Positions 1 through 64,000 of a stretch of DNA of 64,000 nucleotides are shown piece by piece; positions within the stretch are counted from its first letter, which is position 1, and each line of letters opens with the position of its first letter. The stretch is taken from assembly GCA_944326485.1 (NCBI GenBank), contig CALVED010000004.1, forward strand, positions 1 through 64,000. Direction: 5' to 3'. The translations under genes and the position numbers were made by a program. The notes beneath the pieces were generated by a model. It was given only the letters and a program-made list of their open reading frames with translations. It did not search any database and was not told the origin of the DNA. The stretch is from Candidatus Gastranaerophilales bacterium. GTDB taxonomy: Bacteria > Cyanobacteriota > Vampirovibrionia > Gastranaerophilales > Gastranaerophilaceae.

Positions 1-10
1 TTTACAAATG

Positions 11-682
11 TTAACATTCTAATAAGTTTTTATCAATTTCTTGGTAATTCCTTATTATTTTATTTATGAAAGGAATTGATTTGTATAATTCAATACTTTC
101 TATTGATGCAATTGCTATTATCATTCCTATTCCAGCATTATGTGCTGCATTTATTCCTGAAATAGCATCTTCTACAACAATGCAATTCTTTGGTTCAACG
201 TTAATTTTTTTAGATGCTATTTCATATATATCTGGGGCCGGTTTGCCTGGAATTTTACCGTTTGAATAAACGATTTTATCTATATCAAACCATTTTTCTA
301 ATTTAAATTCTTTAATGTAAAAATCAACATTATCCCATTCAGACATTGTTGCAATTGTCCTTGGTATATTTTTTTCTTTTAAAAAATCAAGAAAATCTTC
401 GGCACCAGGTGCTAGCTTTAAATGTTCTTTATCTCTTTTACACATTTGCCTATACATTGCTTCTTTCTCTTTTGCAAGTTTTTCAACCAGTTCTTTTTCT
501 GGTTTTTTACCTATTGCATACTCAATAATATCAGCATTAGTTCTGCCAAACATGTATTTTCTCATTTCATCATCGCTAAATTCATAGCCTCTTAATTTTT
601 TTGAATATATTTTCCAAGCTTCATAGTGCATGTGTGAGTCAAAAAATAATGTTCCGTTAAAGTCAAAAATTATTCCCTTCAT
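11..682 (-). CDS. HAD-superfamily hydrolase (beta-phosphoglucomutase-like)
   Basis: Likely a cytosolic phosphatase or phosphomutase of the HAD superfamily; the substrate cannot be told. Motif I is DFNGT at residues 7-11, with the nucleophile Asp followed at +2 by Asn instead of the usual Asp. A helical cap follows (about 15-85), and a VVEDAISGI stretch near residue 170 is the usual acidic motif of the beta-PGM-like subgroup. The frame is open 29 codons further upstream, but the start at 682 was chosen because a GGGGATT ribosome site precedes it and the extension is a low-complexity run crossing the upstream terminator. 224 residues is normal for the family. It lies downstream of the band-7 gene, beyond a terminator. 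Confidence 0.85.
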   Translation of the reverse strand: MKGIIFDFNGTLFFDSHMHYEAWKIYSKKLRGYEFSDDEMRKYMFGRTNADIIEYAIGKKPEKELVEKLAKEKEAMYRQMCKRDKEHLKLAPGAEDFLDFLKEKNIPRTIATMSEWDNVDFYIKEFKLEKWFDIDKIVYSNGKIPGKPAPDIYEIASKKINVEPKNCIVVEDAISGINAAHNAGIGMIIAIASIESIELYKSIPFINKIIRNYQEIDKNLLEC

Positions 683-708
683 AATCCCCTCTTTTATTTT
701 TAAATAAA

Positions 709-733
709 AAGGAGCAATTAATTTTTGCTCCTT
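709..733 (-). terminator. Intrinsic terminator after the NfeD/band-7 pair
   Basis: A 9-bp perfect stem (AAGGAGCAA and TTGCTCCTT) with a 7-nt loop. Read on the minus strand it is followed by a U-rich run. It lies just downstream of the band-7 stop codon and upstream of the HAD ribosome site. Confidence 0.8.
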
Positions 734-755
734 CTTTACTATAATAATTATTATA

Positions 756-1727
756 TTATTTTTTATCAAACATTTGTTTTATTCCGTCAACAGAACTTAA
801 TATACCTGTTGCTTCATAAGGCATATATACAACTTTGTTGTTTTCTCCGCCGGATATATTCGATAATGTTTCAAGATATTTCATAGCAATTAAATATTGA
901 TCTGGCTTTCCTTTGTCTGCTAAAGCAGCTATAATACGTTCAATTGCTTCTTTTTCTGCATTTGCTTCAATAATACGAGCCTGAGCGATACCTTCTGCTC
1001 TTAATATTTCTGCTTGTTTTTCACCTTCTGCTTTATTTATAGCTGCAAGTTTTTCACCTTCTGCTGTTAATATTGCAGATTTTTTTATACCTTCAGCTTC
1101 TAATATGGTTGCACGTCTGTCTTGTTCTGCTTTCTTTTCTTTCTCCATTGCTTGTTGGATTGATGCAGGAGGCACTATGTCTTGTAATTCTACTCTGTTT
1201 ACTTTTACGCCCCATTTATCTGTTGCTTTATCTAGAATTTCTCTTAACTTATCATTAATTATATCTCTTGAAACAAGAGTTTCATCTAATGCTAATTGAC
1301 CTACTAGGTTTCTTAAATTTGTTTGAGTAAGCTTTTCTATTGCTTCAGGTAAATTTTCAATTGAGTATATTGCTTTTTTTGCGTCTATTATTTGAAAATA
1401 TAATAATGCATTTATACTTATTGTTACGTTATCTTTTGTAATTACATTTTGACGTGGAAAATCATATACTGTTTCCCTCAAATCAATTCTTGGTGAATAA
1501 TTTAATATAGAATATGTTCTTCCATCCATTGTTTTTTGTTTATCTATTTTTAACATTGGACGTGGTGATTCAATAAATGGTACTATCCAATGCAGTCCTG
1601 GCGTTAATGTTTTATAATATTGCCCAAATCTTTGTACTATTACTGCTTCTTGTTGTTGGACTATTATTATTCCTTTTAATACATATATTATTGCAGCAAT
1701 TAATAATATTAATATAAATATTGTCAT
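756..1727 (-). CDS. SPFH/band-7 (stomatin-like) membrane protein
   Basis: A membrane-anchored scaffold of the stomatin/QmcA type, which forms large oligomers and organises membrane proteases or lipid domains. One N-terminal transmembrane helix (about 3-22) is followed by the band-7 domain (about 25-200), then a coiled coil containing repeated AEG units (about 205-255), as in paraslipin-type proteins. 323 residues is typical. The start has a good AAGGAG site. The stop of the upstream NfeD gene is 11 bp away, so the two are co-transcribed; this NfeD-plus-band-7 pairing is widely conserved. Confidence 0.93.
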   Translation of the reverse strand: MTIFILILLIAAIIYVLKGIIIVQQQEAVIVQRFGQYYKTLTPGLHWIVPFIESPRPMLKIDKQKTMDGRTYSILNYSPRIDLRETVYDFPRQNVITKDNVTISINALLYFQIIDAKKAIYSIENLPEAIEKLTQTNLRNLVGQLALDETLVSRDIINDKLREILDKATDKWGVKVNRVELQDIVPPASIQQAMEKEKKAEQDRRATILEAEGIKKSAILTAEGEKLAAINKAEGEKQAEILRAEGIAQARIIEANAEKEAIERIIAALADKGKPDQYLIAMKYLETLSNISGGENNKVVYMPYEATGILSSVDGIKQMFDKK

Positions 1728-1738
1728 ATATTCACTCC

Positions 1739-2167
1739 TTATATTTTTTCTACATATAGTATTAAACTGTCATTTTTTATAATCTTTACATCTTCTCCGG
1801 CTGGAATTTCTTCTGCTCCTTCTTGAGCAAGTCTGGCTTCCCATCTTTCATCATATATTGTAACAGCTCCGCTTTGCATTGTAATTGGCTCTATACTTTT
1901 AACTATTTTCCCTATATATTGTGTATCAAAATCAGCATGAGTTTCTTTTTTTAATAGTTTTATAAGTGTTGGTTTTATTAAAATTATTGATATTAATGAA
2001 AGTAGCACAAATATAATTAATAATGATTGTAAACTTCCCCAAAAAATTGATATTAATGCTGTTAATATACCCGCGAATGCAAAGTTAATGCAAAACATTG
2101 TTGGAATAAAAATTTCAATAATTACTGATACTATAGATATAATTAAAAATAACATCCAAATTTCCAT
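1739..2167 (-). CDS. NfeD-like membrane protein
   Basis: Short NfeD protein of 142 residues. Three hydrophobic segments fill residues 3-70. The C-terminal part (about 80-142) has the beta-rich OB-fold character of NfeD, with the typical segments for a conserved glycine (YIGKIVKS), GAVTI and a RWEARL stretch. It partners with the band-7 protein encoded immediately downstream and probably modulates its oligomer in the inner membrane. The start is supported by GAGGAAAT just upstream. Confidence 0.9.
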   Translation of the reverse strand: MEIWMLFLIISIVSVIIEIFIPTMFCINFAFAGILTALISIFWGSLQSLLIIFVLLSLISIILIKPTLIKLLKKETHADFDTQYIGKIVKSIEPITMQSGAVTIYDERWEARLAQEGAEEIPAGEDVKIIKNDSLILYVEKI

Positions 2168-2222
2168 ATTTCCTCTTTTCTTTTTATTTTATTAGTATAT
2201 CATTTTTATTACCTTAGTCAAA

Positions 2223-2251
2223 AAGAAGAACCTATTATAGGTTCTTCTTTC
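2223..2251 (-). terminator. Intrinsic terminator of the AsmA-like gene
   Basis: A 12-bp perfect stem (AAAGAAGAACCT and its complement) with a 5-nt loop. On the minus strand it is followed by a short T run. It sits 15 bp downstream of the AsmA-like stop codon. Confidence 0.85.
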
Positions 2252-2266
2252 TGACTTTAATTATTT

Positions 2267-5200
2267 TTAATTATCGGTTGTTACTGTTTGATTAAGTGCT
2301 TGCTGTTGAATTTGTTGATTTATTGTATTTTGTTGTGTTTGTTCTACCTGTTCTTTTATTGTATTTTTTATATTTTCTTTGTTACTGAATAGATTTTTTA
2401 ATTTGTTTACGGTTCCTTTTGTCTCTTCAATCTGTATTTTTGTCTCTTCTGTAATTATATTCGAGGTAGCTTCTTTTATTTTATTTTTTGTTTTTTCTTC
2501 TATATTACTTTTTATGTTTTCAGTATTTATTGATTCAAAACCTTCAACATTAATAGGTTTTGTATTTGTAGAAATAGTATTCAAATATTCTTTAGCAGCA
2601 TTAATTTCTGATTCTAAAGCAAGCCATTTGAATGATTTTACAAGAGAAAGCGGTTTTGCTGCATCTCCTCTTATTATAACCTGAAACTTTGTTGTATTAT
2701 TATCTGTTATTTCTTTGCCCAACAATGGTATTAAATCAAGTTCTTCAGGAGTTACTGTTTCACAGAATAAGAAAAATATTTTCCCTAAAACTAAACTCAT
2801 TCCTGGGGTAGCTTTTACTAAATTAACAGGATTTAATATTGCTAATGGTCCTAAAGAGTCTGATACTTGAGAACCTAATCTTCCTCTTACATTTATATCA
2901 ACCTCATTCTTTAGAAGATTGTAATCTCCAAATATATACATTCCCATTATATCTCCGCTTGATGTAATAGGATTAATCAATGTAATACCATTTTCAAATG
3001 ATAAATCACCCTTAAGTGTGTTGTAATGGCTTGTATTAAAGGATAATAAAGAATTTATAACAGATCCAATAGCTGTTTGGAAGAATGCAGACTCTCTTAT
3101 GTTTTCTGCCATTATTAAATTTTCTAATTTACCAAAGGGTCCAAGCTGTCCATCCTTCATAATAAATGTGAGTTTACCTTTTAAAGATTTCATCTGTTCT
3201 TCATATGTATAGCCTTTTAGTGAAATATCCGTATCAAAATTCATAGTTCCGGTTAATGTATCTTTCATTGCTGCAGCATCAAGTAATGTTTTTTCTACAT
3301 CTAGTCCGTTTCCTTTTAATTTTGCTATTATTTCACTTGTTATTATATTCATGGCTACATTGCCTTTTATTTTCCCTTTAAAGGCATTTGTAACTAAATT
3401 ATCTATATATAAAGTATCATTATTTAATGATATTTTACCAGTTGTATCCGTTAAAATAATATTTCCTGTTTTTATTTGTTTTATATCTATATTTCCATCT
3501 TTAATAATTACCGGAATATTATTAGTTGTTTTTAAAGAAGTTTTTGTTGCTTCACTTGTATTATTTTGTGGCATATATTTTGCAAGTGCTTCTGAAATCT
3601 TCATTAATTTATCTGCGTCAGTATTTATGGATACTAAATTTAAATTCTTTATTATAAAATTTTTAGATGAATTTAAATCTGCATTTATTAATACATTATA
3701 GTCAGATTCATTTGCATTTATATCCTTTATATTAATGTCTAAATCTTTTCCTTCAAATTTAGCGGCTACTTTCTTTACACTTAAGAATAATTCCGGTATT
3801 GACATATTCCATATATTGAAATCGCCTCTTATTCTTGGAGAACTTAAATTTCCAAATATGAATAAGTTCCCTTTTGTTGTTAATTTTGATTGTGGAAATG
3901 CACAAATTGAAGCATTTATTTCTTTTGGCATTTTTACTTTTATTAAATTTATATTTGGTTCAGATGTATTTAATTTTGTAATAGTTCCATCAATATTTAT
4001 AATATCTTCATATTCAATAGTTGTTTTCTCCGGATTTTTGGAGTCTGGTATTTCTCTTTTGATATATAATCCTGTATCTTTTATTTTTAGTCTATCACCT
4101 TTAAAATCAACTACTGTTTTTAATATTGTATTTTGATTTTGAAGATTTTCTATATCCATAAAGGTAAAATAGTTATCTTTATTTGCTTCTATAGATGTTT
4201 CCAATGTTTGTTTTTTGCTATCACCAATTATAGAAATATTAAGTGGAATAGTTCCTTTTTCTTTTATATATATAGCTAAATCATTTCCGAGCAATTCTTT
4301 TATATCTTTTGATATTAAATTGCCATTTGCATTTAAAGAAAATTCAGGATTTTTTATATAATTATTTATATATCCTTCAAAGTCTATTATTGTAGAATTA
4401 TTTATTTTTAACTTTGCTGGTGCAATAATGATATTTTTTTCATCTATAGATAAATTAAATTTATCACAGCCGACTATAGTATTATTAACAATAACTTTAA
4501 AGTTCGAATTATTAATTTCTCCTGTATATTTTTTGAAATCACTGTTAAAGTTTGCTGTTAATATATTATTTATATAATTAATGTTATTTACTTTATCTGT
4601 TAAAGATAGGTTATTAATTGATAATTTTAAGTTTGCAATAGCATTCTTAAATTCACCTTTTATATCAGCTTTTAAATTTATATATCCTGAATTAACATTA
4701 TATATTTTATTAATATCTTCAGATAAAAAGAATTTAAATACTTTTTCAATAGGCATTTTTTCCATGAAAACGGATATATCCATAATAGATTTTTCATCAA
4801 TTGTTCCATCTATTTTGAAAATAGTTTCAGCTATTTCAACAGAAGTATCTATAAATTTTAATATACTGTTATCAAGTGAAATTGTAGAATTTATCTTTGC
4901 AAGAGTTGTTTTATCTTTTATATTTTTAATAATACAATTTTTTACTAAAATATTTCCTTCTGATTTTAGTTTTTTAAAATCAGTTTTAACTTTAGAGTTA
5001 ATAGAGAAATAGCCTTCACCTCTTATATTATTTAATTCGTTTTTTATATGTAGTGAGTTTAAAATGGCTTTTATTAAACTTATGACATCGTTAATATAAA
5101 TTTCGTCAGAATTGATTTCCATATCAATTAACGGTTTTTTAGAATAATTAATTAAACCTAAAAGTCTTATTTTTTCTGAATCTGTAATATGTAAATCAGA

Positions 5201-6142
5201 ATCTATGTTTGCTTTAGTACCCTTTGTTGTGAGATGAAATTTACTTTCCGGTATTTGTATACCGTCAATATTTAAAGTAAAATTATCTACATTTAAATAA
5301 CCATTAGATACTATTTGATTATTTTTAGTTCTTATTTTTATTTTAGAGTCAATATTTGTTTTTAAATCATAAGCCATATACATTGCAACAGGATTAATAA
5401 ATGGAATTTCTACTCTTTGTGCTTTATCATCTTCTTTATCCAATACTGTAGGTGGTGGTAAAAAAGAGTCTATATCTATATTTGCTGTAATATTCTTCGT
5501 TTCATTAACATATAATTCAGCTAGAGTTTTAATTGATGCAGATTTCCCGTTTCGGTAACCTAAAATCATTTCATTACCCTTTATTTTCAGATAATTACCT
5601 GTCTTCAAGTCATTAATTTTGGCTACATAATTATTTATTAAAATTTTAGGTATAATAATTTTTATTAATGAAGGATTAAAGATTGTATTAGAATCCGTTT
5701 GTATATTTGTTGCTATATTTTCTTCTTTTTTGTTTAAAATTTCTTCATAAGCTTGTACTGCTTTAAATGCTTTCCCGTTAATAATGTCAATATTTATACT
5801 TGGATTATTAATTTCAGCAGTCGATACTTTTATTGTTAGAAAAATAAGACTTGGCAGCGAAATTCTCCCCTTGAAAGAATCTGCGGTTAATACATCAGAG
5901 TTATCTGGTAATTTTATAGAGATATTTTCAGCCATAATACCTGCTGATAAAAGTGGAGTTGTTGTAATTTTAGGATTATTAAAATCTATTATTAAATTAG
6001 TTTGTTCTTTTACTATTTTTTGCAGCTCTGATTTATATTTATTTAAATCAATTACATTAGGCAATATAAAAAGGAAAGAAAGATATAAAATTACAATTAA
6101 AATGCCTAAACATATACTGGTTATTTTGATAAATTTTTTCAT
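2267..6142 (-). CDS. AsmA-like large envelope protein
   Basis: A 1291-residue protein with one N-terminal transmembrane helix (about 7-29), then a very long repetitive beta-rich region in the manner of AsmA/TamB-type proteins, which bridge the periplasm and are linked to lipid transport and outer-membrane homeostasis. The first 100 residues match the AsmA start pattern (a helix, a segment on fibre entry, then PLLSAG and LPSLIF stretches). An AsmA C-terminal-like segment (about 950-1120; TGTMNFDTDISLKG, LKGKLTFIMKDGQ) follows. The last 100 residues are rich in Gln, Glu, Lys and Thr and look disordered. It is a single-gene unit with its own terminator. The family assignment is confident, the exact role is not. 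Confidence 0.82.
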   Translation of the reverse strand: MKKFIKITSICLGILIVILYLSFLFILPNVIDLNKYKSELQKIVKEQTNLIIDFNNPKITTTPLLSAGIMAENISIKLPDNSDVLTADSFKGRISLPSLIFLTIKVSTAEINNPSINIDIINGKAFKAVQAYEEILNKKEENIATNIQTDSNTIFNPSLIKIIIPKILINNYVAKINDLKTGNYLKIKGNEMILGYRNGKSASIKTLAELYVNETKNITANIDIDSFLPPPTVLDKEDDKAQRVEIPFINPVAMYMAYDLKTNIDSKIKIRTKNNQIVSNGYLNVDNFTLNIDGIQIPESKFHLTTKGTKANIDSDLHITDSEKIRLLGLINYSKKPLIDMEINSDEIYINDVISLIKAILNSLHIKNELNNIRGEGYFSINSKVKTDFKKLKSEGNILVKNCIIKNIKDKTTLAKINSTISLDNSILKFIDTSVEIAETIFKIDGTIDEKSIMDISVFMEKMPIEKVFKFFLSEDINKIYNVNSGYINLKADIKGEFKNAIANLKLSINNLSLTDKVNNINYINNILTANFNSDFKKYTGEINNSNFKVIVNNTIVGCDKFNLSIDEKNIIIAPAKLKINNSTIIDFEGYINNYIKNPEFSLNANGNLISKDIKELLGNDLAIYIKEKGTIPLNISIIGDSKKQTLETSIEANKDNYFTFMDIENLQNQNTILKTVVDFKGDRLKIKDTGLYIKREIPDSKNPEKTTIEYEDIINIDGTITKLNTSEPNINLIKVKMPKEINASICAFPQSKLTTKGNLFIFGNLSSPRIRGDFNIWNMSIPELFLSVKKVAAKFEGKDLDINIKDINANESDYNVLINADLNSSKNFIIKNLNLVSINTDADKLMKISEALAKYMPQNNTSEATKTSLKTTNNIPVIIKDGNIDIKQIKTGNIILTDTTGKISLNNDTLYIDNLVTNAFKGKIKGNVAMNIITSEIIAKLKGNGLDVEKTLLDAAAMKDTLTGTMNFDTDISLKGYTYEEQMKSLKGKLTFIMKDGQLGPFGKLENLIMAENIRESAFFQTAIGSVINSLLSFNTSHYNTLKGDLSFENGITLINPITSSGDIMGMYIFGDYNLLKNEVDINVRGRLGSQVSDSLGPLAILNPVNLVKATPGMSLVLGKIFFLFCETVTPEELDLIPLLGKEITDNNTTKFQVIIRGDAAKPLSLVKSFKWLALESEINAAKEYLNTISTNTKPINVEGFESINTENIKSNIEEKTKNKIKEATSNIITEETKIQIEETKGTVNKLKNLFSNKENIKNTIKEQVEQTQQNTINQQIQQQALNQTVTTDN

Positions 6143-6348
6143 ATTTACAACAATCTCCTAATCTTATTATGATGCACAAATTATAATTCAAAATTTAATA
6201 TAAACCTATTGTCTTTTAATTTATGTAACGGATTTATTCTTTTTGATAAAAATATAATTTAAATCTTTTTACTTTTTTTTTGTTTGTATTATTATGTTTA
6301 GTGAATTGTGAGTACGATAGGTTAGATTGCAAAACAGTAATAACTTAG

Positions 6349-6360
6349 TCTCAATTGAGA
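6349..6360 (+). promoter_or_regulatory. Palindrome in the rpsB leader
   Basis: A perfect 12-bp palindrome, TCTCAATTGAGA, about 43 bases before the rpsB start codon. It could be a small operator or part of an autoregulatory leader for the rpsB-tsf operon. No function can be shown from the sequence. The rest of the 261-bp gap upstream is AT-rich without a clear promoter. Confidence 0.3.
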
Positions 6361-6403
6361 TGGGAAAGCAATTCACAGGTTACAAGAAAGAAGGAGAAAA
6401 AAG

Positions 6404-7219
6404 ATGCCGGTAGCATCAATGATTGAATTATTAGACGCAGGTGTACATTTTGGTCACCAAACACAAAGATGGAACCCAAAAATGAAACCATATATATATG
6501 GTGCAAGAAACGGGATTTATGTATTAGATTTAAGAAAAACATCAGAAAAATTAGATGAAGCATATGCTGCAGTTAGAGATTGTGCTGCAAAAGGTAAAAA
6601 TGTAGTTTTTGTTGGTACTAAAAAACAAGCAATAGATGTTGTTGCTGAAGAAGCAACAAGAGCTGGAGCTTATTATGTTAACAGAAGATGGCTAGGCGGA
6701 ATGTTAACTAATTTTGAAACTATTAGAGGCAGAGTTAATAAACTAAGAGAATTAGAAGAATTTTCTGCTTCAGGTCAAATTGAAAAATTACCTAAAAAAG
6801 AAATTTCTCAAATGATGAGAAAGCTTTCAAAACTTACAAAATCATTGGGCGGTATAAAAGAAATGAGAGGTATGCCTGATTTATTAATAGTTATAGATCA
6901 GAAAAAAGAAGCTATTGCTATAGCAGAAGCAAACAAATTGAATATACCTGTTATTTGTTTAGCTGATACAAATGCAGATCCTGATGGTATTGATTATATT
7001 GTTCCTGGTAATGATGATGCTATAAGATCAATTAAATTAATATGTTCAAAATTAGCAGATGCTGTTTTGGAAGGTAAACAATTAAGAGAAAATAAAGCAA
7101 ACCAGATGTCTAAAGTGCAAGCTATAAAAGCTGAAGATGCTGGTGTTCAGGAAGAAACGGTTAAAGAAACAGCAACAGAAGAAGTTGCTGCTGAAGAAAG
7201 TGTTTCTGTTGAAGAATAA
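6404..7219 (+). CDS. rpsB: 30S ribosomal protein S2
   Basis: Component of the small ribosomal subunit near the mRNA exit side, needed for S1 binding. Residues 1-230 match S2 throughout ([19 protein letters not shown] near the start, [10 protein letters not shown] at about 103-112, PDLLIVID, and [19 protein letters not shown]). The C-terminal 40 residues are an acidic Glu/Ala-rich extension beyond the usual S2 end. The start has a strong AAGAAGGAG site. tsf follows 19 bp downstream in the classic rpsB-tsf operon. Confidence 0.98.
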
Positions 7220-7238
7220 ACATTGAAAGGATTAAATT

Positions 7239-8102
7239 ATGACAGTTACAGCTGCAATGGTTAAAGAACTTAGAGAAAAAACCGGTGCCGGTTTTATGGA
7301 TTCTAAAAAAGCTCTTGAACAATGTGATGGCGATATGGAAAAAGCAATGGAATTTTTAAGACAAAAGGGTATTGCTTCTGCTGAAAAGAAACAAAATAGA
7401 ATCGCTGCTGAAGGTTTAGTTGCTACTTATATTGAAAATAATGTTGGTGCTATAGTTGAAGTTAATTGTGAAACAGATTTTGTTGCAAAAAATGATGATT
7501 TTAAAACTTTTGTTAACGGTCTTGCTAAACATATAACTGAAGTAAAACCTAAAAATATGGATGAATTAAATTCTTCTGTTTGTAAAATTTGTAATATGAA
7601 GATAGAAGATGTTGTTAAGGATAAAATAGCAACAATCGGTGAAAAAATAAGCATTAGAAGATTTGAAATATTGGAAGGTAACCTTGCAACATATGTACAC
7701 AATGGTAAAATCGGTGTACTAATAAGTGCATCTGCACAAGATGAAGCTTTATTAAAAGATGTTGCTTTACATATTGCTTCTTCTGCTCCTGAATTTGTTT
7801 CAAGAAATCAAATTCCTCAAGAAGTTATTGATGAAGAAACAAGAATTGAAATGGGTAAAGAAGATTTAGCTAAAAAACCTGAAAATATTAGAGCTAAAAT
7901 TGTTGAAGGTCGTGTTAATAAATTAATGGCTCAAAAATGTTTATTAGAACAACCATTTGTTAAAAATCCGGACCAAACAGTTCAAGATCTTTTAAACGGA
8001 AAGCTTGAAATTAAATCTTTTATCCGTTGGACTTTAGGTGAAGGTCTTGAAAAAAGACAAGATAATTTTGCTGAAGAAGTTATGAATCAAATGGTAAAAT
8101 AA
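7239..8102 (+). CDS. tsf: Translation elongation factor Ts
   Basis: Guanine-nucleotide exchange factor for EF-Tu. It has the N-terminal UBA-like segment (VKELREKTGAGFMDSKKAL, residues 8-26), the signature EVNCETDFVAKN around residue 73, and duplicated core subdomains. 287 residues is near the bacterial norm. A GAAAGGA site lies upstream, and it is co-transcribed with rpsB. A strong terminator follows the stop codon. Confidence 0.98.
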   Translation: MTVTAAMVKELREKTGAGFMDSKKALEQCDGDMEKAMEFLRQKGIASAEKKQNRIAAEGLVATYIENNVGAIVEVNCETDFVAKNDDFKTFVNGLAKHITEVKPKNMDELNSSVCKICNMKIEDVVKDKIATIGEKISIRRFEILEGNLATYVHNGKIGVLISASAQDEALLKDVALHIASSAPEFVSRNQIPQEVIDEETRIEMGKEDLAKKPENIRAKIVEGRVNKLMAQKCLLEQPFVKNPDQTVQDLLNGKLEIKSFIRWTLGEGLEKRQDNFAEEVMNQMVK

Positions 8103-8122
8103 GAAATTTTTTATGATTTTTA

Positions 8123-8156
8123 AGAAGAGGAGATTTTCTCCTCTTCTTTTTTTTAT
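8123..8156 (+). terminator. Intrinsic terminator of rpsB-tsf
   Basis: A 12-bp perfect stem (AAGAAGAGGAGA and its complement) with a 3-nt loop and an uninterrupted T run, 20 bases after the tsf stop codon. Confidence 0.93.
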
Positions 8157-8157
8157 A

Positions 8158-8348
8158 GAGAAAATTCACAATTAGCTGAAAGTGTGAGTAAATTTCTTTA
8201 CAAAACGAACAAAAAATTTTTCTCGAGAGAGATTGCATCAATAGTGAAATTATGGCTAGTTGTGTTTTAAAATATGAGTACTTTTTTAAAGATAATGAGA
8301 TTGGAACAAAGAATAATGCTAGATTAAATGATTATTCAAAATATTTTG
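8158..8348. repeat. Diverged intergenic element, copy A
   Basis: This stretch, between the tsf terminator and the 3' end of the radical SAM gene, aligns over most of its length with 27605-27769. Shared blocks in order are GAGAAAA, TTCAC, AGCT-AAA, TGTGAGT-AATTT, ACAAAACGAAC, AAAAATTTT, GAG-GAG and finally CTAGATTAAAT. The first part can fold as an AAATTCAC/GTGAG-AATTT hairpin. Copy A is imperfect there, copy B nearly perfect. No transposase or clear coding sequence is inside. It could be an RNA element or a relic of a mobile or duplicated sequence. Confidence 0.5.
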
Positions 8349-9330
8349 GATAATACTGTTTTAATAATTGTATGTATGAAAAGTCTTCAAAAATCATATT
8401 ATATTTTGTTTCTGTTTGTTTTTTTGCATATTTTATAAGTTTTATAAGATGGTTAATTAAAGTTTCATTAAATTCTTTTTGTAAAGAGTGTATGTCATTC
8501 ACTTCTATATCAAAAATAACTTGTTTGATACCAATTTCTTTTGATTTTTCTATAAAAAGATCGATTTGTTTTTCAGTATCATTTATTCCTCTGCAAATTA
8601 GAAATTTAGTTTTTACTTGTAATCTATTTTCATTTTGTGCTTTAACGTATCGAGATAAATTACCCCATAATCTATCATAAGTATCAGCCTGTTTTATCTT
8701 TATATAAGTTTCTTTATCCCCAGCATCCGGAGAAATAATTAATTCACATTGACCGAAACCTAGTGCTTCTTCCATTTCTTTGCTATATTTAAGTCCAGAT
8801 GTATATACTTTAAATCTTCTGAACCCTTTATCTAATAAATATCTAAAGATTTTGTCAAATTCATCGTGTAAAGTAAACTCACCGCCACCAAATTCAATAA
8901 GTGCATTTTTTGCTAATTGTTTTTTCTCTACTAATTTTTTTAAATCTTCAAAAAATGGTCTATCTGTAGATAGATTGTCTATTTCATCTTTACAATATAT
9001 ACATTTAGCATTACATTTCTTACTAAGTCTAAAATGTATATGGTGTAGTTTATCACATTTTCCTTTCCATTCCTTTTTCTTAAGAGATTTACAACCTATA
9101 CATCCGATATGTATTTTGCCTTTTTGCATATCTTTTATTATTTCTCTTTTAACTTCTAGAAATTTTCTGTAATTAAACCCATTTTCACCCCAGTTAAAAA
9201 TGGGTCTGTAAATAAAATTAAGATGACCATACATTGAACAAATACTGTACCAATCATGATGAAGAACAACATTTTCTTCTAAATCTTCACAGCAATAGTA
9301 ACTTTTACATTTTTTTAGTGAAAATAACAT
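8332..9330 (-). CDS. Radical SAM protein
   Basis: Predicted radical SAM enzyme. The cluster-binding CxxxCxxC motif is CNAKCIYC at about residues 110-117, and a GGGEFTL strand at about 148-154 supplies the GGE motif for SAM binding. The N-terminal 100 residues contain several more cysteines (CKSYYCC near residue 8, CIGC near 77), which may ligate an auxiliary cluster or zinc; no C-terminal SPASM domain is obvious. The substrate is unknown, and there is no adjacent precursor peptide or partner gene. It diverges from the histidine kinase across 71 bp. Confidence 0.8.
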   Translation of the reverse strand: MLFSLKKCKSYYCCEDLEENVVLHHDWYSICSMYGHLNFIYRPIFNWGENGFNYRKFLEVKREIIKDMQKGKIHIGCIGCKSLKKKEWKGKCDKLHHIHFRLSKKCNAKCIYCKDEIDNLSTDRPFFEDLKKLVEKKQLAKNALIEFGGGEFTLHDEFDKIFRYLLDKGFRRFKVYTSGLKYSKEMEEALGFGQCELIISPDAGDKETYIKIKQADTYDRLWGNLSRYVKAQNENRLQVKTKFLICRGINDTEKQIDLFIEKSKEIGIKQVIFDIEVNDIHSLQKEFNETLINHLIKLIKYAKKQTETKYNMIFEDFSYIQLLKQYYPKYFE

Positions 9331-9401
9331 ACAAGATATGTTATATTAGCGAATTTGTTTTGTCAATCAATAATAAACCAGTTTTATGATATTATAATGC
9401 T

Positions 9402-10391
9402 ATGGAAATTTTTTTAATTAATATTTTTGTTGTTGTCATACTTATTGTTGTTCTTATATTAATAAGAAATAAATACAACAAAGTTCTTATGGATATTAGT
9501 AAAATTTTAATTGCAATAAAAAGAATTAGATATGGCGATATATCCATAAAAATTACTAATCTTAATGATAAAGACTTAGAAAACGCAATAAACAGATTAA
9601 TTGAAACAATAAATGATAGAGAAATGATGATAAGAGAGTATCAAGCTACGTTATCGAAAAAGAATCTTTCTCTTGAAGAAATTATTGTGCAAGAAAAACA
9701 ACTTCAATCTTTTAAAGAAGAATTTGCTGCAACTTTAACTCATGATATGAAAGTTCCGGTTGTTGCAGAACTTAACTCTATTGATTATCTTTTAGATGGT
9801 CGTTTTGGAAATTTAAATGAAAAACAAGTTGAGATATTAAAGTTAATGAAATCTTCTAATCAGGAACTAAAAGATCTTATTGAAAATATGCTTGAAACAT
9901 ACAGACTGGAACAAAAAGGGCTCAAGTTAAATTTAATACGAAATAATTTTAACAACTTTATAGAGATAGTGATAAAAGAAATGTATCCTATTGCTTATAA
10001 TACTTCTCATAAAATTGTTTATGATATAGAAAAAACTATTGGAATAGAATTTGAATTTGATGAATTACAATTAAAAAGAGTTATTAAAAATCTTATACAA
10101 AATGCTATTTCATTTAGTCCTAGTGGGTCTGAAATAAAAATTGGCTCAATATTGTCCAATAAAAATGTAAAGTTTATAATCTCTAATATTGGCAATAATA
10201 TAACGAAAGAGGATTTGAGTGTAATATTTAATAAATACTATTCGGGACATTCAAAATTTAGAAAAGCCGGAACAGGTTTAGGTTTATATCTTTCACAACA
10301 AATAGCCTTGGCACATAAAGGAAATATTGATGTAAACTGCTCGGAATATGGCATAACAACTTTTATTTTAACTTTACCATTAAGTCATTAA
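9402..10391 (+). CDS. Sensor histidine kinase (orphan)
   Basis: Membrane-bound histidine kinase of 329 residues with one N-terminal transmembrane helix (about 4-22) and almost no extracytoplasmic domain. A coiled linker leads to the HisKA domain with the phosphoacceptor His114 in LTHDMKVP. The ATP-binding domain shows an N box (NLIQNAISFSP) and a G box (GTGLGLYLS). No response regulator is adjacent. The lack of a sensor domain suggests it senses an internal or membrane signal. A TATAAT sequence ends 3 bases before the ATG and no Shine-Dalgarno is visible. It ends convergent with the next gene, sharing TTAA. Confidence 0.92.
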   Translation: MEIFLINIFVVVILIVVLILIRNKYNKVLMDISKILIAIKRIRYGDISIKITNLNDKDLENAINRLIETINDREMMIREYQATLSKKNLSLEEIIVQEKQLQSFKEEFAATLTHDMKVPVVAELNSIDYLLDGRFGNLNEKQVEILKLMKSSNQELKDLIENMLETYRLEQKGLKLNLIRNNFNNFIEIVIKEMYPIAYNTSHKIVYDIEKTIGIEFEFDELQLKRVIKNLIQNAISFSPSGSEIKIGSILSNKNVKFIISNIGNNITKEDLSVIFNKYYSGHSKFRKAGTGLGLYLSQQIALAHKGNIDVNCSEYGITTFILTLPLSH

Positions 10392-11314
10392 ATATCATCA
10401 GTTGAACTGTTTTTGTCCTCTTCAAATTGCTTTATATCAACATTCTCATCTGATTGCATAGAGGCATATTTATAATTTGAAGAATTTGTAATATCAATGT
10501 CAATATTTACATCAGTATCAATCATTTCTACTTCAGAAGAAAGATATTCTTTTATTTTTCCATCAGAAAGTTTTGCAGATATTTTATTTGTAAGAATATT
10601 TAAAGAACAAACTCTTCCTATTCCATCAGGAGTCATTACTCCAGAACCGATAGGAACCATTTCTTTAGCTGTTTCTATATAATTTTGATATTCATAATTA
10701 AGACAACATAGCAATCTGCCGCAAGTTCCAGAAATTTTGCTTGGAGTAATTGGCATACTTTGATCATGTGCAAGTTTTATATTTATCGAGTCAAATTGTC
10801 TTTTAAATGTGCAGCAGCAAAATGGTCTTCCGCATAAGCCAGAACCTAAACATAGTGAAGTTTCATCACGCACTCCTATATGTTTTAGATCAATTCTTAC
10901 TCTTTTAAATACTTTTGTTAAATCTTTTAATAAATTTCTGAAATCTACACGTTCAGGTGCTGTATAATAAAATGTTACTTTTTTTCTATCAAAAGTATAT
11001 TTGCATTGAAATAAATTCATTTGCAAATTATGCTGTTTTATTAATTGAAGGCAGTCTTTAAATCCTTGTTCTTCAAGTGCAGATAATTCCTTATAAGAAG
11101 CTAAATCTTCTTCTGTCATAACTCTTATAAAAGGAACTGTTGGTACCTTTTTTTTTGTTAAAATACTTGCAACCTGAGGCGGAACTTGTATTGCTTTAGC
11201 AGCCTCTTCACCTTTTTGTGTCAACACAATAACCATGTCATTATGTTTTACTGCAACATTTTCAGGAATTTCAAGCGGATATTGTCTATTTTTTAGTAAT
11301 TCAACTATTAACAT
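10388..11314 (-). CDS. ricT: PSP1-domain protein, RicT-like
   Basis: Homologue of RicT (YaaT), which in Bacillus is part of the Y-complex affecting RNase Y cleavage and carries iron-sulfur clusters. The PSP1 core is at about residues 60-145, followed by the cysteine signature LCGRPFCCC (about 158-166) and TCGRLLCCLNYE (about 195-206). The last 50 residues are acidic and probably disordered. 308 residues fits. The partners RicA and RicF are not in the window. The start lacks a Shine-Dalgarno, but TAAAAT lies 7 bases upstream, consistent with a leaderless mRNA. The stop overlaps the kinase stop by 4 bp. Confidence 0.88.
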   Translation of the reverse strand: MLIVELLKNRQYPLEIPENVAVKHNDMVIVLTQKGEEAAKAIQVPPQVASILTKKKVPTVPFIRVMTEEDLASYKELSALEEQGFKDCLQLIKQHNLQMNLFQCKYTFDRKKVTFYYTAPERVDFRNLLKDLTKVFKRVRIDLKHIGVRDETSLCLGSGLCGRPFCCCTFKRQFDSINIKLAHDQSMPITPSKISGTCGRLLCCLNYEYQNYIETAKEMVPIGSGVMTPDGIGRVCSLNILTNKISAKLSDGKIKEYLSSEVEMIDTDVNIDIDITNSSNYKYASMQSDENVDIKQFEEDKNSSTDDI

Positions 11315-11433
11315 ACTCTACATTTTATCATAAATTTATATATCTGTTTAATATAAAAAAAATAAGGCAATTTTTTTTTATAAAAATACTTATTATATTA
11401 GTAAGGGTTAGTTTAATATATTGGGGTATTTGT

Positions 11434-11595
11434 ATGAATCCAAGACTAATAAAATTTGCTGTAGAACTTCAAACTGGTGAAAAAGCAGAAAATTCAGATT
11501 ATAAGACAAAATATATTTCTTTTCCTGTAAGAAAAAAGAATATTTTTAATATTTATAAAACTGCTTTAGAATTAATACCGGTTAATAAAGATTAA
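11434..11595 (+). CDS. Small hypothetical protein (53 aa)
   Basis: An open frame of 53 codons starting MNPRLIKFAVELQTG and ending LIPVNKD, basic (many Lys and Arg) with no membrane segment or signal peptide. A GGGG sequence eight bases before the ATG could serve as ribosome site. It ends 3 bp before the convergent end of the next gene, so it fills the gap exactly, which argues for a real gene. I do not recognise a family. Confidence 0.5.
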   Translation: MNPRLIKFAVELQTGEKAENSDYKTKYISFPVRKKNIFNIYKTALELIPVNKD

Positions 11596-11598
11596 AAC

Positions 11599-11856
11599 TT
11601 ATAACGTAAAATATTTACAAGAAGATTTTATCTTATTTCTCAATCTTCTTGTTTGTAGTTGAGCAGTTAGTATTCTCAAATGTTCAAGAGCCATTTGTCT
11701 TTCTGCTTCAATTACTTGAAAATTTTCAAGATGTTTTAAGGATTTATCAAAAAGGTAATCTAAATCTTCGTTTTTGTCATTTAATATTTCTCGTATATTA
11801 TATAATTTTCTTAGACGAGATAATTCCCCAAATTCTTTATTGCTTTTTTGTTGCAT
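11599..11856 (-). CDS. Small helical hypothetical protein
   Basis: 85 residues starting MQQKSNKEF, very rich in charged residues and Leu, predicted by eye to form two long helices or a coiled coil, with a basic C-terminus (RRLRNKIKSSCK). An in-frame ATG three codons upstream exists, but AGGA is correctly spaced for the start at 11856. There is no signal peptide and I do not recognise a family. It lies between RicT and the TolC-like gene and may be expressed alone. Confidence 0.55.
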   Translation of the reverse strand: MQQKSNKEFGELSRLRKLYNIREILNDKNEDLDYLFDKSLKHLENFQVIEAERQMALEHLRILTAQLQTRRLRNKIKSSCKYFTL

Positions 11857-11945
11857 AACAATCATCCTAGACTACAATTTATATATTTATTATACTTTGC
11901 ATAAAAAAATATAATTGTAATTATCTGTGAAAACTTATAAGAACT

Positions 11946-13334
11946 TTACAGTTCTTGTACATTTTTTTCATCAAAAACATCTATTCCGCCTGATGCTTTA
12001 TATAAATTTATTGTTGAAATAATGTTGTTTATTTTTGAGGATACTTCATTTTGGTAAATTAAATAAAATTCTTCTTCTTTTATCAAAGTATCTATAATGT
12101 TTGCTGTTCCAATTTCTTCTTTTCTCTTTATTAGTCTTAAGTCTTCTTTTTCGATATTGGATCTGTTTTTAGAAATAATATAATTTTTCTCAGAGGTTTT
12201 TGCAGAGTATAATGCATCATTTATTTCCTGCATCGAAGTAAGTATATTTTTATTATATTCTTCAAAAATCCTGTTATATCTGCTTTTCATAAGTTTCATT
12301 ATATTTATTTTTCTTCCGCCATCAAAAATATCAAAATAAGGAATAACCCCAATTGATGCCAGTCCTGTTTTCGTCCCAAATAAATGTCCTAATTGATATG
12401 CGTTGTAACCAAGCGTTCCTGAAATTATAAAGCTTGGGAGAATATCCTTTTTTGAAATTCTAATATCATAACCGGCTTTTTCTAATTTAAGTTTAGATTT
12501 AATAACATCAGGTCTTGCTTCTACAATGTCAAAAGAAATTTCTTTGGGCGAAGGTAAGTTTACATTAAGGCTATCAAAGTCTATTCTTTGAATTTCTTCA
12601 AAACTTCTATCTCCTAAAAAGACATTTAATTGATTTAATAAAACATCTCTTTTTTCATCCAAGTTGTTTTTTTCTTCTAACAAAAATGTTAAGTTTTTTT
12701 GTTCTGCTAATAGTTCATTTTGAGAGGCAAGCCCGTTTTCAAATCTTTTTTTCATTAATTTACAAACACGTTCTTGAGTTTGTATTAATTTCTCTTGTAG
12801 TTCTATAAGTTTATCTGTTTTAATAAGATTATAATAGTTAATTGCAAAATTGGATGTTAGTATAATATATAAACTTTTTTCATCTTGTCTTTGTATTTCA
12901 AATTGCTTTTTCATGCTTTTTGTTTTTAATCTGTTTTTACCCCACAAATCAACTTCATAATTTAAAGTAAGGGGCAATAAATAACGGTATTGTGAATAAT
13001 CTGGAATTACAACATCACCAAATTTTTCGTCGCTTGAGGTTAATGTTCTTCCTACATATCCATTAAATGCTATTTGTGGTAATTCGTTTGAAAGAGTAAG
13101 TTTTACTATTTTGTCACTTTCTTCTATTTGATATGTTGCAATTTTTAAGTCAAAATTATTTTTGTATAAATTATTTAAGTGGTTTATTAATATATCATCG
13201 TTATATTTTTGCCAGAATGGTATGTTTACATAATCAAATGTATTAATTTCTACATTTTTTGTTTTTCCTTCGGTAGGCATTATTGATAGTGATGAAGAAA
13301 TAATCACTAAAAGGGTTGTTATTAATTTTTTCAT
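11946..13334 (-). CDS. TolC-like outer-membrane efflux protein
   Basis: Outer-membrane channel of the TolC/OEP family, the exit duct of the efflux system encoded divergently at 13428. An N-terminal signal peptide (MKKLITTLLVIISSS) starts at 13334. The longer open frame adds 36 codons without a signal and crosses the promoter region, so I reject it. Two OEP halves follow, with long helical segments (about 145-235 and 325-430) and the DLWG motif (about 125) typical of the family. About 462 residues is normal. The gene order suggests shared control with emrA-emrB from the 93-bp divergent gap. Confidence 0.88.
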   Translation of the reverse strand: MKKLITTLLVIISSSLSIMPTEGKTKNVEINTFDYVNIPFWQKYNDDILINHLNNLYKNNFDLKIATYQIEESDKIVKLTLSNELPQIAFNGYVGRTLTSSDEKFGDVVIPDYSQYRYLLPLTLNYEVDLWGKNRLKTKSMKKQFEIQRQDEKSLYIILTSNFAINYYNLIKTDKLIELQEKLIQTQERVCKLMKKRFENGLASQNELLAEQKNLTFLLEEKNNLDEKRDVLLNQLNVFLGDRSFEEIQRIDFDSLNVNLPSPKEISFDIVEARPDVIKSKLKLEKAGYDIRISKKDILPSFIISGTLGYNAYQLGHLFGTKTGLASIGVIPYFDIFDGGRKINIMKLMKSRYNRIFEEYNKNILTSMQEINDALYSAKTSEKNYIISKNRSNIEKEDLRLIKRKEEIGTANIIDTLIKEEEFYLIYQNEVSSKINNIISTINLYKASGGIDVFDEKNVQEL

Positions 13335-13427
13335 GTTTCGCTTTCTAATTTTTTTTGCGATATCATGATAACACAAAAAAGATTTTGAAAATAAAAAATT
13401 GTTACTAGATATAAACAGGCGCGAAAC

Positions 13428-14537
13428 ATGAGAAAGAAACATGACAATTTAAGTCCGGAAGAACTTAAAAAAGTAAAACACATTTTAAATGAAAGAAAAC
13501 AGAGAAAGAAAAGGAATAGAAAATCTTATCAAAAAAAGAGAGTTATAATACCTGGAATTACAGCAGTTTTATTTTTAATACTTGGTATTATATCAATATT
13601 TTATTCATTCTTTTATCAATCTACAGATGATGCTTTTGTTGAGGGAAGATTAATATCCGTAGCCCCAAAAGTATCCGGTCATATTAGTAATTTATATGTA
13701 AATGATAATGATAGTGTAAAAAAAGGACAGTTGATAGCAAAAATTGATCCAAAAGATTATGAAGCAAAGGTGAAACAACTTGAAGCAGAATTAATGCAAG
13801 CAATTGCAAACAGCAATGTTGCCTTAAGTGATACAGAAACATCTCAAGCAATGTTGGCTCAGTCTAACGAAAGTTTAGAGTCTGCTAAATCAAAACTTGA
13901 TTTTGCAACGAAAGATTTTAAAAGATTTAAAGAATTAAATAAAGAAGGTATTTGTACAAAACAAGAGTTTGATTCAAGTAAAACAAAATTGGATGTTGCA
14001 AAAGCTAACTATAATGAAACTGTTGAAAAAAATCGAGGAATGGATTCGGCTCTTAAATCAGCAATGGCAAAACAAGAAGCATCACAAGCTAATATTAAAA
14101 AACTAGAAGCTGAACTTGAAATTGCTAAATTAAATTTATCTTACACTGATATTTATGCTCCGCAGGATGGAACAATCTCGTCAAGAAAAATCGAAGAGGG
14201 TAATTATGTAACAATAGGACAACCTCTTTTATCTATAGTTTCACCTGAAGTATGGATTGTTGCTAACTTTAAAGAAACTCAAGTCGGTAAAATGAAAAAA
14301 GGACAGGAAGTAATTGTTAAAATAGACACATTCGGTTCTAAAAAATTTAAAGCTCAAGTTGATAGTATACAAAGATCCTCCGGAGCAAAAGCAAGTTTAT
14401 TCCCTCCGGAAAATGCTGTTGGCAGCTACATAAAAATCGTACAGAGAATTCCTGTTAAAATTACGTTTACAGAAGATTATTCTGATTACAATATAGTACC
14501 AGGCATGTCTGTTGTTCCAAAGGTTAAAATAAAATGA
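13428..14537 (+). CDS. HlyD/EmrA-family membrane fusion protein
   Basis: Periplasmic adaptor of an efflux pump. A basic cytoplasmic N-terminus (about 1-40, many Lys and Arg) precedes one transmembrane helix (about 43-62). Next come the biotinyl-lipoyl half motif (TDDAFVEGRLISVAPKVSGH, about 66-85), a long alpha-hairpin coiled coil (about 110-225) and the second lipoyl half (YAPQDGTISSRKI), then a beta-barrel. This is the EmrA/VceA layout. Its stop overlaps the start of the MFS pump by 4 bp (ATGA), so the two are translationally coupled. Confidence 0.93.
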   Translation: MRKKHDNLSPEELKKVKHILNERKQRKKRNRKSYQKKRVIIPGITAVLFLILGIISIFYSFFYQSTDDAFVEGRLISVAPKVSGHISNLYVNDNDSVKKGQLIAKIDPKDYEAKVKQLEAELMQAIANSNVALSDTETSQAMLAQSNESLESAKSKLDFATKDFKRFKELNKEGICTKQEFDSSKTKLDVAKANYNETVEKNRGMDSALKSAMAKQEASQANIKKLEAELEIAKLNLSYTDIYAPQDGTISSRKIEEGNYVTIGQPLLSIVSPEVWIVANFKETQVGKMKKGQEVIVKIDTFGSKKFKAQVDSIQRSSGAKASLFPPENAVGSYIKIVQRIPVKITFTEDYSDYNIVPGMSVVPKVKIK

Positions 14538-16069
14538 TAAGGACGATAGAAGAAAGATTAAAAATTCCAATATGGCTTGTAGCTTTTACCATAATGATTC
14601 CTACAATCGCCTCTATTCTTGGAACATCAACTGTTACAGTTGCTGTTCCTCATATGTCAGGTGCATTTGGAGCAACAAAAGATGAGGTAAACTGGGTTGT
14701 AACCAGTTACATGATAACTCATGCTATAATGCTTCCAATTTCTGGTTGGCTTGAAAATTATTTTGGAAGAAGAACATTCCTTAAACTAATTACTGTTATA
14801 TTTGGTGTTGGTTCTTTAATTTGTCTAATATCGACAAATTTAAACATGCTTATTATCGGAAGAATAATTCAAGGTGTTGGCGGTGGCCCTTTTATGCCTT
14901 TATCTCAGGCAATATTGTTGCAAGTTTATCCTAAAGAAAAACATGGTATTGCAATGGGTATATTTTCAATTGCAGTTATGGTATCAGCAATTATGGGACC
15001 AGCTATTGGCGGATATCTTGTTGATAATTTTTCTTGGCAGGCTCTTTTTATTATTAATATTCCAATTAGTGTATTTTCAGTTGTCCTTATTCACTGTAAT
15101 GTTATGAATAATCCAAATAGAGTAAAAGTTAAAAATCCTGATTTTATAGGAATAATTTCATTGGCATTGTGGTTATTTTCAATGCAAGTAATATTAGATA
15201 AGGGTCAACAATATGGATGGTTTGACGCAACATGGATATGCTGGCTTGCCGGATTCTCTTTTGTATGTTTTATGTTCTTTGTCGTTTGGGAAATAGAGAA
15301 TAAAAATCCAATTGCAAATCTAAGAGTTTTTAAAAATTTAAATTTTTTAATTGGAACAGTTCTTGCTTCATTCGTAAATATGTCTGCTTATGCAACATTA
15401 TGTGCTCTTCCTGCATTTTTACAGGGGGTTATGGGATATACTGCTCAACTGGGCGGAGCTTCTATGGTAGCAAGGTCAATTGCTTGTTTTGTTGCAATAA
15501 TTGTTGTATCAAAACTTGTTAATTATGTTGATAACAGATTAATTATTGCTCTTGGCTTTTTTATGATAGGGTGTTCTACTTTTGTATTTACAAATATTAG
15601 TTTAGAATATTCTTTTGTTTGTACAATACTGCCAAATATAATCTTTGGTTTTGGACTTATTATGGCATTTATTCCAATATCTTCTTTGGCTTTATCTACT
15701 TTACCTAAAACAGATTTAGCATCAGGGGCTGGTATGCATAGTTTGAGTAAATGTGTTACTACCGCAATAACTGTTTCTATGACAAATACGCTGGTAGCCA
15801 GATTATCTCAAGCACATCAATTTTATTTAGTTGGAAATTTATCTCAATATAATCCTGTCTTTCAGAATAAGTTATCTCTATTGACAGCTAAGTTTATGCA
15901 TTATTCGGTATATTATATTGCAAATATTAAAGCAAATGCTTCTTTGTATAATGAACTTCTACAGCAGGCAAAGTTAATGTCTTATGTTGATGTATTCGCA
16001 ATTTTTGCTTTGCCTGCTTTTTTATTAATGCCTTGTGTAGTTTTGTTTAAAATGAAAAAACAAAATTAA
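14534..16069 (+). CDS. DHA2-family MFS drug exporter (EmrB-like)
   Basis: Proton-driven multidrug exporter of the 14-helix DHA2 family. 511 residues with about 14 hydrophobic segments. Motif A region GWLENYFGRRTFLK (about 71-84) and motif C GPAIGGYLVDNFSW (about 155-168) are present, and the loop motif TTAITVSMTNT is near residue 415. With the EmrA-like adaptor and the divergent TolC-like channel it forms a complete inner-to-outer-membrane efflux system. The substrate is unknown; hydrophobic drugs, bile acids or fatty acids are typical of the family. Confidence 0.94.
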   Translation: MIRTIEERLKIPIWLVAFTIMIPTIASILGTSTVTVAVPHMSGAFGATKDEVNWVVTSYMITHAIMLPISGWLENYFGRRTFLKLITVIFGVGSLICLISTNLNMLIIGRIIQGVGGGPFMPLSQAILLQVYPKEKHGIAMGIFSIAVMVSAIMGPAIGGYLVDNFSWQALFIINIPISVFSVVLIHCNVMNNPNRVKVKNPDFIGIISLALWLFSMQVILDKGQQYGWFDATWICWLAGFSFVCFMFFVVWEIENKNPIANLRVFKNLNFLIGTVLASFVNMSAYATLCALPAFLQGVMGYTAQLGGASMVARSIACFVAIIVVSKLVNYVDNRLIIALGFFMIGCSTFVFTNISLEYSFVCTILPNIIFGFGLIMAFIPISSLALSTLPKTDLASGAGMHSLSKCVTTAITVSMTNTLVARLSQAHQFYLVGNLSQYNPVFQNKLSLLTAKFMHYSVYYIANIKANASLYNELLQQAKLMSYVDVFAIFALPAFLLMPCVVLFKMKKQN

Positions 16070-16137
16070 AAATTTTAACTGAAAATTAACTAAAAGCTTA
16101 AGATATGTGCGAATTAATATAGGACAAATTATACAAA

Positions 16138-16159
16138 AAGAGGAACAAAAGTTCCTCTT
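16138..16159 (-). terminator. Intrinsic terminator (minus strand)
   Basis: A 9-bp stem (AAGAGGAAC and GTTCCTCTT) with an AAAA loop. The T run follows only on the minus strand, so it serves the coiled-coil gene ending at 16234; it may also stop emrB transcripts. Confidence 0.75.
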
Positions 16160-16233
16160 AAGATACGAAAATAAAAATATAAAAATATATAAATAAGCGA
16201 AATAAGTAAAACGAAAATGAGAAAAAGAGAAGA

Positions 16234-16677
16234 TTAGCCAACGCCGTTAAATTTAGGAGTAGCTCTATCAATAGCAGAGCTTTCAGCTTCTTCAACAGCT
16301 TCTAATTGTTTTTGAAGAGAAGATAATTGAGTATCAAGTCTTTTAACTTCCATTTCAATAGCATTTTCCTTAACGCTAACCATATAAATTTCTCTGTTAA
16401 TGTCATCCAGTTCAGCATTAAACTCTTCTTGTTTTTGTCTAATTTGAGCATTAATTCTTTCTCTAGCGGTAGAGTTATCAGTGCTTGCCAATCGTTCATA
16501 GAGGTCAGCTAGTTCGATAGATTGAGCGGCCTGAATAGAAGACATTTGTTGTTGAAGGCTTAAAGTGTTAGTAGCAAGAATGTATTGTTCGTTAGAACGT
16601 TGAGTTTGTTGTAAACTAACAGAGTTAATATTACCCGTTAGTTGAACCTTTCTTTGAGCGAATAGTGCGTAACCCAT
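16234..16677 (-). CDS. MG coiled-coil protein, lineage-specific
   Basis: 147 residues beginning MGYALFAQRKVQLTGNINS, Gln- and Glu-rich, with a predicted long coiled coil at about 75-130 and no signal peptide or membrane segment. The start aligns with the protein at 60777 (MGLSSSQGRLLMLTSRLSD): shared MG, Arg-9, LT at 13-14 and a following helix of Gln, Ser and Leu. I infer a paralogous family. Codon use looks slightly different from neighbours (more GTT, AGA, CAA), which could reflect high expression. GAGGA lies 13 bases upstream of the start. Function unknown. Confidence 0.75.
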   Translation of the reverse strand: MGYALFAQRKVQLTGNINSVSLQQTQRSNEQYILATNTLSLQQQMSSIQAAQSIELADLYERLASTDNSTARERINAQIRQKQEEFNAELDDINREIYMVSVKENAIEMEVKRLDTQLSSLQKQLEAVEEAESSAIDRATPKFNGVG

Positions 16678-17097
16678 AAATAAAAATCCTCATTTTCGTA
16701 TCTTGTATATAAATAAAAACAAAAAGAGATGCATAATTGCCATAAAGAGTATATACAAAGAATATATAAAAATAATAAAAAATTGTTAAAAATCAATACA
16801 GTATTGAGAGATAGCAGTATATATTCTATATTTACAAAACTTAATAATTTGCATTCGGGAAGTATTTTATTCATAAAAAAAAGCCGTCCAACTAAGGCGG
16901 CTACTAGACTTTGGGGAGGGAGGTTTTATGGGGCTTTTGCCCTTTGACATATTTATCATCGTCATTTATTTTAATTTCTTTAGTTTTTTATTTAATTATT
17001 TTTTTCAAAAAGTAAAAAACACCGATTTTACAATGAAAAATACCTTTACAAAACTTAATAATAAGACTTTAGAGTATCTTATATGTAAAATATTTTT
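16678..17097. other. 420-bp gene-free stretch around small RNA 1
   Basis: Between the divergent coiled-coil gene (minus) and the membrane protein gene (plus). It holds the small RNA candidate at 16875-16945 and two identical 18-bp direct repeats (TTTACAAAACTTAATAAT) at 16831-16848 and 17045-17062 on either side of it. The rest is AT-rich leader or promoter sequence. I see no credible coding sequence; the open frame on the plus strand through the RNA lacks protein character. Confidence 0.6.
16875..16945 (-). ncRNA. C-rich small RNA candidate 1
   Basis: Read on the minus strand this is a compact unit. A 5' hairpin GGGC-AAAA-GCCC is followed by an unpaired C-rich stretch CCTCCCTCCCC (complement of 16913-16923). 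A GC-rich hairpin (GCCGCC paired with GG-A-CGGC) then leads into eight T, a textbook intrinsic terminator. The length is about 70 nt. The C-rich single strand could pair with Shine-Dalgarno sequences. The layout, two hairpins flanking a conserved unpaired C-rich stretch, recalls the cyanobacterial small RNA Yfr1, though the sequence differs. A related unit lies at 58904-58985. Confidence 0.6.
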
Positions 17098-18645
17098 ATG
17101 AAAAAAATATTTACTTATAATTTTTTGTTAAATATGTTGTTTTCTGTAGCTGCGTTTATATTTATTTATATGAATTCAGTTTTATACTCTGCAATTGATA
17201 TGGATTATTGGGCAAGGCTTTTGCAGGGAAATGCTTTTTTTGAACTTGGACATATTTTGAAAGCAGATATTTTTTCTTATACTCCAACTCATATTTGGTT
17301 AGATCATGAGTGGGGAGCAAGCGTTATATTTTCTTTTATACAAAATAATTTGGGGTATAGTTATGTCTTATTATTTAAGTCTATTTTAGTATTTTTATTA
17401 TTTCTTTTTATATATAAAACAATAAAGCTTTCCGTTAAGGAGAATAATTTATTATTTGATTTTATTTATTTTGTAGTTATTGTTTTTGCTATACCTACAA
17501 TTACCCAATCTTGGCTAAGGTGTCATATATTTACTTTTTTATTCTTTGTAATTTCTCTTTTTATTTTAGAAAAAGTGAGATTGACAAAAAAATATAAACT
17601 ATTGTTTCTATTGCCTGTAATTATGTTATTTTGGGTAAATATTCATGGGGGCTGTGTTTCTCTTTTAGGTTTACTTTTTATATATTCAATTGGTGAAGCA
17701 CTAAATAAAAATGAATATAAATATTATCTACTTACATTATTGTTTTCTATTTTTGTAATGTTTATAAATCCCTATGGAATAGAGTATGTTAAGTTTATTT
17801 TTATGGCATCAACAATGCCTAGACCATTTGTTACAGAGTGGATTAGTCCTTTTTCCCATCCTAATAGAATGTTTTTAGTTGAATTTAAATTATTATATTT
17901 AATAAATCTTGTTATATTATTATTTTCTTTGAAAAATTTAAAAAGAGATTACACAAAATATCTTTTACTTATTATATGCGCTTATTTATCTTTCAGATAT
18001 GTAAAAAATACACCGTTTTTTATAATAGTTTCAGCAATATTTTTATATAATGAATTGTATAATTTAATTGTTTTAATTTTAAGAAAATTGAGAATCAATA
18101 TAAAATATAACTATATATATATATTATTATGTTTTATATTAATATGTTTTTCTGGGTATAATATTTGGAAAAATATATTTTATATAGTTTATCCTGATTT
18201 ATCACTTCAGCCGGTGTCTGTTGTTAGGTTCATAAAAATGAATAATTTAAAAGGCAATATTCTTGCGCCATTTGATATGGGGAGTTATATTGCATATAAA
18301 TTATATCCAAATAATTTGATTTATATGGATGGTCGTTATGAAGAAGTTTATTATAATGAAACAAAAGAGTTATTAGATAATTTTTATAATCTTCAAAATA
18401 ATTGGGATGAGATATTAGATAAGGAATATAATCATGATTATATTATTGTTCCTAAAGATGCATTATTGAATGATTATCTGTCAAAACGAAAAGACTATAA
18501 AATAATATATTCCGATAATGATAATTTTCTGTATATAAAATCAAATTTAAAGTATAAGATTAATAATAAAATGGATGAATCTATTATATATGATTTATTA
18601 GAACCATTTAAAACCAGTGTAAAATATACTAATAATAATAAATAA
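17098..18645 (+). CDS. Polytopic membrane protein, GT-C glycosyltransferase-like
   Basis: 515 residues with about 10-12 hydrophobic helices up to residue 365, then a soluble C-terminal part of about 150 residues. Residues 35-70 (DMDYWARLLQGNAFFE, then DIFSYTP and DHEWGAS) match the pattern D-x-W-x-x-L-x-G ... DxFSYT ... HEW seen in GT-C-type membrane glycosyltransferases that use lipid-linked sugars. A DMGSYIAYKLYP stretch and MDGRYEEVY follow in the C-terminal domain. Substrate unknown. No Shine-Dalgarno is present; TAAAAT ends 6 bases before the ATG. Confidence 0.65.
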   Translation: MKKIFTYNFLLNMLFSVAAFIFIYMNSVLYSAIDMDYWARLLQGNAFFELGHILKADIFSYTPTHIWLDHEWGASVIFSFIQNNLGYSYVLLFKSILVFLLFLFIYKTIKLSVKENNLLFDFIYFVVIVFAIPTITQSWLRCHIFTFLFFVISLFILEKVRLTKKYKLLFLLPVIMLFWVNIHGGCVSLLGLLFIYSIGEALNKNEYKYYLLTLLFSIFVMFINPYGIEYVKFIFMASTMPRPFVTEWISPFSHPNRMFLVEFKLLYLINLVILLFSLKNLKRDYTKYLLLIICAYLSFRYVKNTPFFIIVSAIFLYNELYNLIVLILRKLRINIKYNYIYILLCFILICFSGYNIWKNIFYIVYPDLSLQPVSVVRFIKMNNLKGNILAPFDMGSYIAYKLYPNNLIYMDGRYEEVYYNETKELLDNFYNLQNNWDEILDKEYNHDYIIVPKDALLNDYLSKRKDYKIIYSDNDNFLYIKSNLKYKINNKMDESIIYDLLEPFKTSVKYTNNNK

Positions 18646-18685
18646 AATAGTCAAAATATAAATAACTTTGTAGTAAAATTATATT

Positions 18686-19936
18686 ATGAAAATGAATGTA
18701 AAAAGACCTGAATTGTTATTGCCGGCTGGAAGTAAAGAAAAGTTAGATTATGCTATTCATTACGGAGCAGATGCTGTTTATTTAGGAATGGTTGACTTTA
18801 GCCTAAGGGCAATGCGTAAGGGTGAATTAATTACCATTGATAACTTAAAAGAATGCATTAATTTAGCTCATTCGATGAATAAAAAAGTATATTTAACTTT
18901 GAATATATTTGCCTATGATAATGATTTAAAGAAGATGATAGAACAGGCTGAAAAAATAAATGATGCTGCACCTGATGCAATATTGTTTTCTGATTTTGGC
19001 GTATATAACTTAATAAAAAAATATATGCCTAAAATAGCTTTGCATGTTAGCACACAAACAAATATTTTAAATTCAGAAGCTGTTAAATTTTGGCAGAATT
19101 TAGGTGCTGAAAGAGTTGTTTTATCACGAGATTTATCTTTAAAACAAATAGAGGAAATAAAGAAAAATGTTCCGGATATGGAATTAGAAGTATTTGTGCA
19201 CGGTGCTCAGTGTGTTTCTTTTTCAGGGCGTTGTTTAATCAGTGATTATATGACGAAGGGAGAAAGAAAGGCTAACCATGGAAATTGTTCACAATCTTGC
19301 AGATGGAGCTATAAACTAGTTGAAGAGACAAGACCAGGTGAATATTTTGACATAGAAGAAAACGGGCAAGGAACACATATTCTTAGTCCTAAAGATTTAG
19401 CTTTGATTAATTATTTACCTCAGTTAATAGATGCAGGTATAGATTCTTTTAAGATTGAAGGCAGAACAAAGAGTTTATATTATGTCTCAGCTGTCGCAAA
19501 AGCCTATAGAAAAGCAATAGATGACTATTTAAACACAGGCAAAATTGATGAAGATGCTAATTATAATGAAATTATAAAAATAGGCAATAGAGGTTATACT
19601 ACTGGATTCTATTTACATAAACCTGATAGTGAAGGTTATAGCTATGATATTTCAAAAGGTCTTGCAGGGGCAGACTGTTTGTGTGTTTTTTTAGAGAAGA
19701 AAGATAATAAATATAAGGTTCTTACAAAAAATAAGTTTTTATTAAATGATGAAATAGAAATAATAACACCGACAGAGTGTTTTAAAACAAAAGTAAATAA
19801 GATTGTAGATGATAAATCTTGTGAAGAAAAGGAACTTTCAAATACAAATGATACTTCTTGGCTTGAACTTTCACAAGAACCTAAAAATTATGAATATGCA
19901 CTGGCTAGAACTATTGGAGTTAAGAATTTAAGATGA
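18686..19936 (+). CDS. Peptidase U32 family protein
   Basis: U32 family protein of the TrhP/YegQ type, which in characterised cases takes part in tRNA wobble-uridine 5-hydroxylation rather than proteolysis. It starts ELLLPAGSKEKLDYAIHYGA (TIM-barrel strand 1). The family signature region is EVFVHGAQCVSFSGRC (about 172-187), with further cysteines in GNCSQSCRW (about 204-212) that may bind an iron-sulfur cluster. The C-terminal part is a short beta domain. The prephenate-related partner is not in the window. TAAAAT ends 6 bases before the ATG. It overlaps the next gene by 4 bp. Confidence 0.88.
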   Translation: MKMNVKRPELLLPAGSKEKLDYAIHYGADAVYLGMVDFSLRAMRKGELITIDNLKECINLAHSMNKKVYLTLNIFAYDNDLKKMIEQAEKINDAAPDAILFSDFGVYNLIKKYMPKIALHVSTQTNILNSEAVKFWQNLGAERVVLSRDLSLKQIEEIKKNVPDMELEVFVHGAQCVSFSGRCLISDYMTKGERKANHGNCSQSCRWSYKLVEETRPGEYFDIEENGQGTHILSPKDLALINYLPQLIDAGIDSFKIEGRTKSLYYVSAVAKAYRKAIDDYLNTGKIDEDANYNEIIKIGNRGYTTGFYLHKPDSEGYSYDISKGLAGADCLCVFLEKKDNKYKVLTKNKFLLNDEIEIITPTECFKTKVNKIVDDKSCEEKELSNTNDTSWLELSQEPKNYEYALARTIGVKNLR

Positions 19937-20412
19937 TTTTAAAACCGGATTATAATGTTGATTCTTTATTTGATATAGATTTTAAAAAAATAAAATCTTT
20001 AGGTATAAATGCCTTATTATTTGATTTAGATAGTACAGTTATGCCTTCAAAATCAGGAGAGTACCCACCTAAGGTCTATGATTTGCTCCAAGAGCTAAAA
20101 CAAAATTTTGTAATTGCGATTATTAGTAATAATAAGAAGAAAGATTATATTTCAAAAGTACAATCAATATCTAACTTTAGTGTAATAGGTAATGCAAATA
20201 AACCTTCTCCTAAAATTATGAAGGAGTTTCTTAAATCTGTAAATGTTTTACCTGAAGAAACAATTGTAATAGGCGATAGACCTCTTACTGATATTCTTGC
20301 AGGTAAATTACTCGGATCAAAAACAATTCTTGTTGATTCTATTACTAAAGATACTGAAAATATTCAAACAAGATTTGTAAGAAAGCTTGAAAGACTTTGT
20401 ATTAGAAAATAG
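19933..20412 (+). CDS. YqeG-family HAD phosphatase
   Basis: 159 residues. HAD motif I is LLFDLDSTVMPS (about 30-41, nucleophile Asp in DLDST), motif II lies in IAIISNN (about 72-78), a lysine follows in NANKPSPK (about 97-104) and the acidic motif is VIGDRPLTDI (about 118-127). This matches YqeG/PGP phosphatases, implicated in some bacteria as phosphatidylglycerophosphate phosphatase in phospholipid synthesis; the activity here is inferred. The start ATGA overlaps the U32 stop, so the two genes are coupled. Confidence 0.88.
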   Translation: MILKPDYNVDSLFDIDFKKIKSLGINALLFDLDSTVMPSKSGEYPPKVYDLLQELKQNFVIAIISNNKKKDYISKVQSISNFSVIGNANKPSPKIMKEFLKSVNVLPEETIVIGDRPLTDILAGKLLGSKTILVDSITKDTENIQTRFVRKLERLCIRK

Positions 20413-20518
20413 AAAATTTTTTAAAAAATTAATCTAAAATTTAATAGCTTATTAGCATATTTTATTGGTAATTAAAAAAATATATTAATAAGCTATTATT
20501 AATTAAAAGGAGAAATTA

Positions 20519-20824
20519 ATGATTCAAGAACTAGATGAAAAAAATTTTGATGAAAATATAAAAGACGGTATAAAATTTGTAGCTTTTACTGCACCCTGGT
20601 GCGGATATTGCCAGAAACAAAAACCAATTCTAAAAGAAATTGCAGATAATAATATCTGGATAGGAGAGGTTAATTCTGATAATAATCCAAATTTAGTTCA
20701 AAGATATAATATCAGTGCTTTTCCTGCATTTATTTTATTTAAAAATGGTAATGTAATTGGAAATTTTGTTGGTTATCAATCAAAATATGATTTATTAAAT
20801 ACTCTTTTAGGTTATTTACAATAA
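20519..20824 (+). CDS. Thioredoxin
   Basis: 101-residue thioredoxin fold with the active site WCGYC (Cys28 and Cys31) instead of the canonical WCGPC. The cis-proline is in SAFPAF (about 74-79), and the KNGNVIGNFVGY segment is standard. It is cytosolic, with no signal peptide. The GYC dipeptide should shift the redox potential relative to classic thioredoxin. AAAGGAG gives a clear start. It stands alone. Confidence 0.93.
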   Translation: MIQELDEKNFDENIKDGIKFVAFTAPWCGYCQKQKPILKEIADNNIWIGEVNSDNNPNLVQRYNISAFPAFILFKNGNVIGNFVGYQSKYDLLNTLLGYLQ

Positions 20825-20829
20825 AAAAA

Positions 20830-20853
20830 ATCCAAATTTTGTTAAATTTGGAT
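20830..20853 (-). terminator. Intrinsic terminator (minus strand)
   Basis: A 10-bp perfect stem (ATCCAAATTT and AAATTTGGAT) with a 4-nt loop. The run of eight A before it becomes a T run on the minus strand, so it ends the DtxR operon; it may also act for thioredoxin. Confidence 0.75.
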
Positions 20854-20885
20854 AGTTAAACAAAAAGGAAATTAATATTTATAAT

Positions 20886-21974
20886 TTAGTTTCGGTAACC
20901 TATACCTGCTCTGTACCCGGATAATGTATACATCATAGGAAGGGCAGGTTCTATCCATTTTAATCCTGATAAAAGTGATACAGTTGCTATATCATCTGTA
21001 TGTAAACCTATATCTAAAATTTCAGGAGTTCTTTCTTTTTCTGCTTTTTTTGTTTTTACTTCACATCCGATGGTTTGATTATGTAAATATTCATGTATTT
21101 TTCTTTCTGAAAAATTGATATCTAATATATCATAGTTATTTGTTGTTTCTTTTTTCTTTCTGTCTTTTTTACATATTGGATCAATTACATTTTTCCCAAT
21201 TAAATTTGCAATTTTACTTCCACCAATAATACCTGTTATGATTATACCTAATGTCATTCCTATTGCTCTTGCTTTTTTTGATGTAATACCTAGTTTTTCC
21301 ATAATACCTAAAGCACAACCTGCACCTACGTTACACATAAAAATATTTGCCAGATATTGATAAGAACCTTCTTTTATTTTATTTGGAATTTTCTCTCTCC
21401 AATCTTTTTTGTCAGTAACTCTGTCTGCAATACTTCCTCCAATAATTCCTCCAATAACAGGTACTGCTCCATATATAGATAAATATCCTATTTCTGAAAA
21501 TATATCTTTCGCATTTATATTTTCTGGGGAAGGTATTAATTTCTCTAAAAAATTTTTTCCGGCATTTGTATCTTTTAATTTTTCATATAGTGTTTTAACT
21601 TCTTTTAAATTTAATATTTTTTCTTTCCCTTTTTCTAGTATTTTACTAGAGGTTTCATCAACCATTGTAGTTCTCTTAAAATTATCAATAATTTGTGTAT
21701 TTTTTTTCTTTATAATATCAAGTGTTTCTGGGAGTGCTCTTTTAGTTATTTTTGAAGCAATATGTGGTGCTGCTAGTGCAGAGGCTACGGTTACTCCCAT
21801 TGTTATACCTGTTTTTATCAGTTGTTTTTTCTTCTTGCCTTCTTTTGCTTTATTTGCATCATATAGACTATAACCTAATGCTCCGGAGGCCAAGATTATT
21901 GGTACTTTTTTTTGAAATTTTGATACTAAGATCGGCTGGTCTAAAAATTTTCCAATTATGTTCAAGTTATTCAT
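20886..21974 (-). CDS. Glycine-rich membrane protein of unknown function
   Basis: 362 residues with several Gly/Ala-rich hydrophobic segments (about 25-38, 52-70, 160-180, 205-225 and 235-255) separated by Lys-rich loops. The pattern suggests an integral membrane protein. A GIIGGSIADRV and a GIIGGSKIANLIGKN segment may be an internal duplication. The start codon overlaps the stop of the DtxR-family regulator (ATGA), so its expression must follow that regulator and its 28-bp operator. I infer a link to metal homeostasis, but I recognise no transporter family. Confidence 0.7.
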   Translation of the reverse strand: MNNLNIIGKFLDQPILVSKFQKKVPIILASGALGYSLYDANKAKEGKKKKQLIKTGITMGVTVASALAAPHIASKITKRALPETLDIIKKKNTQIIDNFKRTTMVDETSSKILEKGKEKILNLKEVKTLYEKLKDTNAGKNFLEKLIPSPENINAKDIFSEIGYLSIYGAVPVIGGIIGGSIADRVTDKKDWREKIPNKIKEGSYQYLANIFMCNVGAGCALGIMEKLGITSKKARAIGMTLGIIITGIIGGSKIANLIGKNVIDPICKKDRKKKETTNNYDILDINFSERKIHEYLHNQTIGCEVKTKKAEKERTPEILDIGLHTDDIATVSLLSGLKWIEPALPMMYTLSGYRAGIGYRN

Positions 21975-22393
21975 TTTCGGATTTTTCCTTCCTTAAAATT
22001 ATTTATAAAGTTCTTATTCTTTTCACAATATGCTTGAAATTCCTCTATCCTGTCAAAAACGTCTTCTGATATTACGTGTTCTATTTTACAAGCATTTATT
22101 TCGGCTGTTCTTTTATCAATTCCTAGTGTATTTGCAAAAAAATTTGTCAGTGTATTGTGTTTCTGTATTACTCTTTTTGCTTGTTTTAAACCTTTTTCAG
22201 TGATAGTAATACCTTTATGTCCTTCATAATTTATCAAATCTTTTTCTACTAATTTTGATAATGCCTCAGATACTGACGCTCTTGATATATTTAATTTTTT
22301 TGCAATCTCTACAGCTTTTACGCTGTTACTTGATTCAAGTAAATTACATATAATTTCTAAATAATCTTCTAAACTTGCGCTTAAGTCTTGCAT
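21971..22393 (-). CDS. DtxR-family iron-type transcriptional regulator
   Basis: Metal-dependent repressor of 140 residues: an N-terminal winged helix (about 8-65; recognition helix near SRASVSEALSKLVE) and a dimerisation/metal domain (about 70-135). The metal site reads CKIEHVIS with Cys102, Glu105 and His106, the DtxR/IdeR arrangement, suggesting iron rather than manganese. The C-terminal SH3-like domain of DtxR is missing, as in MntR-length proteins. GGAGGAAT precedes the ATG. The perfect palindrome 15 bp upstream implies autoregulation. Confidence 0.9.
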   Translation of the reverse strand: MQDLSASLEDYLEIICNLLESSNSVKAVEIAKKLNISRASVSEALSKLVEKDLINYEGHKGITITEKGLKQAKRVIQKHNTLTNFFANTLGIDKRTAEINACKIEHVISEDVFDRIEEFQAYCEKNKNFINNFKEGKIRK

Positions 22394-22407
22394 ATTCCTC
22401 CTTTTTT

Positions 22408-22435
22408 ATAATTGTAAGGCATGCCTTACAATTAT
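22408..22435. promoter_or_regulatory. DtxR-type operator, 28-bp perfect palindrome
   Basis: A perfect inverted repeat with core TAAGGCATGCCTTA, extended by AATT on each side and further to 28 bp. A second half-like site (TTACCTTACAA) follows at about 22443-22453. It resembles iron boxes of DtxR/IdeR regulators and lies between the regulator gene and divergent coaE, so it could control both. Confidence 0.8.
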
Positions 22436-22505
22436 GTCAAGCTTACCTTACAAATTAAATTATTTATTTAATTAAATAAATGATATAATTATTTAGGAGA
22501 AAATA

Positions 22506-23093
22506 ATGTTAAAAATTGCGATTACAGGTAATATAGCAAGTGGGAAATCTTTAGTTGAAAAATTTTTAATAAAATCTGGTTTTAAGGTTATTGATTCAGA
22601 TATAATTGTTCATCAGATATTAGAATTTGATAAAGATACAATAAAAAAAATAAAAGAATTATTTTCATCTGATGATATATTGGATGAAAAAGGAAATATT
22701 TCAAGAGACAAGTTAGGAAAAGTAGTTTTTTCTAATATAAAAAAAAAGAATGCATTAGAACAAATCATTCATATTAAAGTAAAAGAAAAAATAGATAATT
22801 TTTTTGAATTAAATAAAGAAGAAAGATTTGTTTTTGTTTCCGTTCCGCTTCTTTTTGAGGCTAATTTTGATAAATTTTTTGATAAAATAATATTTATTTC
22901 GGCCCCGGAAGATATTAGACTTTCCAGGTTGATAAACAGAAATAAGTATTCAATAGAATATGCTAAAAAGAGAATTAAATCTCAGGAATGTGAGAATGAA
23001 AAAATAAAAAAATCAGATTTTGTAATTTATAACAAATCTGATTTAAAAACTTTGGAAGAACAAATAAAAAACATATTAAATAAGTTAAATTAA
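22506..23093 (+). CDS. coaE: Dephospho-CoA kinase
   Basis: Last step of coenzyme A synthesis, phosphorylating the 3'-OH of dephospho-CoA. The P-loop GNIASGKS is at residues 8-15, a DSDIIVH segment (about 29-35) marks the substrate site, and FVSVPLLFEANF (about 114-125) is the family signature. 195 residues is standard. TTAGGAG precedes the ATG. It converges on the GH57 gene with stop codons sharing TTAA. Confidence 0.95.
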   Translation: MLKIAITGNIASGKSLVEKFLIKSGFKVIDSDIIVHQILEFDKDTIKKIKELFSSDDILDEKGNISRDKLGKVVFSNIKKKNALEQIIHIKVKEKIDNFFELNKEERFVFVSVPLLFEANFDKFFDKIIFISAPEDIRLSRLINRNKYSIEYAKKRIKSQECENEKIKKSDFVIYNKSDLKTLEEQIKNILNKLN

Positions 23094-25606
23094 TCTATTT
23101 TTATTTGTTTTGAAGTTAATTTTAATATAGAAGACTTGTAAAAATCTGTATTTATGTTTAAAAATTCTCCAAGAACAAGAAGTGAGAATAAGAAATCTCT
23201 TACTTCTTCAACGTTATCGTTAGATTGAAGAACGTTATCCAAAAGATTTGTAAATTTCATATAAATTTTATTAAAATACATATTTTGAGCTTCTGCAATA
23301 TCAACTTTAAGCCCAAGTTTATTAATACATTCAAATAGTTTAAGAATTTTATCAAGTCTATGTATTTCAAAGTTTTTAACGAAATTATAAACAGATTTTT
23401 GAATTTGTTTAGAGAAAATCTCACTAGTTGGAGATTTATCAATATCAATTTTAAAAGCATTTGCTTCTTCATTTATTTCAGAGGCTTTTTGAATAATATC
23501 ATCATCAATAATATTTAAACAATCTTTAAATAAATCATTAAAATCGTTTGAGAGAGTATATTGTGCTGCAAGTTTATACTCTACAGGAACATTTATACCT
23601 AATGAAATAAGCTGTAAAATAAAGTTCTTTCCTTCATTATATACATCTCTATAATTATTTGAGAACTTACTTAACTTATCTTTTAGTGAAGTCAAAAGAA
23701 TTTTGCTTCTATCTTCTATAAGAATATCTTTTAGTGTATAGTATTCATTTCCAAAAATGTTGTCTAGGGCTCTAATTGTTTCAGTAATTGGTTCTTTTGC
23801 GTATGTAGCTATAAGATTTTTAATTACATCAGACATATTTTCTGCTTCATCATATCTTTTTATAGCACAGTGGAAATCACCTTCGGGGAATTGAAGAGCA
23901 GCAAAGAAAAAGTCGAATTTTTCAAGGGTAATTTTTGATTCTATTTCAATTCTGCCGGTAGAAAAGGCAGTAGCTCCTTTTGAAATATACTTATAATAGT
24001 GTTTTTTGATATTATAGCAATATACAAAAGAACTTTCATCAAAGTTGGTATGCATAGAAGATATTGCCCAAAGTGCTGCAATTTGTTTTATAGAAACAAC
24101 AGATGGTTTTACAAATTTTTCATAAACATCTTTACCGCTGCCAAATCCGTGTATATTACTTTGAGCTCTTGATAGAATTTGAAGGAAATTTGTTTCAAAG
24201 TCTTTTGATGTAAAAGATTTTGCTATTTGCATTGCTCTTGCTGCATATTTCATAATTTGAGTGGTTTCTATACCTGAAATTTCAGAGAAAAACCAACCGC
24301 AGCTTGTATACATAAGCATTGCTTGACGTTGCATTTCCATTAATTTTAATGCTTTGATAATGTCAGGTTTCTCAAGTTTGTATTTTTGGTGTGATTCTAT
24401 AAATTTAGATATTGTTGTTTTACATCTGTCTAAAATTACTTCTATATAATCATTTCTAGCTTTCCAAATATCTGTATAATATTTAGAGGCATTTTCTTCA
24501 AAAACTTTGATTAATTCATCTCTTAAGTAATCTAAAGCTTCTCTTAGCGGTTTTCTCCATTTTTGGTTCCAGCCGTAACCTCCGCCGGTTGAACAGCCGC
24601 AGTCATCCATCCATCTTCCGACACCATGAGCACAGCTCCAAGATGATACATCTTTTATATCAACTTCATATTGTACACCTTCTTGTTCAAGGAAATTAGC
24701 ATAATTCGTTATTTCAAAACCTTCATCTTCTGCTCTTATTTTAAGAACATATGCTAGTGCCATATCTCCAAACTTTGTATGGTGTCCATAACTTTCGCCA
24801 TCTGTTGCAATATGAACAAGCTGATTGTAATTTCTTTGGGTCGATATGCCGTCTTTTAATCTTGATACAAATTTATTTCCGTCTGTTAATAATTCATCAA
24901 AAGCGACTGATTTTGATATAGATCCATCATAGAAAAATAAATCAATATATTTTGATTTGTCTGATTTGACAAAGTATCTATATGCCCTAGCAGGGTCAAT
25001 ATTTCCCCAACTTACATCATTCCATTTTTCAGTATTTAATTCCCTTACTGATTTCGCTTGATATGGAGATAATATCGTAAATTTAATACCGCAGTCAATA
25101 AGAGCTTCAAGCGTAGCATCATCACAAGCTGTTTCTGCCAGCCACATCCCTTCAGGTTTTCTTCCAAATCTGTATTGGAAATCTTTTATCCCCCATATTA
25201 TTTGTGTGTATTTGTCATTTCTGTTTGCAAGGGGCATAATGATATGGTTATATACTTGTGCTATAGCATTGCCGTGACCGTTATTCCTTGATGCACTTTG
25301 TACATCAGCTTTTATAATGCGTTCATATGTATATGGGCTATGTGTTTCCATCCAAGATAAAAGTGTGGGGCCAAAATTAAAGCTGATATATGAATAGTTA
25401 TTTACAATATCTAGTATTTTATTATCATGTGTAACAATTTTAGACACAGAATTCGGAGTATAACATTCTGCTGTTACTCTTTCATTCCAGTCATGATATG
25501 GATTTGCACTGTCTTGTATTTCAATGGTTTCAAGCCAAGGATTCTCTCTTGGCGGTTGATAAAAGTGCCCATGTATTGTTAAATATGCTTTTTTATTCTT
25601 CTTCAC
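23090..25606 (-). CDS. GH57-family glycoside hydrolase with DUF3536
   Basis: 838-residue protein. The N-terminal catalytic domain of family 57 starts HGHFYQPPRENPW (about 12-24), with conserved segments WLAETACDD (about 154-162, likely catalytic glutamate region) and HIATDGESYGHH (about 265-276, likely acid/base Asp region). The C-terminal half is the helical DUF3536 region. GH57 enzymes act on alpha-glucans such as glycogen; the exact substrate here is not known. Translation starts with GTG, supported by a GGAG site. No glycogen genes are adjacent. Confidence 0.85.
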   Translation of the reverse strand: MKKNKKAYLTIHGHFYQPPRENPWLETIEIQDSANPYHDWNERVTAECYTPNSVSKIVTHDNKILDIVNNYSYISFNFGPTLLSWMETHSPYTYERIIKADVQSASRNNGHGNAIAQVYNHIIMPLANRNDKYTQIIWGIKDFQYRFGRKPEGMWLAETACDDATLEALIDCGIKFTILSPYQAKSVRELNTEKWNDVSWGNIDPARAYRYFVKSDKSKYIDLFFYDGSISKSVAFDELLTDGNKFVSRLKDGISTQRNYNQLVHIATDGESYGHHTKFGDMALAYVLKIRAEDEGFEITNYANFLEQEGVQYEVDIKDVSSWSCAHGVGRWMDDCGCSTGGGYGWNQKWRKPLREALDYLRDELIKVFEENASKYYTDIWKARNDYIEVILDRCKTTISKFIESHQKYKLEKPDIIKALKLMEMQRQAMLMYTSCGWFFSEISGIETTQIMKYAARAMQIAKSFTSKDFETNFLQILSRAQSNIHGFGSGKDVYEKFVKPSVVSIKQIAALWAISSMHTNFDESSFVYCYNIKKHYYKYISKGATAFSTGRIEIESKITLEKFDFFFAALQFPEGDFHCAIKRYDEAENMSDVIKNLIATYAKEPITETIRALDNIFGNEYYTLKDILIEDRSKILLTSLKDKLSKFSNNYRDVYNEGKNFILQLISLGINVPVEYKLAAQYTLSNDFNDLFKDCLNIIDDDIIQKASEINEEANAFKIDIDKSPTSEIFSKQIQKSVYNFVKNFEIHRLDKILKLFECINKLGLKVDIAEAQNMYFNKIYMKFTNLLDNVLQSNDNVEEVRDFLFSLLVLGEFLNINTDFYKSSILKLTSKQIKID

Positions 25607-25623
25607 ACTTATCTCCGAATGTT

Positions 25624-26127
25624 TTATTTCTTATCTTTTTTGTTTTTTTGAGAAAGGACAGTAAATGTCTTTACATCAACCCAAGGATCTCCTAGTGCTG
25701 TTGAAAATACAGTTCCTGTTATTTTTATTTTATCACCTTGTTCTAAATCTAAATGTTTTTCTGCTTCTTCTCTTTTCAGGAATATTTTCATTTCTGATAA
25801 TGGTATAACATGGTCAATTACATCGTTACGTTGAATTAATATTCCTATATATTTATCGCTTTCTTTTAATGCAGGTTTATAGTCAAGTCCTAAAGATGAA
25901 TATGATATAAAATCAGCATTAAATGTTATATTTTTATTTAAATATTTTGCAGGATTTTTTACAACATCTGTTGGTAAAACGTTTATAATGGCATTTGCCG
26001 ATTTCGTTGTTTTTGCCGGAGCTGCAATTGCATTATTATTTGTATAGTGTATTCCTACAAAATTTATACATAAAACCATTAAGAAAATACATAATATTTT
26101 CTTTTCTCTATTAATAAATTTTTTCAT
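25624..26127 (-). CDS. Exported protein, OB-fold-like
   Basis: 167 residues. An N-terminal hydrophobic signal (about 10-28, after a basic start) ends near NNAIAAPAK, a likely signal peptidase site. The rest is mixed beta, with NKNITFNADFISYSS, DKIKITGTVFS and DPWVDVKTFTVL strands that look like an OB fold of a nucleic-acid or ligand-binding type. No family is recognised. GAGGTTTAT gives the start. A 13-bp inverted repeat sits just upstream of that ribosome site (26140-26173). Confidence 0.65.
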   Translation of the reverse strand: MKKFINREKKILCIFLMVLCINFVGIHYTNNNAIAAPAKTTKSANAIINVLPTDVVKNPAKYLNKNITFNADFISYSSLGLDYKPALKESDKYIGILIQRNDVIDHVIPLSEMKIFLKREEAEKHLDLEQGDKIKITGTVFSTALGDPWVDVKTFTVLSQKNKKDKK

Positions 26128-26139
26128 ATAAACCTCTAT

Positions 26140-26173
26140 ATAAAATGTTATATCCTACTTTATAACATTTTAT
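26140..26173. promoter_or_regulatory. 13-bp perfect inverted repeat upstream of exported protein
   Basis: ATAAAATGTTATA and its complement separated by 8 bases, placed 13 bp before the start of the exported-protein gene and directly abutting its ribosome site. It could be an operator or an mRNA hairpin controlling translation. It is pure A/T apart from two G/C pairs, so chance cannot be ruled out. Confidence 0.4.
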
Positions 26174-26220
26174 CATAGTTTATCAAAAAAATAATATACT
26201 CATTAAGCTAAGTGTGTATA

Positions 26221-26317
26221 AAAGTGTAGATTGAAACAGATTTACCGAACTAATTAATAATACTTTTTCGCAACCCCGAAATAAAGTGTTCGTTTGTTTC
26301 AATCTACTTTTTTAATA
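26221..26317 (+). ncRNA. Structured RNA candidate with three nested stems
   Basis: The outer stem pairs TAGATTGAAACA (26227-26238) with TGTTTCAATCTA (26295-26306), 12 bp perfect, extended by AAAG/CTTT after a 2-nt bulge. A middle stem pairs CGAAC (26246-26250) with GTTCG (26288-26292), and an inner hairpin pairs TTTCG (26266-26270) with CGAAA (26277-26281). On the plus strand a run of seven T follows the outer stem. It lies between leuB and the exported-protein gene, both on the opposite strand. It may be an independent RNA or, on the minus strand, a leader element. Confidence 0.5.
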
Positions 26318-26403
26318 TAACTGATTTTAGGTTTTATTTCACTCTGCTGTAGAATAATTTATATAAAATATTATAATTCTTTTATATTAATGCTATAGAA
26401 GTA

Positions 26404-27486
26404 TTAATCTTTTAAAATATTATCTTTTATAGTATCACCCATTTTCTTGCATCCAATTACTTTCATGCCGTCTTGTTTTATATCTTGTGTCCTATAACCG
26501 TCTTTTAAAGTTTTTCTGACTGCATTAACAATTGTTTCATATTGTTCATCCATAGAAAACGAGTATTTTAACATCATTGCGGCAGATAGAATTGTTGCTA
26601 TAGGATTAACTATATCTTGTCCTTTTAAATCAGGTGCACTTCCATGAATAGGTTCATACATTGCAAGCTTTGTGTCTGATAAAGATGCACTTGGTAATAA
26701 ACCTAATGAACCTGATAGCATTGATGCTTCATCTGATAGAATATCTCCGAATATGTTACCCGTTAAAATAACATCAAATTGTTTTGGGTTCCTGATTATC
26801 TGCATAGCTGCATTATCTACATACATATGAGATAATTCTACTTGCGGATATTCTTTTGAAACTTGTGTTACGATCTCTCTCCATAGCCTTGAAACATCAA
26901 GAACATTTGCCTTATCAACTGAACAGAGTTTTTTATTACGTTGCATTGCAACTTTAAATGCTGTATGTGCAATTCTTTTTATCTCACTTTCAAAATAGCA
27001 CATATTATTAAAACCGAATTTTTCATTATTTTTTATTTCAATGCCTTTAGGCGTTCCAAAATATACATCGCCTGTTAATTCTCTAATAATCATAATATCT
27101 GTGCCAGATACAATGTCTGATTTTAATGGTGATAATGAGGTTAATTCTGGATAAACAATTGCAGGTCTTAAATTTGCAAATAAGTTTAATGCTTTCCTTA
27201 TGCCTAATAAAGCTCTTTCAGGTCTTACTTCAGGAGGAAGCTTGTCATATTTCCAATCACCTACAGCACCTAATAATACAGCATCAGATTTTTTTGCAAT
27301 ATCTAATGTTATATCAGGAAGAGGAGTTTTGAATTCATCATATGCACAACCTCCGATTAGAGCAGGTTCAAAATTAAAGTCTATAGAATACTTATCACCT
27401 ACTGCTTTTAATATTTTTACAGCTTCATCTGTAACTTCTTTCCCTGTGCCATCACCGGCTAACAATGCTATATTATATGTGCTCAT
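26404..27486 (-). CDS. leuB: 3-isopropylmalate dehydrogenase
   Basis: Leucine biosynthesis: oxidative decarboxylation of 3-isopropylmalate with NAD. The N-terminus has the GDGTGKEV pattern (residues 12-19), where most homologues read GDGIGPE. The substrate-binding arginines are in [21 protein letters not shown] (about 92-112, shown as RPERAL and LFANLRP). The family signature is [19 protein letters not shown] (about 239-257). 360 residues is normal. GGAGG precedes the start. It is isolated: leuA, leuC and leuD are not nearby. Confidence 0.95.
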
Positions 27487-27604
27487 TTGTTTTTTCCTCC
27501 ATTGTTAATTTTTATATTAGCATAAATAAGAGTTTTCTTTTTATTTAAATTGATTTGAAAAAAGTAGATAAAAATTTTTTTTGGAGTAAATAATATTCTG
27601 TCCG

Positions 27605-27769
27605 AGAAAAAATTCACTATAAGCTTAAACTGTGAGTGAATTTTTTTAACAAAACGAACCAAAAATTTTGTTTTGAGTGAGTTTGTATCCTTTGTGAAAC
27701 AAATGTAAGTGCAGTGGTAGTGAGGATGAGAAGGTAACACAGTGCGATACTAGATTAAATTATGTAAGG
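27605..27769. repeat. Diverged intergenic element, copy B
   Basis: Aligns with 8158-8348 (copy A). Here the leading hairpin is close to perfect: AAAAATTCAC at about 27608-27617 pairs with GTGAATTTTT at about 27636-27645, and it could act as a bidirectional terminator. Shared blocks then follow (ACAAAACGAAC, AAAAATTTT, GAGTGAG) and the closing ACTAGATTAAAT. It fills the gap between divergent leuB and the MFS gene. An open frame without start codon runs through the last 80 bases and ends in TGA overlapping the MFS GTG start. Confidence 0.5.
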
Positions 27770-27777
27770 AATTTATT

Positions 27778-28998
27778 GTGAATAGGTTATTATCAACTTT
27801 TAAATCATTAAAATATAAAAATTTCAGGTTATTTTTTCCTGGATTAATAGTTTCTCAGATTGGTATTTGGATACAAAATATTGCTATTGGCTGGCTCGTT
27901 TATGATATGACAAGGTCTCCATTTATGATGGGGTTTATAATGTTTTGTAATGCAATCCCTCTATTTTTGTTAACGCCATTTGTCGGAGTATTTATTGATA
28001 AATTTAATAAACATAAACTCTTAATGACAATACAATTACTTTTTGCATTTCAAGCTTTATTAATTTCTACGCTTACTTTCTTTGGGCTACTAAAAATTTG
28101 GAATATTATTGCACTAGGGGTATTATTGAATTTAATCGCAGCTATTGATGTACCATTAAGACAATCAATGTTTGTTAATTTGGTTGATGATAAAAAAGAT
28201 TTGGGTAATGCAATTTCTTTAAATTCAACTTGTTTTAATCTTGCAAGACTTCTAGGTCCTGCAATAGCAGGAATACTTATTGCCTCTGTAGGCGCGGGTG
28301 TCTGTTTCTTTATTAATTTTATATGCTTTATTCCTTCTATTTTCTTAGTTTCAAAGATGAAAATTGTTCAGAATAATAATTTTGCCGTGAAAAATACAAC
28401 TATATTTGAAAGCTTAAAAGAAGGTTTTTCCTATATTAAACACAATAGAAAAATAATATTATTATTAATTTTTCTTGCTATATTTAGTTTTATTGGTTTA
28501 ACATATCCTATGTTGATGCCAATATATACAAAAGAAGTTTTTCAAGCTAATGCAGATGTGTTGGGTTTATTAATGGCAATGGCAGGAGTAGGAGCATTGA
28601 CAGCTTCTTTATTAATTGCATCTAAAACTACAATAAGAGGGTTCAAATATATATTATGTTTTGGGGCTTTTATTTTTAGTATTAGTATGCTGATTTTGGG
28701 TTTTTCTAAAGAAATATATTTATCTGTTCTTGCAATGTTTATTTTAGGAATGGGAATGACCTCTTGTATAACTGCTGATAATACTTTGTTGCAAATGATA
28801 ATAGAAGATGATAAAAGAGGCCGAGTAATGAGTATACATTCAATTTGTTTTTTGGGAACTACTTCAATTAGCAATTTATTTGCAGGAACGGTTGCTCAAC
28901 ATATTGGAATTTCAAATACTTTTATTCTATTTGGTTTTTTTCTGTTATTAGTTTCTTTTGTATTTTTTAATATTTTTAAAAATTTATTATTTAAATAG
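27778..28998 (+). CDS. MFS transporter (MFS_3/enterobactin-exporter-like)
   Basis: 406 residues with 12 hydrophobic helices. The start SLKYKNFRLFFPGLIVSQIG and the following WIQNIAIGWLVYDMT segment are typical of the MFS subfamily that includes EntS-like exporters. Loop 2-3 has GVFIDKFNKHKLL in place of motif A. The C-terminal half includes DDKRGRVMSIHS, a hallmark of this subfamily. Substrate unknown. Translation starts with GTG behind TAAGGAA. A strong terminator follows. Confidence 0.9.
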   Translation: MNRLLSTFKSLKYKNFRLFFPGLIVSQIGIWIQNIAIGWLVYDMTRSPFMMGFIMFCNAIPLFLLTPFVGVFIDKFNKHKLLMTIQLLFAFQALLISTLTFFGLLKIWNIIALGVLLNLIAAIDVPLRQSMFVNLVDDKKDLGNAISLNSTCFNLARLLGPAIAGILIASVGAGVCFFINFICFIPSIFLVSKMKIVQNNNFAVKNTTIFESLKEGFSYIKHNRKIILLLIFLAIFSFIGLTYPMLMPIYTKEVFQANADVLGLLMAMAGVGALTASLLIASKTTIRGFKYILCFGAFIFSISMLILGFSKEIYLSVLAMFILGMGMTSCITADNTLLQMIIEDDKRGRVMSIHSICFLGTTSISNLFAGTVAQHIGISNTFILFGFFLLLVSFVFFNIFKNLLFK

Positions 28999-29009
28999 TC
29001 AAAAACTAA

Positions 29010-29034
29010 AAAAGCCTCTAAAAGAGGCTTTTTT
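29010..29034. terminator. Bidirectional intrinsic terminator
   Basis: AAAAGCCTCT pairs with AGAGGCTTTT around a 3-nt loop. A and T runs on both sides make it work for the MFS gene (plus) and the HEAT-like gene (minus), which converge here. Confidence 0.9.
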
Positions 29035-29059
29035 GTCTATATAAAATTCCCTTCTCTTA

Positions 29060-29428
29060 TTATGATGAAAATGTCATTAAAGCTCTTACAGAACGAGCAG
29101 TATTTCTAACATCTTCTTCTGAGTGCATTTTTATTGTATCATCTAAAATTTTAATTGCTTCAGATTTATCTTTTAATGATAATAATTCGTTTATAGATGA
29201 CATTGCAACTCTTGCGCTTAAGTCATTTATTCCTTTTCCTTTAGAGATAAGAACTACTCTTAATGCTTCGTGTGTATTTTTTCTTATTAAAGTTTGTGCA
29301 GTTAGTTCTCTTATTTCATCATCAGGAGAATTTGTTCCAAGTTCTGTTAATAAGTTAATAGCAGCTTCGCTGTCTTTGTGTTCTCCTAGTGCTTGAATTA
29401 TATTTTTAATTTTTTTGTTATTTTCCAT
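29060..29428 (-). CDS. HEAT-repeat-like small protein
   Basis: 122 residues, all helical, with repeating units of about 30 residues (AINLLTELGTNSPDDEIRELTAQTL, then EALRVVLIS...LSARVAMSSINELL, then AIKILDDTI...VRNTARSVRALM, given here in pieces). This is the alternating-helix pattern of HEAT-like scaffolds for protein binding. There is no signal peptide. GGGAGATAAG precedes the start. It is probably co-transcribed with the VSFKGN protein upstream, 23 bp away. Confidence 0.65.
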   Translation of the reverse strand: MENNKKIKNIIQALGEHKDSEAAINLLTELGTNSPDDEIRELTAQTLIRKNTHEALRVVLISKGKGINDLSARVAMSSINELLSLKDKSEAIKILDDTIKMHSEEDVRNTARSVRALMTFSS

Positions 29429-29451
29429 CTCTTATCTCCCTTTATTTTTTG

Positions 29452-29916
29452 TTATACTGCAGCAGTTGGTGCTAAATTTTCCCATAGAGATCTTAATTCA
29501 TCTACGGATTTATTGCTTAAATTTTTAACACTATATTGTCTGTCAGGGAAAAGACGGTTTTTTATTCCATTTATATCAAATGAAATTTCTGTGTTTCCTA
29601 TTTTTTCGATAGTATCAAATACATTTGTTGTAATTTTTTTACCGAAAGATACAACTGAATTCATTCTTGATTTAAATGATTCATTAAAACTATTAATACC
29701 GCTTACAACAGCACTTGCAAATAATTTCCCTTTTTCTGCTATATTGCTGCCACTTAAATTCTTTTTTGCACTTTCAAACACATCTGCTTGTATTACATTT
29801 CCTTTAAAACTAACTCCAAATGGATTAGTACTTAATTTATTACTAATATTATTTGTTTTTTCTGCATTTTGTTGTGCAGCTTTTGTTGTATGTAAGCTTA
29901 TTTTTCCTATCTGCAT
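29452..29916 (-). CDS. VSFKGN-motif protein, lineage-specific
   Basis: 154 residues without signal peptide or clear membrane helix. A Ser/Thr/Asn-rich start leads to NPFGVSFKGNVIQ at about residues 31-43. The same VSFKGN motif occurs near residue 58 of the 574-residue protein at 56887. The remainder is helical with Ser- and Phe-rich segments. I remember this short motif as frequent in Gastranaerophilales proteins of unknown function; whether it is a sorting tag is unknown. AAAGGG precedes the start. It is grouped with the HEAT-like gene. Confidence 0.65.
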   Translation of the reverse strand: MQIGKISLHTTKAAQQNAEKTNNISNKLSTNPFGVSFKGNVIQADVFESAKKNLSGSNIAEKGKLFASAVVSGINSFNESFKSRMNSVVSFGKKITTNVFDTIEKIGNTEISFDINGIKNRLFPDRQYSVKNLSNKSVDELRSLWENLAPTAAV

Positions 29917-30162
29917 ATTAACCCTTTCTATTTTTTATTATTTTCTTTGTACATCTAGGTTACCATATTTAATTTTTTTAAATATCGTTCTTTTGGTGTA
30001 AATAATATTTATTCTTTGAACATATATAAGAATTAAATACATCATTCATAGGAGTTACTTTATAAATTTTTGTTACGAATTATTTAAAACTTAAATTTAA
30101 AATTAAAGATATACAAAAGATATGTCGTTAATTGTAGTATCGGATGAATAAAAAGGAATAAT

Positions 30163-30270
30163 ATGTACGAATTAAATCAAAACCTTGCGGAAAATCTTGG
30201 ATTATTTTTATTGGGATTTAGAGATGAAGTAGTAAAAGGACTTCAAGAATATTTAAAACTTGAAGAATAA
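30163..30270 (+). CDS. Small hypothetical protein (35 aa)
   Basis: A 35-codon open frame beginning MYELNQNLAENLG and ending YLKLEE, a single amphipathic helix by eye with a short hydrophobic middle (LFLLGF). An excellent AAAAGGAATAAT ribosome site precedes the ATG, which is the main reason to call it. The gap between the flanking divergent and convergent genes would otherwise be empty. No family recognised. Confidence 0.5.
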   Translation: MYELNQNLAENLGLFLLGFRDEVVKGLQEYLKLEE

Positions 30271-30294
30271 ATTGAATTCTATATCCTTAATCAT

Positions 30295-30921
30295 TTAGTG
30301 TAAATAAGTGTTGTATTTCTTTTCTTCTTTTATTGTAGTAGATGGTCCATGTCCGGGATAAACTATTGTATTCTCATCTAGTGGGAAAAACTTTGATTTT
30401 ATTGAATCAATAAGCGTATCATAGTCTCCGTCAAAGAAATCGGTTCTCCCTATTGAACGTTGGAATAATACATCTCCTGAAAATAATTTTCCATCAATAT
30501 AATAGCTTAGACTACCTTTTGAATGTCCAGGAGTGTATAGGATTTTTATTTTGTTCTTACCTATATATAAGTTACTCTCTTCGTCAATATAAGAATTTGG
30601 TTTTAATGGTCTTGTTTTATAATTAAATCCCCAGGTTTTAAGTTCATCTTCTAGTCTTGAAAAATGAGGGATATCTTCTTTATTCATATATATTGGTATT
30701 TCCGGATATTTGTCTTGTATCTCTACTTCACCTAATATGTGGTCGAAGTGTCCATGTGTATTTATTATGTATTTTAAATTATATCCATTGTCATCTATAT
30801 ATTTTTTTATAGATTCAAAAGAACCTCCAACATCAATTAAAATACATTCTTTCGATTCATTATCCATTAACAAATATGTGTTAACATCTAATGGACCTGT
30901 GTGAAAAATTTTTAATTCCAT
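30295..30921 (-). CDS. MBL-fold metallohydrolase (glyoxalase II-like)
   Basis: 208-residue metallo-beta-lactamase-fold hydrolase. The zinc motif HxHxDH is THGHFDH (His56, His58, Asp60, His61). Further ligands are in YTPGHSKGSLSY (about 131-142) and the YPGHGPST end motif (about 188-195), with the bridging aspartate in LFSGDVLF (about 145-152). This is the YcbL-like type of small glyoxalase II relatives. The real thioester substrate is uncertain. GAGGTATAA precedes the start. It diverges from rnhC. Confidence 0.9.
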   Translation of the reverse strand: MELKIFHTGPLDVNTYLLMDNESKECILIDVGGSFESIKKYIDDNGYNLKYIINTHGHFDHILGEVEIQDKYPEIPIYMNKEDIPHFSRLEDELKTWGFNYKTRPLKPNSYIDEESNLYIGKNKIKILYTPGHSKGSLSYYIDGKLFSGDVLFQRSIGRTDFFDGDYDTLIDSIKSKFFPLDENTIVYPGHGPSTTIKEEKKYNTYLH

Positions 30922-30987
30922 TTATACCTCTTTTTTTCTTTAGTATATCATATTCATAAAAATTACATATTATGATATTTTAATGTT

Positions 30988-31878
30988 ATGAATACTTATT
31001 CTGTAAAGATATCGCCTGAGCAGGCAAAAATAATAGAAAATATTTTGAGATCAAAATATAATTGTGTATTTGATATTGTTCAATATTCTGTTTGGCGTGC
31101 TAAAAATTTAAGTTTTCAAGCAATATATTATACAAGCGGAAAATTGTTAATTCAAGGTAAAGATGTTTCTAAAGTTTCTGATGAAATAGATTCAATAATC
31201 AAGAACAAAAACATAAATGAATGTACAAATAAAAATGATGATAATATTAAAATAGAAGAGAAATATATAGGAACAGATGAGTCCGGGAAAGGTGATTTTT
31301 TTGGACCTTTGGTAATAGCAGGAGTTCAAGTGTGTGAAGAAAATAAACGTTTGTTTATTGAGCTTGGAATAAAAGATAGTAAAAAACTGGATGATAAAAA
31401 AATAAAACAATTAGCTGTTCAGATAAAGAATAATGCAATATATTCTGTGGTTGTAATTAATCCTCAAAAATACAATGAACTATATTCTAAATTTAATAAT
31501 TTAAATAAATTATTAGCTTGGGGACATGCCAGAGCTATTGAAAATATACTTGACAAATCTCCTTGTAGTTATGCATTAGCAGATAAGTTTGGAGACGAGA
31601 GTTTGATAAAGAATGCTCTTATGACAAAAGGTAAAAATATTATTTTAAATCAAATGGTAAGGGCTGAATCTGATATAGCAGTTGCAGCAGCATCTATTCT
31701 TGCAAGAGCAGAATTTGTTAAACGGATTGACGAAATGCAAGAAAAATTTAATGTTACCCTCTCGAAAGGTGCTTCTTCAAAAGTAGTTGAAGAAGCAAGA
31801 AACTTTGTTAATATATATTCATTTGAAAGATTAAATGAAGTGGCTAAAATGCATTTCAAAACAGTTAACGAAATATAA
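30988..31878 (+). CDS. rnhC: Ribonuclease HIII
   Basis: Cleaves the RNA strand of RNA-DNA hybrids during replication and repair. The N-terminal TBP-like substrate-binding domain (residues 1-75) precedes the catalytic core, which starts YIGTDESGKGDFFGPLV (Asp97 and Glu98 are the first metal ligands). Further acidic residues are in GIKDSKKL (about 126-133) and in VRAESDIAVAAAS (about 228-240). 296 residues is typical of HIII rather than HII. No Shine-Dalgarno is visible; TATGAT and TTTAAT hexamers lie just upstream of the ATG. Confidence 0.93.
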   Translation: MNTYSVKISPEQAKIIENILRSKYNCVFDIVQYSVWRAKNLSFQAIYYTSGKLLIQGKDVSKVSDEIDSIIKNKNINECTNKNDDNIKIEEKYIGTDESGKGDFFGPLVIAGVQVCEENKRLFIELGIKDSKKLDDKKIKQLAVQIKNNAIYSVVVINPQKYNELYSKFNNLNKLLAWGHARAIENILDKSPCSYALADKFGDESLIKNALMTKGKNIILNQMVRAESDIAVAAASILARAEFVKRIDEMQEKFNVTLSKGASSKVVEEARNFVNIYSFERLNEVAKMHFKTVNEI

Positions 31879-31887
31879 AATTTTGCA

Positions 31888-32940
31888 TTATTCTATATTA
31901 AGCAGCTGCTTGTATAATTCTTTTTGCTTTTCAGTAATTACATTTGGTATATTAATAGTTATTTTAACATTTAAATTGCCGTAGCCGCCTGTCTTTTTAG
32001 GTAAACCTAAATCTTTAAGTCTTAGTGTTTTACCACTTCTTGTTTCAGGTGGTATTTTTATTGCAATAATGCCGTGCAAAGTAGAAATATCTTTTTTACA
32101 GCCAAGTACAGCTTCTGCCGGAGTTATTTCTATTGTTTTAGAAAGGTTTTCTCCATCAATAGAATATTCGGAGTCCTTTAATTTTATAGTAAAGTATAAA
32201 TCACCTTTTCTTCCGTAGGCGTCAACTTTACCTTCACCTTTTAATCTTATTTTTTGTCCTTCTTTTACACCTTTTGGAATTTTTACTGTAAGATTTTTTG
32301 TTTTACTTACAATACCTGTACCGCCGCATTCAATGCAAGAAGAACCAACTCCAGAACATTTCATACATTTTTCAACAGTATTCATTTTAACATTTATGGG
32401 TCTATCACTCATTAAATCCTTTGCAGTAATATTTAAATCTTGAGTGATATCAAGATTTTCTTGAGGTTCTCTTTGTGCATTTCTTTGAGATTGTGTTGTA
32501 CCTCTTGTATAATTATTTAAAATATCATCATATGAAAAACTTTGAGAAGACTTTCTTCCTGAAGTTCTTTGTGCTCTTTGAGAAGCACCGCCCATTAAAT
32601 CACCAAAAATCGAACTAAAGAAGTCAGAAAAATCAGCACTTCCTGCAAATCCTTGAGAAAATCCGCCTTGGTTAAAACTGAATCCTTCAAAGCCTGGAGG
32701 TGGGGTGAAATTTGCACCTTGTTGCCAGTTTGCGCCTAAGCTATCATATCTGCTTTTCTTTTCTTTATCTGATAAAACTTCATAAGCTTCATTTATATCT
32801 TTAAATTTATTAACAGCATCAGGTGATTTATTTACATCAGGATGGTATTGTCTTGCTAATTTTCTATATGCAGACTTTATCTTTGCTTCTGTTGCATCTC
32901 TTTCAACACCTAATATTTTATAATAATCTTTATATTCCAT
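31888..32940 (-). CDS. DnaJ-like Hsp40 with reduced zinc region
   Basis: 350-residue J-domain co-chaperone for Hsp70. The J domain (2-65) has HPD at 33-35. A Gly/Phe-rich region (about 75-110; NQGGFSQGFAG) and a Ser/Arg-rich stretch follow. The cysteine region has only two of the usual four CxxCxGxG units, CMKCSGVG and CIECGGTG, enough for a single zinc site. Two C-terminal beta-barrel client domains finish the protein. It is shorter than true DnaJ and may be a CbpA-like paralogue. AAGGAG gives the start. Confidence 0.88.
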   Translation of the reverse strand: MEYKDYYKILGVERDATEAKIKSAYRKLARQYHPDVNKSPDAVNKFKDINEAYEVLSDKEKKSRYDSLGANWQQGANFTPPPGFEGFSFNQGGFSQGFAGSADFSDFFSSIFGDLMGGASQRAQRTSGRKSSQSFSYDDILNNYTRGTTQSQRNAQREPQENLDITQDLNITAKDLMSDRPINVKMNTVEKCMKCSGVGSSCIECGGTGIVSKTKNLTVKIPKGVKEGQKIRLKGEGKVDAYGRKGDLYFTIKLKDSEYSIDGENLSKTIEITPAEAVLGCKKDISTLHGIIAIKIPPETRSGKTLRLKDLGLPKKTGGYGNLNVKITINIPNVITEKQKELYKQLLNIE

Positions 32941-33082
32941 TGTCTTACATCTCCTTATTCTAATAATAATATAAAAAGATTATTGTCTTTAAATAATTAA
33001 TTTTTTTTTAATTATGTTTTTTTATAAATTCTTTATATGTTACTTATTAACAAAATACTTGTTTTAAACTATGATATATGCT

Positions 33083-35188
33083 ATGAAAAAAGTTTTTGGG
33101 ATATTGTTTTTATTATTTTTTATAAATGCATTTTCTGTATGTGCAGCAGAAAAATCTATTCAATTAAAAGATAATCTTAATTTAAAAATAAATAATGAAA
33201 AATTAAAACAACAAAATCTTCAAAATACAAATAATGTAAAATATGAAGTAGAAAATAAAAAAGATATAAATGCAAAGTTAAATAAGAATGAGGCAGCTAA
33301 ATTAATTGAAGTTAGTCAAAAAGTAGATAACAAAAAGTCTTTTTCTGTTAATGAAACACAAAATAATACTAAAAATATAGATGTTCTTTCAAACTCATTA
33401 AATGTTGTTTTAGTGCCTCAAGTCCAAATAAGACCTGAGGGAATAATTTATCAAGAGACACAAAGAAATATAGATGTAATGGATCCACAAAAGGAAGGTA
33501 ATGTTAATTCAAACTATCCAGGGCTAAGAGGTCCAAATCAATTAGTAGTATATACGCCTTCTTTTGGACTCAGGACTGGAACAAATGAATTTGGAACGGA
33601 AGCTATCGTTGAAAAGAATATGGTAGTAAGACTTAATGGTGCAGATTCTATAATCCCAAAAAATGGTTTTGTTATTTCGGGTCACGGTAGTGCAAAAAAA
33701 TGGATAATTCAAAATATTCAGGTTGGTTCAAAAGTATATATTGATTACTCAAATAATACCTTAAGAGTATTTCTGACTCCTGATAGTTTATTATATGCTG
33801 CTAAAGAGAAAATAAAAGAAGTCAATAATTTGATTGAGTACTATAGACAATTAGATATTTTATATAACGATAAAAAGGCTAATGAATATCTAAATATGTC
33901 TAAGGAGTATTTAAGAAAAGCAGAATTAAAACCGGAAAAGACTCAGACTTATATTAATGATGCAATGAATGTACTTGACTTAGCTATTAAAAATGCAATT
34001 CCATACATAGATAAGGAATTAAAGGGTGTTTGGATTAGACCTGTAGAAAAAAATTCTTCTGAAATATCTAAAACAATTGATAGATTAGCTAATGCGGGTA
34101 TTACGGATATTTTTCTTGAAACATATTTTCATGGTAAGACAATATATCCCAGTGACTATCTTAAAGAATGTGGTGTTATAAATCAAAGAGAAGAATTTAT
34201 TGGATTTGATCCATTAGAAATATGGATAAAAGAGGCACATAAGCAAAATATAAAAGTACATATTTGGTTTGAAACTTTTTATGTTGGGAACGAAAAACCT
34301 GAGATGAATCCAAATCATGTTTTAAGCGTGTATCCAAATTGGGCTAATAAAAGATTATATAATTATAATTCAGAAAAACCTGTCCCATCTTTATCTGAAC
34401 ATAATGGTTATTTTTTAGATCCTTCAAATATGCAAGTTCAAACATATTTACTTGGGATTTTGAATGAAATTATTACTAAGTATAATCCTGATGGAATTAA
34501 TTTAGATTATATTAGATATCCTCAAACTGTAGAACCTACATATTCTAATTATGCTTCTATGAATTGGGGATATACTCAAAATGCCAGAGATGAATTTAAG
34601 GCTTTATATGGAATAGATCCTATTGATATTAAATATGGTACGTATTATTGGAATAAATGGGCTTTATATAGACAAAATCAAATAACAGAATTTTTAAAAG
34701 AAGCAAAAAAAATGACCAAGGCTCATAATATAGTACTGACAGCAGTTGTTTTCCCTGATTTAAGGAAGTGTATTGATACCAAAATGCAGAATTGGCGTAA
34801 TTGGTCTTTAAATAATTATGTTGACGGATTAACTCCTTTGATATTGACCGGAGATAAAAATACTGCAGACCTATTAATTAATGATGTAGTAAGAAATACA
34901 AGTCCACATACAGATATATATCCCGGAATTTTTGTTACTTTTATGGGGGGTAGTATGGATGATTTACTCTTACAAATTCATAAAACCAGAGAATATAATA
35001 CAAAAGGCGCTATATTATTTGATTATGCTCATTTAAATGATGATTATGTTGATGCTCTAACTACAAGGGTATTTAATAAATCTTATGAGCCAAGAGATGT
35101 TAAAATAAATATACCGCAAGAAACAAAACAAGTTGAGACGAAACAAAAAAAGAAAAGATTTTGGAGAAGAAATAATGACAAAAATTAA
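33083..35188 (+). CDS. GHL10-family glycoside hydrolase (YngK-like), exported
   Basis: Secreted enzyme of about 701 residues. A signal peptide (MKKVFGILFLLFFINAFSVCAAE) is split here as MKKVFGILFLLFF and the AFSVCAAE cleavage region. An Asn/Lys-rich linker follows, then a phosphodiester-glycosidase-like segment (about 140-230), and the GHL10 TIM barrel starts KGVWIRPVEKNSSEI (about residue 315). Barrel motifs include HIWFETFYVGN and DGINLDYIRYPQ (catalytic Asp region). In other bacteria this family acts on cell-wall or exopolysaccharides. I chose the second ATG because it starts the signal peptide and follows a TATGAT hexamer by 7 bases. Confidence 0.8.
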   Translation: MKKVFGILFLLFFINAFSVCAAEKSIQLKDNLNLKINNEKLKQQNLQNTNNVKYEVENKKDINAKLNKNEAAKLIEVSQKVDNKKSFSVNETQNNTKNIDVLSNSLNVVLVPQVQIRPEGIIYQETQRNIDVMDPQKEGNVNSNYPGLRGPNQLVVYTPSFGLRTGTNEFGTEAIVEKNMVVRLNGADSIIPKNGFVISGHGSAKKWIIQNIQVGSKVYIDYSNNTLRVFLTPDSLLYAAKEKIKEVNNLIEYYRQLDILYNDKKANEYLNMSKEYLRKAELKPEKTQTYINDAMNVLDLAIKNAIPYIDKELKGVWIRPVEKNSSEISKTIDRLANAGITDIFLETYFHGKTIYPSDYLKECGVINQREEFIGFDPLEIWIKEAHKQNIKVHIWFETFYVGNEKPEMNPNHVLSVYPNWANKRLYNYNSEKPVPSLSEHNGYFLDPSNMQVQTYLLGILNEIITKYNPDGINLDYIRYPQTVEPTYSNYASMNWGYTQNARDEFKALYGIDPIDIKYGTYYWNKWALYRQNQITEFLKEAKKMTKAHNIVLTAVVFPDLRKCIDTKMQNWRNWSLNNYVDGLTPLILTGDKNTADLLINDVVRNTSPHTDIYPGIFVTFMGGSMDDLLLQIHKTREYNTKGAILFDYAHLNDDYVDALTTRVFNKSYEPRDVKINIPQETKQVETKQKKKRFWRRNNDKN

Positions 35189-36020
35189 GTTTACAAAGAT
35201 GCAAGGTTTAGGTAATGATTTTATAATTTTAGATTATGAAGAATATAAAAAAACAGGAAGGACCCCATCTGAATTAGCATTATTGTTGTGTAACAGACAT
35301 TTTTCTATAGGTGCTGATGGACTTATTATTATATATCCGGATGTGGATTGTGCTGACATTGGATGGATATTTTATAACTCAGACGGTTCAATAGCTCAGA
35401 TGTGCGGTAATGGTATAAGATGCTTCGCAAAATATGTTTATGATAAAGGAATAATAAATAAAAAAGAATTTTCTGTTGACACAAAAGCAGGAATTATAAT
35501 TCCTAAAATTTTAGATGATGGAAGAGTAAAGGTAAATATGTCAAAACCAATACTTGATCCTAAAAAAATTCCAGTAAATGTAGAAAATAATTTAAATTTT
35601 GAAATATCATTAAATGATAGAACATTTGTTGCAAATGCTGTCAGTATGGGTAATCCTCATTGCATAATAAAAACAGAGGAAGATACAAAAGAATTAGCAT
35701 TAAAATATGGTCGTGAAATTGAAACACATAAAATATTCCCTGAAAAAACAAATGTTGAATTTATAAAAGTATTATCGAGGAATGAAATTAATTTAGATGT
35801 TTGGGAAAGAGGCTGTGCAATAACGTTAGCTTGTGGTACAGGAGCTTGTGCAAGTGTTGTAGCTTGTATTTTAAATGGTTTATGTGATAAAGAAGTCAAA
35901 GTAAATCTACCAGGAGGCCAATTGGTTATAGAATGGGAAGGCTCTTTATCTGATACAAACTATGATGTTTTTATGTCAGGGCGAGCTGATTATTCATTTG
36001 AGGGAGAAATAGAAATATAG
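35175..36020 (+). CDS. dapF: Diaminopimelate epimerase
   Basis: Converts LL- to meso-diaminopimelate for lysine and peptidoglycan synthesis. It starts KFTKMQGLGNDFI. The catalytic cysteines are in MCGNGIRC (about 79-86) and ACGTGACAS (about 219-227). 281 residues is normal. The frame is open further upstream, but TTGGAG lies just before the ATG at 35175. It overlaps the end of the GHL10 gene by 14 bp, so they are coupled; both relate to the cell wall. Confidence 0.95.
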   Translation: MTKIKFTKMQGLGNDFIILDYEEYKKTGRTPSELALLLCNRHFSIGADGLIIIYPDVDCADIGWIFYNSDGSIAQMCGNGIRCFAKYVYDKGIINKKEFSVDTKAGIIIPKILDDGRVKVNMSKPILDPKKIPVNVENNLNFEISLNDRTFVANAVSMGNPHCIIKTEEDTKELALKYGREIETHKIFPEKTNVEFIKVLSRNEINLDVWERGCAITLACGTGACASVVACILNGLCDKEVKVNLPGGQLVIEWEGSLSDTNYDVFMSGRADYSFEGEIEI

Positions 36021-36075
36021 GCTTTAATACAAATTACCAATTGCATTTAATAGAAATATCTTATAGTATCTTCTT

Positions 36076-37026
36076 ATGAATATATTAGAAATAAAAAACT
36101 TAAATTTATCTTTTTTATCAGGCGGTATCGCATATCAAGCATTATATAATATAAACTTGTCTTTGGAAAAAGGTAAAATTCTTGCATTGGTCGGAGAATC
36201 TGGCTGCGGGAAGACAATTACAGCTATGTCAGTACTAAGATTATTATCACCAAATGCTCAAATAATGTCAGGAAAAATTATATACAATGGTACAAATCTT
36301 CTTAATTTAACTGAAAAAGAAATGCAAAAAATAAGAGGAAAATCCATCGCTCTTGTCCCGCAAGATCCAATGACTTCTTTGAATCCTTTATATACAATAG
36401 GTTCTCAATTGCTTGAAGTAATTGAAACACATCAAAACTTAAAAGGTGATGATGCTAAAAGAGTAGCAATTGATGTATTAGAACAAGTTAAGATACCAAA
36501 TGCAAAAGAAAGATTAAAAGCATATCCTCATGAGTTTTCTGGAGGAATGAGGCAAAGGGTAATCATAGCAATGGCTATTGCTTGTAAATCTCAGCTTATT
36601 ATTGCAGATGAACCTACTACAGCTTTAGATGTTACAGTTCAAGCTCAAATAATGGATTTATTAAAAGAAATACAAAAAGAATTAAGAACTTCTTTTATAT
36701 TTATATCTCATGATTTCGGTTTGGTATATGAAGCTGCAGATAGTGTAGCTGTTATGTATGCAGGACATGTTGTTGAAAAGTCGGAAGCGGCAGAATTATT
36801 TAAAAATCCCAAACATCCATATACAAGAGCGTTATTAAAAACACTTCCTGATTTTAATTCTACGAAACTTGAAGCAATAGAAGGTCAGCCTCCTTCCATA
36901 AAAGATTATTTTTTAGGGTGTCCTTTTGAGAAAAGATGTTCTCAAAAAATTGAAATTTGTAAAAAGAAGATTCCTGCAAGTTTTATTGTTAATAATTCAG
37001 CTGTTAATTGTTGGCTATATAAATAA
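36076..37026 (+). CDS. ABC transporter ATPase, Opp/Dpp type
   Basis: Peptide/nickel-type importer ATPase of 316 residues. Walker A GESGCGKT (residues 40-47), Q loop VPQDPMTS (about 94-101), signature SGGMRQR (about 156-162) and Walker B LIIADEPTTALD (about 175-186) are intact. The C-terminal oligopeptide-transporter extension includes cysteines (GCPFEKRCSQKIEICKKK in pieces), which in OppD-like proteins bind an iron-sulfur cluster. Permeases, the second ATPase and a binding protein are not in the window, so it is an orphan or serves a distant system. TATAGT ends 8 bases before the ATG. Confidence 0.9.
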   Translation: MNILEIKNLNLSFLSGGIAYQALYNINLSLEKGKILALVGESGCGKTITAMSVLRLLSPNAQIMSGKIIYNGTNLLNLTEKEMQKIRGKSIALVPQDPMTSLNPLYTIGSQLLEVIETHQNLKGDDAKRVAIDVLEQVKIPNAKERLKAYPHEFSGGMRQRVIIAMAIACKSQLIIADEPTTALDVTVQAQIMDLLKEIQKELRTSFIFISHDFGLVYEAADSVAVMYAGHVVEKSEAAELFKNPKHPYTRALLKTLPDFNSTKLEAIEGQPPSIKDYFLGCPFEKRCSQKIEICKKKIPASFIVNNSAVNCWLYK

Positions 37027-37087
37027 TTGTAATTAGTTTATTTTTTATGTACTAATATATCTTTTTATGGAGTATAATTTTAGTACT

Positions 37088-37462
37088 ATGTCAGTACAAA
37101 ATAAGCAAGGGGAAAAAAATATAGATAATAAGGGCAGGAAAATGAAAATTTCTCTGTTAACTTTTGTCTTGTTAATTTGTATATTAGAACTTGTTTTTGG
37201 TGCTGTTCAAAATATTAATAAAAACATAAATTTTTCATCAAAAATTAAGGGATTAGAACAAAAAAGGGATGAAGAATTAAATAAAAACAAACAATTGAAG
37301 TCAGAAATAGAAAATTTTAATTCTGATATGATTTTAGAGTCTATAGCAAGAAATAATTTGAAAATGGCTGGAGAAGATGAGGTATTAATAATAATTAATA
37401 AGCCCAAAGAAGAACAAAATCAGATGGTAAATGTAAATAATAAGAAAAAAAATAAGAATTGA
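37088..37462 (+). CDS. FtsB/DivIC-like septum formation initiator
   Basis: Single-pass membrane protein: a basic cytoplasmic start (1-19), one transmembrane helix (about 20-38), a coiled coil (about 45-80), then SIARNNLKMAGEDEVLI. This last stretch matches the segment after the coil in FtsB/DivIC/FtsL proteins (IA-ENLGMV-PGE). Role: scaffold in the divisome between early and septal peptidoglycan enzymes. Three starts are possible. ATG 37088 follows TATAAT by 9 bases, ATG 37067 lies upstream, and ATG 37142 has a weak GGGCAGG site. The Lys/Asn-rich tail is likely disordered. Confidence 0.72.
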   Translation: MSVQNKQGEKNIDNKGRKMKISLLTFVLLICILELVFGAVQNINKNINFSSKIKGLEQKRDEELNKNKQLKSEIENFNSDMILESIARNNLKMAGEDEVLIIINKPKEEQNQMVNVNNKKKNKN

Positions 37463-37470
37463 AAAACGAA

Positions 37471-37494
37471 AAAACCGTCTGTAAGACGGTTTTT
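37471..37494. terminator. Bidirectional intrinsic terminator
   Basis: AAAACCGTCT pairs with AGACGGTTTT over a GTAA loop, with T runs on both strands. It serves the FtsB-like gene (plus) and the small minus-strand gene at 37512. Confidence 0.92.
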
Positions 37495-37511
37495 TAATTT
37501 CTCTCAATAAT

Positions 37512-37667
37512 CTATTTGACCGCAATAAGTCTAAGATTAACTCCTAAATCCGTATTTACTTGTCTGACGCTTGCAATTGCCATGGAACGACGTTTTTTTG
37601 CACCTCTTAAAAAGAATTCAACGCCTTCTGATATATTATTGGTAGGTAAAATCATTTTATTTTTCAT
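37512..37667 (-). CDS. Small basic hypothetical protein (51 aa)
   Basis: 51 residues, basic and mixed, ending RQVNTDLGVNLRLIAVK with an internal GAKKRRSMAIASVR segment. The frame opens upstream with a TTG, but ATG 37667 behind GGAAA is a better start. The bidirectional terminator begins right after its stop codon, which supports it as the real strand; the overlapping plus-strand frame lacks protein-like composition. No family recognised; it could bind nucleic acid given its charge. Confidence 0.5.
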   Translation of the reverse strand: MKNKMILPTNNISEGVEFFLRGAKKRRSMAIASVRQVNTDLGVNLRLIAVK

Positions 37668-37808
37668 GTTTAGTTTCCATTTATCTGATAATTTAATATT
37701 CGGCAATTTTTTTTATGACTTTAATTATTAATCCGTTTTGTTAAATTTTTGTAATGTTTTTTTTTGATTTTTTATGTTAAAAATTTAATGATTAATAGAG
37801 AACAATCA

Positions 37809-38528
37809 ATGAAAGAAGTAAAAATATTAACAAAAGATAATATAGATATTGCTATAAATCATTATGAAAATGGGTTTGACAGAGTTGTAATAATTGCACC
37901 GGGATGGTTTATGACAAAAGATAGTAAATATTTTAAACAAATCTGCGAAATATTTATCAAAAAATCAGATATTATTGCCATGGATTTTCGTGGACATGGC
38001 AAAAGTAGCGGTTATTATACTTTTACAAGTAAAGAAATAAATGATATTACGAGTGTTATTGATTATGCAAAAGAAAAATATAAAAAAATATATTTAATAG
38101 GTTTTTCTTTAGGGGCTGCAATTGCATTAATAGCTGCATCTCAAGTTGAAGAAATAGATAAAGTAATTGCAATTAGCGCACCTATTTCTTTTGAAAAAAT
38201 AGAAAATAAAATGTGGCGAAAAGAGGCTTGGCTTCCTACGATAAAGAAATTTGAGTTAGAACGATGGTTTTCTATCAGACCTGATTTAATAAACAGAAAA
38301 AAGATAAAACCAATAGATATTATAGATAAAGTGAAGTGTCCTACTTTATTTGTAGCAGGGGAAAATGATCAGATTGTATGCAGCTGGCATACGAAAACCT
38401 TATTTGATAAAGCTCAATGTATTAAAAAATATGAGTTTTTTGAAAAATGTTATCACGCAGAAGATTTATTTATTCAAGATAAAGAAAAGTTTATCAAAAT
38501 GTGTATTAACTGGTTATTTGATGAATAA
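37809..38528 (+). CDS. Alpha/beta-hydrolase
   Basis: About 240 residues with the alpha/beta-hydrolase triad. The nucleophile Ser is in IGFSLGAA (GxSxG), the acid is in VAGENDQIV and the His is in KCYHAEDLF. A PGWFMTKDSKYF oxyanion-hole region and MDFRGHGKSSG match short esterase/lipase-like proteins of the FrsA/YqkD sort. It is cytosolic. ATG 37788 is an alternative start; I prefer 37809, which has AGAGAA upstream. Substrate unknown. Confidence 0.82.
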   Translation: MKEVKILTKDNIDIAINHYENGFDRVVIIAPGWFMTKDSKYFKQICEIFIKKSDIIAMDFRGHGKSSGYYTFTSKEINDITSVIDYAKEKYKKIYLIGFSLGAAIALIAASQVEEIDKVIAISAPISFEKIENKMWRKEAWLPTIKKFELERWFSIRPDLINRKKIKPIDIIDKVKCPTLFVAGENDQIVCSWHTKTLFDKAQCIKKYEFFEKCYHAEDLFIQDKEKFIKMCINWLFDE

Positions 38529-38625
38529 TTAATTTTTCATTAATATTTATGTGAATTTGAAAAAATAAGTGTATAAATTAATTATAAAAAATAAAAATTA
38601 TGGTAGAGGTAAAGGAGGAAATAAT

Positions 38626-38913
38626 ATGTCAATAAGACCATTAGGTGACAAAATAGTTATTAAAGTTATTGAAGATGCCGAACAAACATCAGGCGGTATA
38701 TTTATTCCGGATAGTGCAAAAGAAAAATCACAAAAAGGCGAAGTAATCGCAGTTGGTCAAGGAAAAGTAAATGAAAAGGGTGATAGAGAACCAATGGATG
38801 TAAAAGTTGGTGAAGTTGTTCTTTTTGCAAAATACGCAGGTAATGATGTTAAAGTTGCTGATGAAACATTAAAAATCATGTCTGTTTCAGAAGTACTTGG
38901 TGTAATTGAATAA
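38626..38913 (+). CDS. groES: Co-chaperonin GroES
   Basis: 95-residue lid of the GroEL chamber. It starts MSIRPLGDKIVIKV, the mobile loop is TSGGIFIPDSAKEKSQKG (about 20-37), and the end is IMSVSEVLGVIE. A strong AAAGGAGG site fixes the start; the frame is open 19 codons upstream without signal. groEL follows 22 bp downstream. I saw no CIRCE-type inverted repeat (TTAGCACTC-N9-GAGTGCTAA) in the 97 bp upstream. Confidence 0.97.
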   Translation: MSIRPLGDKIVIKVIEDAEQTSGGIFIPDSAKEKSQKGEVIAVGQGKVNEKGDREPMDVKVGEVVLFAKYAGNDVKVADETLKIMSVSEVLGVIE

Positions 38914-38923
38914 TAGACATTAG

Positions 38924-40585
<1,662 letters not shown>

Positions 40586-40604
40586 CGTCAGCAACGAGCG
40601 AAAA

Positions 40605-40644
40605 GTAATTTCAAGACAGCGAAATTACGGACGAATGAAATTCG
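40605..40644. repeat. Paired hairpins downstream of groEL
   Basis: GTAATTTC (40605-40612) pairs with GAAATTAC (40621-40628) over 8 nt, and CGAAT (40632-40636) pairs with ATTCG (40640-40644) over 3 nt. The segment 40586-40650 is visibly richer in G and C than neighbouring intergenic DNA. This suggests an extragenic repeat unit or an mRNA-stabilising 3' structure. I found no second copy in the window. Confidence 0.4.
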
Positions 40645-40659
40645 GTAATCATAAGCCTA

Positions 40660-40711
40660 AAGAAGAGAAGAGGAGAGTTTTATTTAACTCTCCTCTCCTC
40701 TTCTCTTCTTT
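40660..40711. terminator. Large bidirectional terminator
   Basis: A purine-rich arm (AAGAAGAGAAGAGGAGAG) pairs with a pyrimidine-rich arm across a short T/A loop, with a 5-nt bulge on the right arm. It separates groES-groEL (plus) from the convergent glycan cluster (minus). Confidence 0.8.
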
Positions 40712-40756
40712 ATTTAAATTAAATATATTATTAATTGACTTTTAAATTTTTAATTT

Positions 40757-41524
40757 CTACCTTCTTAAATAATCTCTTATTTTTTTTCTTAACGGTTTAG
40801 AAAAAATAAATATACAAATAATGTAAGATAGAATATATAAAAAGTGCCTTAATATCATTTTATGAAAAGGCATAATAACTTCTAATTGGTCAAATATAGG
40901 CTGACATAGATTAGTTTTGCCTAGAGTGGTAATTTGCCCATTTTTATCAAAATCACGAGTATTTAATTTATATATAGTTATGTTTTCATCTAATTTATAG
41001 CAGTTTATCTCGGTATCTTTTTTTGTTTTATCATATCCAATAATTAGAAAATCTATCTTTTTATTAAATTTGTCACAAACTTTATTACATAATTCTTGAA
41101 TTATGTAATTATCACATAAAGGAAAATGTGAAAAATATATAAGTAATATTTTTTCATTATTTATTATATTGTCGTAAAATCGTTTTATTCTTCTGTTATA
41201 TTTTTCTTTTACAGAAGGAAAAATTGTTTCAAAATCAATATTTGTAGGAAAATCATGCCAGAAATATAACCCTGTCCTTGTATTTTCATAATACTCATTT
41301 CCTTTATCATCAGGGAAGTTTGTTGGTTTTTGCATTATTTTAAAATCTTCTTTGTTAAAAAAGTCTTCAAAATCATTTAATATTATATTAATTCGATTTT
41401 CGAAACCCGTATTAGTAAGCCAATCAAAAGGTCCAGAACAGCATCTGATTCGAGCTTTTTTCATATATAATCCACAAGCACAGTCTTGTCCTATAGAGTA
41501 TATGATATTATATTTTTTCTTCAT
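40757..41524 (-). CDS. DUF1796 putative papain-like cysteine peptidase
   Basis: 255 residues. It starts IIYSIGQDCACGLYMKK and continues SGPFDWLTNTGFE, the DUF1796 signature (SLGxxC ... GPFDW), with the cysteine as putative nucleophile. Histidines in FWHDFPT and IYFSHFPLCD could complete the site. The C-terminus is hydrophobic then basic (FLYILSYIICIFIF and KPLRKKIRDYLRR), suggesting membrane attachment. DUF1796 proteins often sit in polysaccharide loci; the activity is unproven. It is the last gene of the cluster. Confidence 0.75.
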   Translation of the reverse strand: MKKKYNIIYSIGQDCACGLYMKKARIRCCSGPFDWLTNTGFENRINIILNDFEDFFNKEDFKIMQKPTNFPDDKGNEYYENTRTGLYFWHDFPTNIDFETIFPSVKEKYNRRIKRFYDNIINNEKILLIYFSHFPLCDNYIIQELCNKVCDKFNKKIDFLIIGYDKTKKDTEINCYKLDENITIYKLNTRDFDKNGQITTLGKTNLCQPIFDQLEVIMPFHKMILRHFLYILSYIICIFIFSKPLRKKIRDYLRR

Positions 41525-41549
41525 TGCTTATGTTTTCTTTCTTTTTAAA

Positions 41550-42422
41550 TTAATCAGCTGCAAAAAATTCTTCCGCATTTTTTTTTGAATCAATATTTTT
41601 TATAAACCAATCGTATGTCTTTGCAATATGTCCTATGTCTATGGTTCTATAGCCTTCTTTGTCTAAATCAAAACATAGTATAGTTGCAGTTGGACCACAT
41701 ATTGCTAATATTAATTTATTTTTATCAATTTGTTTGGCTTTTTCTAAAATATTTTCATAATTGTTATATGCATTTTGTGATGGAATATATAAATATTCTA
41801 TACTTTCTGAATTATCAAATATATTATGTTGAATATCTTTAAAAACATTTTCTCCACAGATTATTGCGATATTTTTTTTATCCCAAATCTTTTTAATTCT
41901 TTCGAAGTATTTATCATAGTTGTATTTTTTATATAGTCCTGTTACTATTGTTATTTCAGCGCTATAGTATATTTTATTTAAATCTAATGATTCTCTTAAA
42001 AATTTACGCCATTTATATCCGTTATTTCTCCAAAAAGTTAAAGAAAGTTCAGTATATTCTGTTTTTGGATAAAATAGACAGGAGGGGATACAAGTAATCA
42101 TGTTATTATTTTGATTTGTTAGAACAGTATATAAGTGATTTTTTAGTTTCTCAGAGGCTTTTTGAAAAGGAATTGAATTGCCGAATAACAGTTGAAATTC
42201 CCCGTCTCCAAAACGAATACAGCTTTTATTTGTATTAATTATTTCTTCTATCGTATTTTCAATATTTTCAATTTTGGGATTTTTTAATTGATTGCTCAAT
42301 TCTAAGTCATATAGAAAATTATCGATAAATTCTTCTGATAATAGTTTTCCTTTGTTATTCATTTCTCTTTTTAAATAATTTACACAAAGATACTTTAAAT
42401 TTCTAAATAAATAAAATTTCAT
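41550..42422 (-). CDS. GT-D-type glycosyltransferase (DUF1792/SP_1767-like)
   Basis: 290 residues. The motif IRFGDGEFQLL (about 67-77) is the DxE signature of the GT-D fold, first defined in a DUF1792 protein. Later segments ITCIPSCLFYP, ITIVTGLYKKY and LAICGPTATILCFDLDKEGYRTIDIGHI (in pieces) match the nucleotide-sugar and acceptor regions. It probably adds a hexose to a glycan. ATG 42422 is chosen because GGAG lies 6 bases before it; ATG 42434 has none. It follows the fusion gene closely. Confidence 0.8.
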   Translation of the reverse strand: MKFYLFRNLKYLCVNYLKREMNNKGKLLSEEFIDNFLYDLELSNQLKNPKIENIENTIEEIINTNKSCIRFGDGEFQLLFGNSIPFQKASEKLKNHLYTVLTNQNNNMITCIPSCLFYPKTEYTELSLTFWRNNGYKWRKFLRESLDLNKIYYSAEITIVTGLYKKYNYDKYFERIKKIWDKKNIAIICGENVFKDIQHNIFDNSESIEYLYIPSQNAYNNYENILEKAKQIDKNKLILAICGPTATILCFDLDKEGYRTIDIGHIAKTYDWFIKNIDSKKNAEEFFAAD

Positions 42423-42436
42423 TAAATGCTCCATTT

Positions 42437-44272
42437 TTATAATAATTCTTTTTCATACCTTAAAAATTTATCATTTTTTAAAGTTTTACATAATTTAAAG
42501 CCATTATTTTCATATAATATTTTTGCTTTTGTATTTGTTGATAAAACTTCTAAAAAGATATATTTCATTTCAAGCTCTTTTGCAATATTTATGCATCTTT
42601 TTAATGTTTTATCTCCAATACCCATTCCTCTATAACTTTCATTATAAATATATATGCCCCAGTCGCAAGTTTTTTTCTCATAATCTATAGAGTGGAAGTA
42701 TGTCACTCCAATGGGACTATTTTTGTATTTTATAATATAAGCAATATTGACTGGCTGTGTTTTTTGCAAGCTATCCAGCCATTGTTTATGAACATTTTCT
42801 TCTATATAAGGAATTTTAAAGTATTTTGCAACGTTTTTCGAATTTCTCCAGTTTCTTGTCTCCATTTGCAATTCATAATCAACATTTAGAAAATTTTCGA
42901 GTTTAATATCATCAAGAATTTCATTCATATATTTGATATATTTCTGTTTTACACAATTACTTTCATAAGTATTTAACCAATAATTATAATTTTCATTTAT
43001 TAAAGCTTCACGTCTTTGTGGATTATCAAGTAAATCTATAATTCCGTTTTTAAAATCTTCTACAGATTCAAACATATATGGATAATTAGGTGGCATATAT
43101 TCATGAAAAGACCATTCAGGTTTTTCTTTGTTTATTTTTACTATGCTTGCTACCTTTAACCTCATTAAATCTATTTGAGTTAGCGCACTTGATACTGGGA
43201 AGCTATCAATGTATAAATCTGCTGCTTGGAAAAATTTTTCGTAATCCTTTGATAAAGGTGTTATTATTAGTCGTTTTCTTTCTTCTTCAGCGTATGAGAA
43301 TATATTATCTATTATCGTTTTTGATTTCTTATCTAAGCTAATCATAATAATATGCTTTAAATTTATTTTCTCTTTTAGAAGTTCTTTTATCATATTAAAG
43401 TATTTTGATGAATTTTCTTCAAAAAATTTATAGGCAGCACCTCCAGATATAGTCATCAGTTCATTCTCTTTTATTCCAAAATTTTCTCTTACTTTAGTTA
43501 ATTCTTCTTTAGAATAGTATTTTGTTTCGCCTTCTTTTAATGATTGTAATCCAATAATTTTAGTATTATATAAATGTCTTTTCTCCTTCGTTATTTTTAA
43601 TGTTGATGGCATCCCTTCCAAAATTAAGTCGGCAAAGGTCATTCCTAAGCAAGGATAATGTGAGGCGTGATTGAAAAATATTATTTTTATATTTGTAGTT
43701 CTTTTAATTAAGGATAGAATTGCTGTTGCTGTTATGTCATCGGGATGAATAAAAACAAATAATGTTTTTGCTCCAAAAAGAACTATTTTATTGTATAAAA
43801 GAAGAACTTGTTTATTAAAAAATAAATAATTTTCATTTAGCCCGTCTATTGTTGAATATTTTTCAATGACTTTTATTGTTTCTTTTGCAATATTATTTGT
43901 GCTATCTAATCTTGTAAGAAATAGAGATTGTTTATAATCCTCGGCGAATGATTCAATTAATGACTTTATACATTTTGTATGACCACCTACATCATATAAT
44001 TCTGTTGCAAGATATGCTATTTTATTTTCTGAAAAATCATTTAACTTCGTTGTTGGTGCATCTATTAGCTTAGAAATATCATCATCAAAATTTTTCATAT
44101 CAAAATCTGAATTATTATTGATTCTTTCTGCTAATCTTGTAATATTGTTTCTTATTAGCCAAGTACAAATTCCTAATATATAAATTCCAACACCTTTTTT
44201 ATTCTTTGAAATTTTAAATAAAGTAATATTGAAGAATTTTAATTTATTATCTTCCCATCTAAAAATATTCAT
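42437..44272 (-). CDS. Glycosyltransferase fused to GNAT N-acetyltransferase
   Basis: 611 residues in two parts. Residues about 75-450 form a GT4-like glycosyltransferase (YLATELYDVGGHTK start, FFNHASHYPCLG, then YIDSFPVSSALTQIDLMRL as the donor site). Residues about 455-611 form a GNAT domain (YIIKYKNSPIGVTYFHSID and ESYRGMGIGDKTLKRC acetyl-CoA loop), like PseH/WecD sugar N-acetyltransferases. The WecE-type aminotransferase gene directly upstream overlaps by one base (TAATG), so I infer that this enzyme acetylates the amino sugar and then transfers it or a related sugar. ATG 44272 has GGAGA; a TTG four codons earlier is rejected. Confidence 0.82.
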   Translation of the reverse strand: MNIFRWEDNKLKFFNITLFKISKNKKGVGIYILGICTWLIRNNITRLAERINNNSDFDMKNFDDDISKLIDAPTTKLNDFSENKIAYLATELYDVGGHTKCIKSLIESFAEDYKQSLFLTRLDSTNNIAKETIKVIEKYSTIDGLNENYLFFNKQVLLLYNKIVLFGAKTLFVFIHPDDITATAILSLIKRTTNIKIIFFNHASHYPCLGMTFADLILEGMPSTLKITKEKRHLYNTKIIGLQSLKEGETKYYSKEELTKVRENFGIKENELMTISGGAAYKFFEENSSKYFNMIKELLKEKINLKHIIMISLDKKSKTIIDNIFSYAEEERKRLIITPLSKDYEKFFQAADLYIDSFPVSSALTQIDLMRLKVASIVKINKEKPEWSFHEYMPPNYPYMFESVEDFKNGIIDLLDNPQRREALINENYNYWLNTYESNCVKQKYIKYMNEILDDIKLENFLNVDYELQMETRNWRNSKNVAKYFKIPYIEENVHKQWLDSLQKTQPVNIAYIIKYKNSPIGVTYFHSIDYEKKTCDWGIYIYNESYRGMGIGDKTLKRCINIAKELEMKYIFLEVLSTNTKAKILYENNGFKLCKTLKNDKFLRYEKELL

Positions 44273-45402
44273 TAATCTCTCCAAAAGTCCAGAACGGTAG
44301 ATATAATTTTGTTAATGTCTTCTTTCCTTATATCATAATATAGCGGTAGTCTAACTAATGTATCAGAAATGTTATTTGTTATATTCATTTTTGATCCTGT
44401 TTTACAATATTTTTTACCGGCGGGAGAACTATGGAGTGGAATATAATGGAAAGGAGCATAAATGTCATTTTCTTTTAAGTATGAAATGAAATTGGTTCTT
44501 GTTTTTAGGTCATTAAATAGAAGATAAAACATATGTGCATTGTTTGTACAATATTCAGGTATTATAGGACGTCTTACTTTTCCTTCTTTTTCTAAACCTT
44601 CAAAAGCATTGTTGTATAAATTCCATACATATTTTCTTTTTTCTTGAATATCTTGTTCAATTTCAAGAATAGAATATAAATATGCTGCAATAATATCACT
44701 AGGAAGGTAAGAAGAGCCTTTGTCAACCCAGGTATATTTATCTACTTGACCTCTAAAAAATTTACTTCTGTTTGTACCTTTTTCTCTTATAATTTCAGCT
44801 CTTTCTGTTAAAGTTTCGTTATTTGTTACAAAAAGACCACCTTCGCCAGACATAACATTTTTAGTTTCGTGAAAACTAAAACAGCCCATATCCCCAATGG
44901 TACCTAATCTTTTTCCTTTATATTTACTGTCAAATGCTTGTGCTGCATCTTCAATTACCAATAAATTATATTTTTTGGCAATTTCTAATATTTTATCCAT
45001 TTCACAGCCAACACCTGCATAGTGAACAGGAACAATTGCTTTTGTTTTGTTTGTGATTGCTTGTTCTATTAATGTTTCATCAATATTTAATGTATCAGGG
45101 CGGATATCAATAAAGACAGGTGTAGCACCAGCTAGTAGAAAAGCATTTGCAGTAGAACAGAATGTATAAGAAGGCATAATTACTTCATCACCTGCATCTA
45201 AATCAGATAGTATAGCAGCCATCTCTAACGCTGCAGTACCAGAGTGAACAAGTAAAGCCTGCTTTAAACTATAGTTTTGTTTGAACCATTGGTTGCAGAG
45301 TTTTGTATATTTGCCATCTCCAGAAGCGTGCTTTTCTTTAAACACATCTATAATGTATTCGGTTGTCTTAGATGTAAATGTTGGAACATTAAAATTTATC
45401 AT
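44272..45402 (-). CDS. wecE: dTDP-4-amino-4,6-dideoxygalactose transaminase
   Basis: PLP enzyme of the DegT/DnrJ/EryC1 family; matches WecE/RffA along its length (GDEVIMPSYTFCSTANAF, VPVHYAGVGCEMD, and REKGTNRSKFFRGQVDKYTW in pieces). The PLP lysine is in FSFHETKNV (about 180-188). It converts dTDP-4-keto-6-deoxyglucose to dTDP-Fuc4N. 376 residues is standard. AAGGATAG precedes the start. The dTDP-glucose synthesis genes (rmlA, rmlB) are not in the window and must be elsewhere. Confidence 0.92.
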   Translation of the reverse strand: MINFNVPTFTSKTTEYIIDVFKEKHASGDGKYTKLCNQWFKQNYSLKQALLVHSGTAALEMAAILSDLDAGDEVIMPSYTFCSTANAFLLAGATPVFIDIRPDTLNIDETLIEQAITNKTKAIVPVHYAGVGCEMDKILEIAKKYNLLVIEDAAQAFDSKYKGKRLGTIGDMGCFSFHETKNVMSGEGGLFVTNNETLTERAEIIREKGTNRSKFFRGQVDKYTWVDKGSSYLPSDIIAAYLYSILEIEQDIQEKRKYVWNLYNNAFEGLEKEGKVRRPIIPEYCTNNAHMFYLLFNDLKTRTNFISYLKENDIYAPFHYIPLHSSPAGKKYCKTGSKMNITNNISDTLVRLPLYYDIRKEDINKIISTVLDFWRD

Positions 45403-45453
45403 AACTATCCTTTATTTTTATTTAATTATAATTAAAATACTAACACGGTAATA

Positions 45454-46284
45454 TTATTTGATAATTTTTAAGAGCGGTATTTTCCCAAAAAGTAAATATT
45501 TAACTCTATTTCCTTTTTTCTCTTTTTTTAGAATAGGAATAAATCCAAATAAACTTATAGAAGAACTGTTGCTTGGAAATGATGCGTAATAAGGATATTT
45601 TTTATATAAAATATTTTTTATTAAATTCTCTTTATCTTTCATAATTGTTGATTGGTTATGGCTTGTATTATTTTCGTGATCTCTATAAATTAGTAGTGGC
45701 TCTCGTATGTTATAAAACATTGTTTTATCAATAAGTTCTGCAAATAACATATAGTCTTCACAAGGAGAATAGTCTTCTTCCCATTTTATACTATTCTCTG
45801 TAAGTAGAGATTTCCTTATCATTACACTACTATGTGTCATAATACATCCTCTTACAACAAGATTTATTTTTATATCTAGATTATTTTCTGGATTTTTTGA
45901 TTTTCTATTGTTACTGAATCTTCTAAAATTAGAACCAACAACACCAATTCTAGGATTTTTATCAAGAAAATTAACTTGTTTTTCTAATCGTTGAGGTAAA
46001 GATATATCATCGTGATCAAAAATGGCGATATATTCTCCTTTTGCTAATTCTAAAAGCTTATTACGACTTTTTGATATTCCAATATTTTCTTCATTCTCAA
46101 CGTATATAATTCTTTTATCGTTATATGAAAGAACAATATCTTTGATTTCTTTATTACTAGGAGAATCATTTAAAAGAATAAATTCAAAATCATTAAAAGT
46201 TTGATTAAGTATTGATTCAATCATTTCTTTTAAAAATTTAGGATTGGTATTATATAGCGGTGTTAAAACTGAAACTTTAGGCAT
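45454..46284 (-). CDS. GT2-family glycosyltransferase
   Basis: 276-residue inverting glycosyltransferase of family 2 (GT-A). It starts VSVLTPLYNTNPKFLKEMIES, then ILLNDSPSNKEI (nucleotide-binding Asp region), YIAIFDHDDISLPQRLEKQ (DxD metal motif as DHDD, about 92-95) and CEDYMLFAEL (acceptor ED motif). The short hydrophobic C-terminus may touch the membrane. AAGGAATAATAA precedes the start, 3 bp after the acyltransferase stop. Confidence 0.9.
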   Translation of the reverse strand: MPKVSVLTPLYNTNPKFLKEMIESILNQTFNDFEFILLNDSPSNKEIKDIVLSYNDKRIIYVENEENIGISKSRNKLLELAKGEYIAIFDHDDISLPQRLEKQVNFLDKNPRIGVVGSNFRRFSNNRKSKNPENNLDIKINLVVRGCIMTHSSVMIRKSLLTENSIKWEEDYSPCEDYMLFAELIDKTMFYNIREPLLIYRDHENNTSHNQSTIMKDKENLIKNILYKKYPYYASFPSNSSSISLFGFIPILKKEKKGNRVKYLLFGKIPLLKIIK

Positions 46285-46287
46285 TTA

Positions 46288-46899
46288 TTATTCCTTATTA
46301 TCAATGTATTGTTGCGGCCTTTTTCGTGACCATAAAATATTTTCTTTCACAATTTTAGCAGGTATACCTGCCAGTATACAATTATCTTTATAAAATTTAT
46401 TTGTAACTATACTGTTTTGAGCAACAATGCAATTATTGGGGATTTTTGTATTTTTTAAAATTATAGCATTTTTCCCAATCCATACATTATCTCCAATCTC
46501 AATACTTTCTCCTTTATTAATAAGATTTCCTTCAAAATCTGTTATAGAATGTGTATCAGTACAAGTAATTTCAATGCCAAAAGAGAACATACAATTTTCA
46601 CCTATTAAAACAGAACTGCCACTTTCGCCTAATTGAATATTAGCAGAATTAAAAGAAGTGTCTTTATCAATAATTATTTTACAATTATTAATTGGACAAT
46701 CAGGAAAACCTATTTTTATATTGACATTGTGAAGATACGTTCTATCTTTTATTATTATTGTATTATGAGAACCATATATATAAATTCTTGTCTTTCTCAA
46801 ATAAGAATTTTTGCTAATTTCAAGATTGTTATTATTTCCTTTTTGTTTTATTTTGGGATATATTAATCTCGATATAAAATATTTAAATTTATTCACCAT
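46288..46899 (-). CDS. Hexapeptide (left-handed beta-helix) acyltransferase
   Basis: About 203 residues with hexapeptide-repeat turns from about residue 30 to 175, ending in the characteristic cap IGDNVWIGKNAIILKN ... GIPAKIVKEN. This is the NeuD/CysE-like sugar O- or N-acetyltransferase pattern, likely decorating a glycan of this cluster. ATG 46899 follows AGGAAC and overlaps the upstream GT2 stop by 11 bp; a longer frame to 46920 merely translates that ribosome site. Confidence 0.87.
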   Translation of the reverse strand: MVNKFKYFISRLIYPKIKQKGNNNNLEISKNSYLRKTRIYIYGSHNTIIIKDRTYLHNVNIKIGFPDCPINNCKIIIDKDTSFNSANIQLGESGSSVLIGENCMFSFGIEITCTDTHSITDFEGNLINKGESIEIGDNVWIGKNAIILKNTKIPNNCIVAQNSIVTNKFYKDNCILAGIPAKIVKENILWSRKRPQQYIDNKE

Positions 46900-47857
46900 A
46901 AATGTTCCTATAAAAATCAATTGGTTTTGTTTTTATAATAGCATCAATTTTACCTTTTGTTCTTATCATAATACCAAGAATATTAAGAAAATTTGTTAAA
47001 CCAAAAAAAATGGATGGAATTAAAATAATACAATTAATAATTAGTACTATTAGCTGTTTTGATAAAATAAATAATTTATTTAGAATATTTTTTTCATTCT
47101 TAATTTTTAACATTATTCCGGCATAACCATTGTAATAACATTTCTTTAGTATCCAATTAATGTTTCCTCGTGATTTTGATACCATTTCATAAATAACAGC
47201 TTCATTGTTCCAAACAATTGTAAAACCTAAAGCAAAAGCTCTTTTAAAGAAATCACCGTCTTCTCCACCCATAAAAGTATATTCTTTAGAAAACCTTAAA
47301 TTATAATCTTTTATTAAGGAAACAGGAAAAAATACATTTCCGCATGCACTGTGATCTATTATTTGACCTGTTCTCTTTGATGTTTTTTGTTTGAATACCA
47401 AGTGCTTTGTTATATATGATGGTAATTTATCTATAAACTTATTTATTGTAGGTCCTGTACTTATTACTGTGTCTTTATTGTTTTGATAAAGATTAATATG
47501 TTCTATCAAACAATTTCTATCAAGTATTTCATCATCATCAAAAAATAAGATATGGCTTGCTCCAAGTTCTAAAACTTCCTCTAGTGCTTTATTTCTTGCG
47601 TTAGATATTCCTCTTTCTATTTCAATTTTATAATGTATAGGTATATTTAATTCTTGCTTTATTTTTTCTACAGTTTTCTCTGCACTTTTTTCTGAATCAT
47701 TATCTACAACAAGAATTTCTACTCGTATATTTTGTGGGATAATTAATTCTTTTATTGAATTTAATGATTTTTCCAACATTTTGGGTCTCTTACATGTGCA
47801 ACAAGTAAGACAAACAAAATCTATTGGTATTTTCATATCATTATAGTTCTTAATCAT
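46889..47857 (-). CDS. GT2-family glycosyltransferase with C-terminal membrane helix
   Basis: 322 residues, first gene of the seven-gene cluster. Family 2 start VCLTCCTCKRPKMLEKSL, then ILVVDNDSE (about 52-60), ILFFDDDEILDRN (DxD as DDD, about 103-115) and EDGDFFKRAFALG (acceptor motif). A hydrophobic C-terminal segment (about 262-300) anchors it to the membrane. A second in-frame ATG seven codons later (MKIPIDF) is an alternative; neither has a clear Shine-Dalgarno. Confidence 0.88.
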   Translation of the reverse strand: MIKNYNDMKIPIDFVCLTCCTCKRPKMLEKSLNSIKELIIPQNIRVEILVVDNDSEKSAEKTVEKIKQELNIPIHYKIEIERGISNARNKALEEVLELGASHILFFDDDEILDRNCLIEHINLYQNNKDTVISTGPTINKFIDKLPSYITKHLVFKQKTSKRTGQIIDHSACGNVFFPVSLIKDYNLRFSKEYTFMGGEDGDFFKRAFALGFTIVWNNEAVIYEMVSKSRGNINWILKKCYYNGYAGIMLKIKNEKNILNKLFILSKQLIVLIINCIILIPSIFFGLTNFLNILGIMIRTKGKIDAIIKTKPIDFYRNIYGE

Positions 47858-48050
47858 ACTTAAAAAATAACAAGTTATCCAACAACGATAAATCTTATTA
47901 TGACATAGAATAAATTTTTAATAAATCCCCCATTTGGTTATTGGTAAAAAATAATAACAAAAATATTTACGAATTATTCTATATATTATAAATGACCTAT
48001 AAGGATACAAAAAGAGATTTTAATACTTGTAATTTTTTATTATTATAGAT

Positions 48051-48064
48051 TAGCCATTCGGCTA
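48051..48064 (-). terminator. Weak terminator after the smtB-like gene
   Basis: TAGCC and GGCTA over a 4-nt loop, extendable by a few A-T and G-T pairs, 36 bp beyond the repressor stop codon. The T content after it on the minus strand is patchy. Confidence 0.4.
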
Positions 48065-48099
48065 GTTTTATATACAAAACTTAAAATTAATTTAAAAAA

Positions 48100-48450
48100 T
48101 TATTCCAGTATATGTTCGAATGATTTTTTTAATATCTCTTTAACATGGTTATCATCTAATTTATAGTATACATTTTTACCGCGTTTTTCACTTCTAACAA
48201 GTTTTGACATCCTTAATACTTTTAATTGGTGAGAAATCGCCGATTTTGTCATATCTAATAATACAGCTAAATCTCCAACACACATTTCACTTTCTTCTAA
48301 GGCCCATAAAAGCTGTATCCTTGTACCATCTCCCATTACTTTAAAAAAATCAGACAGCTCATATAATTTTAAAATTTCTGGCATGTCCTTTTTTACTTTG
48401 TTGACTATATCTATATTAATTGCTTCACAATCTGTTTTTTTATTATCCAT
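48100..48450 (-). CDS. SmtB/ArsR-family zinc-type metalloregulator
   Basis: 116-residue winged-helix repressor that releases DNA when it binds metal. The recognition helix is about 68-81 (TKSAISHQLKVLR). The alpha5 metal site reads DDNH...FEHILE with Asp100, His102, His113 and Glu116, the same spacing as SmtB of cyanobacteria, which senses zinc. The alpha3N cadmium/lead site is degenerate (EMCVGD). The frame is open 33 codons upstream, but GGAGATT fixes the start at 48450. It is divergent from the ATPase it presumably represses. Confidence 0.9.
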   Translation of the reverse strand: MDNKKTDCEAINIDIVNKVKKDMPEILKLYELSDFFKVMGDGTRIQLLWALEESEMCVGDLAVLLDMTKSAISHQLKVLRMSKLVRSEKRGKNVYYKLDDNHVKEILKKSFEHILE

Positions 48451-48476
48451 TATCAATCTCCTATTAAAATAATAAA

Positions 48477-48490
48477 TGAACAGTTGTTCA
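48477..48490. promoter_or_regulatory. ArsR-type operator 1
   Basis: Perfect 6-2-6 inverted repeat TGAACA-GT-TGTTCA, 26 bp upstream of the smtB-like start codon, well placed to block its transcription. A very similar repeat lies at 48567-48582. Confidence 0.75.
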
Positions 48491-48526
48491 ATTGTCAAAC
48501 TTTTGTAACAAAAAGTTAAAATAATA

Positions 48527-48556
48527 TTGACAGTTGAACAACTAATCAACTATACT
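48527..48556 (+). promoter_or_regulatory. Promoter of the P1B ATPase with internal operator 2
   Basis: A perfect -35 TTGACA (48527-48532), an 18-bp spacer and a -10 TATACT (48551-48556). The spacer carries a looser inverted repeat TTGA-N8-TCAA (48534-48549) similar to the flanking operators, so repressor binding would mask the promoter. Confidence 0.75.
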
Positions 48557-48566
48557 TGAAATATAG

Positions 48567-48582
48567 TTGAACAGTTATTCAA
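48567..48582. promoter_or_regulatory. ArsR-type operator 3
   Basis: Inverted repeat TTGAACA-GT-TATTCAA with one mismatched pair, just after the predicted transcription start of the ATPase gene and before its ribosome site. Three related sites across 106 bp suggest cooperative repression. Confidence 0.7.
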
Positions 48583-48594
48583 TTGAGGTAAAAT

Positions 48595-50508
48595 ATGTGC
48601 GAATTGGAACATAATCATGAAGAACATCAAAGTTGCGGTAAAAATTGTGAGCATAACCATTCACATAGTGATATAAAAAGAGTTTATCTTTCTGTATTTT
48701 TATTGATAATTGCTTTTTTTATTTCAGAAAATGTCATTGTTAAATATTCGTTGTATTTATTAGCTTATATAATTAGTGGTTTTGATATTATATTTTCTGC
48801 TTTAAAAAATATAATAAAAGGAAAAGTTTTTGATGAAAATTTTTTGATGAGTTTGGCCACTTTAGGAGCTATATGTTTAGGTGAATATCCTGAAGCTGTT
48901 AGTGTAATGGTGTTATATCAAATTGGCGAATTTTTGCAACATAGAGCGGTAGATAAATCAAGAAAATCTATATCAGCTTTAATGGATATAAGAGCTGAGT
49001 ATGCAAATGTTGAAATAAATGGTGAAGTAATAAGAAAAAATCCTGATGAAGTTAATATTGGAGATATTATTGTTGTTAAGGCAGGAGAAAAAGTTCCATT
49101 GGACGGAATAGTTATAGATGGTAATTCTTTTTTAGATACATCTTCTTTAACAGGAGAAAGTATTTTAAAAGAAGTAAAAATAAATGACGAAGTATTAAGT
49201 GGAGTAGTTAATACTGATGGCTTATTAAAAATCCGCGTAGAAAAAGAATATAAAGATAGTGCTGTTTCTAAAATTATAGAGTTAGTTGAAAATGCAAGTT
49301 CCAGAAAATCAAGAGCTGAAAATTTTATAACTAAATTTGCAAGATACTATACTCCTATAGTTGTTTTATTTGCATTATTGTTGGTAATAATTCCATCTTT
49401 AATATATGGATTCTCAAATATTAATGTTTGGATTAATAGAGCGTTAATATTTCTTGTTATATCTTGTCCTTGTGCTTTAGTTATATCTGTACCACTAACA
49501 TTTTTCAGTGGAATTGGAGCTGCTTCTAAGTCTGGAATTTTGATAAAAGGCAGTAATTATTTAGAGCTATTATCAAAAGTTGGTACTGTTGTTTTTGATA
49601 AAACAGGCACTCTTACAAAAGGTGTATTTAAAGTTACAAATATTCTCCCTTCTCCGGGAAATAATATAGATGATGTAATAAAATATGCTGCATATGCAGA
49701 GTATTATTCTAACCATCCTATAGCTTTGTCAATAAAAAATTCATATAAAGAAAATATTGATATATCTATTGTAAAGGAGGTAAAAGAATATGCAGGTAAT
49801 GGTGTTGAAGCATATATACAAGGAAATTATATTTTAGTCGGAAATAAAAAATTAATGGACAAAAATGCTATTAAAATAGATGAAAAAGAACATAATGGAA
49901 CTATTATATATGTTGCTAAAAACAATAAATTTATAGGTAGTATTATTATTTCGGATGAAATAAAAGATAATGCAAAATATAGTATAGATATATTAAAGAA
50001 GTTTAATATAACTCCTGTTATTTTAACCGGTGATTGTGTAAATAATGCGAGACAGATAGCTGAATTTTTAGGAATTAATGATTATTACGCTGGGTTATTA
50101 CCTATAGACAAAGTAAGTAAAATTGAAAATATAATTGAAAAGAAGAAACAAAATAAAAGTGTGGTATTTGTTGGAGATGGGATAAATGATGCTCCTGTTT
50201 TGATGAGAAGTGATATTGGAATTGCTATGGGAGCATTGGGATCTGATGCTGCTATTGAGGCTGCAGATGTTGTTATTGTTGATGATAATTTATCAAAAAT
50301 TTATATGTCTATGTGTATTGCCAAAAAAACGATGTCTATAGTTAAACAAAATATAATCTTTTCTATTGGAATAAAAGTATTGTTTTTAATTTTAGGGACT
50401 TTTGGTTTAATGACTATGTGGGGTGCAATTTTTGCTGATGTTGGTGTTACCTTGATTGCTGTTTTAAATTCACTAAGAACATTAAATTCTAAAAATTATA
50501 TTAAGTAA
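48595..50508 (+). CDS. Heavy-metal P1B-type ATPase, Zn/Cd exporter
   Basis: 637-residue cation pump. The N-terminus lacks a heavy-metal-associated domain but has a Cys/His-rich tail (HNHEEHQSCGKNCEHNHSHS, residues 6-25). Membrane helices surround the actuator (SLTGES, about 181-186) and the CPC ion motif (SCPCALV, about 294-300). The phosphorylation site is DKTGTLTKG (about 341-349), and the hinge is GDGINDAPVL (about 527-536). This is the CadA/ZntA type, in line with the divergent SmtB-like sensor. GAGG precedes the ATG. Confidence 0.95.
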   Translation: MCELEHNHEEHQSCGKNCEHNHSHSDIKRVYLSVFLLIIAFFISENVIVKYSLYLLAYIISGFDIIFSALKNIIKGKVFDENFLMSLATLGAICLGEYPEAVSVMVLYQIGEFLQHRAVDKSRKSISALMDIRAEYANVEINGEVIRKNPDEVNIGDIIVVKAGEKVPLDGIVIDGNSFLDTSSLTGESILKEVKINDEVLSGVVNTDGLLKIRVEKEYKDSAVSKIIELVENASSRKSRAENFITKFARYYTPIVVLFALLLVIIPSLIYGFSNINVWINRALIFLVISCPCALVISVPLTFFSGIGAASKSGILIKGSNYLELLSKVGTVVFDKTGTLTKGVFKVTNILPSPGNNIDDVIKYAAYAEYYSNHPIALSIKNSYKENIDISIVKEVKEYAGNGVEAYIQGNYILVGNKKLMDKNAIKIDEKEHNGTIIYVAKNNKFIGSIIISDEIKDNAKYSIDILKKFNITPVILTGDCVNNARQIAEFLGINDYYAGLLPIDKVSKIENIIEKKKQNKSVVFVGDGINDAPVLMRSDIGIAMGALGSDAAIEAADVVIVDDNLSKIYMSMCIAKKTMSIVKQNIIFSIGIKVLFLILGTFGLMTMWGAIFADVGVTLIAVLNSLRTLNSKNYIK

Positions 50509-50536
50509 ATGACGTTCTTTGTATTATAATAACAGT

Positions 50537-50878
50537 ATGATAAGACAATTTTTACCTATAATATTACTAACAATATCAAATGTATTTATGACATTTGCTT
50601 GGTATGGACATTTGAAATTCAAAAGTGCTGCATTATGGCTTGTTGTTCTTGTAAGCTGGGGTATTGCACTTTTTGAGTATTGCTTTCAGGTTCCTGCAAA
50701 TAGAATCGGATCTGAATATTTTACAACAGCACAATTAAAAACAATTCAGGAAGTCATTACTTTAGTTGTTTTTAGTGTATTTTCAGTTCTATATTTAAAG
50801 GAAGAATTTAAGTGGAATTATCTTGTAGGATTCATATTTATTATTTTTGCCGTATTTTTTATATTTAAAAAGTGGTAA
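50537..50878 (+). CDS. DUF486 small membrane protein
   Basis: 113 residues with four hydrophobic helices, starting MIRQFLPIILLTISNVFMT and including AWYGHLKFK, FEYCFQVPANRIG and LYLKEEFKWNY. This matches DUF486, distant relatives of drug/metabolite transporters; function unknown. ATG 50537 is chosen: TATAAT ends exactly 6 bases upstream and there is no Shine-Dalgarno, pointing to a leaderless mRNA. The longer frame starts with TTG inside that promoter. Confidence 0.85.
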   Translation: MIRQFLPIILLTISNVFMTFAWYGHLKFKSAALWLVVLVSWGIALFEYCFQVPANRIGSEYFTTAQLKTIQEVITLVVFSVFSVLYLKEEFKWNYLVGFIFIIFAVFFIFKKW

Positions 50879-50939
50879 ATGTAAAAATACATTGTTTAAA
50901 AGATTTTAAATAGAGGCATAATATTATATTATATAAAAT

Positions 50940-53483
50940 ATGAACTATAATTTTATAAATGAAAGTTTTGAGTCACTAGTTTCTGGGGTTCGAGTTAATA
51001 AAATCGAGCTTGAAAATTTTATTGCTTTCAAAGATAACAGTTTTATACTAAAGCATAATATAGATGCGATTTCTCAGTTTCTAAAATTTTTGAATAGTTC
51101 AGAAAATATATTTATAATGAACGGTTTTATGGGCTCTGGAAAAACTTATGTTGCTGATTCTTTTATTGATTTTTTATCTGAGGATGTTCTTGTTTTTAGA
51201 AATTCGTACCAAGAAGCTATTAATTTAGATGATGTTTTATTATCTTTATTTAAAGATTTTTCAATATATCATAATGAAAAAAAGATTGTGCTTCCTAAGG
51301 TTGAATCAAGTATATTCTCAGATAAAATTAATGCGTACATAAAGTATTGTAATGCACCTATGTTATTCATTTTTGATTCTTTTGAAATTAATATGAGAAG
51401 CAAAGATACACAAAAAGATATATTAGGTTTTATTAATTATTTAAGTCATTTTGAAAAAGTAAAAATAGTGATTTGTTCAAGGTCTTTCAGAGAAACAGAT
51501 TTGATCTCTGATGATGGGGTTATTTCTCATAATTTAGAATCTTTAACAAGAGAAGAAATGTATGATTATTTAAATTTGAATTCAATAACAGGTAGTAAAT
51601 ATGAGATAGAAGAATTATATAAGTCAACAAGGGGACATTTTATACTTCTTGAGTTATCTGTATTGATTATGAATTTATTAAATATATCATTAACTATATT
51701 TTCTTCAGAGTATAAGAAATCTACAAAAAATTTTCTTGAGTTTTTAATATCAAGAGTTTTATCAATGTCTTCAGATAAATTTGTAAAATTATTGATTCTT
51801 CTTTCTATAATTAGACACGGTTTAAATGCGGATTTTCTTATAAAACAACATTTTGCATCTCTTGAAGATATAAATTATTTATTGCAAAAACATGTTATAG
51901 CAGAAAAATTTGGCCAATATTATCTTAAAGATTATGTAAAAAATGAGTATATAAAGTCAATATCAACAGAAACAAAAATAAAGGTTCATGAGTATTTAGT
52001 AAAGCTGTATGATTCAGAATTGCCATTAAAGCCTTTTGAAAGAGAGTTATTTTTATCAAGACAAACTATGAGGCAAGAAATTGCATACCATAATAAGAAA
52101 ATTCAAATGTTAAATGAAGAGCTTTCTAAGTCTGGTAGAACGAGAATTTCTGAAATGCCTGATTTTAATTATCTCTCATATTCTAAAAATAGCGGATATG
52201 AGTCGGGAATGGAAAAAGCAAAAGAAAAGAGATATATAAAAAATATAAGAAGCAGTTCAGCTGATAAAAGAAAAAGGTTTGAATTGTCCAAAGAGGATTC
52301 TATTTTATTAAATTCATCATCAAATAAAGATAATATTTCAAAAGAATTAAAAGATATAGTTGATTTTCAAACAAAAGAAGAACAAATAAAACAAATATAT
52401 AATGGTGAAAATGATATAAGTTCAAGTATACCAGATAGTCTTGATGATTATCTTGAAATTGCTCAAAAATATGAAGATGCTTTTAATTATGCAAACGCTA
52501 TTTTGTATTATAAAAAAGCTTTAACATATAAAGATGATGATTTATTTCCCAGAAAAGAACCTATTATATATACAAAATTGGCGATTTGTTATAAAAAAAT
52601 TCAAGATGTCGAAGAAGCAGTGAATTATTATGAAAAAGTTTATCAAATATATTTAAAAGATTCTGTAGATAAAGCTAATAAAATATTACTTTGTATTGCA
52701 CAAATATATAATGAACTCTACAAGTTTGAAAAATCTAAAGAAGTTTATAATAGAATTTTATATTCAGAAAAGGGTGTATCTTCTAATATGGTCGTTAGAG
52801 TCTATTTGGATTTATCAGAATTGGAAGATAATAATTTAGATATTGAGTCTGCTGTTAAGTATGCCCAGAGAGCTTTACAAGAAGCAGAAAAACTTTCAGA
52901 TGTAAGATTATTATCAGAGTGTTATTTTAAATATGCTCTGTTATTGGATGATTCGGGCAATACAGATTTGGCTCAAAAATATTATTTAAGGTGTATTCAG
53001 TCTTCAAATAATCCTGATGAAAATGCTTTTTTAGCATCTGCTTACTCAAATCTTGCGGAGTTATCAATAGAGAGTAAAAACATTTCTGCGGCTAAAATGT
53101 ATTATGAATTGTCTATAGAAGTTGATAAAAAAATGAATAATTATGAAGGCCTATATTATTCATATTCTAAACTTGCAAATATATATAAAGATGAAGCTCC
53201 TGCAAAAAGGTATGAGTTATTAGTTAAGGCTCTTTCTGCTGCAAAAAGATTTGATGATATTACATATGCTGTATTCATTTATGTTGAAATTGGAGATTAT
53301 TATTTTGATGTTGAAGATTATAAAAGAGCTTTAAAATCTTACATTTTAGCGAAAACATTGATTCCATCTCAAGCTCAAGATGATATTCATTCAAGAATAA
53401 ATAAAGGTATAAATAAGATAAAAATTCTTTTAGGTGAAATTGAATTTTTAAAATTGATGAATGAAATTAAGAAGAAAAAATAA
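50940..53483 (+). CDS. P-loop NTPase with C-terminal TPR array
   Basis: 847 residues. The P-loop GFMGSGKT is at 62-69 and Walker B MLFIFDSFE near 140, followed by a helical region and a winged-helix-like part, the layout of STAND-type NTPases. A Lys/Ser-rich linker (about 385-470) leads to a TPR array from about 490 to 840 (for example NYANAILYYKKALTY and EAVNYYEKVYQIY). There is no signal peptide. Such proteins act as signalling or scaffold switches. It is co-transcribed with rsmG (TAATG overlap). Its specific role is unknown. Confidence 0.75.
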   Translation: MNYNFINESFESLVSGVRVNKIELENFIAFKDNSFILKHNIDAISQFLKFLNSSENIFIMNGFMGSGKTYVADSFIDFLSEDVLVFRNSYQEAINLDDVLLSLFKDFSIYHNEKKIVLPKVESSIFSDKINAYIKYCNAPMLFIFDSFEINMRSKDTQKDILGFINYLSHFEKVKIVICSRSFRETDLISDDGVISHNLESLTREEMYDYLNLNSITGSKYEIEELYKSTRGHFILLELSVLIMNLLNISLTIFSSEYKKSTKNFLEFLISRVLSMSSDKFVKLLILLSIIRHGLNADFLIKQHFASLEDINYLLQKHVIAEKFGQYYLKDYVKNEYIKSISTETKIKVHEYLVKLYDSELPLKPFERELFLSRQTMRQEIAYHNKKIQMLNEELSKSGRTRISEMPDFNYLSYSKNSGYESGMEKAKEKRYIKNIRSSSADKRKRFELSKEDSILLNSSSNKDNISKELKDIVDFQTKEEQIKQIYNGENDISSSIPDSLDDYLEIAQKYEDAFNYANAILYYKKALTYKDDDLFPRKEPIIYTKLAICYKKIQDVEEAVNYYEKVYQIYLKDSVDKANKILLCIAQIYNELYKFEKSKEVYNRILYSEKGVSSNMVVRVYLDLSELEDNNLDIESAVKYAQRALQEAEKLSDVRLLSECYFKYALLLDDSGNTDLAQKYYLRCIQSSNNPDENAFLASAYSNLAELSIESKNISAAKMYYELSIEVDKKMNNYEGLYYSYSKLANIYKDEAPAKRYELLVKALSAAKRFDDITYAVFIYVEIGDYYFDVEDYKRALKSYILAKTLIPSQAQDDIHSRINKGINKIKILLGEIEFLKLMNEIKKKK

Positions 53484-54187
53484 TGTATGAAGATTTAATA
53501 AATTTGAATATAAACATAGAAAAAGAAGAAGTTGATAAGTTCAAAAAATTTCAAGATTTTTTCCTGAAATATAATGAAAAGATAAATTTAGTTAGTAGAA
53601 AAGAAGTCAATTTACTTTTTGAAAAACATATATTTGATAGTTTAGCAATTAATTTATTTTTTGATAAATATAAAATTAAAAATGCTTGTAAAATTATGGA
53701 TATAGGAACTGGCGGAGGGTTTCCTTCCATTCCTTGTGCTTTACATTATAAAAATTTGAATGTAGTTGCATTAGATTCTATTAATAAGAAAATAAATTTT
53801 ATAAGAACAGCAAAGAAAGAATTTTCGATTGATAATATAAATCCAATTTGTTGTAGAGTAGAAGATTTACCTTTTAAATATAAAAATAGTTTTGATATTG
53901 TTATAACTAGAGCAATGGCAGAGTTAAGAATTATCTTGGAATATGCAATGCCATATATAAAAATTGGCGGTTATTTTATTGCATATAAATCTGTAAAAGC
54001 AGATGATGAAATAATAAATGCTCAAAATGCTTTAAAAACATTAAATGCTAAAGTTATAGATAAAATTGAATATATACTTCCTATTGAAGGTGAAAATAAA
54101 AGAGTTCTTTTAATTATAAAGAAAGAGAAAGAAACTCCTTCAATATATCCTCGCAAGAATGGTCTTGTGAAGAAAAATCCTTTATAG
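53483..54187 (+). CDS. rsmG: 16S rRNA m7G527 methyltransferase
   Basis: Methylates G527 of 16S rRNA. The SAM-binding motif is IMDIGTGGGFPSIPCA (about 72-87), the N-terminus has KYNEKINLVSRKE, and the tail ETPSIYPRKNGLVKKNPL is the family's conserved C-terminal segment. 234 residues is normal. The start overlaps the stop of the P-loop/TPR gene. The last 74 bp run antisense to the end of bioD, both reading intact conserved sequence. Confidence 0.93.
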   Translation: MYEDLINLNINIEKEEVDKFKKFQDFFLKYNEKINLVSRKEVNLLFEKHIFDSLAINLFFDKYKIKNACKIMDIGTGGGFPSIPCALHYKNLNVVALDSINKKINFIRTAKKEFSIDNINPICCRVEDLPFKYKNSFDIVITRAMAELRIILEYAMPYIKIGGYFIAYKSVKADDEIINAQNALKTLNAKVIDKIEYILPIEGENKRVLLIIKKEKETPSIYPRKNGLVKKNPL

Positions 54188-54785
54188 TACCTAATATTTT
54201 TGTGTCTGTATACATTTTTAATTCATCAATAAAATTTTTAGTTGCTAAATCATTTGTTATTTTAGGAACTTTATTTATAATAATTCCTTTAATCTTAATA
54301 TCCATAGTTTTTGCGTAATAAATAGTTAAAAGCGTATGATTTAACCGGCCTAAGAATGGTACTGTAACAATAATAATAGGAATATTTAGTAACTTTATTA
54401 AGTCAGCGCACAATAATTCATCAGTTGCAGGTGCAAGTATTCCTCCGGCACCTTCAACTAAAGTAATATCATTTTCTTTTTCAAAAGAAAGAAAATCGTT
54501 TTTAATTTTTTCTATATCAATTTTAATACCGCTCAGTCTTGCAGCAAGTGCTGGTGATACTTCTCCTTCAAGAAGATATGAGCATTTTGTATTTATATTT
54601 TTAGATACTTTTTTTATAGCTTCTAAGTCAGGAGCTATAAAGCCATTTGGAGATTTAATTGCACCTGATTGCAAAGGTTTAAAAACACCGACTTTTTTAC
54701 CGCAATTTTCGAATGCTAATGCTAAACCTTTAGTAATAAATGTTTTTCCTATGTCTGTGTCAATTCCTGTTATAAAATATTCCAT
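54114..54785 (-). CDS. bioD: ATP-dependent dethiobiotin synthetase
   Basis: Forms the ureido ring of dethiobiotin in biotin synthesis. The P-loop is GIDTDIGKTFITK (residues 7-19), a substrate loop is KPLQSGAIK (about 36-44), and VEGAGGILAPAT (about 111-122) is the signature. 223 residues is normal. It lies 3 bp after bioA in a bioA-bioD operon. bioB and bioF are not in the window. Its end overlaps rsmG by 74 bp. Confidence 0.94.
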   Translation of the reverse strand: MEYFITGIDTDIGKTFITKGLALAFENCGKKVGVFKPLQSGAIKSPNGFIAPDLEAIKKVSKNINTKCSYLLEGEVSPALAARLSGIKIDIEKIKNDFLSFEKENDITLVEGAGGILAPATDELLCADLIKLLNIPIIIVTVPFLGRLNHTLLTIYYAKTMDIKIKGIIINKVPKITNDLATKNFIDELKMYTDTKILGTIKDFSSQDHSCEDILKEFLSLSL

Positions 54786-54788
54786 TAT

Positions 54789-56153
54789 TTAGTCCTTATT
54801 TGGCAGTACTTTATTCAAAGCTTTATAAGCAATATCTGTAAGTTTTTCTATTTCTTTTTCTGTAATTATGTATGGAGTGATAAAGTAAATACAGTTCCAC
54901 ATTGGTCTTAGTATTGCACCAAGTTTTAATCCTTCAAGATAAATCTTTTTACCAATGCCTTCTTCATATTTAAAAGGTTCTTTTGTTTCTTTATTTTTAA
55001 CAAGTTCAACTGCACAAATCATACCTGTTTGTCTTATATCACCAACATTTGGATGATTTCTGAATTTTTCAAGTTCTTTAGAAAATTTTGCTATTTTAGG
55101 TTTTAAATATTCCTCAATATTCATTTCCTCAAGTATTTTAAGATTTTCAAGTGCAACCGCAAGTGCTAATGGGTATGCGGTATAACTGTGTCCGTGGTAA
55201 AAAGTTTTATAACCGTCTTCATCATCATCATAAAAAGCATTAAATATTTCATCTGTAGTAACAGTAACTGATAGAGGCATATAACCAGCAGTAATACCTT
55301 TTGCAGCACAAATTATGTCCGGTACTATATTTGCATGTTCATAAGCAAATAATTTTCCGGTTCTATAAAAGCCCATAGCAACCTCATCATCTATTAAAAG
55401 AATATTATATTTATCGCATAAGCTTCTTAATTTTGTAATATATTTCGGAGGATACATAATCATACCGCCAGCAGCTTGAACTAACGGTTCAATTATAATG
55501 CCTGCAATTTTATCTGCTTCTTCCTTTAATATATTCTCAACAGAATTTAAACATTCACAGTTGCAGGTTTCTTTATTGCAATTCATAGGGCATCTATAGC
55601 AGTATGGACTTGCAGCTTGTCTTATCTCGAAAAGTAATGGTTTATATAATTTATGATACATATCAATACCGCCAACAGAAATAGCTCCAAGTGTATCTCC
55701 GTGGTATGAATTTTTTAATGCAATAAATTTTTTCTTTTCAGGATGCCCTTTTAGTACCTGATATTGATATGCCATTTTAAGTGCAACTTCAACTGCTGTT
55801 GAACCATTATCAGAGAAGAAAACCTTTGTTAGTTTATTATTTATCATAGAAACAAGTTTCTTAGAAAATTTAACAACAGGTTCATGCGTAAAACCTGCAA
55901 AAATGACGTGCTCAATTTTTTTAGCTTGTTTATATATTGCTTTATTAATTCTTTTATTTGAATGACCAAGAGTATTTACCCACCAAGAAGAAACAGCATC
56001 AATATATTTGTTGCCGTCGATATCTTCTAAATAAATTCCTTTACCCTTTTTTATAATAATGGGTTTATTTTCTTCGTTTTCTAACGATTTCATTTGAGTA
56101 AAAGGACGCCATATATATTTCAAATCATCTTCTATAAATTGTTTTTTATTCAT
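54789..56153 (-). CDS. bioA: Adenosylmethionine-8-amino-7-oxononanoate aminotransferase
   Basis: PLP aminotransferase making 7,8-diaminopelargonate for biotin. It starts DLKYIWRPFTQMK. The PLP-binding region includes LLIDDEVAMGFYRTG and the lysine in CAAKGITAGYMP (about 275-286). A cysteine-rich insertion at about residues 180-200 (YCYRCPMNCNKETCNCEC) may hold a metal or cluster; shorter versions occur in related enzymes. The start at 56153 follows AGGGTGG; a longer frame is rejected. First gene of bioA-bioD. Confidence 0.93.
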   Translation of the reverse strand: MNKKQFIEDDLKYIWRPFTQMKSLENEENKPIIIKKGKGIYLEDIDGNKYIDAVSSWWVNTLGHSNKRINKAIYKQAKKIEHVIFAGFTHEPVVKFSKKLVSMINNKLTKVFFSDNGSTAVEVALKMAYQYQVLKGHPEKKKFIALKNSYHGDTLGAISVGGIDMYHKLYKPLLFEIRQAASPYCYRCPMNCNKETCNCECLNSVENILKEEADKIAGIIIEPLVQAAGGMIMYPPKYITKLRSLCDKYNILLIDDEVAMGFYRTGKLFAYEHANIVPDIICAAKGITAGYMPLSVTVTTDEIFNAFYDDDEDGYKTFYHGHSYTAYPLALAVALENLKILEEMNIEEYLKPKIAKFSKELEKFRNHPNVGDIRQTGMICAVELVKNKETKEPFKYEEGIGKKIYLEGLKLGAILRPMWNCIYFITPYIITEKEIEKLTDIAYKALNKVLPNKD

Positions 56154-56234
56154 AACAAAAACCACCCTAATTCCATACAATATAAATTATAGTACGAATA
56201 AATAAGGTGGTATAAATAAATTTTATTGAATATT

Positions 56235-56729
56235 TTATATACCAAGAACGGCTCTATTATTTTGAGATAATAAGTCCATAGCACTAAGAATAGATGATTC
56301 ACCTGCATATAAATTTTTAAATTGACGCTTTAGCATATCTAATTCTGATTGGAAAACATTTAAATTTGAATTATAAGAGTTATCTTGCAGGCTTTCTAAT
56401 TTACTGGAAATTTTGTCTAAAATATCTTCAATATTTTCACTTTTACTAACATCAATTCCTAATTTCCTTGCCAGGTTTTTAATATCATTGTATAAAGTTT
56501 CCGCTTCTGATTGAGAAGACTTTTCTTCTTCATCAGTTGTTTTAGTGGGTTTGCTTTTTTGTTCTTCTTCTTCAATAATTCTTTTAGCCTCAGCTTCAGA
56601 AGAAACAGATTCTATATCAATGCCTAAAGATAGTAACTTACCAATAGTTTCTTCTGATAAATTAGCACCTTTAGATGCGATTTTTGATTGCCCTGAAATA
56701 AAGGCAGATATAGTATTTATTGATGGCAT
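56235..56729 (-). CDS. Acidic helical protein, lineage-specific
   Basis: 164 residues without signal peptide or membrane segment. A central acidic, Lys/Glu/Ser-rich disordered part (about 48-78) separates an N-terminal helical region from a helical C-terminus with a coiled coil (about 105-150). It ends LLSQNNRAVLGI. GAGG precedes the start. I recognise no family. The composition resembles the other lineage-specific helical proteins in the window (16234, 60777). Confidence 0.6.
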   Translation of the reverse strand: MPSINTISAFISGQSKIASKGANLSEETIGKLLSLGIDIESVSSEAEAKRIIEEEEQKSKPTKTTDEEEKSSQSEAETLYNDIKNLARKLGIDVSKSENIEDILDKISSKLESLQDNSYNSNLNVFQSELDMLKRQFKNLYAGESSILSAMDLLSQNNRAVLGI

Positions 56730-56886
56730 ATATTTTTCCTCTTTTTTTTTTAATGATTTTTATTTATAAGTCGGAACGAATTAGTAAAAACTTTAATTTT
56801 ATTTACAAAAATTTACAAAATTTGTTTATATGCACAATTTTTATTAATGTTCTTCATTTATGCTATTGTAATTAAAGGTAGGTTTT

Positions 56887-58611
56887 ATGTATCTTAATAG
56901 CGTTAAAAACAATATATATACAAAGGGATGTTACACTACATTAGCGTTTAGTCCGAAAAAAGAAGAAACAAGTTTACCTGATTTTAAGAAAACAAATATA
57001 AGCTCAATCAACGACATTAATAGTTCTGTTGTAAGAGCAAATTTTCTTCCGGTTTCTTTTAAAGGAAATGCCCCTCAAATTAAAAAAGCATATATTATAA
57101 CTGGAGAGCAGGAAGATTTACCTTTATTGGTTACGAAAAAGAATGATTCTTATGTTGTCGAATTTGATTCACAAACAGAAATGGTATATGGGATAGATGC
57201 TATAAAATATTTGAATTCAAATACAGATTTTCACTATGATACACAGGTAATTTTCCCCAAAAAAGCAGAAGGAGTTATACATATCAACGGGAAATCTATA
57301 AGTTTACCGGAAAATTCAGCAGTACTTATTAATAGTGGTACTCAAGCAAAAGTTGAAACAAAAAAAGGATATCCAATTGCAATTATTTCAAAAAAAGATT
57401 TTGACTGGTACGAAAGATATAATGCTGATGCAAAAGATGTAAATATTAAAAATAAGTTTTTAGAATTGATGTATTATAATTCACATCTTTATAATGGTGA
57501 ATTTACACCAAATGTGTTATTAAGCGATGGTATAAAAGATGATGCTTTCTTGGCTTCAATAGGTATAGATAAATATAAATCAAGAAATAACTTGATATAT
57601 GATATATATGAAAAAAAAGATGCATTAGATGAAGAAAAAAGAAAAGAGATAGAATTTATTAAAGCTCTTTTAGATAAATTATATTCATATGAATTAGTTG
57701 AAACGAAAGATGATGGATATGTTAGATTTATAAAATATTGTCATCCTCTGTACCAAAAAGAAAAAATGGAAAAATTGGGATTTAGTCAAGATGAAATAAA
57801 TAAAATATTGCCTATCTTTACACAAGCCAGACAAATAAGAATAGATTCAAGATATGCAATAAGAAATCGTTCTGATAATTATCCTGTAGAATTAATAAAA
57901 AAAATGAAAGATGCAGGATTGTTATATGATAATAAAACAGGTCCTAAAAACTACATATATTGGACTGAATGTTTTGGAAATGAACAGTCTTTAAGAAAAA
58001 AATTATCTCAATGTGGTTTTACAGATGAAGAACAATCAATAATAATAAAAAATTGGAAAGATTTTAATAATACAGGTTTTGATATAAGTGGATTAAAATT
58101 CATAAATGAAAATATAGCAGTATATAATTTAAATGATAAATTAAATAATTGGACTCATGAAAAGACTAATTGGATTACAAATTCAACAGCTGTAGCATCT
58201 TCACAAGGAAAAACACCATTTATTGGTGTTTCTATGGTTCAAACAGATGAGGAAAAAGCTATTCCTATGTCTGCTATTAGAAAAGAAGAAAAATTACATG
58301 CACATCCTAATTTAGAAGATAAAAGACAAACGGAAATTTATCTTGTAACAAGTGGGGCTGCTGCATTGAATGTTGTAAAAGAAGGAAAAAGTTGTATAAA
58401 AATATTAGAAGAAGGTGATTTGGCAATAGTTGGTCCTGGGGTTGCTCATTGTGTTAATTCTATTCTAGGAGAATATGAGCACATTGTTACTCAGGTTCCT
58501 TCTGCTTTCCAATATGGATTTGATTTTAAATCTGTTGTTGAGGCGCCAGATGATTATGACGAGAGACTATTAGAACAAAAAGCTATTGAACTTTTAAAAA
58601 GTTATAAATAA
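56887..58611 (+). CDS. VSFKGN-motif protein with C-terminal cupin
   Basis: 574 residues, cytosolic. The motif PVSFKGNAPQ is near residue 58, followed by a beta-rich region with a degenerate cupin-like half (about 68-165). The middle is helical and carries three repeats with Y-x-K/E... IRIDSRYAIRNRS. A C-terminal cupin (about 475-555) has EKLHAHPNLEDKRQTEIY (metal ligands His, His, Glu) and GDLAIVGPGVAHCV (second motif, His). A role in sugar or small-molecule binding or isomerisation is likely, but unproven. AAAGGTAGG precedes the ATG. Confidence 0.7.
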   Translation: MYLNSVKNNIYTKGCYTTLAFSPKKEETSLPDFKKTNISSINDINSSVVRANFLPVSFKGNAPQIKKAYIITGEQEDLPLLVTKKNDSYVVEFDSQTEMVYGIDAIKYLNSNTDFHYDTQVIFPKKAEGVIHINGKSISLPENSAVLINSGTQAKVETKKGYPIAIISKKDFDWYERYNADAKDVNIKNKFLELMYYNSHLYNGEFTPNVLLSDGIKDDAFLASIGIDKYKSRNNLIYDIYEKKDALDEEKRKEIEFIKALLDKLYSYELVETKDDGYVRFIKYCHPLYQKEKMEKLGFSQDEINKILPIFTQARQIRIDSRYAIRNRSDNYPVELIKKMKDAGLLYDNKTGPKNYIYWTECFGNEQSLRKKLSQCGFTDEEQSIIIKNWKDFNNTGFDISGLKFINENIAVYNLNDKLNNWTHEKTNWITNSTAVASSQGKTPFIGVSMVQTDEEKAIPMSAIRKEEKLHAHPNLEDKRQTEIYLVTSGAAALNVVKEGKSCIKILEEGDLAIVGPGVAHCVNSILGEYEHIVTQVPSAFQYGFDFKSVVEAPDDYDERLLEQKAIELLKSYK

Positions 58612-58776
58612 ATATATACTTTTGTTTTAATATTGATAGAAGCATACTTAAAAATGTTTTTTGTTTTTTTCACTCAGGCTTTTAGCTTATTATGAATTTT
58701 TCTTGAACAACTTAAAGTATGTGCATTTTTTATGGTGATAACTCTATGGTAAAGTCAATAATAAATTATATAAAAT

Positions 58777-58850
58777 CGTGCCTGGAGGGATTCGAACCCC
58801 CGACCTTTTGGTTCGTAGCCAAACACTCTATCCAGCTGAGCTACAGGCAC
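58777..58850 (-). tRNA. tRNA-Arg (anticodon ACG)
   Basis: A 74-nt cloverleaf on the minus strand. The 7-bp acceptor GTGCCTG pairs with CAGGCAC, the D arm contains AGCTCAGCTGGATAGAG, the anticodon loop reads CTACGAA (anticodon ACG, usually deaminated to ICG) and the T arm contains GGTTCGAATCC. CCA is not encoded. The discriminator base is G. Confidence 0.97.
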
Positions 58851-58903
58851 ATATTGTAATTATATAATACAACATAATTTTATATTTACAAGCAAAAAAT
58901 TTC

Positions 58904-58985
58904 AAAAAAAAAAGCTGCACTGCAGCTAATACTTAATAATCTTGGGAGGAGATTTGGGGATTTGTTACAACTATAATAATTCACT
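58904..58985 (-). ncRNA. C-rich small RNA candidate 2
   Basis: On the minus strand: an unstructured 5' part starting near a TATTATAG promoter-like -10, the C-rich segment TCCCCAAATCTCCTCCCAAG, an A/T spacer and a GC hairpin AGCTGC-AGT-GCAGCT followed by ten T, a classic intrinsic terminator. It shares the order C-rich single strand, then terminator, with candidate 1 at 16875-16945. It lies upstream of tRNA-Arg and divergent from the GT2 gene. The CTCCTCCC core could pair with Shine-Dalgarno sequences. Confidence 0.6.
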
Positions 58986-59112
58986 TTGACAAAAATGTTT
59001 ATAATTTAAAATATAGTTTTAATAAAAATTTACATTGTATTGATTTTATTTTAATTTTTATCCACTGGAAAAAAATCTCTTTTTTTCATAAAATCATGTA
59101 TAGAGGTGGAGC

Positions 59113-60678
59113 ATGATTAATAAGATATATATTTTATTATTGGCAATTTTCTTTATTTATATAGCAATTTTTACTGTATTTTTTTCTATAATTGTTGCTG
59201 CAAGTATTTTGAAAAAAAGAAATAAATCTGATATAGAAGAAAGAAAAGAGTACAAAAACTTAATTGTTATTATATATTCACATAATAATGAAAAAACAAT
59301 TGTTAATTTGTTAGAACAATTAAATAAACAAGATTATCCAAAAGGTAATTATCAAGTTCACATTATTTTAGATAATTGTAGTGATGATTCTTCAAATAAG
59401 CTTGAATTTGTTGGTGGCGCTAAACTATGGAGACTTACTGATGATACACCTTTAGGCAGAGATAAAGCTATATCTTGGCTGCTTGAAAATTTAATGTCTT
59501 TTAAAAAAGTTGATGGGTATGTATTTTTAAATGCTAATAGGATAGTAAAGAATGACTTTTTATTTAATATAAATGAAGCACTTCAAAATAATCCAGTTAT
59601 TGTAGGTGCAAGTGAAGTTTATCTTGAAGATGCTGATTTCTATGAAAAAGTTTGGGCGCACGTAAATGAATATAATTCTAATATTATGAAGCTTGGACGT
59701 TCTAATCTTGGACTTGCAGTGCCTATAGATTCAGATGTAATGGCAATTTCTCATGAAGTTTTAGAAAAAGTCCAATGTATTGATTTTAAGGATGCAAATT
59801 CTGAATTAAAATATTCTTTTTTATTAACAAGTGTAAATTATGCTCCGGTATTTGTTCCTAAGGTTAAAACTTATGTATCATCAATTGATTATGAAGTTAG
59901 AAGACCAACATTTTCTTTTAAAATGTCTTTGTTTATACATTGTTTTAATATAAAAGCATTAACTAACTGGAAATTTACAGAGTTTTTATTTTCTTTATTT
60001 AAACCAAATCCTATTATATTAATTGCCTTATTGGTATTAGTAGGTATGTATTCTTTTAACTATTATTTTCTTTTTGATTTTCCGTGGTCAATTGTTTTGG
60101 CGGTTATATTAGCTGTTGCATTTGGTGTTTCTGTATATAAATCTCATTTATATGTAGAACCTTTAATATATCTTGTATCTTGTCCATTTTTTACTCTATC
60201 TGATACATTGTCTGAAATGTCATTTTTTAAAAAGGTTTTTAAATTTACAAGAAAAGAGAAAAATACTAATATAGAAAAAATAACTGTTCCTGTTAGTGTT
60301 ACAAACGGCAGAAATGTATTTCCTTGCGCAATTGAACTGATTTCAGATGGTGGCTTTAAAAAGGCAATATTTAGGTATAAAAATAAGAAACAAGAAACAG
60401 CTCAGAGTTATGTAAGAATGTGTGATGCTGTTAAAAATATATCTGATATATTGGAACAACATGGATTTAGAATTAAAATATGCCAATCTTGTGCTTATTT
60501 TTCTCCTAAAATTGATGGAACAAATAATATGATAAAAGGCTATTGTAATCAAAAGGCTGTTGAAGATCAAAATTGTTGCGAATTTCCGGAAACATTGTTA
60601 TGGTCATCTTGTGAATATTATATTCCTCAAGAAGTTAACAATGTAATTGATATAGCTGATTACATTAAAAATCGTTAA
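59113..60678 (+). CDS. GT2-like membrane protein with degenerate active site and Cys-rich tail
   Basis: 521 residues. An N-terminal transmembrane helix (about 5-32) precedes a GT-A domain (about 48-270) with LIVIIYSHNNEKTI and ILDNCSDDS. The metal motif expected as DxD reads NAN in VFLNANRIVK, and the later ED and QxxRW motifs are also lost. Two helices follow (about 300-345). The C-terminal 140 residues contain six Cys (CQSCAYFSP, GYCNQ, CCEFP, SSCEYY) likely to bind zinc. The enzyme may be inactive or a glycan-binding/regulatory protein. AGAGGTGGAG precedes the ATG. Confidence 0.7.
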   Translation: MINKIYILLLAIFFIYIAIFTVFFSIIVAASILKKRNKSDIEERKEYKNLIVIIYSHNNEKTIVNLLEQLNKQDYPKGNYQVHIILDNCSDDSSNKLEFVGGAKLWRLTDDTPLGRDKAISWLLENLMSFKKVDGYVFLNANRIVKNDFLFNINEALQNNPVIVGASEVYLEDADFYEKVWAHVNEYNSNIMKLGRSNLGLAVPIDSDVMAISHEVLEKVQCIDFKDANSELKYSFLLTSVNYAPVFVPKVKTYVSSIDYEVRRPTFSFKMSLFIHCFNIKALTNWKFTEFLFSLFKPNPIILIALLVLVGMYSFNYYFLFDFPWSIVLAVILAVAFGVSVYKSHLYVEPLIYLVSCPFFTLSDTLSEMSFFKKVFKFTRKEKNTNIEKITVPVSVTNGRNVFPCAIELISDGGFKKAIFRYKNKKQETAQSYVRMCDAVKNISDILEQHGFRIKICQSCAYFSPKIDGTNNMIKGYCNQKAVEDQNCCEFPETLLWSSCEYYIPQEVNNVIDIADYIKNR

Positions 60679-60776
60679 TGTATAGAATTGTAACGAAGAT
60701 AGCTTTATATATTAAAGTTTAGTGAAAAAATACCGATAAAAATTATACATGTAATATAAAATATCGGAGAAAAGCA

Positions 60777-61514
60777 ATGGGCTTATCATCATCACAAGGA
60801 AGATTATTAATGTTAACCTCAAGATTAAGTGATATTGAGCTTAGTGAAATTATGATTTCACAAAGACAAAATCAACTTGCTTGGCAGTCAGAGAAAGTAG
60901 CTAGTGAGTATAATGAAGCAATGAGTAATTATAAGCTAACTATAAAAGTTACTGATGAGTCGGAAGATAAGGGTTATTCAACACAAGATTTAAATTATGA
61001 TAATATGACTCAAATGGGGTATCTTGCTACAACGGCAAAAAATCAAGTTTATCTAAAAAAAGACGATGATGGTAATTGGATTATTCCAACAGATTTAGAT
61101 GGTAATAATTTATTATCAATAGATAATACTACAGGTAAAGCTACAATTGGTACAGAACAATATGAAATTTTAGATGGAACTAAGTATTTGACAAATTCAG
61201 ATACTATGCAACAAGCAATAATGAACGGAGTTCTATTTTTACTAGATACAAAAAATGATAAAGATGGAATTTCAATATCTTCATTGGAATCTGATACAGA
61301 TATGCAGTATGTTTTAGATACGTCAGATGATGCTGAAGCACAAAGTAAATATAATTACGAAACAGCAAGAATATCTAGACAAGATAATCAGTTAGATATG
61401 GAATTAAGTCAATTAGAAACTCAACATGAAGCTATATTAAAAGAATATGATTCTGTAAAAGAAGTAATAAGTAATAATGTTGAAAGAACATTTAACTTAT
61501 TCTCTAATGGATAA
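60777..61514 (+). CDS. MG coiled-coil protein, lineage-specific
   Basis: 245 residues starting MGLSSSQGRLLMLTSRLSD, aligned in its first 40 residues with the 147-residue protein at 16234. A helical N-terminus is followed by a Thr/Asp-rich middle (about 60-170) and a C-terminal coiled coil (about 195-240). There is no signal peptide. ATCGGAG precedes the ATG. It is followed by the 720-residue unknown and may share its unit, but a 96-bp gap separates them. Function unknown. Confidence 0.72.
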   Translation: MGLSSSQGRLLMLTSRLSDIELSEIMISQRQNQLAWQSEKVASEYNEAMSNYKLTIKVTDESEDKGYSTQDLNYDNMTQMGYLATTAKNQVYLKKDDDGNWIIPTDLDGNNLLSIDNTTGKATIGTEQYEILDGTKYLTNSDTMQQAIMNGVLFLLDTKNDKDGISISSLESDTDMQYVLDTSDDAEAQSKYNYETARISRQDNQLDMELSQLETQHEAILKEYDSVKEVISNNVERTFNLFSNG

Positions 61515-61610
61515 TCAATATATTAAAAATTGTTAATAAAAAATCGATGCCATAAAAATAAGGGCAATTTATATATTTATTTGTTTTAATAAATATATAA
61601 AGGATGTGGC

Positions 61611-63773
61611 ATGGTAAAAGGTGTAAATACATTAGCTGGTTATCAAGTATCTAATTCAGGATTAAATCAGGAAGATATACAAGATAGATTATCTAAATCA
61701 AAACAGGCGGTTACTGATAATTTTGAAAGCAATTCCGCTTTAAAAGTTGCAGCCGGAAATACTTCTGATCCTGATGTCTTACAAAAAACAGTGTTGTTAT
61801 TACCTCCTTTAGTTTTATTAAATAGATTTGTAGATAAATTAATAGGTGGTTCTGAAGAAAAGAGCTTATTAAATAAAGCTGCAAATATTGGAGATAAAAT
61901 ATCTCATGTTTTACATTTAGATAATATTGTTTCAGATAAAAACAGTTCAAGAATTTCTACCTTTTTAAAGAATAATAGATTTACAAAATATTTTACTAAT
62001 GATTATAAAGCAATTCCTAAATCTTCTTTTGCAAAAGGTACAACTTTAGCGAAGAAATACTCGGATGAATTAGTTTCTAATTTGTCTGATTTAAAGTATA
62101 ATATAAACTTTTCTGATTTATTTAAACAAGGAGCTGGTTCACTGACTCCTGAAACATTAAAATTTTATGAAGGGATTGGTCCTTTAAAAAAAGCTGTTAG
62201 TGTTGATTATTTAAAATCAGTACAAAGTGCATTAAAAGAATTATCCGCAAAAGGAATTGAAGATGCAGATAAATTGGTAATTGACAACCTTCAAGGCAAA
62301 ATTTCTGATTTTATGGCTCAAAATACTCAAGGCAAAAGTAGTTCATCAACAAAAGAACTTGCATCAGAAATAGCAAAAGTATTGTCAAAGTTTAAAGATG
62401 GTAAATATTCTTTTTTAAGAGTTCTTTCATCTAAGCCGCTATCTAAAGAAACATTGAATGTATTAGATTCAGTTGCATCTGCAAGCAAAGATAAAATTGC
62501 ATCAATGTCTTCAGACCAAATAATCAGTATAGCAGATGACGTAATATCAAAAGGTGTTGATAATGTTAAAAAAGGAAGCATAACCTCAGATCCTATAGAT
62601 TTATCAACGTTGAGAAATAAGTTAAAAGCTTCAGATTTAAAACTTGGAAAAACTGGAATTGGCAAATTATTTGCAAAAGGCAGTATAAAAACAAAAGATT
62701 TACTTACCTTCAGTGGTGGTATATTAGGGCTTGCCTTTACTGCAAATGCCATAATACAAGCTGTAAAAGCAGCTAAAGAAGCACCTAAAGGTGAAAAGAA
62801 AAGTACATTTATGCATGTTCTTTCTGAACAATATATTGGTATATTATTATTCCAACCAAGTATAAATCTTCTTTATAAAGCTTCTGGTAATAAATATAGA
62901 GGTATGACTGTTAGTGCAAGAGAAGCATTAAAAAACTTAGTAGAAAAAACAAATATTGATGAAAATATTACAAAAGAAGGAATAGAAATAGCAAAAATTC
63001 AAAGAAATTTATTGTTAAAAGGAGTAGATGAAAATAAAGTTGCCGATTTGGCAGGAAAAGGATTAGGTGAAGTAAAGCAACTTGCAAAATCTCTTAAAAA
63101 AGAGGGAACAAAAATAAAACTCTGGGAAAAACCATTAAAATTAATGGGACAAATTTTAGGTATGGGCTTAGATAAAATACAAAAAGTTAAATTTATTAAT
63201 TTACCGATATTAGGAAGAAAAAAAATGCCACAGCCTACAGTAAAAGGTTTCTTAGGTGGTCTTGGACGTTTCCTTCTAATATTAATGGTTATTCAACCAT
63301 TTATACAAAAGCCGGTTACAAAGTTATGTCATAAGATATTTGGTGAACCTAAAGCATATTTAGCAAAGAAAAACCAAGAAACACAAAATTCTTCGAAAGG
63401 TAATCAAAATAATCAAAATTCTGTAAAAAATAACGATATTAAAACTTCTCAACAATATTCAAGATTAACAAAACAAGGTGAAGAAACAAATCTTCTAAAA
63501 AAATATGAACAAAAGAATAATACTAATGATAGCAGTGCTTCTACATCTTTAAGTGATTCTAAATCAGTTTCTCAACCTTTAAGTGATGAAAGAAATTCAC
63601 AACCGTCAGCTGCTTTAAATCTGTTTAATAAAAATAAATCTTCAGACCGTTATATCCCATCAATAGAAGTTGTTGATAACTCTGCAGAACAAGAAAAACA
63701 GATGGAAAAAATGGTAGATGAAATATTGAAAAGTACTGATGTAACTATAAAAAATGTAAAAAAAGTTTTATAA
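61611..63773 (+). CDS. Large Lys/Ser-rich protein of unknown function
   Basis: 720 residues, no signal peptide. A short conserved-looking start (MVKGVNTLAGYQVSNSG) precedes a helical Ser/Lys-rich region. Hydrophobic segments near 65, 365-385, 405-425 and 560-580 may be membrane helices. The last 110 residues are Gln/Asn/Ser-rich and disordered, ending TDVTIKNVKKVL. GLAFTANAIIQAVKAAKEAPKG and the later Gly-rich LGGLGRFLLILM suggest integral-membrane behaviour. AAAGGATG precedes the ATG. I do not recognise a family. Confidence 0.6.
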   Translation: MVKGVNTLAGYQVSNSGLNQEDIQDRLSKSKQAVTDNFESNSALKVAAGNTSDPDVLQKTVLLLPPLVLLNRFVDKLIGGSEEKSLLNKAANIGDKISHVLHLDNIVSDKNSSRISTFLKNNRFTKYFTNDYKAIPKSSFAKGTTLAKKYSDELVSNLSDLKYNINFSDLFKQGAGSLTPETLKFYEGIGPLKKAVSVDYLKSVQSALKELSAKGIEDADKLVIDNLQGKISDFMAQNTQGKSSSSTKELASEIAKVLSKFKDGKYSFLRVLSSKPLSKETLNVLDSVASASKDKIASMSSDQIISIADDVISKGVDNVKKGSITSDPIDLSTLRNKLKASDLKLGKTGIGKLFAKGSIKTKDLLTFSGGILGLAFTANAIIQAVKAAKEAPKGEKKSTFMHVLSEQYIGILLFQPSINLLYKASGNKYRGMTVSAREALKNLVEKTNIDENITKEGIEIAKIQRNLLLKGVDENKVADLAGKGLGEVKQLAKSLKKEGTKIKLWEKPLKLMGQILGMGLDKIQKVKFINLPILGRKKMPQPTVKGFLGGLGRFLLILMVIQPFIQKPVTKLCHKIFGEPKAYLAKKNQETQNSSKGNQNNQNSVKNNDIKTSQQYSRLTKQGEETNLLKKYEQKNNTNDSSASTSLSDSKSVSQPLSDERNSQPSAALNLFNKNKSSDRYIPSIEVVDNSAEQEKQMEKMVDEILKSTDVTIKNVKKVL

Positions 63774-63808
63774 TTAACAATTTCTGATAACAGTGATAAA
63801 ATCAATTT
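63774..63808 (+). promoter_or_regulatory. Promoter of the Xer recombinase gene
   Basis: TTAACA (63774-63779), a 17-bp spacer, TAAAAT (63797-63802), then CAATTT and the ATG. The start point would coincide with the ATG, giving a leaderless mRNA; no Shine-Dalgarno is present. Confidence 0.6.
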
Positions 63809-64000
63809 ATGTTGATTTATTATATATCAAGTTATTTAGAATATTTGGAAATTGAAAGAGGACTATCAATAAATACTATTGATGCATATAGACGAGATTT
63901 ATATTTTCTTTCTGATTTTCTACAGATGCATGGCGTTGAAGAATTATGTGATATAAAACGAATACATTTAAATATGTATATAAAAAATCTTTATGATAAA
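63809..64000 (+). CDS. Xer-type tyrosine recombinase, N-terminal part (runs off the window)
   Basis: The 64 codons seen encode the N-terminal core-binding SAM-like domain of XerC/XerD-type recombinases, which resolve chromosome dimers at dif: SYLEYLEIERGLSINTI followed by DAYRRDLYFLSDFL and IKRIHLNMYIKNLY. The catalytic domain lies beyond the window. Whether it is XerC or XerD cannot be told. Confidence 0.85.
   Translation, partial: MLIYYISSYLEYLEIERGLSINTIDAYRRDLYFLSDFLQMHGVEELCDIKRIHLNMYIKNLYDK

Follow-up and report, generated by a model that had tools for sequence, protein, structure and literature searches.

A conserved free-standing RNA gene in the minus strand of a Candidatus Gastranaerophilales genome

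Identity and significance of the RNA gene

The hairpin described here belongs to a Candidatus Gastranaerophilales genome and corresponds to a conserved, free-standing RNA gene encoded on the minus strand, with an 82-nt core running from 26307 to 26226 of the window (the whole stretch of 64,000 nucleotides that was analysed). Its product is probably a previously undescribed regulatory RNA, since the gene is single copy in most sampled members of its family and carries an almost unchanging tip. The limits of the core are those given by BLAST conservation, by the alignments A1, A3 and A4, by covariation and by the balance of G-U and A-C pairs. The transcript likely extends from about 26307 to 26218 (some 88-90 nt), both ends being placed from sequence signals. 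What is expected of a stand-alone non-coding RNA was found, namely a covarying structure together with a predicted promoter of its own and an apparent independence from the neighbouring genes.

The Gastranaerophilales, which are related to cyanobacteria, live in animal guts. With its single copy and near-unchanging tip, and with members in 27 of the 41 genera sampled in the family, the RNA could readily be proposed as a new Rfam family; it can be searched for in existing faecal metatranscriptomes, and the palindrome located upstream offers an entry to an uncharacterised regulon.

Structure and covariation

A first-pass annotation had proposed three concentric stems at this place and all three are present. 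In the plus-strand reading, the outer helix consists of 12 perfect pairs between 26226-26237 (GTAGATTGAAAC) and 26296-26307 (GTTTCAATCTAC); on the minus strand, its 5' arm (26296-26307) reads GTAGATTGAAAC and its 3' arm (26226-26237) reads GTTTCAATCTAC, and the pairs between them covary. Within the 58 nt enclosed by this outer stem, a 5-bp middle helix pairs, on the minus strand, the 5' arm CGAAC (26288-26292) with the 3' arm GTTCG (26246-26250, CGAAC in the plus reading). Finally, the inner stem (TTTCG at 26266-26270 and CGAAA at 26277-26281 in the plus reading) forms on the minus strand the apical hairpin TTTCG-GGGTTG-CGAAA (26266-26281), with the loop GGGTTG at 26276-26271. The annotation had also supposed that such pairing exceeds chance, and the folding energies agree with it on either strand: -24.9 kcal/mol on the plus strand against -9.9 +/- 2.4 for shuffled sequences (z -6.2), and -24.2 on the minus strand against -11.2 +/- 2.9 (z -4.6), with none of 200 shuffles as good in each case.

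Covariation was considered in two main alignments. A1 is a MAFFT alignment that was not fitted to the structure and contains the 32 distinct same-genus cores obtained from 37 loci (5 duplicates; a locus cut by a contig end, L091, was left out). Of its cells, 98.6% are paired under the nested structure, with changes on both sides at 7 of 24 pairs (0 of 500 shuffles) and a covariation score of 0.130 that none of 500 shuffles reaches (0.092 shuffled); the number of further pair types in A1 is not exceptional (194 of 500 shuffles). A4 has 75 rows and, like A3 (52) and A6 (57), holds chosen loci that are a subset of those fetched. It was aligned with the covariance model and thus fitted to the structure, so that its covariation counts are inflated: both-side changes in 349 cells, where shuffles give 124.6 (0/500), such changes at 18 of 26 pairs (5/500), further pair types at 6/500, and a covariation score of 0.477 against 0.232 (0/500), or at most 0.133 when slid. 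Outer positions illustrate these exchanges, one with A-U in 39 rows and G-C in 36, another with U-A in 35 and C-G in 31. Indeed, the sequence of the outer stem differs between genera while its pairing is kept, and the middle helix has six pairs in many members from other genera, with both-side changes at four of the six. The pairing is therefore kept, with compensatory changes, in homologous intergenic regions, and a lack of such conservation is what the annotation had named as its refutation.

Two other foldings were considered, of which the first was rejected and the second is not claimed. RNAalifold suggested for A1 a side-by-side fold of two hairpins which, with each helix extended by one pair, is paired in 91.6% of cells; its extensions, at columns 21-28 and 38-72, fail, being unpaired in 32/32 and 27/32 rows. 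The inner-stem pairs do not vary and so cannot decide between the two folds. The nested fold is preferred because the middle helix covaries over the family and because the nested pair 21-67 changes from C-G to U-A in two rows of A1. An extra hairpin (AAGA/UCUU) beside the apical one is weak, limited to some lineages and found in no member of the own genus.

The apical tip

The apical hairpin is the most constant part of the molecule. The tip UCGGGGUUGCGA is exact in 73 of the 75 aligned members, and the three closing pairs UCG/CGA are unchanged in 75/75 rows of A4. Likewise, TCGGGGTTGCGA is exact in 73/75 rows of A4 (all except L130 and L141) and also in 12 members of A5, which gathers 20 weaker ones; the other eight, compared by eye, have a similar tip with small departures (six members) or a different one (L311 and L312, two members of genus g70).

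Assignment to the minus strand

In minus-strand orientation, the first ten outer pairs of the 75 sequences comprise 660 Watson-Crick, 61 G-U, 1 A-C and 3 other cells, and all 26 pairs comprise 1576, 162, 44 and 127 cells, respectively. Since these G-U cells would become A-C mismatches if the RNA were read from the plus strand, the minus strand is the RNA strand. The covariance model R1 likewise scores the locus at 110.6 bits on the minus and 33.8 bits on the plus strand. When the same-genus loci are oriented in this way, the kept elements on the minus strand are TATATT or TATAGT before the stem, a GTGAAA-like box 17 bp further up, and ACTTTTTT 3' of the 3' arm of the outer stem. The hairpin had initially been described as antisense to both neighbours, which does not hold: the RNA lies on the minus strand, as do leuB and the gene of the exported protein.

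A coding or mobile origin was also considered and rejected. A small ORF within the RNA, in the frame opened by the TTG of the loop, would yield 50 different readings, and any ATG is found in only 25 of 75 rows. Against a mobile element stand the one copy per genome, with few exceptions, and the absence of any match to a strict 23-mer in viral contigs.

Distribution among relatives

A BLAST search with positions 26200-26330 returned one full-length place in the own genome and, among 98 genomes (own included), matches with E below 1e-9 in 38 of the 41 same-genus genomes, own included; three genomes of the genus (G013, G019, G032) gave no BLAST match, one place (G028) was cut by a contig end, and the best match outside the genus had an E value of 0.002. 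In the same-genus genomes, the RNA shows 75-97% nucleotide identity, mostly 84-97%, and the neighbouring exported protein mostly 52-62% amino-acid identity (69-89% in four genomes). The RNA is, on the prevailing values, more conserved than the gene next to it.

Covariance models extended this distribution beyond the genus. A model built from A1 found the RNA in 61 of 191 family genomes and 14 of 41 genera, and model R2, built from 52 family sequences with the nested structure, in 129 of 191 genomes and 27 of 41 genera, three of the genomes having two places; the remaining 62 family genomes had no match to R2. At the level of the class, R2 matched 143 of 289 genomes, every one in Gastranaerophilaceae. 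At the level of the order, model R3 matched 247 of 383 genomes in 30 of 52 genera, nearly always in single copy. Its only match outside the family lies in a genome of another family of the order (G067, E 2.5e-6) that is flagged as 7% contaminated, and may represent a foreign contig or a true distant member. Among the matches listed, the titles of the contigs carrying the motif mostly read Candidatus Gastranaerophilales, Melainabacteria or uncultured bacterium, and a few name other groups. One locus titled Gammaproteobacteria (L252) matched the pattern without matching the fold (98 matches from 99 sources) and was left out of the neighbour tally.

Gene neighbourhood

In the window, the RNA lies between leuB upstream (26404-27486, minus strand; an ORF with Pfam PF00180) and the gene of an exported protein downstream (25624-26127, minus strand; an ORF with no Pfam match at E 0.001). 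Neighbours were tallied over 179 places, with one place per locus, two collections left unmerged and L252 left out; the strict core pattern by which the places were located missed six further loci (L035, L037, L038, L046, L130 and L141). The downstream gene encodes a PpiC-type isomerase in 86 places and the exported protein in 36. As to direction, the strand of the RNA is shared by the next gene in 130 places and not in 41, and no next gene is present on the stretch in 8. Upstream, leuB is found in 39 of the 179 places and in 28 of the 34 same-genus places. Given such varied neighbours on both sides, the RNA is tied to no single gene. Elsewhere in the window, a gene for an iron-dependent repressor of the DtxR/MntR type was observed at 21971-22393 (Pfam PF01325 and PF02742).

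Promoter and 3' end

A sigma70-like promoter is predicted on the minus strand at 26342-26314, ending at the start of the stem and keeping a near-constant spacing to the RNA among the loci. It is composed of a -10 box TATATT (26314-26319), kept as TATATT, TATAGT or a TATNAT-like sequence, and, 17 bp away, of a -35 box GTGAAA (26337-26342), which is GTGAAA-like in many genera. Both boxes were returned by the promoter scan, which is weak when taken alone, since it found 7 promoter-like sites where 2.8 were expected. The -35 box overlaps a proximal upstream motif, TTATTCTACAGCAGAGTG (26341-26358, minus strand), which is TTATTCTNNNRGAGTGGTG-like in many genera. The run of T that had been noticed after the outer stem on the plus strand does exist; it counts six nucleotides (26308-26313) and not the seven first reported. 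With the promoter placed as predicted, this run serves on the minus strand as the spacer separating the -10 box from the RNA's first base, and is not a conserved terminator tail.

At the other end, the 3' arm of the outer helix is followed on the minus strand by a terminator-like tail ACTTTT (26220-26225), which reads ACTTTTTTATG in many members of the genus. A run of at least four T within 16 nt of the stem end is present in 31/32 same-genus rows and in 34/63 rows from other genera; the other 29 of these 63 rows have no T run after the stem, which makes the 3' end of the RNA uncertain in other genera. In the own genus, the outer stem may terminate the transcript of the RNA itself. A generic terminator scan found no terminator at the RNA locus. 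Five loci (L104, L106, L107, L118 and L119) have a pyrimidine tail, such as CCTCCTCC or CCCCT, instead of T right after the outer stem, and these tails resemble an anti-Shine-Dalgarno motif.

Upstream palindrome and putative regulon

Further upstream lies a distal imperfect palindrome, TTAATGCTATAGAAGTATTAA (26387-26407), which has a 5-bp spacer and shares a few bases with the end of leuB. It scores 14 of 14 positions, the best of 20 shuffles of the same stretch reaching 12, and its location is close to that of the 18-bp operator in other genera. There, an imperfect 18-bp palindrome CTAATNCTNNAGNATTAG is often found upstream, mostly at about -98 and otherwise at about -85 or -65. Among rows from other genera, the palindrome scores 13-14 of 14 in 38/63 and at least 12 in 52/63; as a control, 20 mononucleotide shuffles per row gave a mean best score of 10.5, individual shuffles reaching 12-13 and, in one case, 14. 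The palindrome is mostly degenerate in the own genus (at least 12 of 14 in 12/32 rows).

The pattern was also searched in 12 genomes, hand-picked partly because the palindrome had already been seen before their RNA. Nine of them carry 1-3 sites, for a total of 16, three have no exact site, and the reversed pattern gave no match in the 12 genomes. Seven of the 16 sites precede the RNA, four precede a carbohydrate phosphorylase gene (L313, L323, L324, L327), one a gene with Rex-like domains (L321) and three genes encoding a pilin-type N-terminus (L316, L320, L328), and one lies inside a coding frame (L326); Pfam was run for L313, L321 and L316 only. In each of the eight loci with a phosphorylase, Rex-like or pilin-type gene, CTAATNCTNNAGNATTAG occupies positions 1501-1518. 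As a putative operator, CTAATNCTNNAGNATTAG marks a small regulon shared in the Gastranaerophilaceae that would comprise the RNA and the carbohydrate phosphorylase, Rex-like and pilin-like genes. The Rex-like protein and an XRE-type HTH protein, both encoded next to sites, are candidates for the factor that binds it.

Proposed function and rival explanations

We favour, with a confidence that stays moderate, the reading of this gene as a regulatory small RNA that acts in trans through its tip, its expression and contacts being putative. The conserved sigma70-like promoter would drive transcription, with a start at 26307 or an adjoining position, and the transcript would end in or just after the terminal helix. 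The level of the RNA would be set by a transcription factor binding the upstream palindrome, whose position suggests activation. The long stem of variable sequence may serve as a scaffold displaying the near-invariant UCG-GGGUUG-CGA hairpin to a partner, and the most likely contact would be base-pairing of the GGGGUUG loop with one or more mRNAs.

Candidate targets were searched accordingly in two ways. With up to 2 mismatches allowed, sites antisense to the conserved 13-mer are no more numerous than those of the reversed pattern in 5 of 6 genomes (7 against 11 in the own genome), the sixth (G209) having 37 against 18. In four phosphorylase leaders (L329, L331, L332 and L335), ACCCC, complementary to GGGGU of the tip, was observed near the presumed mRNA start, with the palindrome there too. 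The leader set covers 40 of 44 matched genomes, leaving out G006, L349 and L350 (no start found) and L371 (too short). ACCCC within 80 nt of the ATG was found by script in 4 of 27 leaders from RNA-positive genomes, with L330 added by eye, and in none of the 13 other phosphorylase leaders. Near the presumed phosphorylase mRNA start, it is confined to genera g7, g52, g14 and g2 and is absent from four phosphorylase leaders of the own genus; being present in few genera and absent from the own one, the phosphorylase leader was rejected for now as a general target.

The main rival to mRNA pairing is protein binding, in which an RNA-binding protein docks on the apical hairpin and is titrated or guided by the RNA, which would work like CsrB or 6S RNA without belonging to either family. 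We hold this to be a possible explanation, though a tentative one. The closing pairs of the tip are as invariant as the loop (75/75 rows) while the outer helix varies freely, which fits recognition by a protein at least as well as pairing with an mRNA; the rod-like fold with a conserved tip and the lack of a clear antisense enrichment of the 13-mer point the same way. Against it, each RNA has a single copy of the tip motif, and RNA sponges usually repeat their motif. A more specific proposal, to which we give little credence, is a regulatory RNA specific to the Gastranaerophilaceae, with its tip docking an RNA-binding protein or a ribosomal partner, and switched on by the same transcription factor as the phosphorylase and rex-like genes. 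If true, these gut relatives of cyanobacteria would possess, in this docking RNA, the RNA arm of a regulon for carbon storage or redox.

Explanations that attach the hairpin to a neighbouring gene fare less well. A cis-acting leader (riboswitch or attenuator) for the downstream minus-strand gene would agree with the exported-protein gene being next in 26/34 same-genus places, with the PpiC-type isomerase gene lying within 184 nt downstream in 86/179 places, and with the next gene being on the strand of the RNA in 130/179. We judge it unlikely: the downstream families differ, the next gene is opposite in 41/179 places and missing from the stretch in 8, the RNA has its own T run in the genus, and in four genomes (G004, G008, G031, G033) the RNA is found 20 kb away from the exported-protein gene or on another contig. 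The constant position before one gene family that characterises a riboswitch or leader was thus not found. The first annotation had left the choice between an independent RNA and a minus-strand leader; the former is better supported, since varying downstream gene families and an opposite direction in 41/179 places make a single-gene leader unlikely. Taken as a whole, that annotation is partly supported. It is still harder to see the hairpin as only a terminator or DNA-level element of leuB with no RNA function. The hairpin does lie 78-142 nt after leuB in 28/34 same-genus places and its genus form ends in a T run; but a terminator requires neither a promoter with fixed start nor a 12-nt tip that is kept in genera with other genes upstream, and compensatory changes denote selection on a folded RNA. 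Nor does the element combine the GC-rich stem, short loop and T run of an intrinsic terminator, and we regard this explanation as very improbable. A chance inverted repeat, for which nothing speaks, is refuted by the folding against shuffles and by conservation with covariation, and we attach practically no weight to it.

Comparison with known RNA families

Rfam 15 gave no match in the window at gathering score; between 26121 and 26420, with E values allowed up to 10, there were only three matches (E 7.3-8), far below their gathering scores. Among the open-access papers retrieved on small or noncoding RNAs, Rfam and regulons in Gastranaerophilales, Melainabacteria and Vampirovibrio, no title or opening of an abstract reports such an RNA, and the nearest paper by these (PMC9378797) deals with rumen microRNAs, which is another matter. 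Fremin and Bhatt (2021, PMC8040213) described candidate structured RNAs of human microbiomes, conserved in intergenic regions of gut bacteria. The new RNA is the same kind of object, a conserved intergenic structured RNA; the main text of that paper names no Melainabacteria, Gastranaerophil- or Cyanobacteria, and its supplementary list may already include the RNA.

With 6S RNA (RF00013), the new RNA shares a rod-like shape closed by a long terminal helix; it differs by having half the length (the 6S model has 187 positions) and by occurring in a genome with a separate 6S RNA, found above cut-off on contig C5. The small SRP RNA (RF00169) is similar in its rod-like hairpin of about 90-100 nt, its conserved tip and its one copy per genome, but a separate SRP RNA is present above cut-off on contig C3, and some genera of the family yielded no match to the new RNA. 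Neither of these two covariance models matches the RNA locus. Yfr1, NsiR4 and IsaR1 are trans-acting small RNAs of cyanobacteria. Compared with bacterial trans-acting small RNAs, the new RNA stands apart by its lack of an Rfam match and by its confinement to one family, with one doubtful exception; it resembles them in being short, single-copy and intergenic, with a predicted promoter of its own and a highly conserved segment carried on a variable scaffold.
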